A stretch of 52,735 nt of DNA, taken from an uncultured Erysipelotrichaceae bacterium. Lineage in GTDB: Bacteria > Bacillota_I > Bacilli_A > RF39 > UBA660. A program made the position numbers and the translations under genes. Where the stretch lies: contig CADCFX010000008.1 in NCBI GenBank assembly GCA_902800945.1, positions 1 to 52,735 on the forward strand. The letters run 5' to 3'. Position 1 is the first letter of the stretch. The number at the start of each line of letters is the position of its first letter. Under the pieces are notes generated by a model. That model was not told the DNA's origin, made no database searches, and saw only the letters and a list, made by a program, of their open reading frames with translations. Of the stretch, positions 1-52,735 are shown piece after piece.

Positions 1-22
1 TGTTCGAAAGAACATTTTTTAT
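1..22 (+). terminator. Rho-independent terminator of an upstream gene
   Basis: The stem TGTTC/GAACA closes a GAAA tetraloop and is followed by a T-run. It would end a gene lying to the left of the window. Confidence 0.6.
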
Positions 23-78
23 TTCCTTTTATTTAAACTAAAAATATATTATAATAAAGAAGAATAGAGGTGTGTTTA

Positions 79-2109
79 ATGAATCCAGATTTAGTACATT
101 CATTAAATAGTTTAAGAGTATTAAGCGTCGATATGATTAACCAAGCAGGAAGTGGGCATCCGGGTATTGCTCTAGGTGCGGCTCCCATAATATATTCCCT
201 TTATGCTAATCATTTAAAAATAAATCCTGTCGATCCAAATTGGGTTAATAGAGATCGTTTTGTTATGTCTGCAGGACACGGCTCCTCTCTGCTATATGCA
301 ACCTTATTTATGGCGGGATTTGATATATCTATAGATGATTTGGTTAACTTCCGCCGGCTCGATTCTAAAACGCCAGGGCATCCAGAATTAGGAAAAACAC
401 CAGGAGTTGATATTTCTACCGGGGCGCTAGGCCAAGGGGTTGCTAATGCTGTCGGTATGGCTATCGCCGAAAAATATTTAAGAACTCTAGCTGAAGATGC
501 AATGCCAAAGCAAAAACTGATTGACTATTATACATATGTCCTTGCTAGTGACGGAGACCTAATGGAAGGCGTAGCGGAAGAGGCAGCCGCTATCGCCGGC
601 AATTTGGTATTAGACCACTTAATAATATTGTACGACTCCAACGATGTAACTTTAGACGGGCCTTTAAAACTATCTTCTTCTGAAGACATAATAAAAAAAT
701 ACTTGGCGATGGGCTTTGAAGTAGATTATGTTAAAGAAGGAAACGACGTAAGTGAAATAGATAAAGCTATAGAGAGAGCTAAATACAATAAAAAACCGAC
801 CTTAATAGAAATAAAGACCGTTATTGGCCGAGGCTCAATCAACGAAGGTAAGAGCCTTGTTCATGGAAAAGCATTAACAAATGACGATATTCAAGCCCTT
901 CGAAAAAAATATAAAATAAATACTGGTCCAATGGAAATAACCGAAAATGCTGTAAAATACATGCGTTATTCCATTGCTCGTAGAATTAATAGCGAATATA
1001 CAAGTTGGCAGAAATTGGTAAAAGAATTAAAATCTAACGGAAGTGACGGAGCCAAGAAAATTATCCATTTTTTAGAAACTAAAGATATCGGTGCTCAAAT
1101 TAATTCCGAAAGTTTTCGAATTCAAAACGATTATAACGAAGAACTAAGAGAATCTAACTCTAAAATGTTGAACTTATTATCCGAAAGAACCAAGTTCTTT
1201 TTAGGGGGCAGCGCCGACGTTTCATCATCTTCTCACACTAAATTGTTTAAAGAAATCGAAATGAGTAAAAAGTATCCCGCTGGAAGAAATATTTATTTTG
1301 GTGTTAGAGAGCATGGAATGGCTGCAATCTTAAATGGTTTATCCTTAAGTGGTATAAAAACCTTTGCTTCTTGTTTTTTATGTTTTGCTGATTACCTAAT
1401 ACCAGCCATGCGAATGACTTGTCTAATGAATTTACCCGTTACTTATGTATTTACTCATGACTCGGTATCAATTGGTGCTGATGGGCCTTCTCATCAACCG
1501 ATTGAACAATTGGCAAATATAAGAAACATTCCTAACATGATAGATTTTCGCCCGTGTGATATAAATGAAGTAATAGGAGTATGGGAATATATTACTCACA
1601 ATAATGTTCCCGCCTCAATTTTCCTATCCAAAGATGAAGCACATATTTTAGCTGGAACAGATGGAAAAAAAGTCGCCAAAGGCGCATATATATTACGTAG
1701 TGAAAAAATAAGGTTAGATGCCATCTTAGTATCTACCGGAATCGATATTACTACTACTTATTTAATAAGTGAAGAATTAAGAGCCAAAGGTATAGACACT
1801 AGAATAGTATCTATGCCATCGATGAATCTATTTAAAAAACAACCATTAGAATATCAAGAACAAATATTGCCAAAAACAGCTAAAATAATTACCATTGAAG
1901 CTGGTTCTACCATGTGCTGGAACTACTTCACCAAATACACTATTGGTATAAATGAATTTGGCGTGAGCGCACCTAAACAAGATGTTTTAGAAAGACTAAA
2001 CTTCAATTACGAAGCTATACTAGGCAAAATAGAAGAATATATCAGTATTAACGATGGAACAACTCCAACAGTTTTACCAGCTTCAGAACAACAAAGTGAG
2101 ACTTTATAA
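79..2109 (+). CDS. tkt: Transketolase
   Basis: Thiamine-diphosphate enzyme of the non-oxidative pentose phosphate pathway that moves two-carbon ketol units between sugar phosphates in the cytosol. The 676-residue length fits the family. The N-terminal half carries the ThDP/Mg2+ motif SDGDLMEGVAEE and the GHPELGKTPG loop. The middle has the glutamate-containing GVREHGMAA motif that activates the cofactor, followed by the FTHDSVSIGADGPSHQP segment. An in-frame GTG lies nine bases upstream, but it overlaps the ribosome-binding site GAGGTG, so the ATG is the better start. A TATAATAAAG box just upstream suggests its own promoter. Family assignment is secure. Confidence 0.95.
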   Translation: MNPDLVHSLNSLRVLSVDMINQAGSGHPGIALGAAPIIYSLYANHLKINPVDPNWVNRDRFVMSAGHGSSLLYATLFMAGFDISIDDLVNFRRLDSKTPGHPELGKTPGVDISTGALGQGVANAVGMAIAEKYLRTLAEDAMPKQKLIDYYTYVLASDGDLMEGVAEEAAAIAGNLVLDHLIILYDSNDVTLDGPLKLSSSEDIIKKYLAMGFEVDYVKEGNDVSEIDKAIERAKYNKKPTLIEIKTVIGRGSINEGKSLVHGKALTNDDIQALRKKYKINTGPMEITENAVKYMRYSIARRINSEYTSWQKLVKELKSNGSDGAKKIIHFLETKDIGAQINSESFRIQNDYNEELRESNSKMLNLLSERTKFFLGGSADVSSSSHTKLFKEIEMSKKYPAGRNIYFGVREHGMAAILNGLSLSGIKTFASCFLCFADYLIPAMRMTCLMNLPVTYVFTHDSVSIGADGPSHQPIEQLANIRNIPNMIDFRPCDINEVIGVWEYITHNNVPASIFLSKDEAHILAGTDGKKVAKGAYILRSEKIRLDAILVSTGIDITTTYLISEELRAKGIDTRIVSMPSMNLFKKQPLEYQEQILPKTAKIITIEAGSTMCWNYFTKYTIGINEFGVSAPKQDVLERLNFNYEAILGKIEEYISINDGTTPTVLPASEQQSETL

Positions 2110-2163
2110 ATATACTTGTCTAAAAAGAATTTATAATATAAAATATTATTGCGAGGTGAAGAA

Positions 2164-2373
2164 ATGTTATTAGATATCTTATATGTTATAATCGGACTTA
2201 TCGTTGGCTTAGTAATTGGATTCTTTATTGCTAAACACGTATTTAAAAAACAACTAGAAGAGAATCCTCCAATAAACGAAAAAATGATTGAAGCGATGAT
2301 GTCCCAAATGGGAAGAAAACCTTCTCAAAAACAAGTAAAACAGGTAATGGCCCAAATGAATAAATATAGATAA
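2164..2373 (+). CDS. yneF: YneF-family small membrane protein (UPF0154)
   Basis: Protein of 69 residues with one N-terminal membrane helix rich in Gly, Val and Ile, then a basic cytoplasmic tail containing [20 protein letters not shown], which is characteristic of the YneF/UPF0154 family. The function of the family is unknown. The ATG is preceded by GAGGTGAAGAA, so the upstream in-frame TTG is not the start. A strong hairpin terminator follows immediately, so it may be co-transcribed with transketolase or be monocistronic. Confidence 0.85.
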
Positions 2374-2395
2374 GATCAGAAATGATCTTTTTTAT
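2372..2395 (+). terminator. Terminator after yneF
   Basis: AAGATCA/TGATCTT stem with a GAAA loop and a T-run. Confidence 0.85.
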
Positions 2396-2452
2396 ATAGC
2401 ATCTTGTATAAATAATCTAATAGTATTATACTCGTTATGATAGAGGTGTAAC

Positions 2453-4069
2453 ATGGAAAAGAGAACTATCAATATTTTAAGTATTTTATATTCCTTATTT
2501 ATTATAATTGGTCTATCATTTATGGTTAATGGTGATTTCTCTTTAATCACCAATTCCATAATAAATATACTTATCTCAACTATTAGTTTTATCATGCTTT
2601 TCTTCTTATTTAAATACATCCTAATCTTATCGAGTAAGTATCTAGACAAATATAAATTTCCAGACTCTAATCCTCAGAACAAATTACTAATCCTTTTTGA
2701 TAAACATCCAATACTATTTAGTATAATAGTTATGTTTATTTGCTGGCTACCATACATAATTGCTTATTATCCAGGAATAATTAACAAAGATAATGTGTTC
2801 CAAATAAAACAATACTTTGGAATAGATAATAAATATTCATATTACGTAAACTTAATTGACAGTACTCAAATAATAACTAATCACCATCCGTATTTTCACA
2901 CAATTCTACTAGGAACTTGTATTAAAATTGGAAAAGAATTATTTAGCACCAACTTTGGCTTTTTCCTCTTTACCATTCTTCAAGCAAGTACTTTCATATT
3001 TACACTTTCATATAGCATTTACTATTTAAAGAAAAATAATATTAATTATCACTATCGTCTAATACTACTAATGATATATTCATTTGTTCCATTTTTCCCG
3101 TTTTATGCTATTACTTTAGTTAAAGACAGCTTGTATACGTGTTATTTCCTTTTATATTTGATTATTCTCCATAGTACTTTAAAAGAAGGAATAACTATAA
3201 AAAAATCTATTCAAATTATCATTATTGCAGTGTTACTTTTCCTTTTCAGAAACAATGGCATATATACCTTCCTACTATCTTTTCCTTTCTTATTAATTAA
3301 TAATAAAAAAGTAGGAAAATACTTGATTATAATCTTAATTGTATTTGGAAGCTATAAAACCTATAACAACATTATTTTACCAAGTCTAAAAGTAACACCG
3401 ACGAGCATTAGAGAGGCTCTATCAATACCTTTCCAACAGACAGCTAGATATATTAATTATCATGAAAAAGACTTGAGCCAAAAAGATAAAAAAATCATTA
3501 ATAATGTACTAAACTATAAAAAAATAAAAAAGAATTACAAACCAGAGTTATCTGACCCCGTAAAAAACACTTTTAATAAGGATTCTTCCAAAAAAGATTT
3601 AAAAGCATACCTAGGAGTATGGTTTAAAGGGCTATTAAAACATCCCGTTACTTATATTGAAGCTACGATAGGGAATATATATGGTTATTTCTGCCCACTA
3701 AAAACTAATTGGTACATATATCATGAATATCGTACAGAGCTAAAAGAAGAGGATAATATAGATTATCATTTTAATTCCCTAGAGACACTTCGTCTTATTA
3801 TTTCAGGTTATGGAGTCCTATTCCCTTATATACCATTTATAGGATTGTTAGCAAATATTGGTATAAATACTTGGCTATTACTCTTCTTAATTCACTATTT
3901 GTTTAATAAGAAAAGATTTAAAGACATTATCTGTCTAGCTCCTTCACTAATAACCTTATTAGTATGTATAGCTTCGCCAGCCAATACTTATTTCCGCTAT
4001 GTATTACCAATAATGATGAGCAACCCATTTTTAACACTATTAATTATCACTAAAAAAGAACCAAAATAA
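2453..4069 (+). CDS. Polytopic membrane protein, GT-C/DUF6020-like
   Basis: Membrane protein of 538 residues with roughly ten to twelve hydrophobic segments. After the third or fourth helix it has an extracytoplasmic-looking loop with YYPGIINKDNVFQIKQYFGI and NHHPYFHTILLG. This Asp/Gln...HHP pattern is typical of DUF6020-type proteins related to GT-C glycosyltransferases, which use lipid-linked sugars. That suggests transfer of a sugar or polyol-phosphate to a surface polymer, but the substrate cannot be read from the sequence. The start is supported by GAGGTG six bases upstream. The gene stands alone between two terminators. Confidence 0.6.
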   Translation: MEKRTINILSILYSLFIIIGLSFMVNGDFSLITNSIINILISTISFIMLFFLFKYILILSSKYLDKYKFPDSNPQNKLLILFDKHPILFSIIVMFICWLPYIIAYYPGIINKDNVFQIKQYFGIDNKYSYYVNLIDSTQIITNHHPYFHTILLGTCIKIGKELFSTNFGFFLFTILQASTFIFTLSYSIYYLKKNNINYHYRLILLMIYSFVPFFPFYAITLVKDSLYTCYFLLYLIILHSTLKEGITIKKSIQIIIIAVLLFLFRNNGIYTFLLSFPFLLINNKKVGKYLIIILIVFGSYKTYNNIILPSLKVTPTSIREALSIPFQQTARYINYHEKDLSQKDKKIINNVLNYKKIKKNYKPELSDPVKNTFNKDSSKKDLKAYLGVWFKGLLKHPVTYIEATIGNIYGYFCPLKTNWYIYHEYRTELKEEDNIDYHFNSLETLRLIISGYGVLFPYIPFIGLLANIGINTWLLLFLIHYLFNKKRFKDIICLAPSLITLLVCIASPANTYFRYVLPIMMSNPFLTLLIITKKEPK

Positions 4070-4070
4070 A

Positions 4071-4096
4071 AAAAGGATGATGAAAGTCATCCTTTT
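4071..4096 (+). terminator. Terminator after the DUF6020-like gene
   Basis: Perfect 10-bp stem AAAAGGATGA/TCATCCTTTT with a 6-nt loop, isolating the upstream gene from essC. Confidence 0.85.
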
Positions 4097-4133
4097 ATGC
4101 TATAATAATCTAGAAGGATAGAGAGTGGTTAGT

Positions 4134-7100
4134 ATGAAATTAGCTATTGGTAATAAATACAATTTAAAACTATATATAATTCCTGAATCAATAGAAGATA
4201 CATATCTTATTAAATACCATTCTCCAATTGACAACGAAGGAAAAAATATAATTATTGTTAAAAATAAAGAAAAACTAATTATAAATAGCAATCTTAATAT
4301 GAATTTATATGAAAATGATAGAAGTGCTGAAAAGATAGAACTTAAAATATATAAGAATTATAAACTAATAATAAATGATACAGGAGAAGAATTATATTTA
4401 TACTGCCTACCTAACGAAATGGAATATCAAGATTATGCTATAGAAAAAACAACACTAAAAATTGGTCAAAGCCCTAGCAATGAAATATCTCTAAAAGAGC
4501 CCTTATTCAAAACAACTATTGTAGAAATAAATAAAATTGAAAACGAATGGTTTATAAAATCAGAAAAAGTTCCTGTGTATATAAATAAGAATACCACTAA
4601 TAATACAAAACTAAATTATGGAGATGAATTATTCATCGGCGGTCTAAAATTAATCTGGTTAAAGGGATTCGTTAGATTAAACTACCTCCCTAATTGTCTA
4701 ATATATATTCCAGAATTTGATATTAACAAGTATAAAGATACATATAAAAAAAATGTAAAACTCCAAGAATTTGATCAAAAGAAAAAAGAAGAAGCAGAAG
4801 AATTAGAGGACAGCGAAACAATAGTATTAGAAAATCCGCCATTACCAGAAAAGAATAATGAATTATACTATTTTATTGCACTAGGAGCATCTTTTACTCT
4901 TGCTATAACTTCATTAGCAACACTCCTAACAGTGTTTCTTTCTGTTGCTTCAAAAAGCAGTAGTATCAAAGAAGAAAAAAATCTGATAATAATAAGTGTC
5001 TTCTTAATATTTTGCTCCATAATATTTCCTTTTCTCATCAAAATACTTCAAAAAAGTAGCAACGAAAAAAAAGAAGGGAAAAGAATACTTTTATATAGTG
5101 AATATTTAAAAAGACAAAAAGAAACAATTGCTAATTTCGTAACTAAAAAAGCAAACTATATAAAAAGAAAATATCCAAGTAGCGAAGAGTGGCAAAAAAG
5201 AGTATTGGATAATACAATATGGAACAGAGATATCGATAGTGATGACTTTCTAACGCTTAGATTTGGTACAGGCGACATACAAGCTGATATTAACATAGAT
5301 AGCCATAAACTTAGTTTTACATATGAAAATCCTATATTAAAAGAACAACTAAATGATATCCAAAACTATTCATTATCTATGAAAAATACTCCTATTCCTA
5401 TATCTTTAACAAAGAATAGTTTCTTACCAATAATAATCAAAGAAGATTACTATAATTCCTATATTGAAATGCTTCTTCTACAATTAATCTCTTTTCATAA
5501 TAATAATCTTAAATTAGTATTCTTAGTATCAGAAGAAAACTGTAATCTTTGGAATAATTATAAATTCCTTCCACATGTAGATGATAATCAAAATGAAATA
5601 AGGTTCTTTGCTTATGATAAAATTGATACTAATAATATAATTAATTACTTAGAAGAAGCATATCAAAACAGAATTCAAAAATTAAAGAATAGCAGTATTC
5701 AAGATAATAAAGAATACTATACATCTTTTAATAATTATTATTTAATTATAACTGATAGATTGCAGGATATATTAAATTACGAAATAATCAACAAAATAAT
5801 AAGCGGAGATAATTATGGCTTTTCTCTATTGTCATTTGAAAGACACAAAAAGTATATTGAATATAAAACGTATATAGAAGTTAAAGAAGACATAATAGTT
5901 TCCAAAAATATAAAGGGAAATGGCGGAATACCAAATACATTTAAACCTGATTTCCCTAAAAAAATAGATATATACAATATAGTTAAGAAAATGGCCAATC
6001 TACCAGTGCTAGAGTATAATTCGAAGACTGCTTTACCAAAAGAAATATCTCTTTTAGATCTATACAAAGTTGGAAAAGTAGAACAATTAAATATACTTGA
6101 TAGATGGGAAAAGAATAATACCTTATTATCACTAGGATGCCCGATAGGTGCTACAAATAATAATGAGATAATTGAGATGAATCTTCACGAACATCAACAA
6201 GGGCCAAATTGTTTGATTTCGGGAATGGTTGGATCGGGAAAGTTGGAACTGCTAAAAACATATATTACATCTATGTGTATTAATTATAGTCCTAAAGAAG
6301 TTCAATTTATACTGATTGATTATAAAAACGCCGGCCTTGTTAAAACATTTAAAAATAATCTGCCTCATATCGTAGGAACCTTGACAGAACTCGAACAATC
6401 TGAACTATATAGATTCTATATATATTTAAATAACGAAATAAATAAAAGGAAAGAATTATTCACTAATATTCAGAAAAAGACTAATGAGATTACCATGAAT
6501 ATATATAAATATCAGAAACTATATAACGAAGGAATAGTATCAGAAAAAATTCCTCACTTATTTATAATATGCTACGAGTATTTTGAATTATATACCCAAC
6601 ATCAAGACTACTTATCAGATCTTTTAAATCTAATTTATAGCGCAAGTTACGTTGGTATACACTTAATATTATGTACCCAAAAACCATCAGAAGTATTAAA
6701 TAACCAAATATTAAATAATTCTAAATTAAAAATTAGTTTAAAAGTACAATCACTCATTGATAGTGAAAAAGTGTTAAATAGAAGAGAAGCTGCCAGTATT
6801 AGTAATCCCGGTCGCTTTTACTACGAAGTCGGTTACAACGAATCATTTAAACAAGTTCAAGGGGCATTAGGAAGTTCCTTCTATAATCCCCAAGAAGTAT
6901 ATAGCGAAAAAATAGATGATACCCTTAATTTTATTACTAATAGTGGGATAATATATAAAGAAGCGAATGAAGAGAAGGTAATACTAAATAAAAATAACGG
7001 CTCTGAAATAGATAATATATGCAAATATATATTAACTCTAAGCAAGAACGACGAAAAAGAAATACTTTATTTGCCTAGTTTGGAAGAAAACTTGTCGTTA

Positions 7101-7970
7101 AGCAAAATAATTAGAAAATATAATTTTAAAGCAGATAGTTATCGGTATAAAGCAATCATTGGAGAATATGATAAACCATCAAATAAAGAACAAAGTATAT
7201 TTACTATTGATTTAGAAACTTCTGGGAATGTATTGGTTTATGGACTACCAGGGTCAGGTAAAACTAGCCATCTGCTAACTATACTATTTTCCATCTGTTT
7301 ATTCCATAGTCCTAAAGACCTAAACGTCTATATTTTAGACGATTCTAAAGAAGAATTAAAATCATTTGGTAAAATGCCTCAAGTGGGGGAATACATTTCT
7401 GATTATGAAGAAGAAAAAGCAGAAATACTATTAGAGTTTTTAAACAAAGAAATAGATAAAAGAAAAACATCTATGAAAAGCTATAACAATTCGTTCATAG
7501 ATTATAATACTAATTCTCCTTACAATCTGCCTTTAATACTAATAGCTATAAAAGATTATAAAAAATTCATCCTTAAAAACAACAAATTAGAAGAACAATA
7601 CAATTATATTCTAAAAGAAGGATCAAGCTTGGGAATAATATTCATAACTACTGCTATTGAAGAAAAATATTTAACTAACGAGACTAAAACCAGTTTTCAC
7701 ACTATGCTCGGAACACAATTCGCCGATCAATTTGACTATAGGTATCTATTAGACGCGCCAAAAGGATTGGTTCCCAAAAAATGTTTTGGGAGAGGCTTAG
7801 CCAAGATTAATGGAGAAGTAGTAGAATACCAATGCGCGTTCATAGCATCTAGCGATGAAATTGATAAAATAATTGTTGAAAACGCTATTGAACTTAAGAA
7901 TAATTACAAAACAAAAGTTAAACCTCTTTTAGTTAAACTAATGACAGGAGGAAAAAAGCATGAAAAATAA
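4134..7970 (+). CDS. essC: EssC-like type VII secretion FtsK/SpoIIIE ATPase
   Basis: Protein of about 1278 residues with EssC architecture. Residues 1-190 are two beta-rich FHA-like modules. About 245-310 hold two membrane helices. A long degenerate ATPase-like region follows, then two P-loop modules with Walker A GMVGSGK near 697-703 and GLPGSGKTS near 1037. The block TQKPSEVLNNQI...LKVQ...GRFYYEVGYNE is diagnostic of EssC/EccC. The known role is the hexameric motor of WXG100/LXG export. It is shorter than typical EssC (about 1480), consistent with loss of one C-terminal module. The first P-loop reads GSGKL, not GSGKS/T, and its Walker B reads FIICYEYFE without the usual Asp. A GTG start at 4125 is possible (AGAAGG upstream). 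It overlaps esaB. Confidence 0.85.
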   Translation: MKLAIGNKYNLKLYIIPESIEDTYLIKYHSPIDNEGKNIIIVKNKEKLIINSNLNMNLYENDRSAEKIELKIYKNYKLIINDTGEELYLYCLPNEMEYQDYAIEKTTLKIGQSPSNEISLKEPLFKTTIVEINKIENEWFIKSEKVPVYINKNTTNNTKLNYGDELFIGGLKLIWLKGFVRLNYLPNCLIYIPEFDINKYKDTYKKNVKLQEFDQKKKEEAEELEDSETIVLENPPLPEKNNELYYFIALGASFTLAITSLATLLTVFLSVASKSSSIKEEKNLIIISVFLIFCSIIFPFLIKILQKSSNEKKEGKRILLYSEYLKRQKETIANFVTKKANYIKRKYPSSEEWQKRVLDNTIWNRDIDSDDFLTLRFGTGDIQADINIDSHKLSFTYENPILKEQLNDIQNYSLSMKNTPIPISLTKNSFLPIIIKEDYYNSYIEMLLLQLISFHNNNLKLVFLVSEENCNLWNNYKFLPHVDDNQNEIRFFAYDKIDTNNIINYLEEAYQNRIQKLKNSSIQDNKEYYTSFNNYYLIITDRLQDILNYEIINKIISGDNYGFSLLSFERHKKYIEYKTYIEVKEDIIVSKNIKGNGGIPNTFKPDFPKKIDIYNIVKKMANLPVLEYNSKTALPKEISLLDLYKVGKVEQLNILDRWEKNNTLLSLGCPIGATNNNEIIEMNLHEHQQGPNCLISGMVGSGKLELLKTYITSMCINYSPKEVQFILIDYKNAGLVKTFKNNLPHIVGTLTELEQSELYRFYIYLNNEINKRKELFTNIQKKTNEITMNIYKYQKLYNEGIVSEKIPHLFIICYEYFELYTQHQDYLSDLLNLIYSASYVGIHLILCTQKPSEVLNNQILNNSKLKISLKVQSLIDSEKVLNRREAASISNPGRFYYEVGYNESFKQVQGALGSSFYNPQEVYSEKIDDTLNFITNSGIIYKEANEEKVILNKNNGSEIDNICKYILTLSKNDEKEILYLPSLEENLSLSKIIRKYNFKADSYRYKAIIGEYDKPSNKEQSIFTIDLETSGNVLVYGLPGSGKTSHLLTILFSICLFHSPKDLNVYILDDSKEELKSFGKMPQVGEYISDYEEEKAEILLEFLNKEIDKRKTSMKSYNNSFIDYNTNSPYNLPLILIAIKDYKKFILKNNKLEEQYNYILKEGSSLGIIFITTAIEEKYLTNETKTSFHTMLGTQFADQFDYRYLLDAPKGLVPKKCFGRGLAKINGEVVEYQCAFIASSDEIDKIIVENAIELKNNYKTKVKPLLVKLMTGGKKHEK

Positions 7971-8217
7971 AGTACTAGTAAATATTAGAATTCCTGAAAT
8001 TGATCAAGACTTTGATATATACTTACCTCTAAATAAAACAATAGAATCAATCATCGTGTTATTAGACAAAGCTATAAGCAGAAACAATAAAAGAGACTAT
8101 TTTTTAACCAAAAAAAGCATCCTAATGGACTATGAAACAGGAATAAAATACGATGGAAATAGTATGATTAAAGATACAGATATCAGAAATGGAAGTCGTT
8201 TAATACTATTATCATAA
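7960..8217 (+). CDS. esaB: EsaB/YukD-like ubiquitin-fold protein
   Basis: Small 85-residue protein with the beta-grasp pattern of YukD/EsaB: IPEIDQDFDIYLPLN, a central helix, and a C-terminal NGSRLILL strand. In Bacillus and Staphylococcus this protein is a regulatory or structural partner of the type VII secretion ATPase. Its ATG lies inside the 3' end of essC (11-bp overlap) behind a strong GGAGGAAAAA site, implying translational coupling. No WXG100 substrate, EssA or EssB gene is present in this window. Confidence 0.75.
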   Translation: MKNKVLVNIRIPEIDQDFDIYLPLNKTIESIIVLLDKAISRNNKRDYFLTKKSILMDYETGIKYDGNSMIKDTDIRNGSRLILLS

Positions 8218-8300
8218 TGAAAAAATAGTGTAAAATATCTTTTAAAAAAAGATAATCGTCTAAAATATGTAGTATAATTACTACAGAAAGAGGTGCTCAT

Positions 8301-9254
8301 ATGTTAATTTTAGCCAAATCAGCTATGGCTATGATGCTTGGTTTTATCTTAGCACTGATAACAGGATTAATATTATTGCCTATACTAAGAAAAAGGCACT
8401 TAGCTAAGAATGGAACTCCAACCTTAGGGGGCTTATTCTTTATTATACCTACCATACTAACTATAATAGTGTTAAAAATAAAAGGTAGTGTCGATATTTC
8501 CTATAACTTATTGATAATAATGTTTGTATTTATTGCCTATGCCGCTCTAGGCTTTTGCGATGATTACTTAAAAATAAAATTTCGCAATAATAAAGGGCTA
8601 ACAATAATGTTTAAACTACTATGTCAAATGCTAATAGCTTTAGTATTCTTCTATATTTATATAATAAATGGAGGAGAGCCAACCTTGGAAATATCTTCAT
8701 TAGGAATAGATATAAACCTAAAGTGGGGATACGGACTATTCATATTATTCCTTTTAGTTGGTACGTCTAATGCCGTTAATATAACTGATGGACTAGACGG
8801 ATTGGCAGGAGGATTGTCTACAATTGCCTTCTTGGCCTATGGTTTACTAGCCTGGGGAGCGACATGGATGAAGGGCTCTGAAGAAGTAGCAATATTTTGC
8901 TTTGTCCTAGTTGGAACCCTCATGGGATTCTTGATTTTTAATTCTCATCCTGCCAAAGTATTTATGGGTGATACCGGTTCTCTTGCTTTAGGAGGAGCTT
9001 TAGCTGCCGTGGCAATTCTTACCCGTCACGAATTATCTCTAGCCCTAGTAGGAGGAGTATTTGTAGTTGAGACACTATCTTCATTAATTCAAATGATATC
9101 GATTATCTATTTTAAAAGAAAAGTATTTAAAATGGCCCCTCTGCACCACCATTTTGAGCAATTGGGTTGGTCAGAAACAGACATAGTAAAAATGTTTTAC
9201 GTAGTCGGTTTAATACTTGCCATGGCTGCGGTAACATATGGTATTTGGATATAA
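8301..9254 (+). CDS. mraY: Phospho-N-acetylmuramoyl-pentapeptide transferase MraY
   Basis: Integral membrane enzyme of 317 residues that transfers phospho-MurNAc-pentapeptide from UDP to undecaprenyl phosphate, giving lipid I. Seen are the KNGTPTLGG loop near the N-terminus, FCDDYLKIK near residue 84, NITDGLDGLAGG near 159, FMGDTGSLALGG, and the APLHHHFEQLGWSE histidine motif near 279. About ten hydrophobic helices are present. A TATAAT box at 8273-8278 and AGAGGTG upstream of the ATG give it its own expression signals. It stands alone and not in an mra/dcw cluster. Confidence 0.97.
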   Translation: MLILAKSAMAMMLGFILALITGLILLPILRKRHLAKNGTPTLGGLFFIIPTILTIIVLKIKGSVDISYNLLIIMFVFIAYAALGFCDDYLKIKFRNNKGLTIMFKLLCQMLIALVFFYIYIINGGEPTLEISSLGIDINLKWGYGLFILFLLVGTSNAVNITDGLDGLAGGLSTIAFLAYGLLAWGATWMKGSEEVAIFCFVLVGTLMGFLIFNSHPAKVFMGDTGSLALGGALAAVAILTRHELSLALVGGVFVVETLSSLIQMISIIYFKRKVFKMAPLHHHFEQLGWSETDIVKMFYVVGLILAMAAVTYGIWI

Positions 9255-9280
9255 AAGATTGGCATAATCCAATCTTTTTA
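9254..9280 (+). terminator. Terminator after mraY
   Basis: Nine-base-pair stem AAAGATTGG/CCAATCTTT followed by Ts. Confidence 0.85.
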
Positions 9281-9291
9281 TATGAGAAAAA

Positions 9292-9319
9292 TTGATTTAT
9301 TATAAAAATAGGGTATAAT
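9292..9319 (+). promoter_or_regulatory. Sigma-A-type promoter
   Basis: TTGATT and TATAAT are separated by 16 bp. A perfect palindrome TTAGCGCTAA lies at 9331-9340, between this promoter and the downstream ribosome-binding site, and could be an operator. Confidence 0.65.
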
Positions 9320-9367
9320 ATTGGACAATTTTAGCGCTAACTAATTAAAGAGGGTGAGGTTGTAACT

Positions 9368-10198
9368 ATGGGTAAAAGATCATACATAAAAAAAACAGCA
9401 GAAATTGAAATATATACCGATTCTAAATTTCCAGGAATAATCTTTAAACAATATAGTTCTGAGTTTATTAGAGAATTAGAAAGCGAAAGAAAGAAACTTA
9501 TTGCTAGCCAAAAAGACGAGAATTGGCCAGGGTTTATGTTTAAACCTCAGAGAGTATCAAAAATAAGATCTGGATCATTTAGAGCGGGATATCCATTTTT
9601 GGAGAATGGAATGACATTAAAAGAATATTTAAAAAGTAACGAAATAAGCATTACAACCTGTGCTCGTTTCATAAATAATCTTGAAAGTGATGTGCTTGGT
9701 GCTGAAGATTATATATTTCCCGATTTAGCAAATTCAAAAAACATAATGATTTTACCGTCGCCAACACCAATGCAAAATTATAAATGTATAGATCCGGATG
9801 ATGTGCTATTTGGAGAATATCGCCGCCTAAATAGAGGAGCTTTAGGAATATCGCTTTCTTTACTAAAGAACGATGCATATGCCGCTGGATTAGGAAAATG
9901 CATAGAGGGCGTTATTCCAAACAAACAAATGGATATAAGAAGTATATTTGCCTTATTATATATTATATTTAATTCTAAAGAATCTTTCTATCCGTGTCTC
10001 TGGCAAAAAAATTTTGAAGATTATAAAGCATTTCTAAGAAATCTAAATATTCCAGTTGAGAGTGAGCTTTACCAAAAAAGCCTGCAAACGCTATCGGATA
10101 CCGAACCAAATGAACCGATTGGTAACGCTTTATTTGAACTAGCGGAACAAGGATATGAGTTTGAAAAAAAAGATGGCATATATAGACTAAAACGCTAA
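9368..10198 (+). CDS. Uncharacterised protein with possible kinase-like fold
   Basis: Soluble 276-residue protein that I do not recognise as a named family. Several segments sit in the order of a small protein-kinase fold: GIIFKQY (beta-3 Lys-like), then RELESERKKL (alpha-C Glu-like), then a hinge-like GYPFLENGMTLKEYL, then FPDLANSKNIMIL (catalytic-loop-like Asp and Asn), then YKCIDPDD (Asp-like metal site). A helical C-terminal lobe follows. No glycine-rich loop is obvious and the Asp-to-Asn distance is one residue longer than usual. A kinase or pseudokinase role is therefore inference only. It has its own promoter, ribosome-binding site and terminator. Confidence 0.5.
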   Translation: MGKRSYIKKTAEIEIYTDSKFPGIIFKQYSSEFIRELESERKKLIASQKDENWPGFMFKPQRVSKIRSGSFRAGYPFLENGMTLKEYLKSNEISITTCARFINNLESDVLGAEDYIFPDLANSKNIMILPSPTPMQNYKCIDPDDVLFGEYRRLNRGALGISLSLLKNDAYAAGLGKCIEGVIPNKQMDIRSIFALLYIIFNSKESFYPCLWQKNFEDYKAFLRNLNIPVESELYQKSLQTLSDTEPNEPIGNALFELAEQGYEFEKKDGIYRLKR

Positions 10199-10208
10199 AT
10201 AGTCAAGT

Positions 10209-10238
10209 AAAAAGGAACCGAAAAGGAACCTTTTTTTA
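10209..10238 (+). terminator. Terminator-like hairpin
   Basis: AAAAAGG/CCTTTTT stem with a 13-nt loop, then Ts. It is weaker than most others here. Confidence 0.5.
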
Positions 10239-10279
10239 TTGCTTATTTTATGATAAAATCTAATAATAGGAGTGATAGA

Positions 10280-11470
10280 ATGAAAAAAGTAATATTTACT
10301 ATTTGTCTTTTTATTGCTATTTTCTCAACTCCTAGAGCACTAGAACTTCCAGTAGAGATTACTGCTGAAAGCGCAATACTAATTAATACCACCGACGATA
10401 AAATTGTCTATACAAAAAATGCAGATAACAGAGAAATACTAGCTTCACTAACTAAAATAATGACTGCCTATGCCGTAATAGATAACGTCGAAAACTTAAA
10501 TGCTCGAGTAACTATTACGGAACAAGACGTTGCTAACCTGGAGGGGTTTACTTGCGTAGGTTTAGAAGTTGGAATGGTTGTTACGTTTAAAGACCTTCTC
10601 TATGGCTTAATGCTTGTTTCAGGGGCAGATGCTGCTCAAGCTTTAGCATATCATACTAGCGGTAGTACCGAGAAATTCGTAGAGCTAATGAATCAAGAAG
10701 CTGTTAAACTAGATTTAAAGAATACTAAATTCATGGATTCCTATGGTGGAGACGATAACAATGTTTCTACAGCCCGTGAAATTGGTTTGTTGTTGGAAGA
10801 AACTCTCAAAAATCCTACATTTAATACTATTTTCAAATCAACTTCTTATATAATGACAAACGGTTTGGTGGCATACAATTCAACTAGAAATTTTGCAATC
10901 TATCATGGCCTAGATGATAGCCTAATAACCGGCAATAAATCTGGGTATACACCAGAAGCGGGATTGCTCCTTGCTTCCACAACAACCATAAATGGAATAG
11001 ATTATATAGTTATAGTAATGAAAAGTAAGGAGAATGAAAAATTAACAACCCATGTATTAGACACTTACAGAATAATAGACTATGTTAAAAACCATAAGTA
11101 TGATAATAGAGTTGTTATGCTAAAAAATAAAAATCTGCCTACTATAAAAGTGAAAAATAGCACTACTGATATTTATATACCAATGGTTAAAGAAAACGTA
11201 ACAGAATTCTTAAATGAAGAAGAAATGGAAAAAATTAACTTTAAGTATAATTTAACAAAAGAAATAGATAGCAATTATAGTAAAGGAGATAATTTGGGGT
11301 ATATAGATATCCTAGTGGGGGATGAAGTAATAGATTCATATAATGTTTATTTAGAAGATGATATATTTAATAAAAATCAAACCAGCGACATAATTATAAC
11401 CATAATATTTGTACTAATTGGCGGAATAGTATTTATCATCTTTATTAATTTACTTTTATTACGCAATTAG
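10280..11470 (+). CDS. D-alanyl-D-alanine carboxypeptidase (peptidase S11)
   Basis: Secreted low-molecular-mass penicillin-binding protein that trims the terminal D-Ala of peptidoglycan stem peptides. The ATG behind AGGAGTGATAG gives a 396-residue protein with a signal peptide. It has the SxxK motif SLTKIMTAYAV and a KSG box in GNKSGYTPEAGLLLAS in place of the usual KTG. The region normally SxN reads VSGADAAQAL, so Asn appears replaced by Ala. The C-terminus has a membrane helix (IIFVLIGGIVFIIFINLLLL), where S11 enzymes more often end in an amphipathic helix. The track's in-frame start ten codons earlier lacks a ribosome-binding site. Confidence 0.88.
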   Translation: MKKVIFTICLFIAIFSTPRALELPVEITAESAILINTTDDKIVYTKNADNREILASLTKIMTAYAVIDNVENLNARVTITEQDVANLEGFTCVGLEVGMVVTFKDLLYGLMLVSGADAAQALAYHTSGSTEKFVELMNQEAVKLDLKNTKFMDSYGGDDNNVSTAREIGLLLEETLKNPTFNTIFKSTSYIMTNGLVAYNSTRNFAIYHGLDDSLITGNKSGYTPEAGLLLASTTTINGIDYIVIVMKSKENEKLTTHVLDTYRIIDYVKNHKYDNRVVMLKNKNLPTIKVKNSTTDIYIPMVKENVTEFLNEEEMEKINFKYNLTKEIDSNYSKGDNLGYIDILVGDEVIDSYNVYLEDDIFNKNQTSDIIITIIFVLIGGIVFIIFINLLLLRN

Positions 11471-11508
11471 ATATAATTAATTTAGATTAATTAGAAAAGA
11501 GGAATATT

Positions 11509-12048
11509 ATGGAATTAAAAGGATCAAAGACTGAGCAAAACCTATTAACTGCTTTTGCTGGCGAATCACAAGCACGTAATAAATATACATATTTTGCTTC
11601 TAAAGCTAAAAAAGACGGCTATGAACAAATAGCAGCCATCTTTGAAGAAACAGCAAATAACGAAAAAGAACATGCTAAAATGTGGTTTAAAGAACTAAAT
11701 GGTGGCGAAATACCTACAACAATTGATAACCTAAAGGCAGCAGCAGATGGAGAAAATTACGAGTGGACAGACATGTATGATGAATTTGCACGAGTTGCTG
11801 AGGAAGAGGGATTTAAAGACATCGCTGCTAAGTTTAGAGGAGTAGCGGCAATAGAAAAACATCATGAAGAAAGATACAGAAAACTATTAAAGAACATAGA
11901 AGACGAAGTTGTCTTTTCCAAAGACGAAGACTGCATATGGATATGCCGTAACTGCGGCCATGTAGTCATTGGCAAAAAAGCTCCAAAAGTATGCCCAGTA
12001 TGTGCTCATCCACAAAGCTATTTCGAAATGAAAAGCGAAAACTATTAA
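11509..12048 (+). CDS. rbr: Rubrerythrin
   Basis: Cytosolic non-haem iron peroxidase of 179 residues that reduces H2O2 in anaerobes and microaerobes. The N-terminal four-helix domain carries the diiron ligands in [29 protein letters not shown] and IEKHHEERY. The C-terminal rubredoxin-like domain has [10 protein letters not shown] and [13 protein letters not shown]. This supports an anaerobic lifestyle. It has its own SD (AGAGGAATATT) and a strong terminator. Confidence 0.95.
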
Positions 12049-12075
12049 AATAGTAGAAATACTATTTTTTTTTTA
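12048..12075 (+). terminator. Terminator after rubrerythrin
   Basis: AAATAGTA/TACTATTT stem with a GAAA loop and a long T-run. Confidence 0.85.
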
Positions 12076-12108
12076 ATAAAAAAACATATTTTTGTAAATA
12101 TGTTTTTT
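12076..12108 (-). terminator. Terminator of the minus-strand gene
   Basis: AAAAACATATTT/AAATATGTTTTT stem that overlaps the stop codon of the convergent gene. Confidence 0.75.
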
Positions 12109-12766
12109 AACATTCATCAGAATTATAATTCCCTAATAACTCTTCATTAAATTCTCCATTATTAAGAATCGTATATTTAACAACTTCTAGTTTTTGAGTA
12201 TTACATACTGCATATACTCCAGTATTACTATCTAATCTACCATTAGAAGCTAACTTAGTATTAAATTCTTTAATAACATCTCCATTTAAATTATAATAAG
12301 TAATCTTATTAATATCATCTTGATTAGTAAAAGTTGCAAGATATCCATTACTCAATATAGCCAATTCTTTTATCGGGCTAAAATTTAGGTTTAATCCATC
12401 TAAATTTAATACACCAACCCCATCTTGAGCATCATATTCTAAAACAATACTACTATCATGATAGTCTAGCTCAGTATTAATACTACAATTATTTAAATCA
12501 TTACATTGATCGGCTAAATTAATATAAATACTATTATTATTATTTTCAATATATTTAGCATTATCCAAATCTTTATTATCTTCTAATAAAGATGAAGCCC
12601 TAAATCCAACAGCAAATATAGTAAATGCTATTAATATAACATAGAACCCAAACTCAGCAACAGTCCATATTTTCTTCTCTAAACCTTTCCATTTTTCTTC
12701 TTCAATAGTAGTCTCCTTTAATAATTCTTTCTTCTTACTACTATCTTTTTTTACAATCCTTGCCAT
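12107..12766 (-). CDS. Membrane-anchored protein of unknown function
   Basis: Protein of 219 residues not recognised as a family. A Lys/Glu-rich cytoplasmic N-terminus of about 30 residues is followed by one membrane helix (WTVAEFGFYVILIAFTIFAVGF) and a roughly 160-residue Asn/Asp-rich extracytoplasmic domain. That domain has a Cys pair (QCNDLNNC) and repeated short beta-like strands, possibly a small propeller or beta sandwich. The start is supported by AGAGGGAGATAATT upstream. It is transcribed divergently from the FAD dehydrogenase. Confidence 0.7.
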   Translation of the reverse strand: MARIVKKDSSKKKELLKETTIEEEKWKGLEKKIWTVAEFGFYVILIAFTIFAVGFRASSLLEDNKDLDNAKYIENNNNSIYINLADQCNDLNNCSINTELDYHDSSIVLEYDAQDGVGVLNLDGLNLNFSPIKELAILSNGYLATFTNQDDINKITYYNLNGDVIKEFNTKLASNGRLDSNTGVYAVCNTQKLEVVKYTILNNGEFNEELLGNYNSDEC

Positions 12767-12791
12767 AATTATCTCCCTCTAATATAAATTA

Positions 12792-12821
12792 ATTATAACA
12801 CAATCCATAAATATGATACAA
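12792..12821 (-). promoter_or_regulatory. Promoter for the minus-strand membrane protein
   Basis: On the minus strand TTGTAT and TATAAT are separated by 18 bp. The -35 overlaps a plus-strand TACAAT -10 (12817-12822) for the divergent gene, so the two promoters share one short intergenic region. Confidence 0.55.
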
Positions 12822-12839
12822 TAAATTTGGTGATTTTCT

Positions 12840-14396
12840 ATGTTAAGAATAGATAGTTTGAAAATATATTCTGATTTAACTGAAGAAGAAGTAATATCTA
12901 AAGCCATAAAAAAGTATAGTATATCGAAAGAAGATATAATAAGCATTAATATTATTAAAAAATCTATTGATGCTCGCGATAAAAATAATATATATTACAA
13001 TTATTCATTTAACATAGAAGTAAAAGATGATAAAAAATATCCAAAAATAAAATCAATTATTAAAGAAGAGCCAAAAAAACTAACTCCCAACAGAAAAAGT
13101 ACTTATCGCCCCATTATTATAGGAGCTGGTCCGGCTGGATTGTTTTGTGCATTAAAACTAGTAGAATATGGTTATAAACCAATAATAATAGAACAAGGTT
13201 CAAAAGTAGAAGAGCGAATTAAAACTATCGAAGAATATCAAAATAAAGGAGTATTAAATGAAAGATGTAATGTCCAATTCGGAGAAGGTGGAGCAGGAAC
13301 TTTTTCTGATGGTAAGCTTACTACCGGGGTATCATCTCCCTTAATAAGAGAAGTGTTAGAGACATTCTATAGATTTGGGGCCCCCAAAGAAATTACTTAT
13401 TTAAATAAACCACATATAGGAACCGACAATTTAAGAAAAATCATAATTAATATTAGAAAATATATCGAAGAAAAAGGTGGGACTTATTACTTTGATACCA
13501 GGTTTACTAATTACACTAAAGAAAACAACCTTTTTCGAGTAGAATGCAACACTGACTCATTTATAACAGATACACTTGTCTTAGCAATTGGCCATAGTGC
13601 CAGAGAAACATATAAACTCTTAAAAGAGAAAAAGATTCCTATGAAAAGAAAAAACTTTTCAATAGGTTTAAGAATAGAGCACAAACAAAGTATGATAAAT
13701 AAAAGCCAATATGGAACAAGAACAAAACTCAACCTACCTCCGGCTGAGTATAAACTAGCTTATCATGGTAAAGAAAGATCTTGTTATACATTTTGTATGT
13801 GTCCTGGTGGGGAAGTAATTGCTTCTTCATCCTCTAAAGGAGCAATAGTTACAAATGGAATGTCTTCTTTTAAAAGAGACAAAGAAAATGCCAATAGTGC
13901 AATCTTGGTTAATGTTCTAACAACAGATTTCTCTGGAGAAGATGTTTTATCGGGTATGTACTTTCAGGAAGAATTAGAACATAAAGCCTATGTGTTAGGC
14001 GGTTCAAATAACAATGCTCCGGTTCAAAGATTAGAAGACTTTCTAAACAATAAAGAAACAAAAAGGATAGGAAAAATTATACCTACATATAAACCTGGCT
14101 ATACATTATCTAACTTAAATGACATCTTACCCAAATTTGTAAGCGATACACTAAAAGAAGGAATATTATATTTTGACAAAAAGATTAAAGGTTTTGCTAA
14201 TCCTGATGCTATATTAACCGGCATTGAAACACGAAGTTCTTCACCAATTACCATAGTTAGAAACGATGAGTTAGAAACTGCTGAAGCCAACCTCTATCCG
14301 TGTGGAGAAGGTGCCGGATATGCAGGAGGAATTACTACTTCTGCCATAGACGGGATAAAGGTCGCAACTAAGATTATAGAAAGAATTGACATATAA
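12840..14396 (+). CDS. FAD-dependent dehydrogenase (COG2509 type)
   Basis: Flavoprotein of 518 residues. An N-terminal domain of about 85 residues precedes a dinucleotide-binding motif IIIGAGPAGLFCALKL. CNVQFGEGGAGTFSDGKL is the signature of the uncharacterised COG2509 dehydrogenases, and the C-terminal NLYPCGEGAGYAGGI completes the FAD site. The substrate is unknown. The start is weakly supported by GGTGA seven bases upstream. The end carries the -35 of the next gene's promoter. Confidence 0.88.
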   Translation: MLRIDSLKIYSDLTEEEVISKAIKKYSISKEDIISINIIKKSIDARDKNNIYYNYSFNIEVKDDKKYPKIKSIIKEEPKKLTPNRKSTYRPIIIGAGPAGLFCALKLVEYGYKPIIIEQGSKVEERIKTIEEYQNKGVLNERCNVQFGEGGAGTFSDGKLTTGVSSPLIREVLETFYRFGAPKEITYLNKPHIGTDNLRKIIINIRKYIEEKGGTYYFDTRFTNYTKENNLFRVECNTDSFITDTLVLAIGHSARETYKLLKEKKIPMKRKNFSIGLRIEHKQSMINKSQYGTRTKLNLPPAEYKLAYHGKERSCYTFCMCPGGEVIASSSSKGAIVTNGMSSFKRDKENANSAILVNVLTTDFSGEDVLSGMYFQEELEHKAYVLGGSNNNAPVQRLEDFLNNKETKRIGKIIPTYKPGYTLSNLNDILPKFVSDTLKEGILYFDKKIKGFANPDAILTGIETRSSSPITIVRNDELETAEANLYPCGEGAGYAGGITTSAIDGIKVATKIIERIDI

Positions 14397-14413
14397 AATA
14401 ATTATGGTAAAAT
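14386..14413 (+). promoter_or_regulatory. Promoter for the secreted protein at 14442
   Basis: Consensus TTGACA, 16-bp spacer, TAAAAT. The -35 is inside the 3' end of the preceding coding region. Confidence 0.6.
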
Positions 14414-14441
14414 AACCACATATCGAAGGGATGGTTTTATA

Positions 14442-15839
14442 ATGAAAAAAATTAGAAATAGGGTTGCAGTGACATTAATGTCAGCAATTATGGGTGCTAC
14501 AAGTATAGCTAGTACTGGAGCTCATGCAGCTACACAACCAGCAACACCAGCGCCAACAAATACACAAACAACACAAAAAACGCCGGATTATAATAGGCTG
14601 ATGGATGGCTTTGGCGGCGACGGCTCATATCTTGATACGTGTAATCCAGAATACGATTCTATGATAGAAATGCTTCACTCTCTAGCTTTTATAGAAGAGT
14701 GGGCAGCAGAGCTTGGAATCGATGATCTTTCAGATAAGTTTACAATGGAAGAAGCAGTTAACAGCTTAATAACTACTGAAGAGAACGCTAATTATCAAGG
14801 ATTCACTTGGGAGAAGTTTTGGGTCGACTTTAGGCCACTGAAACAAGATGATAAAGCAGCAGTTAAAGCATTAGTTGAAAAATACAAGCAATATGTGGGA
14901 ATAATGCGTGCATCTGTGGCTTGTATGTCTGAAATGGAAATTCATATGATTCTAGAAGAAATTTCTCACATAACTCTAAGAGATAGTGATTGGTTAGTGC
15001 CTAATTCACCGGTGCCTCTTTATGTTGATCAAGAAGGAAATCCGGTTAATAATCGCGAGGAGTTTGTAATCAATAATCCTTACGCTCCAATAAGCACAGG
15101 TTATGGGGTTCCAAACGAACGAACATTAGCTGAAACTATACTAAAATATGTTAATACTGACTATTTTAAAAATCCTGAACAGAAGCCTGTAACAGAAATG
15201 CAAATAACAGTTGATAATACAGTTCCGGAAAATGGCGAAAGAGAAAAAGGCAGTGGATATGAACGTGCTTTAGCAGTTTATACACCAATATACAATTATG
15301 GAACAGGATTATTCAATTTCTTTGCGGTATCAAGCGAATTAGAATACCAAGGAATTAAAAAAACAACTGAAGTGGATAGCAAAGGAAATATGGTATATAC
15401 TATAGAACCATTGTCTGCCGAGACATATACTATATTACATGATGGACTAGAGCTTTATCTTGAATTTGAGCCGGGAATTATAAGTACTCCAGAGTTAACA
15501 GATAGAATGGGATTTACGGTAAACGGCGAGATGGTAGAAGGCGCTGAAGGACAAAGATGGTGGATTAATAATACAATGGTTCCTGTTGAGGCGTTGGAAT
15601 ATGACGAGGCCAAAAAAATGTATGTAGGAAACGGCGGAATGATTCTTGAAGAACCTGTGAATGATTTAAACGACGTAGCCGAATTGATTAATATTCAAAA
15701 TATGACATTCCTATATCCTGATGGTAAAAATGCAGCAGATGAATTTGACAAGTATAGAGCCAGTGTATATGGAGCCCGCAATGGTGCAAGGAGATTAGAA
15801 TTCCCTGCTAAAGCTCCAGCTGGGACAATTAAAAAATAG
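14442..15839 (+). CDS. Secreted protein of unknown function
   Basis: Protein of 465 residues with a clear signal peptide (cleavage probably after STGAHA) and then a Thr/Pro/Gln-rich linker (about residues 31-50). The mature part is acidic and has no repeats or membrane anchor that I can see. A Trp-rich stretch EGQRWWINNTMVPVEALEYD near residue 370 is distinctive. No family is recognised. It has its own promoter, an AAGGGATGG ribosome-binding region and a terminator, so it is monocistronic. It lies next to two other surface-protein genes. Confidence 0.75.
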   Translation: MKKIRNRVAVTLMSAIMGATSIASTGAHAATQPATPAPTNTQTTQKTPDYNRLMDGFGGDGSYLDTCNPEYDSMIEMLHSLAFIEEWAAELGIDDLSDKFTMEEAVNSLITTEENANYQGFTWEKFWVDFRPLKQDDKAAVKALVEKYKQYVGIMRASVACMSEMEIHMILEEISHITLRDSDWLVPNSPVPLYVDQEGNPVNNREEFVINNPYAPISTGYGVPNERTLAETILKYVNTDYFKNPEQKPVTEMQITVDNTVPENGEREKGSGYERALAVYTPIYNYGTGLFNFFAVSSELEYQGIKKTTEVDSKGNMVYTIEPLSAETYTILHDGLELYLEFEPGIISTPELTDRMGFTVNGEMVEGAEGQRWWINNTMVPVEALEYDEAKKMYVGNGGMILEEPVNDLNDVAELINIQNMTFLYPDGKNAADEFDKYRASVYGARNGARRLEFPAKAPAGTIKK

Positions 15840-15847
15840 AAATATAA

Positions 15848-15876
15848 AAGCTTTGGTTTGATACCAAAGTTTTTTT
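15848..15876 (+). terminator. Terminator
   Basis: CTTTGGT/ACCAAAG stem followed by seven Ts. Confidence 0.85.
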
Positions 15877-15922
15877 GTTGAATAAATTTTGTCGAATCAA
15901 TATAAATTAAGAATAATTTCTC

Positions 15923-15950
15923 TTTAAAAATAAAATATTTATGCTATAAT
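15923..15950 (+). promoter_or_regulatory. Promoter for the Cys-rich repeat protein
   Basis: TTTAAA, 16-bp spacer, and an extended -10 TGCTATAAT. Confidence 0.5.
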
Positions 15951-15974
15951 ATTTATAATAAGAGAGGTTAGAAT

Positions 15975-17264
15975 ATGAAGAAATTAAGAAATATAATAGT
16001 ACTAATAATAGCAATAGTAGGAGTTACACCATTTATTGCCAACGCTGCTGAAGCCAGTATCAATAACTGGTCGCTCAAGTGTGACAAAACAGATAATATC
16101 TACCCAGGTGAAAGAGTAAAATGTCATATATTTGGCCAAGTTACAAATGCTACTGGAACAGATAGTAATGTTAAGTACTTGAAAAGTAGAGTAACAGGAA
16201 AAGCTGTAAAAATAATAAGTGAAGGAAGTTCGACGAATTTAACATCTGAAACACATCAGCATCTACCAGGAGAAAGTGATTGCCCTAATGAAACTAACGA
16301 TGCTGGATCAGTCTTAAAATGCTATGAATGGTATCATAAAACAAATCCAACAATACTTAAAGATACATCAAGCCCACTATCAGTTGATGGATTCCAAGAG
16401 AAAAATGACTTTTACTACGTAGAATTCGAAATACTACCAGATCAACTAACTAGTGATACAGAATGTGCTAAATTATGTTTCTATGCTAATTACGTATTAG
16501 AAAGTGATGCTAATGGAGTAGAATTTATTCCTACAACAAGTAATGCGGGATGTATAGAACCACATTACAAAGAGCCTTTAGTTTGTAAGTGTAATAGTGA
16601 ATATTGTTTTGATAATAAAGGAAAGATAGTATCCGAAGAAGAGTATCAAAAAGCTTGTGGTTGCCGTATAGAAGACGGTAAATATTATGGGCCTGACAAC
16701 AATGAAGTTACAGAAGATAAATACAAAGAAGTATGTGGTTGCCGTATAGTTGGAGATAAGCATTATGGGCCAGATAACACAGAAATAACCGAAGAGAAAT
16801 ATAACGAAGTATGTAATCCGAAATGTTACTGTAATAATGAGGGCCAATGTTATGATGATAAAGGCAAACCGGTACCAGAGGAAGAGTATAAAAAATCATG
16901 TGGTTGCCGTATAGAAAACGGTAAATACTACGACGATAATAATAATGAAGTTGAAGAAGAAGTATTTAATAAAGTATGTAATCCAAAATGTTATTGTAAT
17001 AGTGAAGGACAATGCTATGATGGTAAAGGTAAGCCAGTATCTAAAGAACAATATATTAAATCATGTGGCTGCCGTAAAGAAAATGGTAAATTCTATGATC
17101 AAGAAGGTAACGAAGTAGATGAAGCTACATGGAATGCTAAATGTGTTCCAGGAACAGGTTCATTTGTTCCATATATATCTATACTAACTTTATTATTAGC
17201 AAGTTATGGTATGTTTAATATTATAAAATATTACAGGAATAACAAAAAAATATATAAAGTATAA
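15975..17264 (+). CDS. Surface protein with Cys-rich repeats and VPxTG-like anchor
   Basis: Secreted protein of 429 residues with a signal peptide ending near NAAEA. Residues 25-185 form an N-terminal domain with several Cys (cohesin- or Ig-like, unproven). Residues 195-395 hold tandem Cys-rich units of two alternating kinds: CGCR-x-ENGKYYD...EVxEE and CNPKCYCNxEGQCYDxKGKPV. The C-terminus reads CVPGTGSFVP, then a hydrophobic helix, then a basic tail. That is the layout of a sortase signal with VPxTG in place of LPxTG. No sortase gene is in the window. The next gene has the same C-terminal design, so they probably work together or share an export route. Confidence 0.8.
   Translation: MKKLRNIIVLIIAIVGVTPFIANAAEASINNWSLKCDKTDNIYPGERVKCHIFGQVTNATGTDSNVKYLKSRVTGKAVKIISEGSSTNLTSETHQHLPGESDCPNETNDAGSVLKCYEWYHKTNPTILKDTSSPLSVDGFQEKNDFYYVEFEILPDQLTSDTECAKLCFYANYVLESDANGVEFIPTTSNAGCIEPHYKEPLVCKCNSEYCFDNKGKIVSEEEYQKACGCRIEDGKYYGPDNNEVTEDKYKEVCGCRIVGDKHYGPDNTEITEEKYNEVCNPKCYCNNEGQCYDDKGKPVPEEEYKKSCGCRIENGKYYDDNNNEVEEEVFNKVCNPKCYCNSEGQCYDGKGKPVSKEQYIKSCGCRKENGKFYDQEGNEVDEATWNAKCVPGTGSFVPYISILTLLLASYGMFNIIKYYRNNKKIYKV
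16651..17150 (+). repeat. Coding tandem repeats (81-bp and 165-bp periods)
   Basis: TGTGGTTGCCGT recurs at 16655, 16736 and 16899, with a variant near 17066. The first pair is 81 bp apart. The segment encoding CNPKCYCN recurs at about 16810 and 16975, a 165-bp period. This indicates duplication of modules within the gene. Confidence 0.8.
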
Positions 17265-17307
17265 AAAAAGATAATAGTATGGTTTTCGCTATGCTATTTT
17301 CTTTTTA
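17265..17307 (+). terminator. Terminator-like hairpin between surface genes
   Basis: AAAAGATAATAGTATGG pairs with CTATGCTATTTTCTTTT through a long, slightly imperfect stem ending in Ts. Confidence 0.7.
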
Positions 17308-17324
17308 TAAAAAGGAGTGAAATA

Positions 17325-18653
17325 ATGAGGAAAATATATCGCGGCTTATTATTGCTGTTTATAAGTTTATTCGCTTTTACAAAAGTTGAAGCGATCTCTT
17401 TTAACCTGTCAATTATAGGCGACACAGAAGTAAAAGTTGGAGAAAGCATTAATTTATCAGCCGATTATTGGATAGGAAATGAAATGTTCGATCCTTCACT
17501 ACCAAATGGAGGTATTGGACCTGTATCACATGAAAACGTTACAACTTCTTCCACATGGTCAAGTAGTAAGACAAATATTGCTACAGTAAATGCTAGCGGC
17601 GTAGTAACAGGTGTAGCCGTAGGAACTACAACCATAAAAGTCGTATATACTAACGATGGAATAACTACAGAAGCAGAAATGGATATAAATGTAATAGAAG
17701 GAAATTCTTCACAAAATAGAAGATTAATAATTGATGATAAATACGAAGTGCCAGGGCCAATTTTAGTAGCTGGACAGAGTAGAGGAACATTTGTCACATT
17801 AGTCGGTATACCCGCCTCAAAAAAATCAGATATACAGGCAACATCAAGCAATACTGAAGTAGTTGAAATTACTAATACTAATCTATTTAATGATACAGAT
17901 TATTCGGTGGATAATGTTATCTTTGTTGAATATAACTTAAAAAAAGTTGGAACAGCTGTTCTAACTGTATCTGTGGAATATGAAGGAGAAACCTATGAAG
18001 ATTCTTACACCATGAATGTAAGAGAACATTCTTATTCTCTAACAATAACTGATAGAAACGGTGAAGAATTACCATCTGAAGTAAATATAAACGATAATAT
18101 ACTGTTAAAAGTTACTAAATATCAAGGAACATTACCTCCAGAAGATATTACTAATGAAGTAATATGGTCTTCGAGTGATGAAAATATTGCATCAGTAAGT
18201 GGGGGAAGAGTAACCTTTAAAAAAGCTGGTAATGTAAGCGTTTCTGCCACAGCAATCTATTCAAACGAACAAGTAACAAAAACATATAAATTCACTGTAT
18301 TAGGTGATGAACAGAATAATGATAGCAAACAAACTAATGAGGATGAACCTAATAATGAACCTCAAAAAAATATTAATCCCCTATGTACAATAAACGATGA
18401 AGGTATATACTATGATAATAAAGGTACTGAAGTTGATGCCGATACTTACAAAAAAAGATGTGGGTGCATACTAATTGGAGAAACTTACTATGATATAGAT
18501 GGGAAAGTAACAACCGAAGAGGAATTTAACAAAGTATGCGTTCCCAAAACTGGTAATACCATATCTTTGGTAATACTAACTTCTTTATTATTAATCCTAA
18601 CAGGTATCTATACCATATATAGTGTGTATAATAATAAATTCTATAAAGTATAG
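17325..18653 (+). CDS. Surface protein with BIG2 domains and VPxTG-like anchor
   Basis: Secreted protein of 442 residues. A signal peptide is followed by bacterial Ig-like (BIG_2) repeats, recognisable by WSSSKTNIATVNASGVVTGV near residue 75 and WSSSDENIASVSGGRVTF near 285. A third Ig-like region lies between them. After an Asn/Glu/Gln-rich linker comes one Cys-rich unit (KKRCGCILIGETYYDIDG) matching the repeats of the previous gene. The end is CVPKTG, a hydrophobic helix and a tail ending FYKV, closely parallel to its neighbour's IYKV tail. The role is probably adhesion or surface display. SD: AAAGGAGTG. Confidence 0.85.
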   Translation: MRKIYRGLLLLFISLFAFTKVEAISFNLSIIGDTEVKVGESINLSADYWIGNEMFDPSLPNGGIGPVSHENVTTSSTWSSSKTNIATVNASGVVTGVAVGTTTIKVVYTNDGITTEAEMDINVIEGNSSQNRRLIIDDKYEVPGPILVAGQSRGTFVTLVGIPASKKSDIQATSSNTEVVEITNTNLFNDTDYSVDNVIFVEYNLKKVGTAVLTVSVEYEGETYEDSYTMNVREHSYSLTITDRNGEELPSEVNINDNILLKVTKYQGTLPPEDITNEVIWSSSDENIASVSGGRVTFKKAGNVSVSATAIYSNEQVTKTYKFTVLGDEQNNDSKQTNEDEPNNEPQKNINPLCTINDEGIYYDNKGTEVDADTYKKRCGCILIGETYYDIDGKVTTEEEFNKVCVPKTGNTISLVILTSLLLILTGIYTIYSVYNNKFYKV

Positions 18654-18670
18654 TTAATCTATACTTTTTT
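18645..18670 (+). terminator. Terminator overlapping the stop codon
   Basis: AAAGTATAG/CTATACTTT stem followed by Ts; the stem includes the TAG stop. Confidence 0.85.
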
Positions 18671-18683
18671 CTTTACGTAAAAT

Positions 18684-18712
18684 TTGCCAAAAATATCAAA
18701 ACATACTATAAT
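18684..18712 (+). promoter_or_regulatory. Strong sigma-A-type promoter
   Basis: TTGCCA, exact 17-bp spacer, TATAAT. It drives a leader of about 110 nt. Confidence 0.75.
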
Positions 18713-18730
18713 TATTTATATATGAGATGG

Positions 18731-18812
18731 GGCTAGTGTGATATTAAGCGCCTAATAACGGGTATTAAACCATTATATCAAAGCCATTAATTTCACAATT
18801 TTTCTAGCAAGG
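18731..18812 (+). promoter_or_regulatory. Structured 5' leader of unknown class
   Basis: GCTAG-TGTGA-ATTAA (18732-18747) can pair with TTAAT-TCACA-CTAGC (18787-18808), three 5-bp blocks separated by a T-T mismatch and a 6-nt bulge. The enclosed segment contains a TAATA/TATTA hairpin with an ACGGG loop (18753-18767). A competing pairing TGATAT/ATATCA (18739-18744 with 18775-18780) is also possible. I could not match it to a known riboswitch consensus. Confidence 0.45.
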
Positions 18813-18828
18813 ACACAGGGGTGAAAAA

Positions 18829-20772
18829 ATGAAAAAGCGATACATTGATCAAAACGGAAGAATACCTACGTTTCATATCCAGAACGAATTGGAAGAATTT
18901 GCTAAAGTAGGAAGAGAATACCCATCATCAAGGATGGTAAGAACTAAAAAAGGCAAAAAGGCAATAGCAGCCTTAATAGACCTCGAAAAAAATCATAATC
19001 ACAATTTATATACCGAAATAGTAAACCGAGCAAAGAGATATCCAGATAGTGTAGCGCTATTTTATCGTGGCACCGAGGTGACTTACAGAGAATTAGTAAA
19101 AAAAGTTGATGATATGTCAAAATTCTTGGCAGAAGCGGGCATAGTGATGGGAGATGAAATCCCTGTTTGTATGACTAATACGCCGGAGTTTGTGTACCTA
19201 TTAATTGCAGCCAACAAAGTTGGGGCAAAGTTAAATATATTTGGTGAGCAATTCGACCATGATTATATTAGAAAAATTTTAGAAGGCTGTACAAAAAAAG
19301 TATTCTTTGGAGATGACTCAAAATATGACGCGATTAAAGACGTTATACAAGAATCAAATATACAAACAAAGGTTATATCATCTTTATCTGATTCTCTTCC
19401 AGAAGATCCGTCTAAAACAAAAGGCTACGAAGAAAAGTTAGAAGAATATTATCATTATCCTAATAAAGTGCCAGAGTATATCGCAGAAGATAATAGGATA
19501 ATATCATACCAGCAAGCGCAAAGAATTGGAGAGGAATCTTCAAGAGAAGTAGAGTCTGTAGGGGACCTAGAAACAGATTTTTTAGTTACATATACAAGCG
19601 GATCAACAATAAATGGTTGGCCAAAAGCAATTATTCATAGAAACAGAAGCTTAATAGTAAGCGCAAGGTTCCATGATTGTGAACTATCCGGGAATCCAGA
19701 CATGAAGGCCCTTAGATGCTTAGCGCACATTCCGACTGAATCGAATACAGATATAATAGCTTGTATTACAGATATTCTATCTCAAGGGTGGATTGTTTGT
19801 CTAGAACCAGAATATGGCTTGGATTCGATACTTGATGTAGTTATGCTTAATAAGCCAAATTATTTAAATGTAACCAAAAGCCACGCCGTCGCTTTAATTA
19901 AGCAATACTTGTTTGGCGGAAAATTTAAGAATAGGCTTCTAGATTTTATATTTACTATGTTCGCTGTCGGAGAGGGGACCTGCCCAGGAGAAGAGAAGTT
20001 TATTAATAAAGGACTCAGAGTAGGAAAAGCAGGTAGTGCCGTAAGCATCAAAGGGTTCAGACTCCCTTTTACCACATTAGGTATAGCAGGAGGAAGTTGC
20101 GAACAAGGGGCAGTTTATTATACACTGTGGAAGAGTTTTACAGAAATAAAAACAAGGCTTCAAGGAGTGAGAGAATGCGGTATGTTTCCAGAGGCCTATG
20201 TTTGTGCAACAGCTTTAAAACCCGACGGAATGGGCGGATATGAAGAATGTAAATACGGAGAGATGGGTCTGCTTGTAACGAATTCTTATTCGAATATGTC
20301 TGGGTATAAAGACAATCCTGAAGCAACGAACGACATGCTTATAGAAGACAACAGAGGAAGGGTTTGGTTTTCAGGGAAAGTATATGGCTATATTGATAAA
20401 CTAGGCGGTGTTCATATTAAAGGGAGAGAAGACGTCTATTCGCATGGAAAATTACCTTTATTTAGAATTGAAGAAATGGTAACAAAAGATACAAAGAAAG
20501 TACTATCATGCCAGGTTGTAGAACATGATACTAGACTAATCGCAATTGTCCAATTTCAATATGGAATAAACAAAGAAAAAGGAATTAAATCAATAAGGGG
20601 TAGATTAAGAAACCTGGCAGGCGCAGAAATAGCTGATGAAATAGAAATTCAGGTGATTCCGTTCAGTGAATCATACCCTCTAACACATAGTGGTAAAAGG
20701 AAAATAAGCTATGATAAAGAAAAGATTAAAGAATTGACAGCTGGCGGTAGATCACTAAAATTAGTTGGATAA
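18829..20772 (+). CDS. AMP-forming acyl/aryl ligase (ANL superfamily), divergent
   Basis: Cytosolic adenylating enzyme of 647 residues. The phosphate-binding motif is YTSGSTINGWPKAIIHRN, with extra residues compared with the usual TSGTTGxPKG. YGYIDKLGGVHIKGREDV is the A8-like hinge. The end has THSGKRKISYDKEK with the likely catalytic Lys. An N-terminal extension of about 60 residues precedes the AMP-binding domain. Such enzymes activate a carboxylate as acyl-AMP and then usually form a thioester. The substrate cannot be inferred. Base composition looks richer in G+C than neighbours. A structured leader and a terminator isolate it as a single regulated unit. SD: GGGGTGA. Confidence 0.8.
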   Translation: MKKRYIDQNGRIPTFHIQNELEEFAKVGREYPSSRMVRTKKGKKAIAALIDLEKNHNHNLYTEIVNRAKRYPDSVALFYRGTEVTYRELVKKVDDMSKFLAEAGIVMGDEIPVCMTNTPEFVYLLIAANKVGAKLNIFGEQFDHDYIRKILEGCTKKVFFGDDSKYDAIKDVIQESNIQTKVISSLSDSLPEDPSKTKGYEEKLEEYYHYPNKVPEYIAEDNRIISYQQAQRIGEESSREVESVGDLETDFLVTYTSGSTINGWPKAIIHRNRSLIVSARFHDCELSGNPDMKALRCLAHIPTESNTDIIACITDILSQGWIVCLEPEYGLDSILDVVMLNKPNYLNVTKSHAVALIKQYLFGGKFKNRLLDFIFTMFAVGEGTCPGEEKFINKGLRVGKAGSAVSIKGFRLPFTTLGIAGGSCEQGAVYYTLWKSFTEIKTRLQGVRECGMFPEAYVCATALKPDGMGGYEECKYGEMGLLVTNSYSNMSGYKDNPEATNDMLIEDNRGRVWFSGKVYGYIDKLGGVHIKGREDVYSHGKLPLFRIEEMVTKDTKKVLSCQVVEHDTRLIAIVQFQYGINKEKGIKSIRGRLRNLAGAEIADEIEIQVIPFSESYPLTHSGKRKISYDKEKIKELTAGGRSLKLVG

Positions 20773-20798
20773 AAATGATAGAAATATCATTTTTTTTG
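20772..20798 (+). terminator. Terminator after the ligase
   Basis: AAAATGATA/TATCATTTT stem, GAAA loop, long T-run. Confidence 0.9.
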
Positions 20799-20845
20799 TT
20801 CTTATGATATAATATACATGAATAAGCATAGTAGGAGGGGTCTAT

Positions 20846-23179
20846 ATGTTATACATGTTCATTTCTTGTTTCGCATTTTTAATGGTGATAGCTGTAGCTT
20901 TTTTTATAAAACCTAAAATTAAAAACGAGGATACAAAACTATACTCAGTAATAATAGTAACTAACATAGCAGGAATAATTATTGATATTATCCAATATGT
21001 AGTGATACGCGAAAATTATAATATACACTTTTCAAATGTGCTCGGCAAGCTCTATTTAATTTATGTCTTTTTTTGGACCTATTTATTATCGATCTACACC
21101 ATCAATATAAGCAAGAATAAAAAAGAAGACACAAGCGGTTCAAATATATATATATATAATATAATTATTCTTGTATTGCTAGTAATAGGATCACTAGCAG
21201 TAATAATAGCTCCAATTGAAATTGTACATGAGGGGAGTAGTATTTACTCTCGTGGACTAGCTTGTACAGCCGCCTATGTAGTTGTCTCGGTGTATATTCT
21301 AATTGATATACTGGGGACTATTATGAATATTTCAACCGTTAAGAATAAGAAAAAATACATTCCGTTTTTGGTATTTTTAGGAATAGGTGCTATTAGCACA
21401 GTTATTCAAGCAATTCATCCTGAAATGTTATTGATTACACCTGTCGAGTCATTAATAACTGTACTAACATACTTTTTCATAGAAAATCCAGATGTCAAAA
21501 TGTTAGAAAACATGACTATTTTAAGAGATAGAGCCGATAAAGCTAACAATGCTAAAAGCGAATTCTTATCTAATATGTCACACGAAATAAGAACTCCTCT
21601 TAATGCAATCGTCGGATTTAGTGAAAGTCTAAAAGATGATGAATTACCTAAAGAATCTATGGAAAAAGTAGAAGATATTATAATGGCTTCCAATAACCTG
21701 CTTGAAATAGTAAACGGTATTCTCGATATATCTAAGATTGAAGCTAACAAACTAGAAATAATAGAAAAAGAATATGAAATAGAAGAAATATGGAACGAAT
21801 TAATAATATTAACTAAAGCTAGAATAGGTGATAGAGGAATAGATTTTAGAGTAAGTATTGATCCTACTATACCCAAAGTATTATATGGGGATAATACTAG
21901 ATTAAAACAAGTAGTTCTTAATATTCTTACTAATGCTGCTAAATATACCAAAGAAGGATTTGTTGACTTTAGAGTATCAAGTGTAATAAAAAATAATATG
22001 GTAAAGCTAATAATATCGGTCGAAGATTCAGGTATAGGTATTAAAGAAGAAAACTTACCAAGGCTTTTCTCTAAATTTGATAGATTAAGCGTTGAAAAAA
22101 GTTTTACTATAGAAGGCACCGGATTAGGTCTAGCTATTACTAAAAAATTAGTAGAACTTATGGGTGGGAGAATAGTTGTTCAATCAGTTTATGGTAAAGG
22201 ATCTAAATTTACTATAATAATAGATCAAAAAATAGTTTCTTATGAAGTACAACATCAAAAAGAAACTACAGAATCCAATACTAAGGCAGTTGACATCAAA
22301 GGAGCTAAAGTATTATTGGTAGATGATAATGCATTGAATATTAAAGTGGCAACCACCTTGCTTAAAAAGTATAATTTAAATATAGATTCATGCACTAATG
22401 GCTTAGAATGCTTAGAAAAGATTAATAATGGTAATAAATATGATATTGTCTTACTCGATGATATGATGCCTAAAATGAGTGGTAAAGAAACTCTTGCCAA
22501 GCTAAAACAGATTAATGGTTTTAATATTCCCGTTATCGCTCTCACTGCTAATGCAATAGAAGGCATGAAGGAAGAGTACTTAAACCTAGGATTTAACGAT
22601 TACTTATCAAAACCAATAGAAAAGAAAGAATTAGAAAGAGTCTTAAGAACTTATCTTGCTAAAAGACAAATAAATAGTACTAATACAACTAATTCTACAA
22701 GCGCTACTAGCATACTTAGTTCACAAATAACTAGTGACAATCCAATAAAAGAAGATGAACTAGATTTGCCAACTCTAAAGGGGAATGAAAATAGTGAAGA
22801 ACCTGTTCAAACCCATGGTAAAATATTAGTCGTTGATGATAACGAGCTTAATATAAAAGTAGCAGTAAAGCTATTAGAAAAAATAGTAAATAGTGTGGAG
22901 AGTGTTACTAGTGGATCAGACTGCATTGCTAAGGTAGTAGAAGGAAATGATTATGATTTGATACTCATGGATGATATGATGCCGGATTTAGACGGGCCAT
23001 CTACTTTGGATAACTTAAGAGATATAGATGGATTTAACGTGCCAGTTATTTTACTGACTGCCTCTGAATTAGATTCTTCAATAGAAGATAAAATAGCCAA
23101 TCATCACTTTGCTGGATACTTATCAAAACCTATTAATAAAGAAGAATTAATAAAAGTATTAACTAAATTTATAAAATAA
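20846..23179 (+). CDS. Hybrid sensor histidine kinase with two receiver domains
   Basis: Membrane sensor kinase of 777 residues. The first ~215 hold about seven hydrophobic helices with little extracytoplasmic sequence, suggesting membrane or intracellular sensing. HisKA has NMSHEIRTPLNAIVGFSE with the phospho-accepting His near residue 246. The HATPase domain has a G1-like DSGIGI and a G2-like GTGLGLAI. Two receiver domains follow: acceptor Asp near 538 (LLDDMMPKMSG) and near 709 (LMDDMMPDLDG), each with the conserved Thr/Ser and Lys. It is followed 29 bp later by an HPt-receiver gene, so the pair forms a His-Asp-His-Asp relay. TATAAT at 20808-20813; SD AGGAGGGG. Confidence 0.92.
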   Translation: MLYMFISCFAFLMVIAVAFFIKPKIKNEDTKLYSVIIVTNIAGIIIDIIQYVVIRENYNIHFSNVLGKLYLIYVFFWTYLLSIYTINISKNKKEDTSGSNIYIYNIIILVLLVIGSLAVIIAPIEIVHEGSSIYSRGLACTAAYVVVSVYILIDILGTIMNISTVKNKKKYIPFLVFLGIGAISTVIQAIHPEMLLITPVESLITVLTYFFIENPDVKMLENMTILRDRADKANNAKSEFLSNMSHEIRTPLNAIVGFSESLKDDELPKESMEKVEDIIMASNNLLEIVNGILDISKIEANKLEIIEKEYEIEEIWNELIILTKARIGDRGIDFRVSIDPTIPKVLYGDNTRLKQVVLNILTNAAKYTKEGFVDFRVSSVIKNNMVKLIISVEDSGIGIKEENLPRLFSKFDRLSVEKSFTIEGTGLGLAITKKLVELMGGRIVVQSVYGKGSKFTIIIDQKIVSYEVQHQKETTESNTKAVDIKGAKVLLVDDNALNIKVATTLLKKYNLNIDSCTNGLECLEKINNGNKYDIVLLDDMMPKMSGKETLAKLKQINGFNIPVIALTANAIEGMKEEYLNLGFNDYLSKPIEKKELERVLRTYLAKRQINSTNTTNSTSATSILSSQITSDNPIKEDELDLPTLKGNENSEEPVQTHGKILVVDDNELNIKVAVKLLEKIVNSVESVTSGSDCIAKVVEGNDYDLILMDDMMPDLDGPSTLDNLRDIDGFNVPVILLTASELDSSIEDKIANHHFAGYLSKPINKEELIKVLTKFIK

Positions 23180-23208
23180 GTTATAATAAAGAAGAAGGTA
23201 GGGATAAT

Positions 23209-24021
23209 ATGAAAAGTATAAATTACTTAAGACAATTTGGGGCAGACATAGATAGCAGCTTAGAACTATTCGGTGATGAAGCAACTTATAACGAAACTTT
23301 AACTGAGTTTCAAAGAGGAATAGATGGCAAACTAGCAGAAATTGATAAGTACTATCAACAAGCAGATATGCCTAATTATGCTATTCTAGTTCACTCATTA
23401 AAAAGCGATTGTAAATATTTTGGTTTTAAAGAACTAGCAGATATTGCTTATCAACACGAATTAGCATCTAAAGAATCCAACATAAATTTTGTTAGAACTA
23501 ATTACGATAAACTAGTCCAAGAAGCCAAAAAAGTTAGAAAAATAGTAAATGATTATTTCGATGATAGCGTACTAGAAAATAGTCCAAACCAAGCTCCTTC
23601 TCCAGCTGTAGTTGAAGCTATTCAAGAAGAAAAAGAAAATGAAGATATAATCTTAGTAGCAGATGATTCTGAAGTGATTAGAATCTTTGTTAAAAAAATA
23701 TTTGATGCTGAATATGAACTAGCTTTTGCTACTAACGGTGATGAAGCATTAAATATAATTAAAGAACATATGGAAGACAATAGGATTAAAGCTATACTAC
23801 TAGATCTTAATATGCCAGTAAAAGATGGTTTTGCTGTATTAGACTTCTTAAAAGAAAACGACTTATTAAGTTCTATGCCAGTAACTATAGTTTCTGGAGA
23901 TTCGTCTCGAGAAGCAATAGATAAAGCATTTACATACAATATAGTAGATATGTTATCTAAACCATTTAATGAAGCGAAAATTAAAGAAGTAGTAGAAAGA
24001 ACTATAGAATCTAAAAAGTAA
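23209..24021 (+). CDS. HPt-receiver phosphorelay protein without output domain
   Basis: Cytosolic protein of 270 residues. Residues 1-115 are an HPt helical bundle with the phospho-accepting His62 in VHSLKSDCKYFGF. Residues 145-268 are a receiver domain with acidic residues in VADDSE, acceptor Asp199 in LLDLNMPVKDG, Ser/Thr in VSGDSS and Lys in LSKPF. No DNA-binding, GGDEF or other output domain follows, so the signal must pass to another protein or act by protein contact. It is in one operon with the upstream hybrid kinase. Confidence 0.9.
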   Translation: MKSINYLRQFGADIDSSLELFGDEATYNETLTEFQRGIDGKLAEIDKYYQQADMPNYAILVHSLKSDCKYFGFKELADIAYQHELASKESNINFVRTNYDKLVQEAKKVRKIVNDYFDDSVLENSPNQAPSPAVVEAIQEEKENEDIILVADDSEVIRIFVKKIFDAEYELAFATNGDEALNIIKEHMEDNRIKAILLDLNMPVKDGFAVLDFLKENDLLSSMPVTIVSGDSSREAIDKAFTYNIVDMLSKPFNEAKIKEVVERTIESKK

Positions 24022-24043
24022 CACAAGAGTATTCTTGTGTTTT
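24021..24043 (+). terminator. Terminator of the phosphorelay operon
   Basis: ACACAAG/CTTGTGT stem directly at the stop codon, followed by Ts. Confidence 0.8.
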
Positions 24044-24074
24044 CAGTTGTCGCATTTTTTGCACCAACTGAAAA
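24040..24074. repeat. Inverted repeat with 10-bp arms
   Basis: TTTTCAGTTG and CAACTGAAAA enclose TCGCATTTTTTGCAC, which can itself close by GCA/TGC. It has a T-run only when read on the minus strand. The core TGTCGCA...TGC resembles the terminator stem near 39265. Confidence 0.5.
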
Positions 24075-24130
24075 AAGTATTCTTAAAAACAATTTTTTAT
24101 AATATAATAATATACAAGGATAGTGATAAT

Positions 24131-24478
24131 ATGAAGACATTTATATTTTTAAGCTTAGTCTTATTTCATATATCTTTAAGTTTTCTATTAGAGAAGGCCG
24201 GATATAACAGATTACTTTGCTTGGTCCCAGGAATTAATCTTTACTATCTAAGTAAAGCAATAAAGACCAATATTATCCTAATCATTCTTTTAGTAATAGG
24301 AATAATACTTCTACCTATTAGGAATTTAATAATGACTTTAATATATATATACTTGCCATTTATTATTTCTTACTACTATAGCCAGCAAATATACGTGCCC
24401 ATTATAACATTAGTAGTTCCATTTTTAGGATATCCATACATGGCACTTAGAGGTTATTACAATGATAGAGTTCGTTAA
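24131..24478 (+). CDS. Small polytopic membrane protein
   Basis: Protein of 115 residues with three to four hydrophobic segments and the motif EKAGYNRLLCLVPGINLYYLSKAI. This resembles the conserved 'aGkkGW..liPiyN.y' pattern of DUF5684-type membrane proteins; the function is unknown. The ATG behind AAGGATAGTGATAAT is preferred. The longer reading frame begins inside the preceding hairpin region and has no ribosome-binding site. It overlaps the transglutaminase gene by 17 bp, implying coupling. Confidence 0.65.
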   Translation: MKTFIFLSLVLFHISLSFLLEKAGYNRLLCLVPGINLYYLSKAIKTNIILIILLVIGIILLPIRNLIMTLIYIYLPFIISYYYSQQIYVPIITLVVPFLGYPYMALRGYYNDRVR

Positions 24479-25367
24479 AAAAAATATAAAACTTTCTTTG
24501 CTGTTATTAGCTTTAACAAGTATAGTATATTACTATTTTACCAGAGATTTACCAATAAAGGATATTGATAAAAATGCCCCTCATTATGTTAATAATCTAT
24601 ACTTTGGTGAGGACTACGTTTATAATCGTTTACCAGAAAACGAACAAAAAGCATATGACATTATTTTGAAGAACTTAAAGAATTCCAACAACACTGTTAA
24701 AGTTAGCGCATCCGAATTTGGCTGTGACTATGAAGATAATTGTAGTTCGTTGCTGGCAGAATTATACGACGCTATAGCGGTAGATCAGCCTGCTTTAATT
24801 AATTTTGCAACATATCGTTGGATTATCAACGGAGATGATCTGACCATTAAGTTCACTAATGCGGCACCTTTAAAGCTACTAACAGATATAGGGATGCTAA
24901 GAATCGAAAGAATAATCGATGAAATAAAAAGAAAAACCAAAAACATGAGCGACGCTGAAAAAATACTGTATGTTTATGAGTGGATAGGGGATCACGCAAG
25001 ATATGATACCTTATTTACTTTCGCATCTAAAAATCAATCTATTTATAACGTATTTATTAAACATAATGCAGTCTGTGCTGGCTTTTCCAAAACTGCCACA
25101 GTAATATTTCAGAATATAGGAATCGAAGCTTCCTCTGTTACGGGTTTTATGGATGCGAGTCATAACATCGGCCATATGTGGAATATAATAAAACACCAAG
25201 ATAAATACTACTTCTTTGATTCCACATGGGCTGCAAGCCGAAGAAATAAAAGTCTTGAAGACTACTATTTTGGACTATTTCCACCAGAAATGGACAGTTA
25301 TATCTTAGATCATCCAGAATGGTATCCGGACGTTTCGTTTGATATGATACCAGGAGTATTAAACTAA
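24462..25367 (+). CDS. Transglutaminase-like membrane-anchored protein
   Basis: Protein of 301 residues with an N-terminal signal-anchor helix (LSLLLLALTSIVYYYF) and an extracytoplasmic transglutaminase-core domain. The papain-like triad is visible: Cys205 in NAVCAGFSKTA, His238 in HNIGHMWN, Asp253 in YFFDSTWAA. Bacterial members act as cysteine proteases or cross-linkers of proteins or cell wall; which applies here is unknown. It overlaps the upstream small membrane protein. Confidence 0.85.
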   Translation: MIEFVKKNIKLSLLLLALTSIVYYYFTRDLPIKDIDKNAPHYVNNLYFGEDYVYNRLPENEQKAYDIILKNLKNSNNTVKVSASEFGCDYEDNCSSLLAELYDAIAVDQPALINFATYRWIINGDDLTIKFTNAAPLKLLTDIGMLRIERIIDEIKRKTKNMSDAEKILYVYEWIGDHARYDTLFTFASKNQSIYNVFIKHNAVCAGFSKTATVIFQNIGIEASSVTGFMDASHNIGHMWNIIKHQDKYYFFDSTWAASRRNKSLEDYYFGLFPPEMDSYILDHPEWYPDVSFDMIPGVLN

Positions 25368-25392
25368 AAAGACCTTTATTAAGGTCTTTTAA
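25366..25392. terminator. Bidirectional terminator
   Basis: AAAAGACCTT/AAGGTCTTTT stem between convergent genes, with A-run and T-run on either side. Confidence 0.85.
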
Positions 25393-26072
25393 TTGTTAAT
25401 ATCTTTTAATATAGTATTGGCAATATCCTTTATTTGTCTATAACATTCACTCGCCTCTAAAACAGTGCTATTTTCATCTCTTGCTTCAATATATAATTTT
25501 GTAATATCTTGTACTTTATGTTGATCAGTATCTTTAATCATTCTTTCTATAAAATTATTAATACTCTTGATTATATTTTTATCATTCTTTTTATAATAAT
25601 TATATATTGGTCTTAATAGATTTACTTCTCCTTGTCTAATATAACATCTATAAGTTTTACTATCTATACTACTTAAATCTTGAAATTCTTCAATACTATT
25701 AAGTCTGATGATTTTAAATAATTGCTTCATAACATCTTCGGTTTGTAATAAACAAACAACTTCCTTCAAAGGCTCTTTGATAGGGGTTTTAACATTGTAT
25801 ATATAATTAATTTCGTTTACTATATATTCAATTTTATTTAATAAACTTAAATCCTCATTTATACTAATAACATATTTTTTATTCTTTATAGTAGTCATAA
25901 TTTTCTCTTTATTCTTACTTAACTTTAAGTCAATACCATCTACCAAGGCAATTATATCCATATCTTTATAATACTTAACCATTGTTAAAATAATAATATT
26001 TTTTATATTATAAAGAAGGTCACCACTTTTTCTTATCTTTAAAAAGTTGTTAATTTTTGCCTTTGTAAGCAT
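25389..26072 (-). CDS. Hypothetical cytosolic protein
   Basis: Protein of 227 residues, mostly alpha-helical and Lys/Ile/Asn-rich, with no signal peptide or membrane helix. A short segment YYKDMDIIALVDGIDLKLSKN precedes an IMTTIKNKKYVISIN strand-like region. No family is recognised. The ATG follows AAGGAGGAAATACT. The promoter has an inverted repeat overlapping its -35, suggesting it is under repressor control. Confidence 0.65.
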   Translation of the reverse strand: MLTKAKINNFLKIRKSGDLLYNIKNIIILTMVKYYKDMDIIALVDGIDLKLSKNKEKIMTTIKNKKYVISINEDLSLLNKIEYIVNEINYIYNVKTPIKEPLKEVVCLLQTEDVMKQLFKIIRLNSIEEFQDLSSIDSKTYRCYIRQGEVNLLRPIYNYYKKNDKNIIKSINNFIERMIKDTDQHKVQDITKLYIEARDENSTVLEASECYRQIKDIANTILKDINN

Positions 26073-26096
26073 AGTATTTCCTCCTTCGTTGGTTGT

Positions 26097-26127
26097 ATAC
26101 TACCCTTACATTTGAAAAATGTCAAAT
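26097..26127 (-). promoter_or_regulatory. Promoter with overlapping inverted repeat
   Basis: Minus-strand TTGACA (26120-26125) and TAGTAT (26097-26102) with a 17-bp spacer. ATTTGA/TCAAAT (26110-26127) is a 6-nt-spaced inverted repeat overlapping the -35, a plausible operator. Confidence 0.6.
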
Positions 26128-26197
26128 TTAACTAAAATAGTTAATAACCCTATATTTTTAAGGGTTTAGATAGTATAATTAACTAAAGGTGATGACT

Positions 26198-27286
26198 ATG
26201 AAAATAATCGTTTCAGCCGGTGGAACAGGGGGACATATATATCCAGCTTTAGCTATTATTAATAAGCTAAAAGAAAAGGATAAAAATCTAGAAGTATTAT
26301 ATATTGGAACTCATAATAGAATGGAAAAAGAAGTAGTTCCTAAACGTGGAATAAGATATGAAGAGATAGAAATATATGGACTTTCATTAAGAAATATAAA
26401 ACAAAATATAAAAAACGTATGGTGCATAATAAAGGCGATAAAGAAATGTACTAAAATAATGAAGGAATTCAAACCAGACATAGTGATTGGGGTAGGAGGA
26501 TATGTGACATATCCGGTCATTGTTGCTGCACATCGTTTGGGAATTAAAACATTTTTACATGAACAAAATAGCTTGCCAGGAAAGACAAATCGTTTTTTGC
26601 AGAAGTATGCTGATTTAATAGGTGTTTCGTTTGCTGAGTCTGCATCACATTTTAAAAAATGCAAAGGAGAGGTTTTTTTCTGCGGGAATCCATGTGGAGA
26701 AAATGCTCTTTCTCTTGAACCGATGCCTAAAAAAGATCTGGGATTATCTGACGATAAAAAACTAATAGTAATAGTTGCAGGATCAATGGGCTCTGAAACA
26801 GTCAACGCTAAAATGAACGAGTTTTTACAAAACTGTGGCACGAAAGAGTATGAAGTATTATACATTACTGGGAAGAAATACTATGAAGATTTTACCACCA
26901 ATAAACAATTCCCCAAAAATGTTAAAATATTACCATATTTAGATAACTTGGCTGCTTTATTTAAAAATACAGATTTATTAATAACTAGAGCCGGCGCTTC
27001 TACAATGAGTGAAGTAGTATCATTAAATCTTCCAGCGATTTTTATTCCATCGCCATTTGTTGCCAATAATCATCAATACTATAATGCCTTAGAAATAAAA
27101 AATCAAAAAGCTGGCGAATTAATAGAAGAAAAAGAATTGACAAGTGAAAAATTAGATAATATGATTAACAAAGTGCTATATGATGAAAAAACTTATAACG
27201 AAATGAAAAAGAATTTGAACAAAATGAGTGTTAATAATAGCAGTGAAATCATTTACAAAAAAATAAAGGACTTGATAAAATGTTAG
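26198..27286 (+). CDS. murG: Lipid II synthase MurG
   Basis: Peripheral membrane glycosyltransferase of 362-363 residues that adds GlcNAc from UDP-GlcNAc to lipid I on the inner membrane face. Seen are the N-terminal SAGGTGGHIYPALA loop, GVGGYVTYP, HEQNSLPGKTNR, and the donor-site region ITRAGASTMSEVVSLNLPAI followed by NHQYYNA. The ATG after AAAGGTGATGACT is chosen over two earlier in-frame codons that overlap the SD. A TATAAT box is at 26174-26179. It overlaps murB by 7 bp. Confidence 0.97.
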   Translation: MKIIVSAGGTGGHIYPALAIINKLKEKDKNLEVLYIGTHNRMEKEVVPKRGIRYEEIEIYGLSLRNIKQNIKNVWCIIKAIKKCTKIMKEFKPDIVIGVGGYVTYPVIVAAHRLGIKTFLHEQNSLPGKTNRFLQKYADLIGVSFAESASHFKKCKGEVFFCGNPCGENALSLEPMPKKDLGLSDDKKLIVIVAGSMGSETVNAKMNEFLQNCGTKEYEVLYITGKKYYEDFTTNKQFPKNVKILPYLDNLAALFKNTDLLITRAGASTMSEVVSLNLPAIFIPSPFVANNHQYYNALEIKNQKAGELIEEKELTSEKLDNMINKVLYDEKTYNEMKKNLNKMSVNNSSEIIYKKIKDLIKC

Positions 27287-28179
27287 AAGAATTAAAAAGA
27301 CATGCAGACGTGTTAGAAAACGTCTCATTAAATAAATACAATACATACCATATAGGAGGATTAACCAAATACATGGTATCACCATTGTCTATTAATGATT
27401 TAATAGAGACAATAAAAATACTTGATAAAAATAAAATACCATACTTTATTTTAGGGAATGGTTCAAATGTAGTACTTTCATCTAAAAAATATGAAGGAGC
27501 TATTATAAGATTAAATAACATGGCCGGAATAGCAATTCATCCAGAAATGAACATGGTCTATGCTGAAGCCGGAGTAATGTTCCCTAAGTTAGTGATGGAC
27601 ACCGTTGATAAAGGATTGACAGGATTAGAATTCGCCGCAGGAATACCAGGTACTATTGGTGGTTCTGTATACGGTAATGCCGGAGCATATAACTCTTGCA
27701 TTATGGATTATATAGATTCTATATCTGTTTTAAATAGAGAAACTTATGAAATAGAAGAAATAGAACACGAAGATATTGAATACTCATATCGTAATACTAT
27801 GTTTAAAGGTGAACATAAATATATAATACTATCAGCAAAATTCTTCCTAAAATCAGGCGAAAAATCATCTTCGATAGCAATATTAGAAGATCGTAAAAGA
27901 AGAAGACTAGAATCACAACCTCTAGAATTTCCTTCGGCTGGATCAGTATTCCGAAACCCAGAGGGAGATTTCGCTGGCCGCCTAATAGAAGCATGCAATC
28001 TAAAAGGAACTGCAATTGGCGGCGCAGAAGTATCAGAAAAACATGCAAATTTTATAATTAATAAAAATAATGCAACTAGTGAAGATGTATATGAACTTAT
28101 TAACCTAGTTCACGATACAGTTCTTGAAAAAACCACTGTTGACTTAATAATAGAACAAGAATTTATAGGCTGGGATTGA
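27280..28179 (+). CDS. murB: UDP-N-acetylenolpyruvoylglucosamine reductase MurB
   Basis: Cytosolic flavoenzyme of 299 residues that reduces UDP-GlcNAc-enolpyruvate to UDP-MurNAc with NADPH. FAD-binding region LGNGSNVVLS, GLEFAAGIPGTIGGSVYGNAGAY, YRNTMFK, and the catalytic serine in PSAGSVFRNP near residue 222 are present. It lacks the extra C-terminal loop of type I enzymes, so it is type II as in Gram-positives. It overlaps murG and is followed one base later by ftsQ, giving a wall/division operon. Confidence 0.97.
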   Translation: MLEELKRHADVLENVSLNKYNTYHIGGLTKYMVSPLSINDLIETIKILDKNKIPYFILGNGSNVVLSSKKYEGAIIRLNNMAGIAIHPEMNMVYAEAGVMFPKLVMDTVDKGLTGLEFAAGIPGTIGGSVYGNAGAYNSCIMDYIDSISVLNRETYEIEEIEHEDIEYSYRNTMFKGEHKYIILSAKFFLKSGEKSSSIAILEDRKRRRLESQPLEFPSAGSVFRNPEGDFAGRLIEACNLKGTAIGGAEVSEKHANFIINKNNATSEDVYELINLVHDTVLEKTTVDLIIEQEFIGWD

Positions 28180-28180
28180 T

Positions 28181-28978
28181 ATGGCTAAAAAGAAAAAGAA
28201 GAAAAAATTACGCTTAAACTATAAAGGAATATTTAAACTAACAGTAACCATTCTTTTTCTTGTGCTTGTAATATCATACATATTAAACTTACGAATAAAA
28301 AATATCTATATTGAAGGAACAACTAATATTAAAGATATTGAAATAATTGAAATGGCCGGGATCAAAGATTATCCGGAAATATTCAAATTAAATATAAATA
28401 AAATCAAAAAGAATATAAAAAAAATACCATTAGTATCAAACGTCAAAATCAAAAGAAACATATTAGGTAAAATAACTTTCATTATCGAAGAAGACAAAGT
28501 GTTGTTTTATATTAATCAAAAAGGTAAATATATAACCTCAAGTGGGAAAATGGTTGATGACAATAACGGCAAATATAAAGGATGTCCTACTCTTATTAAT
28601 CAAACACCAGATAATATCATTCAAAAGCTTGTAATGGGATTCAACAAAGTAGATGATAATATAATAAAAACGATAAATACTATCGAGTATAACCCTTACA
28701 TAGATTCTGACGGAAAAACTATTGATGAAACTCGCTTTAAATTAGTAATGAACGATTATAATACTGTTATGATTGATACCGTTAATATAAAAAAGTTGAA
28801 CGAATACTTCGATATTTATATTTCTTTAAATATGCAAGAGACAAAAGGATTATTATACTTGGATACCATCACTGACGATAACATATTATTTGAAAGTTAT
28901 AAATCAATTGAAGAATCTCGAGCTCAAGAAAATTCAGAAGAAAATGAAGAAAAAGAAGAACACGAAACAAATGAGTAG
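28181..28978 (+). CDS. ftsQ: Cell division protein FtsQ/DivIB
   Basis: Bitopic division protein of 265 residues. A very basic cytoplasmic N-terminus (poly-Lys) is followed by a membrane helix at about residues 18-38, then a POTRA domain starting IKNIYIEGTTNIKDIEIIEMAG and containing PLVSNVKIKRNILGKITF. The end is Glu-rich. DivIB/FtsQ scaffolds the septal FtsL-FtsB complex. It follows murB by one base. Confidence 0.9.
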   Translation: MAKKKKKKKLRLNYKGIFKLTVTILFLVLVISYILNLRIKNIYIEGTTNIKDIEIIEMAGIKDYPEIFKLNINKIKKNIKKIPLVSNVKIKRNILGKITFIIEEDKVLFYINQKGKYITSSGKMVDDNNGKYKGCPTLINQTPDNIIQKLVMGFNKVDDNIIKTINTIEYNPYIDSDGKTIDETRFKLVMNDYNTVMIDTVNIKKLNEYFDIYISLNMQETKGLLYLDTITDDNILFESYKSIEESRAQENSEENEEKEEHETNE

Positions 28979-28989
28979 GGGGGAGTTAT

Positions 28990-29637
28990 ATGAATTATCA
29001 TAAGATAATGCTAAGCATTATAGCCAAAGAGCAAGGAAATAATACTGTTCCTAATCTATTGCTTCATAGTTGTTGTGCACCTTGTTCCTCTCATGTAATA
29101 GATTGTCTAACTAAATATTTCAATATCACGATTCTTTATTATAACCCCAATATAGAGCCACATGAAGAATACCTAAAAAGAAAAGAAGAAGAAATAAGAT
29201 TTATTAATGAATATAATAATACTAATAAATTAGATATTATAGATTGTGATTATGATAATGAGTTATACCATAAAACAATTAAAGGGCTAGAAGGCTGTAA
29301 AGAGGGGGGAGAACGTTGTTATAAATGCTATGAGTTAAGATTAGAGTATACAGCAAAAAAAGCCCAAGAGCTAGATTACGATTATTTTGGCACAACCTTA
29401 ACTGTTTCGCCCTATAAGAATAGTAATAAATTAAATGAGATTGGGGAAATGTTAGAAGAGAAGTATAAAATAAAATATTTATTCTCAGATTTTAAAAAGA
29501 ATAATGGTTATAAACATAGTATAGAAATGTCTAAAGATTATAATTTATACCGCCAGGACTACTGTGGGTGTATTTATTCGAAAGTTGAAAAAGATAAAAA
29601 GGTTAAAAATAAAAATCAGGAGGGGAATAATGGGTAA
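28990..29637 (+). CDS. queH: Epoxyqueuosine reductase QueH
   Basis: Iron-sulfur protein of 215 residues that catalyses the last step of queuosine synthesis in tRNA, using a cofactor unrelated to the cobalamin enzyme QueG. HSCCAPCSSHVID near residue 27, GCKEGGERCYKCYELRL and the C-terminal DYCGCIYSK carry the conserved Cys pairs. SD GGGGGGAG precedes the ATG. Its 3' end overlaps the malic enzyme start. Confidence 0.93.
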   Translation: MNYHKIMLSIIAKEQGNNTVPNLLLHSCCAPCSSHVIDCLTKYFNITILYYNPNIEPHEEYLKRKEEEIRFINEYNNTNKLDIIDCDYDNELYHKTIKGLEGCKEGGERCYKCYELRLEYTAKKAQELDYDYFGTTLTVSPYKNSNKLNEIGEMLEEKYKIKYLFSDFKKNNGYKHSIEMSKDYNLYRQDYCGCIYSKVEKDKKVKNKNQEGNNG

Positions 29638-30808
29638 TATATACGAAGAATCATTAGATTATCATAAAAAAATAAAAGGGAAATTAGCAGTTAAAGTAAA
29701 AAAAGATATAAAGGACTTTCACGATTTGTCTTTAGCTTATACACCAGGAGTGGCTGAGCCATGTCGAGAAATTGCTAAAGATAAGGAACAAGCATACAAC
29801 TATACTTGGAAACAAAACAGTGTGGCCGTAGTAACGGATGGTACAGCAGTTTTAGGTTTAGGTGATATTGGTCCCGAAGCAGCACTACCAGTAATGGAGG
29901 GGAAAGCAATATTATTTAAGAAATTTGCTAATGTCGATGCTGTACCTATATGTTTAAATACTAAGAATCCTAAAGAGATTATCAATATAGTAAAAGCTAT
30001 CTCCCCAACATATGGAGGTATTAATTTAGAAGATATTTCAGCGCCTCGTTGTGTAGAAATAGAAAGAGCATTAATAGAAGAACTAGATATACCGGTATTT
30101 CATGACGATCAACATGGTACAGCCATCGTTGTAACAGCTGCTCTTATGAATGCTTTGAAGGTTGTAAAAAAGAAAAAAGAAGACATAACTGTAGTTGTTA
30201 GCGGGACAGGTGCTGCCGGTAGCTCAATAATTAAAATGTTAAAGAACTTTGGTGTGAAAGAAATATATGGTTTTAACATAAACGGGATAGTTTTAAAAGA
30301 AGATTATGATAAATACGATTTTCTAACCCAAGAAATATCTCTAATAACCAATTCAGCCAATAAAAGAATAACCATGGCAGAAGCATTTAAAGAAGCTGAT
30401 GTTTTTATTGGTGTATCAGCTCCAAAGTTAGTTACTAAAGAAATGGTTAAAAGTATGAAAAAAGACCCAATCGTCTTTGCTATGGCTAATCCAGAACCGG
30501 AAATTACCTACGAACTTGGTAAAGCCGCAGGGGCAAAAATAATGGGAACAGGTCGCTCTGATTATCCTAATCAAATAAATAATTTATTAGCATTCCCTGG
30601 CTTATTTAGAGGAGCCTTAGATGTAAGAGCAAGAAAAATAACAAAAGAGATGAAGTTAGCAGCATCCTATGGCCTTGCCAATTTAGTATCTGATGAAGAA
30701 CTAAACGAAGACTACATTCTACCTAAGGCTTTAGATAGAAGGGTAGCTAAAACAGTAGCTAAAGCTGTTGGCAATAAAGCCAAAGAGCAAGGAGTTGCTA
30801 GGATATAA
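29630..30808 (+). CDS. NAD(P)-dependent malic enzyme
   Basis: Oxidative decarboxylase of 392 residues that converts malate to pyruvate and CO2. Seen are LAYTPGVAEPC, the GDIGPEAALPVMEGKA metal/substrate region, HDDQHGTAIV, and the Rossmann motif SGTGAAGSSI. The length matches the small bacterial type without a phosphotransacetylase tail. The ATG follows CAGGAGGGGAATA. The longer frame lies within queH and is a read-through of the overlap. Coenzyme preference cannot be assigned securely. Confidence 0.93.
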   Translation: MGNIYEESLDYHKKIKGKLAVKVKKDIKDFHDLSLAYTPGVAEPCREIAKDKEQAYNYTWKQNSVAVVTDGTAVLGLGDIGPEAALPVMEGKAILFKKFANVDAVPICLNTKNPKEIINIVKAISPTYGGINLEDISAPRCVEIERALIEELDIPVFHDDQHGTAIVVTAALMNALKVVKKKKEDITVVVSGTGAAGSSIIKMLKNFGVKEIYGFNINGIVLKEDYDKYDFLTQEISLITNSANKRITMAEAFKEADVFIGVSAPKLVTKEMVKSMKKDPIVFAMANPEPEITYELGKAAGAKIMGTGRSDYPNQINNLLAFPGLFRGALDVRARKITKEMKLAASYGLANLVSDEELNEDYILPKALDRRVAKTVAKAVGNKAKEQGVARI

Positions 30809-30810
30809 AT

Positions 30811-30838
30811 AAAGAAGAAACTAATGTTTCTTCTTTTT
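30811..30838. terminator. Bidirectional terminator
   Basis: Eleven-base-pair stem AAAGAAGAAAC/GTTTCTTCTTT between convergent malic enzyme and gatD genes. Confidence 0.85.
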
Positions 30839-31562
30839 AACTATTTAATTCTTTTAAAAAGTTTAATAAATATTCATTATAAGCTTTATACGCTAATTCA
30901 TTAGTATCAGGCTTTTTATAATCAATTCCTAAATAATTACATATCTCTTTGACAAAATAGTCACATAAATACGGATTTCTAATTAATAATGGGCCTAATA
31001 AATATGTTCCATAAAAATTATTATCGTGAATTCCTTCAAAACCTATATCATAATTATAACCGACGCCCTGAATTACTTTAAATAAATTATCTCCATTGTC
31101 ACTCATAACATTAGTCCTATTTTGAAAGCCTATAACATTGTGTGCTATTAAATCAGTTTTATAATATTGCTCTCCAACAATTCTTTCTTTCTCTGGAGTT
31201 GACTCGTATCCATAAGCGTTAATTCCTTTATACGTCTCATTATTAATAACAATAGTCTTGCCGAAAAGTTCTAACGCATTACCAGTTGCCAAGAAAAACT
31301 TCTTACTATTAATAGCATTAATTATTTCGGTTTTCTGCTTTAACATATCTTTTAATACTAGTATCTCATTTTCTTCACTACCAGCTCCAATATAATAAAA
31401 GTCATATTTTTCATAATCAATCTTATCGGGAATAGAAAGTAATTCTATTTGCACATCTATATTCTGCTCTTTTAACTTCTTTTCTAAATATCTAATATTA
31501 CCATTTTCCCCATATAAATTCATTAAATCATAATACAGATAAGCTATCTTAAACTTCTTCAT
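30837..31562 (-). CDS. gatD: GatD-like lipid II amidotransferase subunit, catalytic residues missing
   Basis: Protein of 241 residues matching GatD, the class I glutamine amidotransferase subunit that feeds ammonia to MurT for D-isoglutamate amidation of lipid II. Conserved parts are YLYYDLMNLYGENGNI, FYYIGAGSEE, and FYGTYLLGPLLIRNP. The nucleophile position reads LATGNALELFG where GatD has (I)CGGYQ(L/F)LG, so Cys94 is Gly94. The His in GTYLHGP is Leu189. NRT replaces the usual NHxG segment. Gln hydrolysis therefore seems unlikely. Start GAAG at the 3' end of murT with 14-bp overlap. Confidence 0.85.
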   Translation of the reverse strand: MKKFKIAYLYYDLMNLYGENGNIRYLEKKLKEQNIDVQIELLSIPDKIDYEKYDFYYIGAGSEENEILVLKDMLKQKTEIINAINSKKFFLATGNALELFGKTIVINNETYKGINAYGYESTPEKERIVGEQYYKTDLIAHNVIGFQNRTNVMSDNGDNLFKVIQGVGYNYDIGFEGIHDNNFYGTYLLGPLLIRNPYLCDYFVKEICNYLGIDYKKPDTNELAYKAYNEYLLNFLKELNS

Positions 31563-32895
31563 TGCTTTCCTCCTTTATAAGATTTAGTATATTACCCGTC
31601 ATATCAAAACAAACCATTGTATATATTTCTCCCTTGGTATTTTTTACTATATTAAGAAGGTTATTAAAATCATCAACCAAAATCATTTTATCATCTTTAA
31701 TTCCAGCTAATTCTAATCTTGTCGCCACATCATATCTAAATCTACCAATAACAAGTATCTTATCAATATTCGAATCATCCAACATTTCAAAATTAACGTC
31801 CCATAACCATGATAAATCATTATATTTATATCTCCTAGAAACATTATCAAAACCAAGAATTACAGTCTTTGTTCCTTTTTGAGAAGTTATATACTTAATA
31901 GATTGATAATAGGAAAGATTGTTTTCATTCTTGCTTTCCAACATCGTCAACTTTCTGCCGTCTAACAATAACTCTTTCCCGCGTTTAGACTCTTGTTTAT
32001 CTCTATTAATTGCTCTTTTTATAACCTCTTCACTAATTCCAATTTCTTTACAAGCTGCATATGCAGCCACAGTATAATAAACAGCATATAAAACATTTTT
32101 ATTTAAGTAAATCTTATTTCTATTTATGTCTATTTCTTTTTTGTCATAGTTTATATTCTTGACTTCGTAATCAACTTTGCCTCGTTTAAAATCACATTCT
32201 GGGCATTCGTAATTACCGATATGTCCATAATTATAATATTTATATACGAGTTTGTTATGACACAATGGGCAATAAGCATAATCAGGATAAATATTAGTAA
32301 TTCTCTCGTATGAATCATGGCTTTTATCTAATCCATAAGTAATTACTTTGTTCTTTTTAATATACTTTAGCCTATTTACTAATGGATCATCTGAGTTCAA
32401 TATAAGAGTAGTTTCCTCACCAATAGAATCAACAACATCTTTAAATACCAAGTCAGGATGTCCATTTCTAGAAGGTTGATCTCTAGTCATATTAGTAATT
32501 ATCAAATGTGTGGGTTTTTTCTTGTCAAAAATTAGTTTTAAATGTCTTTCATCACATTCTAGTAACAAAACGTCATGTAAAAAATTACCATTCTTATCAC
32601 AATTATTTAGTATCAAAGTGGTTGCAGCCAAGACTCCATTTGAACCACTCTTATTATAACAAACATCGTATCCTGCATCAGTTAGTATATGATTAATTAA
32701 ATCAGTAGTAGATCCCTTTCCAGACGACCCTGTTACAGCAATTACAATTTTTGGATAGTTAATTTTATTTAATACATCTTTCTGCTTTAGTACATCATAA
32801 AGAATGTAACCAGGATAAACAGACCCGTTTTTTCCAAACATTTTACACACTTTGGTTACTAACTTGTTGATACGAATAGAATTTCCAACCTTCAT
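31549..32895 (-). CDS. murT: MurT-like lipid II isoglutaminyl synthase subunit
   Basis: Mur-ligase-family protein of 448 residues. The P-loop near residue 55 is TGSSGKGSTT, closer to the folylpolyglutamate synthase type than to the usual GTNGKTTT. The MurT-specific four-Cys zinc ribbon (CPLCHNK...YECPEC) is inserted near residue 205. NDLSWLWDVNFE near the C-terminus contains the conserved catalytic Asp region. The motif normally TNLFRDQMDRYGE reads TNMTRDQPSRNGHPD, a marked change. The ATG behind AGGTGATAT is chosen. It overlaps gatD, so the two form an operon divergent from the ylmH operon. An ATTATA -10 (minus-strand TATAAT) is at 32913-32918. Confidence 0.88.
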   Translation of the reverse strand: MKVGNSIRINKLVTKVCKMFGKNGSVYPGYILYDVLKQKDVLNKINYPKIVIAVTGSSGKGSTTDLINHILTDAGYDVCYNKSGSNGVLAATTLILNNCDKNGNFLHDVLLLECDERHLKLIFDKKKPTHLIITNMTRDQPSRNGHPDLVFKDVVDSIGEETTLILNSDDPLVNRLKYIKKNKVITYGLDKSHDSYERITNIYPDYAYCPLCHNKLVYKYYNYGHIGNYECPECDFKRGKVDYEVKNINYDKKEIDINRNKIYLNKNVLYAVYYTVAAYAACKEIGISEEVIKRAINRDKQESKRGKELLLDGRKLTMLESKNENNLSYYQSIKYITSQKGTKTVILGFDNVSRRYKYNDLSWLWDVNFEMLDDSNIDKILVIGRFRYDVATRLELAGIKDDKMILVDDFNNLLNIVKNTKGEIYTMVCFDMTGNILNLIKEESNEEV

Positions 32896-32983
32896 ATATA
32901 TCACCTAAAAAAATTATACCAAAAAATATTAAAAGATGATTAAAAAAAGGAAAAATAGTGTATAATAAAGAAAAGGAGATGAG

Positions 32984-33466
32984 ATGATGAAGAAACTATT
33001 AATCATATTAACTTTCATCCCCTGGCTTTTATATTATTTTAGTGAGACTAAAAACAACTTAAAGATAATAAAAAATAATAGTGAAGATGAACATTATTTA
33101 AAAAATAATTTTTTTGATATAATTCCCATAGATAACCTTATATTATATGGAATACTTGTATACTTTTCTCATTTTCATAAAGATTCAGCAAGTATCTTTT
33201 TTGTAAGAGTTATACTATTCTCGGCTATAAATATGTATTTATTCTTTAATACAATATCTAAAAAAGACTATAAACTAATTTTCGAAAACAATTCCGAAAA
33301 AGTACCTATCAAATACCTTTCAATAACTCTAATACCATTATTAATCTACTTATTTACCAAAAAGCAAATGATTACATACTATATAATGATAAGCTTAAAT
33401 ATTATTGATTATTTTATAATAAAAATATTAGGACTACCTAAAGATGAAAAAAACATACAATACTGA
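32984..33466 (+). CDS. Small membrane protein, unknown
   Basis: Protein of 160 residues with about four hydrophobic helices (near 4-20, 50-65, 73-90, 110-150) and short charged loops. No family is recognised. AAAGGAGATGAG precedes two adjacent ATGs. It overlaps ylmH by 23 bp, so a division- or envelope-related role is possible but unproven. Confidence 0.7.
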   Translation: MMKKLLIILTFIPWLLYYFSETKNNLKIIKNNSEDEHYLKNNFFDIIPIDNLILYGILVYFSHFHKDSASIFFVRVILFSAINMYLFFNTISKKDYKLIFENNSEKVPIKYLSITLIPLLIYLFTKKQMITYYIMISLNIIDYFIIKILGLPKDEKNIQY

Positions 33467-34133
33467 ACATATAATTGATAGCTTTTATAGCAAAGGGAAC
33501 ACTAAGTTCTTAAACGCAACAGAGTTTCTGCGCGTCAAAAACAGAATACCTAAATCATTACAAAATATCTACCTACCATTTCCAGACGCTAGTAAAAGAA
33601 TAATCTACAAGAAAAACATCCCCAATATATGTATTTGCAAGATAACTTTTAATAGTTCTATAAAACACTCAATGATATTGAAAGAACTTTTTAATCTTGG
33701 TTTAAAAGAAGAAACTTACGGTGACATAATTGTTGATGACAATATTGCTTATATCTATATTTTTACTGATTTGTACGAAGATATTAAATATAACTTTACT
33801 CTTAATAAAATCATCATTAAAAAAATAGAGTTGTTAGATAAGGACTATTTATCTGATTTTCAAATTGAATATGAAGAATTAGAACTATTAGTATCAAGTT
33901 TAAGACTAGATAATATTATAAGTAGTATTACTAATGATAGCAGAAAATCAGTATTAGATAGATTTAAAAACAAAGAGATTATTATAAACTATGAAGTAGC
34001 AACTAAACCCAGTATTATTATCGAAGAAAACGATGTATTTAGTATACGTAAATACGGGAAATATAAGTATAACAAGATATTAAAAAATACTAAAAAAGGC
34101 GGTTTTATAATAAGTGTTTCAAAGTATAAATAA
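33444..34133 (+). CDS. ylmH: S4-domain RNA-binding protein YlmH
   Basis: Protein of 229 residues with the YlmH layout. The N-terminal part includes AFPDASKRII-like YLPFPDASKRIIYKK and a middle LKELFNLGLKEETYGDIIVDD. The C-terminal S4 fold spans LRLDNIISSITNDSRK...ENDVFSIRKYGKY and ends with the TKKGGFIISV-type motif. In Bacillus ylmH sits in the division cluster near divIVA, and related proteins rescue stalled large ribosomal subunits. It is translationally coupled to the small membrane protein upstream. Confidence 0.82.
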   Translation: MKKTYNTEHIIDSFYSKGNTKFLNATEFLRVKNRIPKSLQNIYLPFPDASKRIIYKKNIPNICICKITFNSSIKHSMILKELFNLGLKEETYGDIIVDDNIAYIYIFTDLYEDIKYNFTLNKIIIKKIELLDKDYLSDFQIEYEELELLVSSLRLDNIISSITNDSRKSVLDRFKNKEIIINYEVATKPSIIIEENDVFSIRKYGKYKYNKILKNTKKGGFIISVSKYK

Positions 34134-34199
34134 AAACATATTTAAAATGTCTGAATTTTTTGCTAAAATATAATAGAAAGATAAAGGCGGAGTGATAAA

Positions 34200-34967
34200 A
34201 TGAAGAAAGGATTTATATTTGTTGAAACAATGGTATGTATAGCTTTTTTGAGTTCAGTATTATTAACCATATATGCATCTTTTACCAATGTCTTAGACAC
34301 AGCTAAAACAAGATTATTATATGATGATCCTATTTATCTATATAGAACATATTTTATTTTGAATTTTTTAGAAGAAAATGGCTTGAACGAATACATAAAC
34401 GAAAAATTTTCAGCCCAAAGTAATAATACTGCTTACATATCTGAATTCGGTTGCTCATCAGTAGGAGTGGGATTAAACGATACCATATCAGAAAAAGCAT
34501 TCTGCGAGAAATTATTACAAAATGGGCAATGGCAAGTTAATCACGTGTTTATCATGCCATATAACGTAAATAGAGTAGTAAATTGCGTAAATAATGAAGA
34601 CATAAAAAATGGTGAAGCCGCCAACTGCCGGCGTAATTTTGCTTTAAAAAACTTATCGGTTCAAGCAGTTAATTATTTATATAGTTTAGATGGTTATACT
34701 GGTTCAAATGATGATGATGCCATCTTAAGCTCAACAGAAAACCTAAACAATATTGAAGCAAACAAACAAATATATCGAATAGTAATTGAATATAAAGTAC
34801 CTGATAAATCAGAAGAATATACATATTATGATTATTGTTTAAAAAGTGGGGCGACATGTGAAGATTGGAACCCAGAGGCGAACAAAAAAACCACAATAAT
34901 AACAAAATATAAATATTACTATACATCACTAGAAATACCTAATGGATATAATAAAATATCAAGTTAA
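34200..34967 (+). CDS. Prepilin-like secreted protein
   Basis: Protein of 255 residues with a type IV prepilin-like N-terminus: short basic leader MKKG, then FIFVETMVCIAFLSSVLLTI, which has the G|FxxxE cleavage pattern and Glu at +5. The remainder is a Cys-containing extracytoplasmic domain with no recognised family. ComG/pseudopilin assembly would need a PilD-type peptidase elsewhere; none is in the window. SD GGCGGAGTG. It may be an operon leader for the two following genes. Confidence 0.7.
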   Translation: MKKGFIFVETMVCIAFLSSVLLTIYASFTNVLDTAKTRLLYDDPIYLYRTYFILNFLEENGLNEYINEKFSAQSNNTAYISEFGCSSVGVGLNDTISEKAFCEKLLQNGQWQVNHVFIMPYNVNRVVNCVNNEDIKNGEAANCRRNFALKNLSVQAVNYLYSLDGYTGSNDDDAILSSTENLNNIEANKQIYRIVIEYKVPDKSEEYTYYDYCLKSGATCEDWNPEANKKTTIITKYKYYYTSLEIPNGYNKISS

Positions 34968-35002
34968 AATTGTGACAATTCTTAATAAGAAAGAGTGATT
35001 AA

Positions 35003-35704
35003 ATGAACGAAAAAACCGTCGATACTTGGTTCGACTCAGAACCTCCAAAAGCTAATGTACTTCATTTTAACATTAACCCAAAAAATGTTCTTAATAAAAG
35101 CCTAAAGGGCGAAAAGTGGAAGGAACATTACGAACAAAAAGGCTATGAGAAAGGATTGATTAAAGGGACTGTCAGAGGCGCTATAGTCACAATAGGACTT
35201 TTGGCAGTAATTACATTTGGAAAAAACAAAATAAGTAACATATTTCACCAACATCCCAAAGACTATGCGTTCGAATATGGACAAACAGCGCTTATCAACA
35301 ACACTACAAGAGGAAGCGTAATAGATGGGGCGGAAATAGTAGGAGACTATATGGAGCTTTGCGACGATGTAAATGGATACGAGAACAAACAATTCGATGA
35401 CGATGATTTTGATTCTTATATCGGCGGAGTTTACGCGGGAATGATGTACCTGGACCCTGACTCAAGATTGAATAAAATGAATAATATATTTTACAGATTC
35501 AATATAGCAGGATATACAAAGTATGATAATTTTGTAAAATACTGTGATGCAATCGGATGCTGTAAAACAGACCAAAATGGGCGAAAAAGAGTGGATGAGA
35601 ATGCATATAGAACGTGGTTAAAAAGCTATATAGAAAAAGTTATTAGGTTGATTGAAGCGGAGGGCGATGTGATGGGATCTAGATCGGGAGGAGGACCAAA
35701 GTGA
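35003..35704 (+). CDS. Membrane-associated protein with Gly-rich tail, unknown
   Basis: Protein of 233 residues. A basic N-terminal region of about 50 residues precedes one hydrophobic segment (GAIVTIGLLAVITF) and an acidic C-terminal domain with a Cys-Cys pair (AIGCCKTD). It ends VMGSRSGGGPK, a Gly-rich tail like that of the 193-residue protein at 40589-41170. No family is recognised. The stop overlaps the next start (GTGA). Confidence 0.65.
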   Translation: MNEKTVDTWFDSEPPKANVLHFNINPKNVLNKSLKGEKWKEHYEQKGYEKGLIKGTVRGAIVTIGLLAVITFGKNKISNIFHQHPKDYAFEYGQTALINNTTRGSVIDGAEIVGDYMELCDDVNGYENKQFDDDDFDSYIGGVYAGMMYLDPDSRLNKMNNIFYRFNIAGYTKYDNFVKYCDAIGCCKTDQNGRKRVDENAYRTWLKSYIEKVIRLIEAEGDVMGSRSGGGPK

Positions 35705-35931
35705 GAATATTAACAACCGATAATAAAAAATATATTGTAATTGAAGAATTAAAAAACAACGACGTTACATATCTATACCTAGTAAATGAAAAAGACCAAG
35801 AAGATATTATCATACAAAAAGAAATAAATGGCGAAATATTGCCTCTTGAGGACGAGAATGATTTCAAAAAAAGTTTAGCTATATTTGCTAAGGAACATAA
35901 AAATATAATAGAAATTTTGCTTAAACAATAA
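35701..35931 (+). CDS. DUF1292/YrzB-like small acidic protein
   Basis: Protein of 76 residues, acidic, with YIVIEELKNNDVTYLYLVNE followed by a helical acidic end. It resembles DUF1292-type proteins, which have no known function. GTG start inside the upstream stop (GTGA) behind GGGAGGAGG, so it is translationally coupled. Confidence 0.65.
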   Translation: MRILTTDNKKYIVIEELKNNDVTYLYLVNEKDQEDIIIQKEINGEILPLEDENDFKKSLAIFAKEHKNIIEILLKQ

Positions 35932-35946
35932 AAGCAATTTTTTTTG
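35915..35946 (+). terminator. Terminator before rpsB
   Basis: TTGCTT/AAGCAA stem spanning the stop codon of the small acidic gene, followed by nine Ts. Confidence 0.7.
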
Positions 35947-35957
35947 TCAAAAAATTG

Positions 35958-35986
35958 TTGTTTTTACACGATTTATTTGGTACAAT
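35958..35986 (+). promoter_or_regulatory. Promoter of the rpsB-tsf operon
   Basis: TTGTTT, 17-bp spacer, TACAAT. It gives a leader of about 110 nt. Confidence 0.6.
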
Positions 35987-36014
35987 AGACATGCCTTAAA
36001 AAGAGGAAATAAAC

Positions 36015-36047
36015 ATGTTTGTGGACTTGTACTTCGAGTGCCTATAA
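36015..36047 (+). CDS. Possible leader peptide upstream of rpsB
   Basis: ATG at 36015 opens a 10-codon frame (MFVDLYFECL) ending in TAA. It has AGAGGA eight bases upstream. It overlaps the stem described in the rpsB leader. No conservation can be checked here, so it may be chance. Confidence 0.35.
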   Translation: MFVDLYFECL

Positions 36048-36063
36048 AAGGTGTAGTACTAAG
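36026..36063 (+). promoter_or_regulatory. Leader hairpin of the rpsB mRNA
   Basis: CTTGTACT (36026-36033) pairs with AGTACTAAG (36055-36063) with one bulge, and GCCT/AGGT pairs inside it. This could be a ribosomal-protein autoregulatory element, given its place upstream of rpsB. Confidence 0.45.
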
Positions 36064-36104
36064 GAAGAAGCAAGCAGAAGAATTAACGAAGGAGGGAAAT
36101 TTTT

Positions 36105-37082
36105 ATGGCAGTAGTTTCTTTAAGTTATTTATTAGAAGCTGGAGTTCATTTTGGACATCAAACAAAAAGATGGAATCCAAAAATGAAGGAGTATATTTAT
36201 ACTTCAAGAGATGATATTTATATTATCGATTTACAAAAAACAATGGAGTGCATTGAAAAGGCTTACGCTGAAATTCATAGCATTGCTGAAAATGGAGGTA
36301 CTTTTATCTTTGTTGGGACAAAGAAACAAGCTCAAGAAGCTGCAAAAGATACCGCTATTAGAACTAATTCTTATTACGTAACAGAAAGATGGTTAGGAGG
36401 AACACTAACAAACTTCCGTACTATCAGAAAAAGAGTTAAGAGATTAGAAGAAATTGAAAATATGGAAAAAGATGGAACATTCGAAATCTTACCAAAAAAA
36501 GAAGTAATAGGTCTTAAAAAAGAATATGATAAATTAAACAAATTATTATGCGGTATTAGAAATATGGAGAAAAAACCAGACGCAATGATAATTGTTGATC
36601 CTAAAAAAGAATTAAATGCAATCAGAGAAGCAAGAAAGTTAAATATTCCTATCTTTGGAATCGTAGATACAAACTGTGATCCTGATGATGTAGATTATGT
36701 AATACCAGGAAACGACGATGCAGTAAGAGCAGTAAAGGTTGTTCTTGGTGTATTAGGAAATGCTATCGCTGAAACAAATGGTGGAGAGATTCTTGATTTC
36801 GTAACGGAAGAAGATAAGAAAACTAAGACTGCACCTAAAAAAGAAGAAACAGTTGAAGCAACCGAAACAGTTGAAACAAAAAAAGAAAAAGTAGAAGAAC
36901 CTAAAAAAGAGGTAAAAGAAGAAGTTGTTGAGGAAACTGCTCAAGAAGTAGAAACAAGTGCAGTAAAAGAAGACTTAAGTTCCAAAACATTAGCTGAATT
37001 AAAAGCAATTGCTAAAGAATCTGGAATAAAAGGTTACTCATCAATGAAAAAAGACGAATTAATCGCTTCATTAAGCGAATAG
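36105..37082 (+). CDS. rpsB: Ribosomal protein S2 with C-terminal SAP/Rho-N-like domain
   Basis: Small-subunit protein of 325 residues; ordinary S2 is about 230-260. Residues 1-230 match S2 ([63 protein letters not shown]). An acidic/basic Glu-Lys linker follows, then a short domain of the SAP/Rho-N kind, [20 protein letters not shown], a fold that usually binds nucleic acid. SD GGAGGG. It is followed by tsf, the normal partner. Confidence 0.95.
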
Positions 37083-37111
37083 ATAAAGAATGGAAAGAAG
37101 GATTACAAAAG

Positions 37112-37987
37112 ATGGTTACAGCAAGTTTAGTTAAAGAATTACGCGAACAAACCGGCGCAGGAATGATGGATTGCAAAAATGCTCTTACTGAAACAGATGG
37201 TAATATAGAAGCAGCAATCGACTGGCTACGTGAAAAAGGAATTGCTAAAGCCGGCAAGAAAGAATCAAGAATAGCAGCAGAAGGTCTTGCAAAGATATTT
37301 GTTGAAGGGAATAAAGCTGTTATGATTGAAGTAAATGCTGAAACAGATTTCGTATCTAAGAATGATGAATTCAAAGAAATGATTGATGTTATTGGTGAAA
37401 CAATCCTAAAAGGAAACGCAAAAAATATCGAAGAGGCTAAAGAATTAAAACTTAACGACGGGACAATAAATGACTACATCGTAGAAAAAACTTCTAAAAT
37501 TGGTGAGAAATTGGATTTCCGCCGTTTAGCAATAATTGAGAAGAAAGCGGATGAAAACTTCGGAACATATCTACATATGGGTGGGAAAATAGCAGTTGTT
37601 ACAGTTGTAAAAGGAGCAAACGAGGACGTTGCTAAAGATGTAGCAATGCAAGCAGCAGCCATGAATCCTAAGTATGTATTCATAGAGGATATTCCTGAAG
37701 AAGACATTCAAAGAGAGAAAGAAGTTCTTAAAGAACAAGCCATCAACGAAGGAAAACCCGCTGACATAGCTGAAAAAATGGTAGAAGGAAGACTAAAAAA
37801 ATTCTACAAGGAAACATGTCTTGCAGAACAAGAATTTATTAAAGATGGAGACATCAACGTAACCAAGTACGTAACTAACAATGGAGGAGAATTAGTTTCA
37901 ATGACACGCTTCAAAGTAGGTGAAGGTATCGAAAAACGTCAAGATAACTTTGCAGAAGAAGTAATGTCACAAATAAAAGATAATTAA
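37112..37987 (+). CDS. tsf: Elongation factor Ts
   Basis: Nucleotide exchange factor of 291 residues for EF-Tu. ELREQTGAGMMDCKNALTE is the family signature. ETDFVSKNDEF is the second conserved block. The core is a two-subdomain fold with YLHMGGKIAVVTVV and the C-terminal coiled-coil-like region. It lies 29 bp after rpsB and is followed by a terminator, so it ends the operon. Confidence 0.97.
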   Translation: MVTASLVKELREQTGAGMMDCKNALTETDGNIEAAIDWLREKGIAKAGKKESRIAAEGLAKIFVEGNKAVMIEVNAETDFVSKNDEFKEMIDVIGETILKGNAKNIEEAKELKLNDGTINDYIVEKTSKIGEKLDFRRLAIIEKKADENFGTYLHMGGKIAVVTVVKGANEDVAKDVAMQAAAMNPKYVFIEDIPEEDIQREKEVLKEQAINEGKPADIAEKMVEGRLKKFYKETCLAEQEFIKDGDINVTKYVTNNGGELVSMTRFKVGEGIEKRQDNFAEEVMSQIKDN

Positions 37988-37990
37988 TTT

Positions 37991-38019
37991 AGACACTTAT
38001 TTACCAAGTGTCTTTTTTC
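37991..38019 (+). terminator. Terminator after tsf
   Basis: AGACACTT/AAGTGTCT stem with a 7-nt loop and Ts. Confidence 0.85.
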
Positions 38020-38073
38020 TTTCTACTTTATTAGAGAGTTTCGTGTTATACTATTACTGAAAGAAGTGAAAGA

Positions 38074-38667
38074 ATGAACAATAAAAGTAAATTATATAAA
38101 AACGCGCGTAGATTAATATACTTTTGCTTATTTGCAACAATTATCGCAGCTTTTGTATACCTAAGCAAAAAATATGAACCGCTATCAGAAGAAAAAACAA
38201 TTAATTTTTCTAGTTATTATAAAGATATTAATACAGATAAATATAATATAATAAATGCTGGTACGCTGCTCAAAGAGTTGAAAAATGGTAAGTACATAGT
38301 ATTTATTGGCAATCACGAATCTAAATGGTCAGAAGCTTATGCCTACATATTAACTGAGTGTCTAGAAGAATTAAATATTAGAATTAATTATTATGATTTA
38401 TATTCAGACAAAAATCAAAAAAATTCTAATTATTATAAAATTAGAGAAAGATTAAAAAATTACTTGGTTTCCACCGATGACAGTGATAACAATCTTTTGG
38501 CGCCATCATTATACATAGTCGATAAAGGTAAAATAGAATACTATAATATAGCAACTGTAGCAGTAAAAAACAATACTAGAGTAGAAGAATATTGGACAAA
38601 CTACAATCGTGAATCATTTAAAAGAGAAATAAAGAATAATATTAAAAGATACTATTTGAATAATTAA
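38074..38667 (+). CDS. Membrane-anchored thioredoxin-like protein lacking CxxC
   Basis: Protein of 197 residues with one N-terminal helix (LIYFCLFATIIAAFVYL) and an extracytoplasmic domain. KYIVFIGNHESKWSEAYAYIL followed by a second strand INYYDLYSD and the LAPSLYIVDKGKIEYY strand resembles a thioredoxin fold, with ESKW where CxxC would be. That reading is inference. It occupies the slot between tsf and frr where pyrH usually is. SD GAAGTGAAAGA. Confidence 0.55.
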   Translation: MNNKSKLYKNARRLIYFCLFATIIAAFVYLSKKYEPLSEEKTINFSSYYKDINTDKYNIINAGTLLKELKNGKYIVFIGNHESKWSEAYAYILTECLEELNIRINYYDLYSDKNQKNSNYYKIRERLKNYLVSTDDSDNNLLAPSLYIVDKGKIEYYNIATVAVKNNTRVEEYWTNYNRESFKREIKNNIKRYYLNN

Positions 38668-38709
38668 ATAGATTATTCTATAATATATTTAATAAAGGAG
38701 TAGATAAAT

Positions 38710-39249
38710 ATGACTAACGAAGAACTAGAGCTGCAAATGATGCATTGCTTAGAAACAATGGATAATCGTCTCACATCAATCAGAGCTGGAAGAGCAAACC
38801 CTGCTATGTTAAACGGAATAAATGTTGAATACTATGGAACCCCAACTCCATTACAAAGTTTAGCAAATATTAACGTGCCAGAAGCTAGGACGCTAATGAT
38901 TAAGCCTTTTGATAAGGGGTGCATAAAAGATATTGTAAGAGCTATTAATGAAGCAGATTTAGGAATAAACCCAACAGATAATGGGGAAAGTGTAATAATG
39001 AGCATTCCGCCTTTAACAGAGGAAAGACGAAAAGAATATGTAAAACAAGCGAAAGAAATCGCTGAAGAAACAAAAATTGCTTTAAGAAAAGTAAGACAAG
39101 AAGCAAATGATTCGATAAAAAATGATGAAGATATTCCTGAAGATGAAGAAAAAAGAATGATGGAAGATGTACAAAAACTAATCAATGAATATAATAAAAA
39201 AGTAGACGAGAAATTTAAAGAAAAAGAGGAAGAATTACTTCAAGTATAA
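38710..39249 (+). CDS. frr: Ribosome recycling factor
   Basis: Protein of 179 residues that splits post-termination ribosomes with EF-G. Seen are SIRAGRANPAMLNGINVEYYGTPTPL, SIPPLTEERRKEYVKQAKE and the helical hairpin end KKVDEKFKEKEEELL. The length is standard. SD AAAGGAGTAGAT. The family context tsf...frr is conserved except for the missing pyrH. Confidence 0.97.
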   Translation: MTNEELELQMMHCLETMDNRLTSIRAGRANPAMLNGINVEYYGTPTPLQSLANINVPEARTLMIKPFDKGCIKDIVRAINEADLGINPTDNGESVIMSIPPLTEERRKEYVKQAKEIAEETKIALRKVRQEANDSIKNDEDIPEDEEKRMMEDVQKLINEYNKKVDEKFKEKEEELLQV

Positions 39250-39288
39250 AAAAAGAGCTGTCGCAAATTTTGCGACAACTCTTTTTTA
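39249..39288. terminator. Bidirectional terminator after frr
   Basis: AAAAAGAG-TGTCGCAAA pairs with TTTGCGACA-CTCTTTTT; the long perfect-core stem serves both frr and the convergent RhuM-Fic gene. Confidence 0.85.
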
Positions 39289-40242
39289 ATTTATAAAATG
39301 CATAATCAAATCAATTAAAGTATCCTTTTCTTCATGATTAGATTCAGCCACCAAAATAGTCAAAGCAGTAAGAGTGCTATTGTCTATTACTTTTTTTTCA
39401 TTTTTATATAGAAGCCCATAAAAATCTAGAAAATAAATAAATAGGGTAGCAGCAATTCTTTTATTTCCGTCAGCAAAAACATGATCTTTAGTAACAAAAT
39501 AAAGAAAATTAGCCGCTTTCTCTTCGACAGAAGAATATACATCAACCCCATCGTAGGAAGCATATACATTATTAATAATACTTTCTAGATTTAACGAATC
39601 ATTTTTTTCTACTGCAAAGACATCGCTTCTATTTTTATCCTTTAGCTCATCAATTAATCTCTTGCAATCTTCGTATTTTATTCGTTTTTCGCTATTAATT
39701 CCCTCAATTTTAGAAAAACTCTTATGATCGTAATCATCCAGCATATCTAAAGCTTCAGAATAATTATTGATTACCTCTAATATTTCTCGCAATTCACTAT
39801 CGGGAATTCTATCATTACCTCTTGTTGCTATTTTTACCAAATCAACAATCTGCCCCAAATACTTAAGTCGAGGATTATTAACGGCATAGCCCTTAACCAG
39901 GTAATCTTTTAAAACTCCATTTGCCCATCTTCTAAAAATGATTCCTTTCTTAGATTTTACTCTATACCCAACACTTATTATAACGTCCAAATTATAATGC
40001 TCTACCTCATACTCTTTATTATCATTAGCTGTTATAGTAAAAACCCTTACAGATTCGTTTTCAGACCCTGCCAGTTCTTCGCGCAAAACATTCTTAACGT
40101 GCTTTCCAATCGTTTTTACATCTCTATCAAATAACTCCGCCAATTGCTTTCTGTTAAGCCAAACAGTATCATCTTCTATATTAACATCTAATTTTACGCC
40201 TTGATTTTCAAAAATAACAATTTCATTTTTTTCTTTATCCAT
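39286..40242 (-). CDS. RhuM-type protein with C-terminal Fic/DOC domain
   Basis: Protein of 318 residues. The N-terminal RhuM (COG3943) domain has IVIFENQGVKLDV, TVWLNRKQLAELF and IISVGYRVKSKKGIIFRRWAN. The C-terminal Fic motif is HVFADGNKRIAATLF, with the catalytic His, Phe and the anion-binding Gly-Asn-Lys-Arg. Fic proteins usually AMPylate targets; DOC-type ones phosphorylate. No N-terminal inhibitory motif is evident. The chosen ATG follows AGAGAG; an upstream in-frame extension of 30 residues is less likely. Promoter TTGAAA-17-TAAAAT at 40271-40299. Confidence 0.85.
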   Translation of the reverse strand: MDKEKNEIVIFENQGVKLDVNIEDDTVWLNRKQLAELFDRDVKTIGKHVKNVLREELAGSENESVRVFTITANDNKEYEVEHYNLDVIISVGYRVKSKKGIIFRRWANGVLKDYLVKGYAVNNPRLKYLGQIVDLVKIATRGNDRIPDSELREILEVINNYSEALDMLDDYDHKSFSKIEGINSEKRIKYEDCKRLIDELKDKNRSDVFAVEKNDSLNLESIINNVYASYDGVDVYSSVEEKAANFLYFVTKDHVFADGNKRIAATLFIYFLDFYGLLYKNEKKVIDNSTLTALTILVAESNHEEKDTLIDLIMHFIN

Positions 40243-40270
40243 ATTATCAAATCTCTCTATATCTATTTTA

Positions 40271-40299
40271 ATTTTAAAATGGTAATATATTTTTTTCAA
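40271..40299 (-). promoter_or_regulatory. Promoter of the RhuM-Fic gene
   Basis: Minus-strand TTGAAA and TAAAAT, 17-bp spacer. Confidence 0.55.
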
Positions 40300-40359
40300 T
40301 AATAATAAAACAATTTTACACATAAAGCCCATATCGACCTTGTTTATTCGTATTTAGAC

Positions 40360-40388
40360 TTGCAAATAACAATGATTTATATTATAAT
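40360..40388 (+). promoter_or_regulatory. Promoter of tRNA-Arg
   Basis: TTGCAA, 17-bp spacer, TATAAT, 19 nt before the tRNA. Confidence 0.75.
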
Positions 40389-40407
40389 TAGTTTGTTCCA
40401 AAAAACT

Positions 40408-40484
40408 GACCTCGTAGCTCAGCTGGATAGAGCAATCGCCTTCTAAGCGATCGGTCGAGAGTTCGAATCTCCCCGGGGTCACCA
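40408..40484 (+). tRNA. tRNA-Arg (anticodon UCU)
   Basis: Acceptor GACCTCG/CGGGGTC, D-arm GCTC/GAGC, anticodon stem ATCGC/GCGAT around loop CTTCTAA (anticodon TCT, decoding AGA), and T-loop TTCGAAT. CCA is encoded. The T-stem GAGAG/CTCCC has one A-C mismatch, so folding looks slightly unusual but the tRNA is otherwise canonical. Confidence 0.93.
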
Positions 40485-40517
40485 TTATTAGAAAATATCT
40501 CGAATAATATCATTCGA

Positions 40518-40560
40518 GCAAAATAAAACTAACTAGAAATAGTTAGTTTTTGCTTTTTTA
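40518..40560 (+). terminator. Terminator after tRNA-Arg
   Basis: AAAACTAACTA/TAGTTAGTTTT stem with GAAA loop, enclosed by GCAAAA/TTTTGC, followed by Ts. A smaller hairpin CTCGAAT/ATTCGAG precedes it (40499-40517). Confidence 0.85.
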
Positions 40561-40588
40561 GATAAAGGAAGTTTTTTCCTACAATAAG

Positions 40589-41170
40589 CTATCGACTTGA
40601 TAGTCCACCACCGCCATGTGAGGACTCGCCCATAGTATCATCTGCTGTTTCAGATAAGGATTTTAATGTATTTATTATCCCTTCTATATCACTTACATCA
40701 TTAATCTTATATCCGCTTTCTAACCCAGCTCTACGGAAAATAGCATCATCAAATGAAATCGTACTGGGTACCCTATAAATATCATAACTCGCTTTTGCCT
40801 CTTCAAGCATATCCTTTATAATAGATATTTCAAATGGAGATAGTTCGTCGTTCTCTAATACGGAGTGTTCTCCTTCGTACAGACGGCCTACAAAAGCTAT
40901 TGACTCTTTAAATAGCCAACCAAAAATTCCCTTAAAATCCGAATCTTCTGCTGTTAAAATACCCAATGACACGTAGTGATCATTTCTGCTCCAGGTATAA
41001 CAATAGTTTTTAAAATCTTCTGTAATTATAAAAGCTCCTCTTAATTCGTCTTCATGATTACCTGTAGTAGCATCTTCAGCGCATGTATTCCAATAATCTA
41101 GTAAACCGTAATCATCCCGCTCATTAAACCCACCGAAAAAAGTAACTTGGACTTTTCTACACTTTTCCAT
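40589..41170 (-). CDS. Soluble protein of unknown function with Gly-rich C-terminus
   Basis: Protein of 193 residues with no signal peptide or membrane helix. VQVTFFGGFNERDDYGLLDYWN near the N-terminus and SDFKGIFGWLFKESIAFVGRLYEG in the middle are distinctive; the end is MGESSHGGGGLSSR. No family is recognised. The start follows AGAGGTGATTTA; an ATG five codons upstream has no ribosome-binding site. Minus-strand TATAAT boxes lie at 41192-41197 and 41203-41208. It lies just downstream of the bacteriocin-like peptide genes, past their terminator. A role in immunity is only a possibility. Confidence 0.65.
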   Translation of the reverse strand: MEKCRKVQVTFFGGFNERDDYGLLDYWNTCAEDATTGNHEDELRGAFIITEDFKNYCYTWSRNDHYVSLGILTAEDSDFKGIFGWLFKESIAFVGRLYEGEHSVLENDELSPFEISIIKDMLEEAKASYDIYRVPSTISFDDAIFRRAGLESGYKINDVSDIEGIINTLKSLSETADDTMGESSHGGGGLSSR

Positions 41171-41210
41171 TAAATCACCTCTCATATTACTATTATAATT
41201 CTATTATAGC

Positions 41211-41238
41211 AAAATAAAAAGAGAAGAAACCTTCTCTT
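41211..41238 (-). terminator. Terminator of the double-glycine peptide operon
   Basis: On the minus strand, AAGAGAAG/CTTCTCTT with a GTTT loop, then TTTATTTT, directly after the stop of the second peptide gene. Confidence 0.85.
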
Positions 41239-41401
41239 AACAATATTTTTTGCCAAGCATATATCTTATTGCTGAACCAAAAGCTCTACCAAGCGAATAC
41301 ATAACCGTAACACCTCTAGCTATTGCATTAAGCATAGTAGCTGAAATTCCTCCAACAGCCCCGCCATAAACCATGATTAATTGACTTTTATCTAATTCCA
41401 T
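41237..41401 (-). CDS. Double-glycine leader peptide 2 (bacteriocin-like precursor)
   Basis: Small gene of 54 codons with an excellent AGGAGG site seven nt before the ATG. The leader MELDKSQLIMVYGG ends in the Gly-Gly cleavage signal. The predicted mature peptide is 40 residues, beginning AVGGIS, cationic (three Arg and two Lys), with an SLGRAFGSA stretch containing GxxxG, and ending KKYC with its single Cys. These are features of class II, possibly two-peptide, bacteriocins. It follows peptide 1 by 9 bp and is followed by a terminator. Confidence 0.82.
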   Translation of the reverse strand: MELDKSQLIMVYGGAVGGISATMLNAIARGVTVMYSLGRAFGSAIRYMLGKKYC

Positions 41402-41410
41402 TATTTCCTC

Positions 41411-41554
41411 CTATCTATTAGAGCCGCAAGTATAAGGCCTTGTTATTCCGTTAATTACACCAATTATAAAAACAATTCCGGCTCCAATTAGTGCCAATAC
41501 ACCACCTCTAACAGCTCCTCCATTAATTCTTATTAATTCTTCTTCTTTTAACAT
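41411..41554 (-). CDS. Double-glycine leader peptide 1 (bacteriocin-like precursor)
   Basis: Small gene of 47 codons whose ATG overlaps the 3' end of the exporter gene by 7 bp, behind AAAGGA. The leader MLKEEELIRINGG has the classical LxxxEL...GG pattern. The mature part is 34 residues, starts AVRGGV, is strongly hydrophobic in the centre, has a GxxxG (GVING), and ends TCGSNR with one Cys. It sits directly between exporter and peptide 2, so all three are one operon. Confidence 0.85.
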   Translation of the reverse strand: MLKEEELIRINGGAVRGGVLALIGAGIVFIIGVINGITRPYTCGSNR

Positions 41555-43608
41555 TTTACCATTCCTTTCTGCGCAGCTTCCTCTAATTTGAAAACAGTAA
41601 AGTTTTCGATATTATTATGATGAGAAATATATATAATAGTAGTTTCAGATAAAAAATCTATTAATTGTTTCATGATACTTTTTTCAGTTCTTGCATCAAC
41701 CTCGTTCAAGGCTTCATCTAAAATTAGTATTGGAGGTTTGTCAATAACCGCTCTAGCTAATACTATTCTTTGCCTCTCACCACCAGATATATTAGCGCCT
41801 CCATCTACAATTAGAGTATTTAACCTCAATTCTTTTTTATCTAACACCTCATCTAGTTTTGTTATTCTTAAAATACTATTTATATAATCCATCGAATACT
41901 CTTTGTCAAAAATGATATTATCTCTAATCGTTCCAGTGAAAAGACTTTCTCTTTGTGAAACATATCTAATATTTTTCCTAATAGTAGCCAAACTATAATC
42001 TTTTATATTAATACCATTAATTAAGATATCTCCAGTATAGTTCTCGATGTTTCTATTCAATAATTGTAACAAAGTTGATTTTCCTATTCCGCTTTTACCT
42101 CGAATTAATAATCTTTCTCCTTTATTAATATTCAAATTTATATTATTTAACGTTTTATGATAATCATTATATGAATAGGAAATGTTAATAAATGAGATTA
42201 AACCATTACTAAAATCATTATCTTCACCAATTTTTTCGCAATCAATACCTGTTATCTCTTTTAATTTAATAATAGCTAGTTTAATCGAACATATTTTGGG
42301 AATGCTATCAACTATATCTGTAATTGGGCCAAATATGTATGATAGAACAGTATTAAAGGTAATTAATTCAACTATTCTAATATGGCCAGACTTTATCAAA
42401 TAAAAGCCATAGGTATTTATAGCAAATAAACCAATTTCGTAAATAAAACTTCGTAAAAACAAGTAATTGTTTATTAATTTAGCATAAGAAAAACTACTAT
42501 TCTTTAATTCAAAAAACATTTTCTGGATTTTATCTAAAACAAAACCCCCGATATTAAGATTTTTTATAGAAACTATCCTTTCTATATTTTCTCCTAAGGA
42601 AGCATTAAAATCAGTCTCTAAATCAATAATATCATTTGTCCTTTTATATATAACAGGAACGGCTATTGAGGAGATTAAAATATATAATAATATTAAGAAT
42701 ACTACCACAAAGAATAAACGACCATTTATAAATAAAAGAACATATATAGAACAAGCTATCAAAAAAAATTCTAGAATCATAGAGACTAAGACATTTGCTA
42801 TTAAGTCCTTAATTTCCTTAATTTCATTAATTCTAGTCAATATTTCGCCAGTCGTTCTATTACGAATAATATCTAAAGGGAGATTAAAAAAATGGTTAAT
42901 AAAAGATAGAGTGAGAGAAGCGTCTATCCTTTTATTAAAAACTATCTGCCAATAATTCTTTTTCTTGATAACTAAGTTTTTAAGAATTGTAGCAATAAGA
43001 AAAAAACAACTAATATAAACAAAACTATCAGTAATATTATCACCATTGGAAAAAGCAAATTGCCAATACATAGCTAATATTAAAGAAAGGAGCGCAATAC
43101 CAATACTATCAAATAACAATTTGCAAAATAATTCCTTTTCTTGGCCAATAATACTCAAAACAGAATTGATAAAACCGCCATTAAAATGTTCGTGAATTAT
43201 TCTTTTATAAGGCCTTAGCACAAGTATAATACCATCCCATTCTTTTTCAAAATCACTAAGTCTAACTCTTTTAAAACCTTCAGCAGGATCCATAACTATT
43301 ATTTTGTCTTTTTTAACCTTATAAATCACCACAAAGTGTTCATAGCCCCTCTTTGTTAAAATATGTGCTATAACTGGTAACTTTAGATCGTTATCTAGAA
43401 TACTTATCTTTTTGCCGTAACCATCTAACCCATATTTTCTGGCTGCCATAATAATATTGAAAGCGGTTGTTCCGTTATTGTTAATCTTTGTATCTAATCT
43501 TATTTTTTCTAAATTTACATTTCCTTCATAATATCGCAGAATAGAAAGAAGGCAACAAGGGCCACAATCTCTCGTATCGCGTTGTTTAACAAATAGTTTT
43601 TTCTTCAA
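41548..43608 (-). CDS. Peptidase-containing ABC transporter (C39 peptidase, bacteriocin exporter)
   Basis: Exporter of 686 residues (TTG start) that removes double-glycine leaders and exports the peptides. C39 domain: catalytic Cys15 in RDTRDCGPCCLLSILRYY, His91 in YEHFVVI, Asp107 in VMDPAEG. About six membrane helices follow (roughly 150-430). The ATPase has Walker A GKSGIGKST, signature NISGGERQRI, Walker B ILILDEALNEVD and H-loop YISHH. The TTG is chosen because GGGGG lies just before it; the in-frame ATG at 43626 has no site and would overlap it. No HlyD-type accessory gene is in the operon. Confidence 0.93.
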   Translation of the reverse strand: MKKKLFVKQRDTRDCGPCCLLSILRYYEGNVNLEKIRLDTKINNNGTTAFNIIMAARKYGLDGYGKKISILDNDLKLPVIAHILTKRGYEHFVVIYKVKKDKIIVMDPAEGFKRVRLSDFEKEWDGIILVLRPYKRIIHEHFNGGFINSVLSIIGQEKELFCKLLFDSIGIALLSLILAMYWQFAFSNGDNITDSFVYISCFFLIATILKNLVIKKKNYWQIVFNKRIDASLTLSFINHFFNLPLDIIRNRTTGEILTRINEIKEIKDLIANVLVSMILEFFLIACSIYVLLFINGRLFFVVVFLILLYILISSIAVPVIYKRTNDIIDLETDFNASLGENIERIVSIKNLNIGGFVLDKIQKMFFELKNSSFSYAKLINNYLFLRSFIYEIGLFAINTYGFYLIKSGHIRIVELITFNTVLSYIFGPITDIVDSIPKICSIKLAIIKLKEITGIDCEKIGEDNDFSNGLISFINISYSYNDYHKTLNNINLNINKGERLLIRGKSGIGKSTLLQLLNRNIENYTGDILINGINIKDYSLATIRKNIRYVSQRESLFTGTIRDNIIFDKEYSMDYINSILRITKLDEVLDKKELRLNTLIVDGGANISGGERQRIVLARAVIDKPPILILDEALNEVDARTEKSIMKQLIDFLSETTIIYISHHNNIENFTVFKLEEAAQKGMVKC

Positions 43609-43719
43609 TAATATTTCCCCCTTCATAATATATTTTAGCTATTGATAATCATTTTCCTTTTTTTTATCAAAAATATGATATAATGAATAATATAAGATGA
43701 TTCTAGAGGAGAGTGTAGT

Positions 43720-44694
43720 ATGAGAAAGAAAAATGGTTTTATTTCAATGTCAATTATTTATTCTTTTTTCACGGTATTTATTTTAGTATCGACCTCATTG
43801 TTGTTAATATACTCTAATAATTTGGCTATAGTTAAATCGGTTAACAAAGAAATAAAAGAAGACCTAACCACAAAAGGTAATAAATCATTAATGGTTTTTC
43901 AAAACTTAATTGCCGATGGTAGCTTTGAAAAAGTTTCTGAAAATTGGAAGATAAGACCAGATACCCCCCCTCCTGTATTTAATGAGCAGAAATACTATGG
44001 ATCATATTCATTAGGATTTGTACAGAATAGTACATATAGCTATGTTCAATCAATTAACACAATAGATATGATAAAAGACCATTATTATTATATATCACGT
44101 ATTTATCTTGCTTTTAACAACATACCATCATCTTCGTTAACGTTTAAGCTGATTCCTGCAACCAATGGTGACTTTAGCGATGCGAATGGATTTGACATAC
44201 TTGAAAATGCCTATGGAATAATGGCATCCTCAAGTTGTACTACCACTTCAACTGATACAGACTGTTTATACGGAAATAGAAGTATTAATAGAGAAAGAAT
44301 AAGATATCAATCTGGATTCTGCCTAGGGATAAATGGCCGTTGCAATCCAGATGAATCCGAAGCTGAAGCATCGCAAACTACAGCTAATACTTTTGAAAGC
44401 GGGATATTCAAATATACTGAACCTAATAAAACCTATAAAATTTTACTAGGTGCCGATTATACTGGCCATGATTTGGGAACTGGAATATCTCCGCGTTATT
44501 ATACAGACGGATATATGTTAATCGATTTAACAGTTGCTCTTCAATTAAATGAAGAAAAAACTAATAAATTATTTAATGGTCAAGATAATACCAATGGATA
44601 TCGAATTGGCGCCGGGAAAATAGATGAATTGCTAGACGGCAGGTTTATTGAAGACCAAAAAATAATCCCTATTAATAAACTAGAATTAGAATAA
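43720..44694 (+). CDS. Pilin-like N-terminus with CBM-like surface domain
   Basis: Protein of 324 residues. The N-terminus MRKKNGFISMSIIYSFFTVFI resembles a prepilin leader (G|F), but +5 is Ser where Glu is usual. From residue 65, NLIADGSFEKVSENWKI, then YYGSYSLGF, resembles a CBM4/9-type jelly-roll that binds glycans. The C-terminal part is not recognised. TATAAT upstream (near 43678) and SD GGAGAGTG. It is divergent from the exporter and is the last accessory gene before rpsU. Confidence 0.65.
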   Translation: MRKKNGFISMSIIYSFFTVFILVSTSLLLIYSNNLAIVKSVNKEIKEDLTTKGNKSLMVFQNLIADGSFEKVSENWKIRPDTPPPVFNEQKYYGSYSLGFVQNSTYSYVQSINTIDMIKDHYYYISRIYLAFNNIPSSSLTFKLIPATNGDFSDANGFDILENAYGIMASSSCTTTSTDTDCLYGNRSINRERIRYQSGFCLGINGRCNPDESEAEASQTTANTFESGIFKYTEPNKTYKILLGADYTGHDLGTGISPRYYTDGYMLIDLTVALQLNEEKTNKLFNGQDNTNGYRIGAGKIDELLDGRFIEDQKIIPINKLELE

Positions 44695-44717
44695 AGTGCA
44701 CGAAGTGCGCTTTTTTT
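44693..44717 (+). terminator. Terminator
   Basis: AAAGTGCAC/GTGCGCTTT stem (one G-U) at the stop codon, followed by Ts. Confidence 0.8.
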
Positions 44718-44727
44718 AGTATTTTCC

Positions 44728-44756
44728 TTGTCAAACTTGTCTTCTGGTGCTATAAT
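44728..44756 (+). promoter_or_regulatory. Promoter of rpsU
   Basis: TTGTCA, 17-bp spacer, TATAAT. Confidence 0.75.
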
Positions 44757-44797
44757 CATTAATAGCTACGAAAAGCTGACGAAGGGAGGGAGATAAA

Positions 44798-44986
44798 ATG
44801 ACTAAGGTAGTTGTCCAAAATGGTAACATTGATAGCGCTTTAAGAAAGTTTAAGGTAAAAGTTGCTAGAAGTGGTGTCCCTTCTGAATTGAAAAAAAGAA
44901 AATGTTATGATAAACCAGGCGTTAAAAGACGTAAGGCGAAAGAAGAAATGATTAGAAACTCTCGTAAACGTAGAAGAAATGATTAA
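44798..44986 (+). CDS. rpsU: Ribosomal protein S21
   Basis: Very basic 62-residue protein of the small subunit, VVVQNGNIDSALRKFK...KCYDKPGVKRRKAKEE, ending KRRRND. SD GGGAGGGAGAT. It is followed at once by yqeY, the usual gene order. Confidence 0.95.
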   Translation: MTKVVVQNGNIDSALRKFKVKVARSGVPSELKKRKCYDKPGVKRRKAKEEMIRNSRKRRRND

Positions 44987-45003
44987 TGGATGGTGAAGTT
45001 GTT

Positions 45004-45447
45004 ATGACAATGATGGAAGTAGTAACTAATGATTTAACCGCTGCTATGAAAGAACAAGATAAGTTTACTTTATCTGTACTTAGAATGTTAAAAAGTGCTT
45101 TACAATTAGAAAAGATAAGTAAGAAACATGACTTAGATGATAATGAAGTTATTGCGGTAATAAAAAAGCAAGTTAAAACAAGAAAAGATAGCATAGTTGA
45201 ATTTGAAAAGTTCAATAAAACAGAAGAAGTTGAAAAACTAAATAAAGAGATAGAAGTATTAACTAAATATCTACCTCCTGAATTATCTAAAGAAGAACTA
45301 GAGAAAGCTCTAGACGAAATATTTGCCGAAGTAAAGCCTGAAAGTATTAAAGACATGGGTAAAATAATGAAAGCGGTATCCAGTAAGTTAGGAAACTCAG
45401 CAGATATGTCTTTGGTTAGTTCTTTAGTAAAAGAAAAATTAAGTTAG
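45004..45447 (+). CDS. yqeY: YqeY/GatB-like protein
   Basis: Protein of 147 residues, all alpha-helical, related to the tail of GatB. The N-terminal EVVTNDLTAAMKEQDKFTLSVLRML and the VIAVIKKQVKTRKDSI, YLPPELSKEEL motifs are conserved. The ATG after GGTGAAG is preferred to the one six codons upstream, which would overlap rpsU. The function is thought to be linked to translation or aminoacyl-tRNA amidation. Confidence 0.9.
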   Translation: MTMMEVVTNDLTAAMKEQDKFTLSVLRMLKSALQLEKISKKHDLDDNEVIAVIKKQVKTRKDSIVEFEKFNKTEEVEKLNKEIEVLTKYLPPELSKEELEKALDEIFAEVKPESIKDMGKIMKAVSSKLGNSADMSLVSSLVKEKLS

Positions 45448-45463
45448 GCATTAAGCCTTTTTT
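45444..45463 (+). terminator. Weak terminator
   Basis: AGGC/GCCT stem with a 5-nt loop, then Ts. Confidence 0.5.
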
Positions 45464-45523
45464 CTTTGGTACTTTAAAAAAGTACGAAAACATAGTAAAA
45501 TTATGGTGTTGGAAGTGATTATA

Positions 45524-46150
45524 ATGGGAAATTTATCTCCTTTTCATAGCACTCTTAAATGGGCCCTTGAATCCACTTGGCCTATGTTAACCCTCTTTAT
45601 TGTTATTATAATGATAAGTCGCATTTCATATATAATCATAAATAAAAAGAAGGTTGTGTTATATAAAGATGTTTTTATATTGCTAAGCATATTATATTTG
45701 TTAATGCTATATTTTATGTTATTAAGTACTGAGTATTCTACCTCAGGTGTAAATCTACATATATTTAGAGAAATGAGTAGATATAGTATAGGATCCAAAT
45801 CATTCTTTTATAATGTAATGGGGAATATAGCTTTATTTGTTCCATTTGGCTTCATCCTATCATACTTTATCAAAGCTAATAAAATTAGACATGTTATAAT
45901 TCCTAGCTTTGTAGTAAGTTTTTCTGCAGAAATTATTCAATATCAAATAGGTAGAGCTTTTGATGTGGATGATATAATATTAAATACAACCGGCGCTTTA
46001 ATTGGCTTTATGATATATATTAGCCTTAGAGAAATAAAACATAAATTGCCGGAATTTTTGCAAAAAAACTGGTTTTATAACACTTTATCAATTATACTAT
46101 TAGCTGGCGTAATAATGCTAATAGTAAGCATATGGTTGGTGAAATTATGA
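45524..46150 (+). CDS. VanZ-family membrane protein
   Basis: Protein of 208 residues with about five hydrophobic helices. VMGNIALFVPFGFIL, SAEIIQYQIGRAFDVDDIILNTTGALIGF is the VanZ signature. Some homologues give low-level teicoplanin resistance; most have no known role. The ATG seven codons into the frame has GGAAGTGATTATA in front. Its TGA stop overlaps the ybeY start (ATGA). Confidence 0.88.
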   Translation: MGNLSPFHSTLKWALESTWPMLTLFIVIIMISRISYIIINKKKVVLYKDVFILLSILYLLMLYFMLLSTEYSTSGVNLHIFREMSRYSIGSKSFFYNVMGNIALFVPFGFILSYFIKANKIRHVIIPSFVVSFSAEIIQYQIGRAFDVDDIILNTTGALIGFMIYISLREIKHKLPEFLQKNWFYNTLSIILLAGVIMLIVSIWLVKL

Positions 46151-46587
46151 ATGATATTACGATAGTAGATAATGATTTGTATAAAGATTATGATTACTTG
46201 GAAGATGTATTAGAATATACCCTTAAACACGAAAAAGTTACTAATGCCATTTTTTCCATAGTATTCGTCGATGATGAAGAAATACACCGTATTAATAGAG
46301 AATATCGCAATGTAGATAGAGTTACAGATGTTATTTCGTTTGCATTTGAAGATAATCAGGATGTGCGTTATAATAATATCAGAATACTAGGAGATATATA
46401 CATATGCATACCCCAAATGAAAAGACAAGCCGTTTCGTTTGGGCATAGTGAAAAAAGAGAACTTGCTTTTCTAAGCGTTCATGGTTTATTACACTTATTA
46501 GGTTATGACCATATGACAAAAGATGAAGAAAAGAAAATGTTTGAGTTACAGGAGCTGATATTAAATGCCAAAAATATCAAGAGATGA
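46147..46587 (+). CDS. ybeY: Endoribonuclease YbeY
   Basis: Zinc-dependent rRNA-processing/quality-control protein of 146 residues. The metal site is HGLLHLLGYDHMTKDEEKKM (three His). DRVTDVISFAF is conserved upstream. The start overlaps the preceding stop (ATGA) and follows GGTGA. It is the head of a ybeY-dgkA-era block with overlapping genes. Confidence 0.95.
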   Translation: MNDITIVDNDLYKDYDYLEDVLEYTLKHEKVTNAIFSIVFVDDEEIHRINREYRNVDRVTDVISFAFEDNQDVRYNNIRILGDIYICIPQMKRQAVSFGHSEKRELAFLSVHGLLHLLGYDHMTKDEEKKMFELQELILNAKNIKR

Positions 46588-46972
46588 TATCAAAAAGAGG
46601 GGATTTGGTCGTTTTGCCAAGAGTTTTAAATACTCATTAGATGGGCTGATATATGCCTATAAATACGAGCAAAGTATGCTAATACATGTAATAGCAACAA
46701 TCTTTGTTATTATAGCAAACATAGTATTACAAATATCCCCAACCGAATGGTTAATCACTTTTATAGCTATAGGCATGGTATTAGCCGCTGAATTATTTAA
46801 TACTGCCATTGAAGCTGTTGTTGATTTAGTAACTTTAGAAATTCATCCTTTAGCCAAAATAGCTAAAGATTGCGGCAGCGCCGCTACATTTGTTTTAGCT
46901 CTAATGGCGGGCGTAATAGGCTTCGTTATATATGTTCCACACATTATAGAAATGATAGGTATCTATGCGTAG
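46565..46972 (+). CDS. dgkA: Undecaprenol/diacylglycerol kinase DgkA
   Basis: Protein of 135 residues with a basic N-terminus and three membrane helices. AELFNTAIEAVVDLVT is the family signature, and KIAKDCGSAATFV is the second. In Gram-positives it phosphorylates undecaprenol, recycling the lipid carrier used by MraY and MurG. It overlaps ybeY by 23 bp and era by 8 bp. Confidence 0.93.
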   Translation: MPKISRDDIKKRGFGRFAKSFKYSLDGLIYAYKYEQSMLIHVIATIFVIIANIVLQISPTEWLITFIAIGMVLAAELFNTAIEAVVDLVTLEIHPLAKIAKDCGSAATFVLALMAGVIGFVIYVPHIIEMIGIYA

Positions 46973-47852
46973 CGGGTTTGTTAGCATAATAGGCCGACCT
47001 AATGTCGGCAAAAGTACACTACTTAATAGCTTAATAAATCAAAAAATAGCAATCACATCTAACAAACCGCAAACGACAAGGAACATTATCCAAGGAATAT
47101 ATAATGAAGAAGGATATCAAATAGTTTTCGTTGATACTCCAGGAATTCACAAGCCAATCAATAAACTAGGTAAAATTCTAAATAAAGAAGCTCAAAGCTT
47201 GACACAAGACGTTGATGCAATACTATTTGTTGTGGACGCTAGCGAAGGTATTGGCTCTGGAGATAAAAGAATAATTGCGGACTTAAGGAGTACCGACTCT
47301 CCCGTTTTGCTCATATTAAACAAAATAGATAAAATAAGTCGTGAAGATATCATAAAAACTATTAATGAATATCGAGATTTATACGATTTTGCAGAGATTA
47401 TTCCAATCTCGGCTCTAAAGAAAAACAACGTTGATGATTTGTTAGCTACCATAAAAAAGTATTTGACAGATAATATAAGATATTTTGATGATGATATAAT
47501 TACTTCAAGTAGTATAAGCTTTATGGCATCTGAATTTGTAAGGGAAAAACTACTTCGTATGACAGAGCAAGAGATACCTCATAGTATTACTTGCGTAACA
47601 TCTAAATTTGAAGAAAAAACAGATATTGTAAATATTACCGTAGATGTCATAGTCGATCGTGATTCTATTAAAAAAATAGTTATAGGAAAGAATGGTCAAT
47701 TACTAAAAAGTGTAGGAATAGAAGCGCGTAAAGATATAGAAGCGTTATTAGGTAAGCAAGTATACTTAGAATTATATGTTAAAACATTAAAAAACTGGCG
47801 AGATAAAGAAAAGTATTTTAGCGAGCTAGGATTTAATGAAATAGAATTATAA
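46965..47852 (+). CDS. era: GTPase Era
   Basis: 30S assembly GTPase of 295 residues. G1 GRPNVGKSTLLN, G2/G3 QTTRN, FVDTPGIHKP, G4 LNKIDK and G5 SALK are present. The C-terminal KH domain contains VIVDRDSIKKIVIGKNGQLLK, which binds the 3' end of 16S rRNA. It is followed by a terminator. Confidence 0.97.
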   Translation: MRSGFVSIIGRPNVGKSTLLNSLINQKIAITSNKPQTTRNIIQGIYNEEGYQIVFVDTPGIHKPINKLGKILNKEAQSLTQDVDAILFVVDASEGIGSGDKRIIADLRSTDSPVLLILNKIDKISREDIIKTINEYRDLYDFAEIIPISALKKNNVDDLLATIKKYLTDNIRYFDDDIITSSSISFMASEFVREKLLRMTEQEIPHSITCVTSKFEEKTDIVNITVDVIVDRDSIKKIVIGKNGQLLKSVGIEARKDIEALLGKQVYLELYVKTLKNWRDKEKYFSELGFNEIEL

Positions 47853-47878
47853 TAGCCTTATTAAGGCTATTTTTATGT
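47850..47878 (+). terminator. Terminator after era
   Basis: ATAGCCTT/AAGGCTAT with an ATT loop, then Ts. Confidence 0.8.
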
Positions 47879-47900
47879 TATAATAAAAATGTGATGGACC

Positions 47901-48632
47901 ATGATAAAAAAAATAGAGGGCATAGTTTTAACTGAAACTCCATATGGCGACAATTCAAAAATAATAAATGTTCTTACTCCCAATAATGGGTTAGTAGGGA
48001 TTATGTGCAAGGGGGTTAAATCTTTAAAAAGCCCTCTTCGCACAAAAACCGAGAAATTCACCCATGCCTTTTTTCACGTAGAATACAAAGAAAATAAATT
48101 ATCAAAGCTAATAGATATAGACATTATTAATCTATTTAAAAATGTTCGTAATAGCTTAGAACTAATTAGCTATGCGTCCTATATTACTGAACTAACATAT
48201 CAAGTATATAGACAAAACAATGATGACAATGTATACGGATTATATAAAGAAGCTTTAATAAAAATGGATAAAAACTTAAATCCAATGATATTAACCAATA
48301 TTCTTGAACTAAAATACTTAGATTTTCTTGGCGTAGGTTTAAACTTAGGTGGCTGTATAAAATGTGGAGGCAAGAAAGAAATTATCACTTTAGATCCGGA
48401 CGCTGGGGGATATATATGTAAGAATTGTTACGAAAATCAAAGAATAATGAGTAAAAAAACTATAATAATGCTAAGAAGATATTACTTGATAGATATGACT
48501 AGTATTACTAGTATTAACATTAATCCTGAAATAGCCGAAGAAATAAATTATTTTCTAAATAGATACTACGAAAGATATACCGGTTTATATCTTAAAAGTA
48601 AAGAATTTATAAAAGTAATTAATAGGCTTTAA
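47901..48632 (+). CDS. recO: DNA repair protein RecO
   Basis: Protein of 243 residues that loads RecA in the RecFOR pathway. An N-terminal OB fold (KIEGIVLTETPYGDNSKIINVLT) is followed by helices and a four-Cys zinc site, GGCIKCGG...YICKNC. The SD is weak (GATGG close to the ATG). It follows era and precedes uppS. Confidence 0.9.
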   Translation: MIKKIEGIVLTETPYGDNSKIINVLTPNNGLVGIMCKGVKSLKSPLRTKTEKFTHAFFHVEYKENKLSKLIDIDIINLFKNVRNSLELISYASYITELTYQVYRQNNDDNVYGLYKEALIKMDKNLNPMILTNILELKYLDFLGVGLNLGGCIKCGGKKEIITLDPDAGGYICKNCYENQRIMSKKTIIMLRRYYLIDMTSITSININPEIAEEINYFLNRYYERYTGLYLKSKEFIKVINRL

Positions 48633-48648
48633 AAGGAAGGGAGATAAA

Positions 48649-49344
48649 ATGCAAGAATTAGTTATACCTAAACATGTCGCAATCATTATTGACGGCAATG
48701 GAAGATGGGCTAAAGAAAAAGGAAAAAGTCGTTTAGAAGGCCACGATGCCGGTAATGAAAATATTAAAAAAATCAGTAAATATGCTTTAGAAAAAGGAGT
48801 AAAATATCTAAGTATCTATGCTTTTTCAACTGAAAACTTTAAAAGAAATAAAGATGAAGTAAACCACCTTATGGATTTATTTATTCTAACATTCCATAAA
48901 GAAAAAGATTTTTTTATCAAGAATAATATCAAAGTTGTCTTTTCCGGACGTGATGAACCTCTTCCTAAAAGAGTAATAAAAGCTCGTGATAAATTAACAG
49001 AACTTACTAAAGATAATACTGGAGGTACTCTGAATATGTGTTTAAACTATGGCGGCCGTGCAGAAATAGTTGATGCTACTAAAAAGATAATAGAATCTGG
49101 TTTAAAACCAGAAGAAGTAACCGAAGAAGTCTTTAGTAAATATCTCTACCAAGATTTACCAGATATTGATCTAATGATTAGAACTAGTGGAGAACTAAGA
49201 TTGAGTAATTTCTTATTATGGCAAAATTCTTATGCTGAATTTTACTTTCCTGAAGCTTACTTTCCTGACTTTTCTACAGAAGACTTTGATAAAGCTATCA
49301 TAGAATATAATAAAAGAGATAGAAGATTTGGTAATGCTAAATAA
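48649..49344 (+). CDS. uppS: Undecaprenyl pyrophosphate synthase UppS
   Basis: cis-Prenyltransferase of 231 residues that makes the C55 lipid carrier. PKHVAIIIDGNGRWAKEKG has the catalytic Asp; YLSIYAFSTENFKR and LMIRTSGELRLSNFLLWQ (with a C-terminal Glu/Arg pattern) are conserved. It feeds the MraY/MurG pathway encoded elsewhere in the window. SD GGAAGGGAGAT. Confidence 0.97.
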   Translation: MQELVIPKHVAIIIDGNGRWAKEKGKSRLEGHDAGNENIKKISKYALEKGVKYLSIYAFSTENFKRNKDEVNHLMDLFILTFHKEKDFFIKNNIKVVFSGRDEPLPKRVIKARDKLTELTKDNTGGTLNMCLNYGGRAEIVDATKKIIESGLKPEEVTEEVFSKYLYQDLPDIDLMIRTSGELRLSNFLLWQNSYAEFYFPEAYFPDFSTEDFDKAIIEYNKRDRRFGNAK

Positions 49345-49348
49345 TCAC

Positions 49349-49377
49349 TTGCATAAAAATTTTATTTATGATATAAA
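49349..49377 (+). promoter_or_regulatory. Promoter of the T-box-glyS unit
   Basis: TTGCAT, 17-bp spacer, TATAAA. It implies a leader of only about 130-140 nt. Confidence 0.55.
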
Positions 49378-49383
49378 TAACAC

Positions 49384-49504
49384 ATACAAGCGATGAAGGG
49401 CTTGGCAACCTGGAGCTATATAGAATTAAGAGATTTCGTCAAGAAATAAGTAGGATGGAACCACGGGTATAACTCGCTCCTACATATATTTCTTGGCGTT
49501 TTTT
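49384..49504 (+). promoter_or_regulatory. Short glycine T-box leader
   Basis: AGGATGGAACCACGGG (49452-49467) is the T-box antiterminator sequence, with TGGAACC in the bulge; TGGA fits tRNA-Gly, whose discriminator is U. ATTTC/GAAAT (49433-49445) looks like stem III. CGTCAAGAAATA (49437-49448) can pair along 12 bp with TATTTCTTGGCG (49487-49498), followed by T6: the terminator. The upstream arm is unusually short and I could not find the usual stem I loop motifs. GGC at 49399-49401 is a possible specifier. Confidence 0.7.
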
Positions 49505-49524
49505 ATTAGAAAGAAGGAGTAAAA

Positions 49525-50907
49525 ATGAGCAAAGCCAAAAACATGGAAGAATTAGTGAATTATTGTAAACAATATGGGTTCATCTTCCAAGGAAGTGAGA
49601 TTTATGGAGGTTTATCAAATACTTGGGATTACGGTTCTTTAGGAAGAGAACTAAAAGAGAACATTCGCCGTGCTTGGTGGAAAAAATTCATTCAAGAGAA
49701 TCCTAATAACTATGGTTTAGATGCAGCAATCTTAATGAATCCCGAAACTTGGGTAGCATCAGGACATGTTACAAGTTTTAACGATCCTTTAATAGATTGT
49801 AAGAAATGTAAATCTCGTCATCGCGCCGATAAACTAATCGAAGAATTTACTGAAGGTAAAGAAACTGGTGACGGTTGGGATAATGAAAAAATTGAAAAAT
49901 TCATTAAAGATAACAAAATTACTTGTCCTAAATGTGGAAGTACTGAATTTACTCCAATTCGTAAATTTAATTTATTATTTGAAACCCATATAGGTGTAAC
50001 AGAAGATTCTAAATCAAAAGTCTATCTACGAGGAGAAACTGCTCAAGGTATATTTGTTAACTTTTTAAACGTTCAAAGAAGCATGCGCGCTAAAGTACCA
50101 TTTGGTATAGGACAAACAGGGAAAAGCTTTAGAAATGAGATAACTCCTGGGAATTTCATATTTAGAACCAGAGAGTTTGAGCAAATGGAATTGGAATTTT
50201 TCTGTAAACCTAATACAGACTTAGAATGGTTCAGTTATTGGAAAAATTACTGCATCGACTGGCTAAAATCACTAGGTATAAAAAATGAAAATTTAAGATA
50301 TAGAGATCATTCAAAAGAAGAACTATCATTCTATAGTAAAGCTACAACAGATATTGAATTCCTATTCCCAATGGGATGGGGAGAATTATGGGGTATAGCA
50401 GATCGTACAGATTATGATTTAGGAGTTCATATGGAACATTCAAAACAAGATTTAAGATATCTTGATCCTGAAACAAATGAAAAATATATACCATACGTAG
50501 TAGAACCTTCACTAGGTTTAGATAGAGCTTTATTAGCTTTCCTATCAAATGCTTATGAAGTGGAGGAGCTAGAAGGGGGAGATACTAGGGAAGTGTTACA
50601 TATACATCCTTATCTTGCACCATATAAAGCGACTATATTACCATTAATAAAGAAAAAACATTCCGAAAAAGCTTTAGAATTATACACTGAATTATCAAAA
50701 TACTTTATGGTAACATATGATGAGGCTGGATCTATAGGTAAAAGATATAGACGTAGTGACGCTGTTGGTACACCGTTCTCTATCACGATTGACGATAATA
50801 CATTAGAAACAGGAACAGTTACCATTCGTGACAGAGATACAATGAGCCAAGTAACCATTCCTTTAGATGAAGTTAAGAACTACATTGAAGAAGAAGTCAA
50901 ATTCTAA
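49525..50907 (+). CDS. glyS: Glycyl-tRNA synthetase (single-chain type)
   Basis: Class II synthetase of 460 residues that joins glycine to tRNA-Gly. It is the homodimeric, single-chain type, not the alpha/beta form. [16 protein letters not shown] is the N-terminal start of the core. CKKCKSRHR and CPKCGS form a zinc site. [20 protein letters not shown] is motif 2, and [14 protein letters not shown] is motif 3. It is preceded by a T-box and SD AAGGAG. Confidence 0.97.
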
Positions 50908-50924
50908 AAAAGATAAGAAAGCCA

Positions 50925-50953
50925 TTGAATATTTATCCATAATTAGATATAAT
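50925..50953 (+). promoter_or_regulatory. Promoter of sepF-divIVA
   Basis: TTGAAT, 17-bp spacer, TATAAT. Confidence 0.65.
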
Positions 50954-50988
50954 AGAAACGAAATATGAATAAGGTGGGAGGATTCAAG

Positions 50989-51414
50989 ATGGGATTTTTA
51001 GGTGACGTATTTGGCGGAAAAAATGAAGAAATAGAAGAAACAAATGATATAGAAGAAACATTCTATAATGATAGTAAGAACGATAATAAAGGAAAAGATG
51101 CCGAAATAGATACAAACGGAGGCAAAATGATACTTTTAGAGCCTCGCGCATATTCTGAGAGTCAACAAATTGCTGATCATTTAAAAAATAGAAATAGCGT
51201 TGTTGTTAACTTGAAAAGAGTAACATCAGATCAAGCCAAAAGAATAATTGATTTCTTAAGTGGTTGTATTTATGCAATTGGCGGAACCATGAAAAAAGTT
51301 GGGGTTGGTATTTACTTATGCGCTCCAAAAAATGTTAACGTTCAGGGAAAAATAACTGAAGAAAACGCTAAAGACAAAGAAGCAAGTAAGGATTCTGAAG
51401 AAATAGAGTGGTAA
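50989..51414 (+). CDS. sepF: Cell division protein SepF
   Basis: Protein of 141 residues that tethers FtsZ to the membrane. An N-terminal amphipathic segment (MGFLGDVFGG) is followed by an acidic linker and the SepF core: MILLEPRAYSESQQIADHL, VVVNLKRV, RIIDFLSGCIYAIGG. The ATG after GGGAGGATTC is chosen over one eight codons upstream. It is followed 21 bp later by divIVA. Confidence 0.93.
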   Translation: MGFLGDVFGGKNEEIEETNDIEETFYNDSKNDNKGKDAEIDTNGGKMILLEPRAYSESQQIADHLKNRNSVVVNLKRVTSDQAKRIIDFLSGCIYAIGGTMKKVGVGIYLCAPKNVNVQGKITEENAKDKEASKDSEEIEW

Positions 51415-51435
51415 TAAATAATTTAGAGGTGGGTT

Positions 51436-51864
51436 ATGGAAAAATTTACTACAACAGTATACGGTTACAATAAAAATGAAGTGAGTAAATTCGTCTCTAA
51501 AGTGACTATTGAGTATGAACGGGTGCTAAATAAGCTAAAAGCCAAAGATCAAGAATTGGCCCTTCTAAAAGAAAAATACAAAAATTATGATGGCTTAGAA
51601 AATAGTTTGAATAGAGCGTTATTTGTTGCAGAAAGTTCGTCAAGCGAAATGCGTAGAGTAGCTAAAGAAGAAGCCAGTCTTATTATTGAAGACGCCAAGA
51701 AAAATGCCTCAAGAATAATAAATGACTCTTTAGCAGAAGCTGCCAAAGTAGAAGCTGAGATGACAGCTCTGAAAAAACAAATGCAAGTTTATAAAGCTAG
51801 AATTAAAAAGACTATCGAAGAACAGCTGATCATGGTCGATGATATTGACAAAATTGAAAGTTAA
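51436..51864 (+). CDS. divIVA: DivIVA-family protein
   Basis: Coiled-coil protein of 142 residues. KFTTTVYGYNKNEVSKFV matches the membrane-binding N-terminus of DivIVA/GpsB, then a long coiled coil with heptads. It marks curved membranes at poles and septa in Gram-positives. SD GAGGTG. It is in an operon with sepF. Confidence 0.88.
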   Translation: MEKFTTTVYGYNKNEVSKFVSKVTIEYERVLNKLKAKDQELALLKEKYKNYDGLENSLNRALFVAESSSSEMRRVAKEEASLIIEDAKKNASRIINDSLAEAAKVEAEMTALKKQMQVYKARIKKTIEEQLIMVDDIDKIES

Positions 51865-51890
51865 GAACTAATTGTTAGTTCTTCTTTTTT
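51863..51890 (+). terminator. Terminator of sepF-divIVA
   Basis: AAGAACTAA/TTAGTTCTT stem then CTTTTTT. Confidence 0.85.
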
Positions 51891-51932
51891 ATATTTATGA
51901 TATAATTTAAAAAGAAGAGAACGGGTGAAAAA

Positions 51933-52541
51933 ATGAAAAAAAAATTGAAAGTGCTTTTACTAAGCCTTATATTATTAATCCTTACGGGATGCAATAATAA
52001 ATATGTTGGATATTGGTGTAAATATAACGAGACTGCTACAATAGTAATATTATTGAATGATGATATTACAGATGAACAAAGAAGCAAAATAGAAGAAAAA
52101 AGCGAATCTTTTGAAAACTTGAGTTCAACAAATTACTATAGCAAACAAGATTATCAAGAACAAATCCATGGTGAGGGAGAGATCTATGCTAGTTATATTT
52201 TTTCCTTTTCTTCTCACGACTCTGTTGGAACATATATAGACGAACTTAAAAGTATGCCTGGTGTAAAAAGTGCAGAACAAAATAGCGCCAAGAATAACAT
52301 GTCATTATACGAATTAAAATCTAATGGAACTTACACTTACACAGATAGTGATGAGGCATCAAAAGAAGACGTTATAAAAGGAAAATACAAGATAGAGAAA
52401 GGGATAATAAGACTAATTCCTGATAAAGATAAAAGCAAAGCTAAACTTTTATATACCAAAAACGAACGCTTGTGTGAAGACACGGATTGTAACCGAGTTT
52501 ATTCTCACGGGAAAGATAATTGTTCTAGTTTGATTGACTAG
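51933..52541 (+). CDS. Lipoprotein with FtsX-ectodomain-like region
   Basis: Protein of 202 residues with a lipoprotein signal ending LILTGC (Cys lipid-anchored) and no further membrane helix. Residues 35-115 read ATIVILLNDDITDEQRSKI, then YYSKQDY, then SYIFSFSS, then ELKSMPGVKSAE, the order of elements of the FtsX extracellular domain. FtsX uses this domain to control wall hydrolases. Here it is free, with no permease part. A Cys-containing tail follows. SD GGGTGA. Confidence 0.65.
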   Translation: MKKKLKVLLLSLILLILTGCNNKYVGYWCKYNETATIVILLNDDITDEQRSKIEEKSESFENLSSTNYYSKQDYQEQIHGEGEIYASYIFSFSSHDSVGTYIDELKSMPGVKSAEQNSAKNNMSLYELKSNGTYTYTDSDEASKEDVIKGKYKIEKGIIRLIPDKDKSKAKLLYTKNERLCEDTDCNRVYSHGKDNCSSLID

Positions 52542-52552
52542 AACCTTTTTTA
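52522..52552 (+). terminator. Terminator overlapping the lipoprotein stop codon
   Basis: GTTCTAGT/ACTAGAAC stem with a 7-nt loop, then Ts. Confidence 0.8.
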
Positions 52553-52594
52553 TAGAAGAGGAATAATATATAATAAATTTAACAGGGTGATACC

Positions 52595-52735
52595 ATGAAT
52601 AAACTACTAAAACCAAGCTATTATTATAAAGATATATATAGCATTAATTATCAAAAACTTAAAAAGAATAATATTAAATATATTTTACTAGACATCGATA
52701 ATACAATCGGCGATTCCAAAGATAGAGTCCCCAAC
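52595..52735 (+). CDS. yqeG: YqeG-family HAD phosphatase (5' part)
   Basis: Partial gene cut by the window end; the first 47 residues are present. LLKPSYYYKDIYSINYQKLKK and YILLDIDNTIG match the start of YqeG, whose HAD motif I is DxDxT-like. SD AGGGTGATACC. It is commonly a neighbour of ribosome-assembly GTPase genes. Confidence 0.85.
   Translation, partial: MNKLLKPSYYYKDIYSINYQKLKKNNIKYILLDIDNTIGDSKDRVPN

Follow-up and report, generated by a model that had tools for sequence, protein, structure and literature searches.

A near-universal two-peptide operon with a C39 exporter and class IIb-type anatomy in an uncultured gut bacterial family

Two-peptide bacteriocins usually occur patchily, as weapons of individual strains, and bacteriocins tend to diversify. 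The class IIb systems closest to the operon described here are lactococcin G and enterocin 1071 (NF038034/NF038035) and lactobin A and cerein 7B (TIGR03949). A second point of comparison lies in the mycoplasmas, where the Mbov_0121 exporter (NF045998), a C39-ABC exporter, is followed by a MAG1140-type protein (NF045999) at the ybeY-era locus. In the minimal cell JCVI-syn3A a C39 transporter, 0401, has been retained, and no cargo with a double-glycine leader is reported for it. It is annotated as like the sublancin transporter and has been tentatively modelled as a lipoyl-peptide importer (PMC6609329). The literature that was searched, which included few subscription journals, holds no description of the present operon, of its fixation across a family, of the small protein PepC discussed below, or of a locus shared with mycoplasmas.

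Layout of the operon and anatomy of its products

The window analysed spans all 52735 bp of contig C8, which belongs to a metagenome-assembled genome of 1.42 Mb that is 90.5% complete and 7.9% contaminated; the family genomes read alongside it are draft assemblies. The operon lies on the minus strand and has the following features.

41548..43608, minus strand: C39-peptidase ABC exporter, 686 aa from TTG 43608 (longest ORF from ATG 43626, 692 aa)
43617..43623, minus strand: likely ribosome-binding site for the TTG start, AAGGGGG, from sequence
41562..41568, minus strand: PepA ribosome-binding site AAAGGAA, within the 3' end of the exporter gene
41411..41554, minus strand: PepA precursor, 47 aa (family alignment A2, purifying selection)
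41516-41554, minus strand: PepA leader MLKEEELIRINGG
41414-41515, minus strand: predicted mature PepA, 34 aa, AVRGG...GSNR, with GxxxG (GVING) and one Cys
41407..41412, minus strand: PepB ribosome-binding site AGGAGG
41237..41401, minus strand: PepB precursor, 54 aa (family alignment A1, family distribution)
41360-41401, minus strand: PepB leader MELDKSQLIMVYGG
41240-41359, minus strand: predicted mature PepB, 40 aa, AVGGISA...GKKYC, with GxxxGxxxR (GRAFGSAIR) and a C-terminal Cys
41219..41238, minus strand: hairpin resembling an intrinsic terminator, with a U-rich tail; it overlaps the stop codon of PepB

As judged from the sequence, the exporter, PepA and PepB genes make up one operon. The initial annotation had described two small genes of 47 and 54 codons with good Shine-Dalgarno sites, and both ORFs were found behind AAAGGAA and AGGAGG. 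It also had the small genes overlapping, which does not hold for PepA and PepB, separated by a 9-nt gap; an overlap of 7 nt does exist between the exporter gene and PepA. Its exporter coordinate of 43608 stands, since TTG 43608 behind AAGGGGG is a likelier start than the longest-ORF ATG 43626. A terminator-like hairpin is indeed present at the end of the operon, but the strength first ascribed to it is not borne out: with an 8-bp stem holding 3 GC pairs, a U-rich tail, about -9 kcal/mol and a z of -1.4, it is a plausible terminator, not a strong one.

The exporter contains the Pfam domains C39 (2e-34), ABC_membrane (3e-22) and ABC_tran (2e-30), all above cut-offs. Its catalytic Cys, His and Asp had been called intact. 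C21, H97 and D113 (692-aa numbering) are present in the window exporter and invariant wherever the alignment of 52 relatives covers them, and the ATPase motifs are also conserved in this alignment. Against TIGR01193 (bacteriocin ABC exporters) it scores 354.8 bits, under the cut-off of 523.85, and against NF045998 it scores 303.6 bits, under the cut-off of 500. By locus, and by the MID protein that relatives carry, it is related to NF045998 without being filed as a member.

Both small genes had been read as beginning with leaders that end in Gly-Gly, and this GG is invariant in both family alignments (57/57 for PepA, 56/56 for PepB). The predicted mature lengths of 34 and 40 residues were recovered from the window ORFs; across the family they are mostly 29-38 for PepA and 36-42 for PepB. 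The calculated monoisotopic masses for the window are 3426.93 Da for reduced mature PepA, 4196.19 Da for mature PepB and 7621.10 Da for an oxidised heterodimer of the two. PepA runs from GG through a hydrophobic stretch to GxxxG (56/57), a P and one Cys (55/57), which in 52 of the 57 sequences stands exactly 7 residues past GxxxG. PepB runs from GG through an amphipathic cationic stretch to GxxxG (56/56) and one Cys (55/56), placed 12 residues past GxxxG in 53/56. In genus g45, the pair of G238 and the second pair of G058 are without the C-terminal Cys in both peptides. A disulfide between the two peptides would lead one to expect such a joint loss, though the loss may represent a single event. 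The G058 operon holds its two PepA/PepB pairs in tandem, and the first keeps both C-terminal Cys.

The peptides had been said to resemble no bacteriocin that could be named. For the window this stands at the level of profiles, as its PepA scores below the cut-offs of both TIGR03949 (18.4 < 21.5 bits) and NF038034 (22.7 < 37 bits); it does not extend to the family, where the PepA of some relatives, and one PepB, pass TIGR03949. Parts of the family may therefore already be auto-annotated as class IIb bacteriocins. Some PepA also show weak ComC and VP1 leader similarity.

Spread, descent and selection within the family

Exporter homologues were found in 61 of 117 relatives (E<=1e-60), and at strict thresholds both peptides are present in 54 of 61 loci, a set that includes the own genome. 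Among family loci missed at these thresholds, G020 (where the frame was read) and G021 hold sub-threshold copies, while G032 and G062 lie at a contig end; the G062 pair was found on another contig. In G029 the peptide pair has decayed, the one decayed locus. Two exporter loci outside the family, among the 61, have no PepA or PepB. A further 16 loci, picked by PepB matches, all contain both peptides, with an exporter or exporter fragment adjoining wherever the contig shows the region. Related exporters without the small genes, or with frameshifted ones, had been named as the case that would overturn the operon reading; the family exporters with readable flanks all adjoin the pair, decayed in G029.

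In genome samples, on which all these presence counts rest, the PepB profile matches 357 of 386 family genomes, 241 of the 251 of high quality, and 144 of 150 genera, nearly always in single copy. Two of nine high-quality PepB-negative genomes that were checked have the exporter at a contig end, and the other seven have no exporter match covering the C39 part among the matches listed. In samples of the class and the phylum, no true PepA or PepB was found beyond the family. Matches there with E of 1e-6 to 1e-3 cover mostly the leader region alone and were rejected as homologues.

Pairwise distances of the exporter follow those of the Era tree (Spearman 0.73; 0 of 2000 permutations reach it), and the two trees have 19 of 49 splits in common. 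The peptides follow Era distances more weakly (0.41), as expected of two very short sequences. Because exporter distances track Era and the operon sits beside rpsU-yqeY in many relatives, descent is mainly vertical. A horizontal, plasmid or phage origin was rejected: PepB has no match among plasmids or phages, exporters on plasmids reach about 31% identity at best, and the exporter tracks Era. The exporters of G014 and G007 were considered as pseudogenes and cleared, the flagged stops being the normal gene end. The PepA/PepB system is a near-universal, vertically inherited family trait.

Within the genus, dN/dS is 0.06-0.28 for the pairs with unsaturated synonymous sites, and the mature peptide part is as conserved as the leader. 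Selection on both peptides is purifying. The gene arrangement observed in the window is confirmed as real and far beyond chance by its recurrence across the family together with dN/dS of this range wherever computable, and the exporter-peptide-peptide operon first proposed is supported.

Neighbouring genes and the ybeY-era locus

The surroundings of the operon contain the following genes.

40589-41185, minus strand (operon strand): 198-aa ORF without a match in Pfam or NCBIfam; G007 has a related ORF of 205 aa in this position
44798-44986, plus strand: rpsU (bS21)
44986-45447, plus strand: yqeY
46132-46587, plus strand: ybeY
46965-47852, plus strand: era, with a 135-aa gene between it and ybeY

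The names rpsU and yqeY were assigned from general knowledge and from the resemblance of sequences between loci. Many relatives have the operon just upstream of rpsU-yqeY, and in the window this gene pair has the opposite orientation. Three other window genes were noticed. A divergent gene (43720-44694, plus strand) encodes a protein without a family match whose N-terminus, GFISMSIIYSFFTVFILVSTSLLL, is pilin-like; a similar protein follows PepB in G038. The product of 38074-38667 (plus strand) is membrane-anchored and gives a weak match, far below cut-off (E 0.008), to PedC/BrcD, a disulfide isomerase of bacteriocin maturation; it has no CxxC. At 39286-40332 (minus strand) lies a RhuM-Fic fusion (Virulence_RhuM 6e-22, Fic 1e-8).

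In most relatives a protein termed MID (125-156 aa, one N-terminal TM) sits between the exporter and PepA. MID matches NF045999, the mycoplasma MAG1140 family, along its entire length with E of 2e-4 to 3e-3, under the curated cut-off, and the NF045999 profile independently recovers MIDs beside PepA at the expected place in G178, G117, G058 and G200. By these profile matches, MID is a MAG1140 homologue. Its reading as an HlyD-type fusion protein was rejected; it has no Pfam or PDB support, and a NisI match at E 0.4 is noise.

Many relatives also carry PepC, a protein 42-62 aa long that has a single hydrophobic segment and lacks a GG leader; its gene overlaps the PepB stop by 7-26 nt. Its GxxxG is invariant and its R nearly so, giving the same GxxxGxxxR as in PepB. 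A PepC model matches 59 of 154 family genomes at E<1e-5, some of which were used to build it. PepC is perhaps the immunity protein of these relatives. In the window genome neither MID nor PepC was found above noise, and no recognisable immunity gene lies beside the operon. The 198-aa downstream ORF was rejected as immunity gene: it matches no family, shows no obvious membrane segment, and a related ORF was found only in G007.

The window operon is about 2.5 kb from ybeY and about 3.3 kb from era, the anchor genes of a locus common to mycoplasma- and spiroplasma-type genomes. In the mycoplasma-type G115 and G491, read with UGA as Trp, the genes for a MAG1140 protein, ybeY, cdd and era come in this order after that of a C39-ABC exporter. 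In 13 of 14 further mycoplasma- or spiroplasma-type loci an exporter that starts with C39 lies directly upstream of ybeY or one small gene off, and in 12 of these further loci era stands behind ybeY. No PepA or PepB was seen at the locus in these genomes. RF39 has been placed next to Mycoplasmatales (PMC7301438), which makes a common ancestral locus plausible.

A GG-leader ORF of 78-137 aa (GA in L217) occurs in the spiroplasma-type family f4, mostly beside rplU. Its shared pattern is SGA/SGS..L..GI near the start and a later K..G......WDNT-like stretch. It was found at the following positions.

5039-5431: L211
4911-5198: L212
5170-5583: L213
5041-5373: L214
4792-5154: L215
5048-5407: L216
4315-4665: L217
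5061-5297: L219

It is a candidate unlinked cargo of the ybeY-era C39 exporter. A 79-aa GG-leader ORF with similar features lies in the mycoplasma-type genome G797 (L218, 4889-5128, minus strand), whose NF045998 exporter scores above the cut-off.

Possible functions and comparison with known systems

With moderate confidence, and from sequence data, we read the operon as a vertically inherited, near-universal, C39-exported two-peptide system of class IIb type that is likely antibacterial. The exporter would bind both leaders, cut after GG and export the mature 34- and 40-aa peptides together. These would pair via GxxxG contacts, probably with a PepA-PepB disulfide in addition, and the hydrophobic PepA and the cationic amphipathic PepB would insert as a unit into a target membrane and permeabilise it. 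Neighbouring gut bacteria would be the most likely target. In the relatives that have it, PepC, a one-helix membrane protein with the same GxxxGxxxR as PepB, would probably give decoy-type immunity by occupying PepA, and MID may be an accessory of the exporter. This reading draws on the order and coupling of the operon, the catalytic residues, the GG, GxxxG and Cys alignments with their fixed spacings of 7 and 12, the joint Cys loss in g45, dN/dS of 0.06-0.28, the sequences that pass TIGR03949, and PepC with its overlap and GxxxG/R. Against it stands a window genome that has no PepC or recognisable adjacent immunity gene. Near-universality, single copy, vertical descent and a conserved mature part also argue against an ordinary bacteriocin. 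Anatomy favours a class IIb-type membrane-active pair, and distribution favours a role kept by nearly all members.

That distribution speaks for an unlikely but substantial alternative, in which the products form a housekeeping secreted complex and not a weapon: a disulfide-linked membrane heterodimer of PepA and PepB serving the producer's own envelope, with PepC as third partner. The exporter would then be part of an old export core of the RF39-like and mycoplasma radiation and carry different cargo in different lineages. Also in line with this alternative are the presence of a C39 exporter at the ybeY-era locus in mycoplasma- and spiroplasma-type genomes, the homology of MID to MAG1140, the lack of an obvious immunity gene in the window genome, and a minimal cell that has retained a C39 exporter for which GG cargo is not known (PMC6609329). 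Against it, the GG leader, GxxxG pair and TIGR03949 similarity are the anatomy of a two-peptide bacteriocin; 0401 is listed as removable (PMC6609329); and the system is dispensable in some lineages, given that high-quality genomes without it exist. A broader proposal, tentative and rather doubtful, is that the exporter is an ancient core system of this radiation at the ybeY-era locus, that PepA/PepB are its lineage-specific, disulfide-paired cargo, serving basic physiology and not as a weapon, and that the cargo-orphan C39 exporter of mycoplasmas and the minimal cell belongs to it too and transports unlinked GG proteins, for example those encoded next to rplU in spiroplasma-type genomes.

C39 exporters also handle pheromones, and PepA, PepB or both could be exported signals sensed by their own lineage, with which the weak resemblance of some PepA to the ComC and VP1 leaders would agree. 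Such leader similarity is common to all GG peptides, however, and no sensor or response regulator was found among the genes called beside the operon. Two long hydrophobic or amphipathic peptides with conserved, not diversified, mature parts also fit poorly, so that pheromones are improbable. Slightly more improbable again is kin lysis (fratricide) tied to DNA uptake, in which a two-peptide lysin would be used lineage-wide on siblings and hence conserved. It would reconcile class IIb anatomy with near-universality, and streptococci are known to use bacteriocins for predation that competence induces (PMC13059744). Kin lysis needs immunity, but the window genome is without PepC.

In about 96% of the high-quality genomes from an entire uncultured family of gut bacteria, a class IIb-like operon is a single-copy vertical trait. 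Either the entire family consists of bacteriocin producers or the class IIb design has a use other than as a weapon, and family-wide fixation points to an old and important function. The operon suggests a disulfide-paired two-peptide unit with a decoy-type immunity protein, and it bears on the purpose of the cargo-less C39 exporter that mycoplasmas and the minimal cell have retained.

Among known systems, 0401 of JCVI-syn3A has a C39 domain like the window exporter; it comes from a mollicute and is reported to have no recognised double-glycine cargo. The Mbov_0121/MAG1140 locus shares with most relatives a C39-ABC exporter followed by a MID-type protein. The window has no MID and its exporter falls short of the NF045998 cut-off, and the mycoplasma locus has no PepA/PepB. 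PepC resembles CbnZ, the immunity protein of carnobacteriocin XY (PMC6957408), in being very short, in its one TM and in its position beside a two-peptide pair. Unlike CbnZ it carries the GxxxGxxxR of PepB, which suggests a decoy, and unlike the carnobacteriocin XY pair the window pair has no such protein beside it. The initial label of bacteriocin-like holds at the level of architecture: as in class IIb systems, two different, adjacent small precursor genes with GG leaders lie in one operon with a dedicated C39 ABC exporter, and GxxxG or a GxxxG-like motif is found in both mature peptides. Many relatives also have a one-helix candidate for immunity, PepC; none was found in the window genome. 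Unlike class IIb systems, the window operon has no recognisable adjacent immunity gene and its peptides score below the family cut-offs, PepA and PepB each carry one conserved Cys, and the pair is near-universal and vertically inherited across a whole family rather than patchy.
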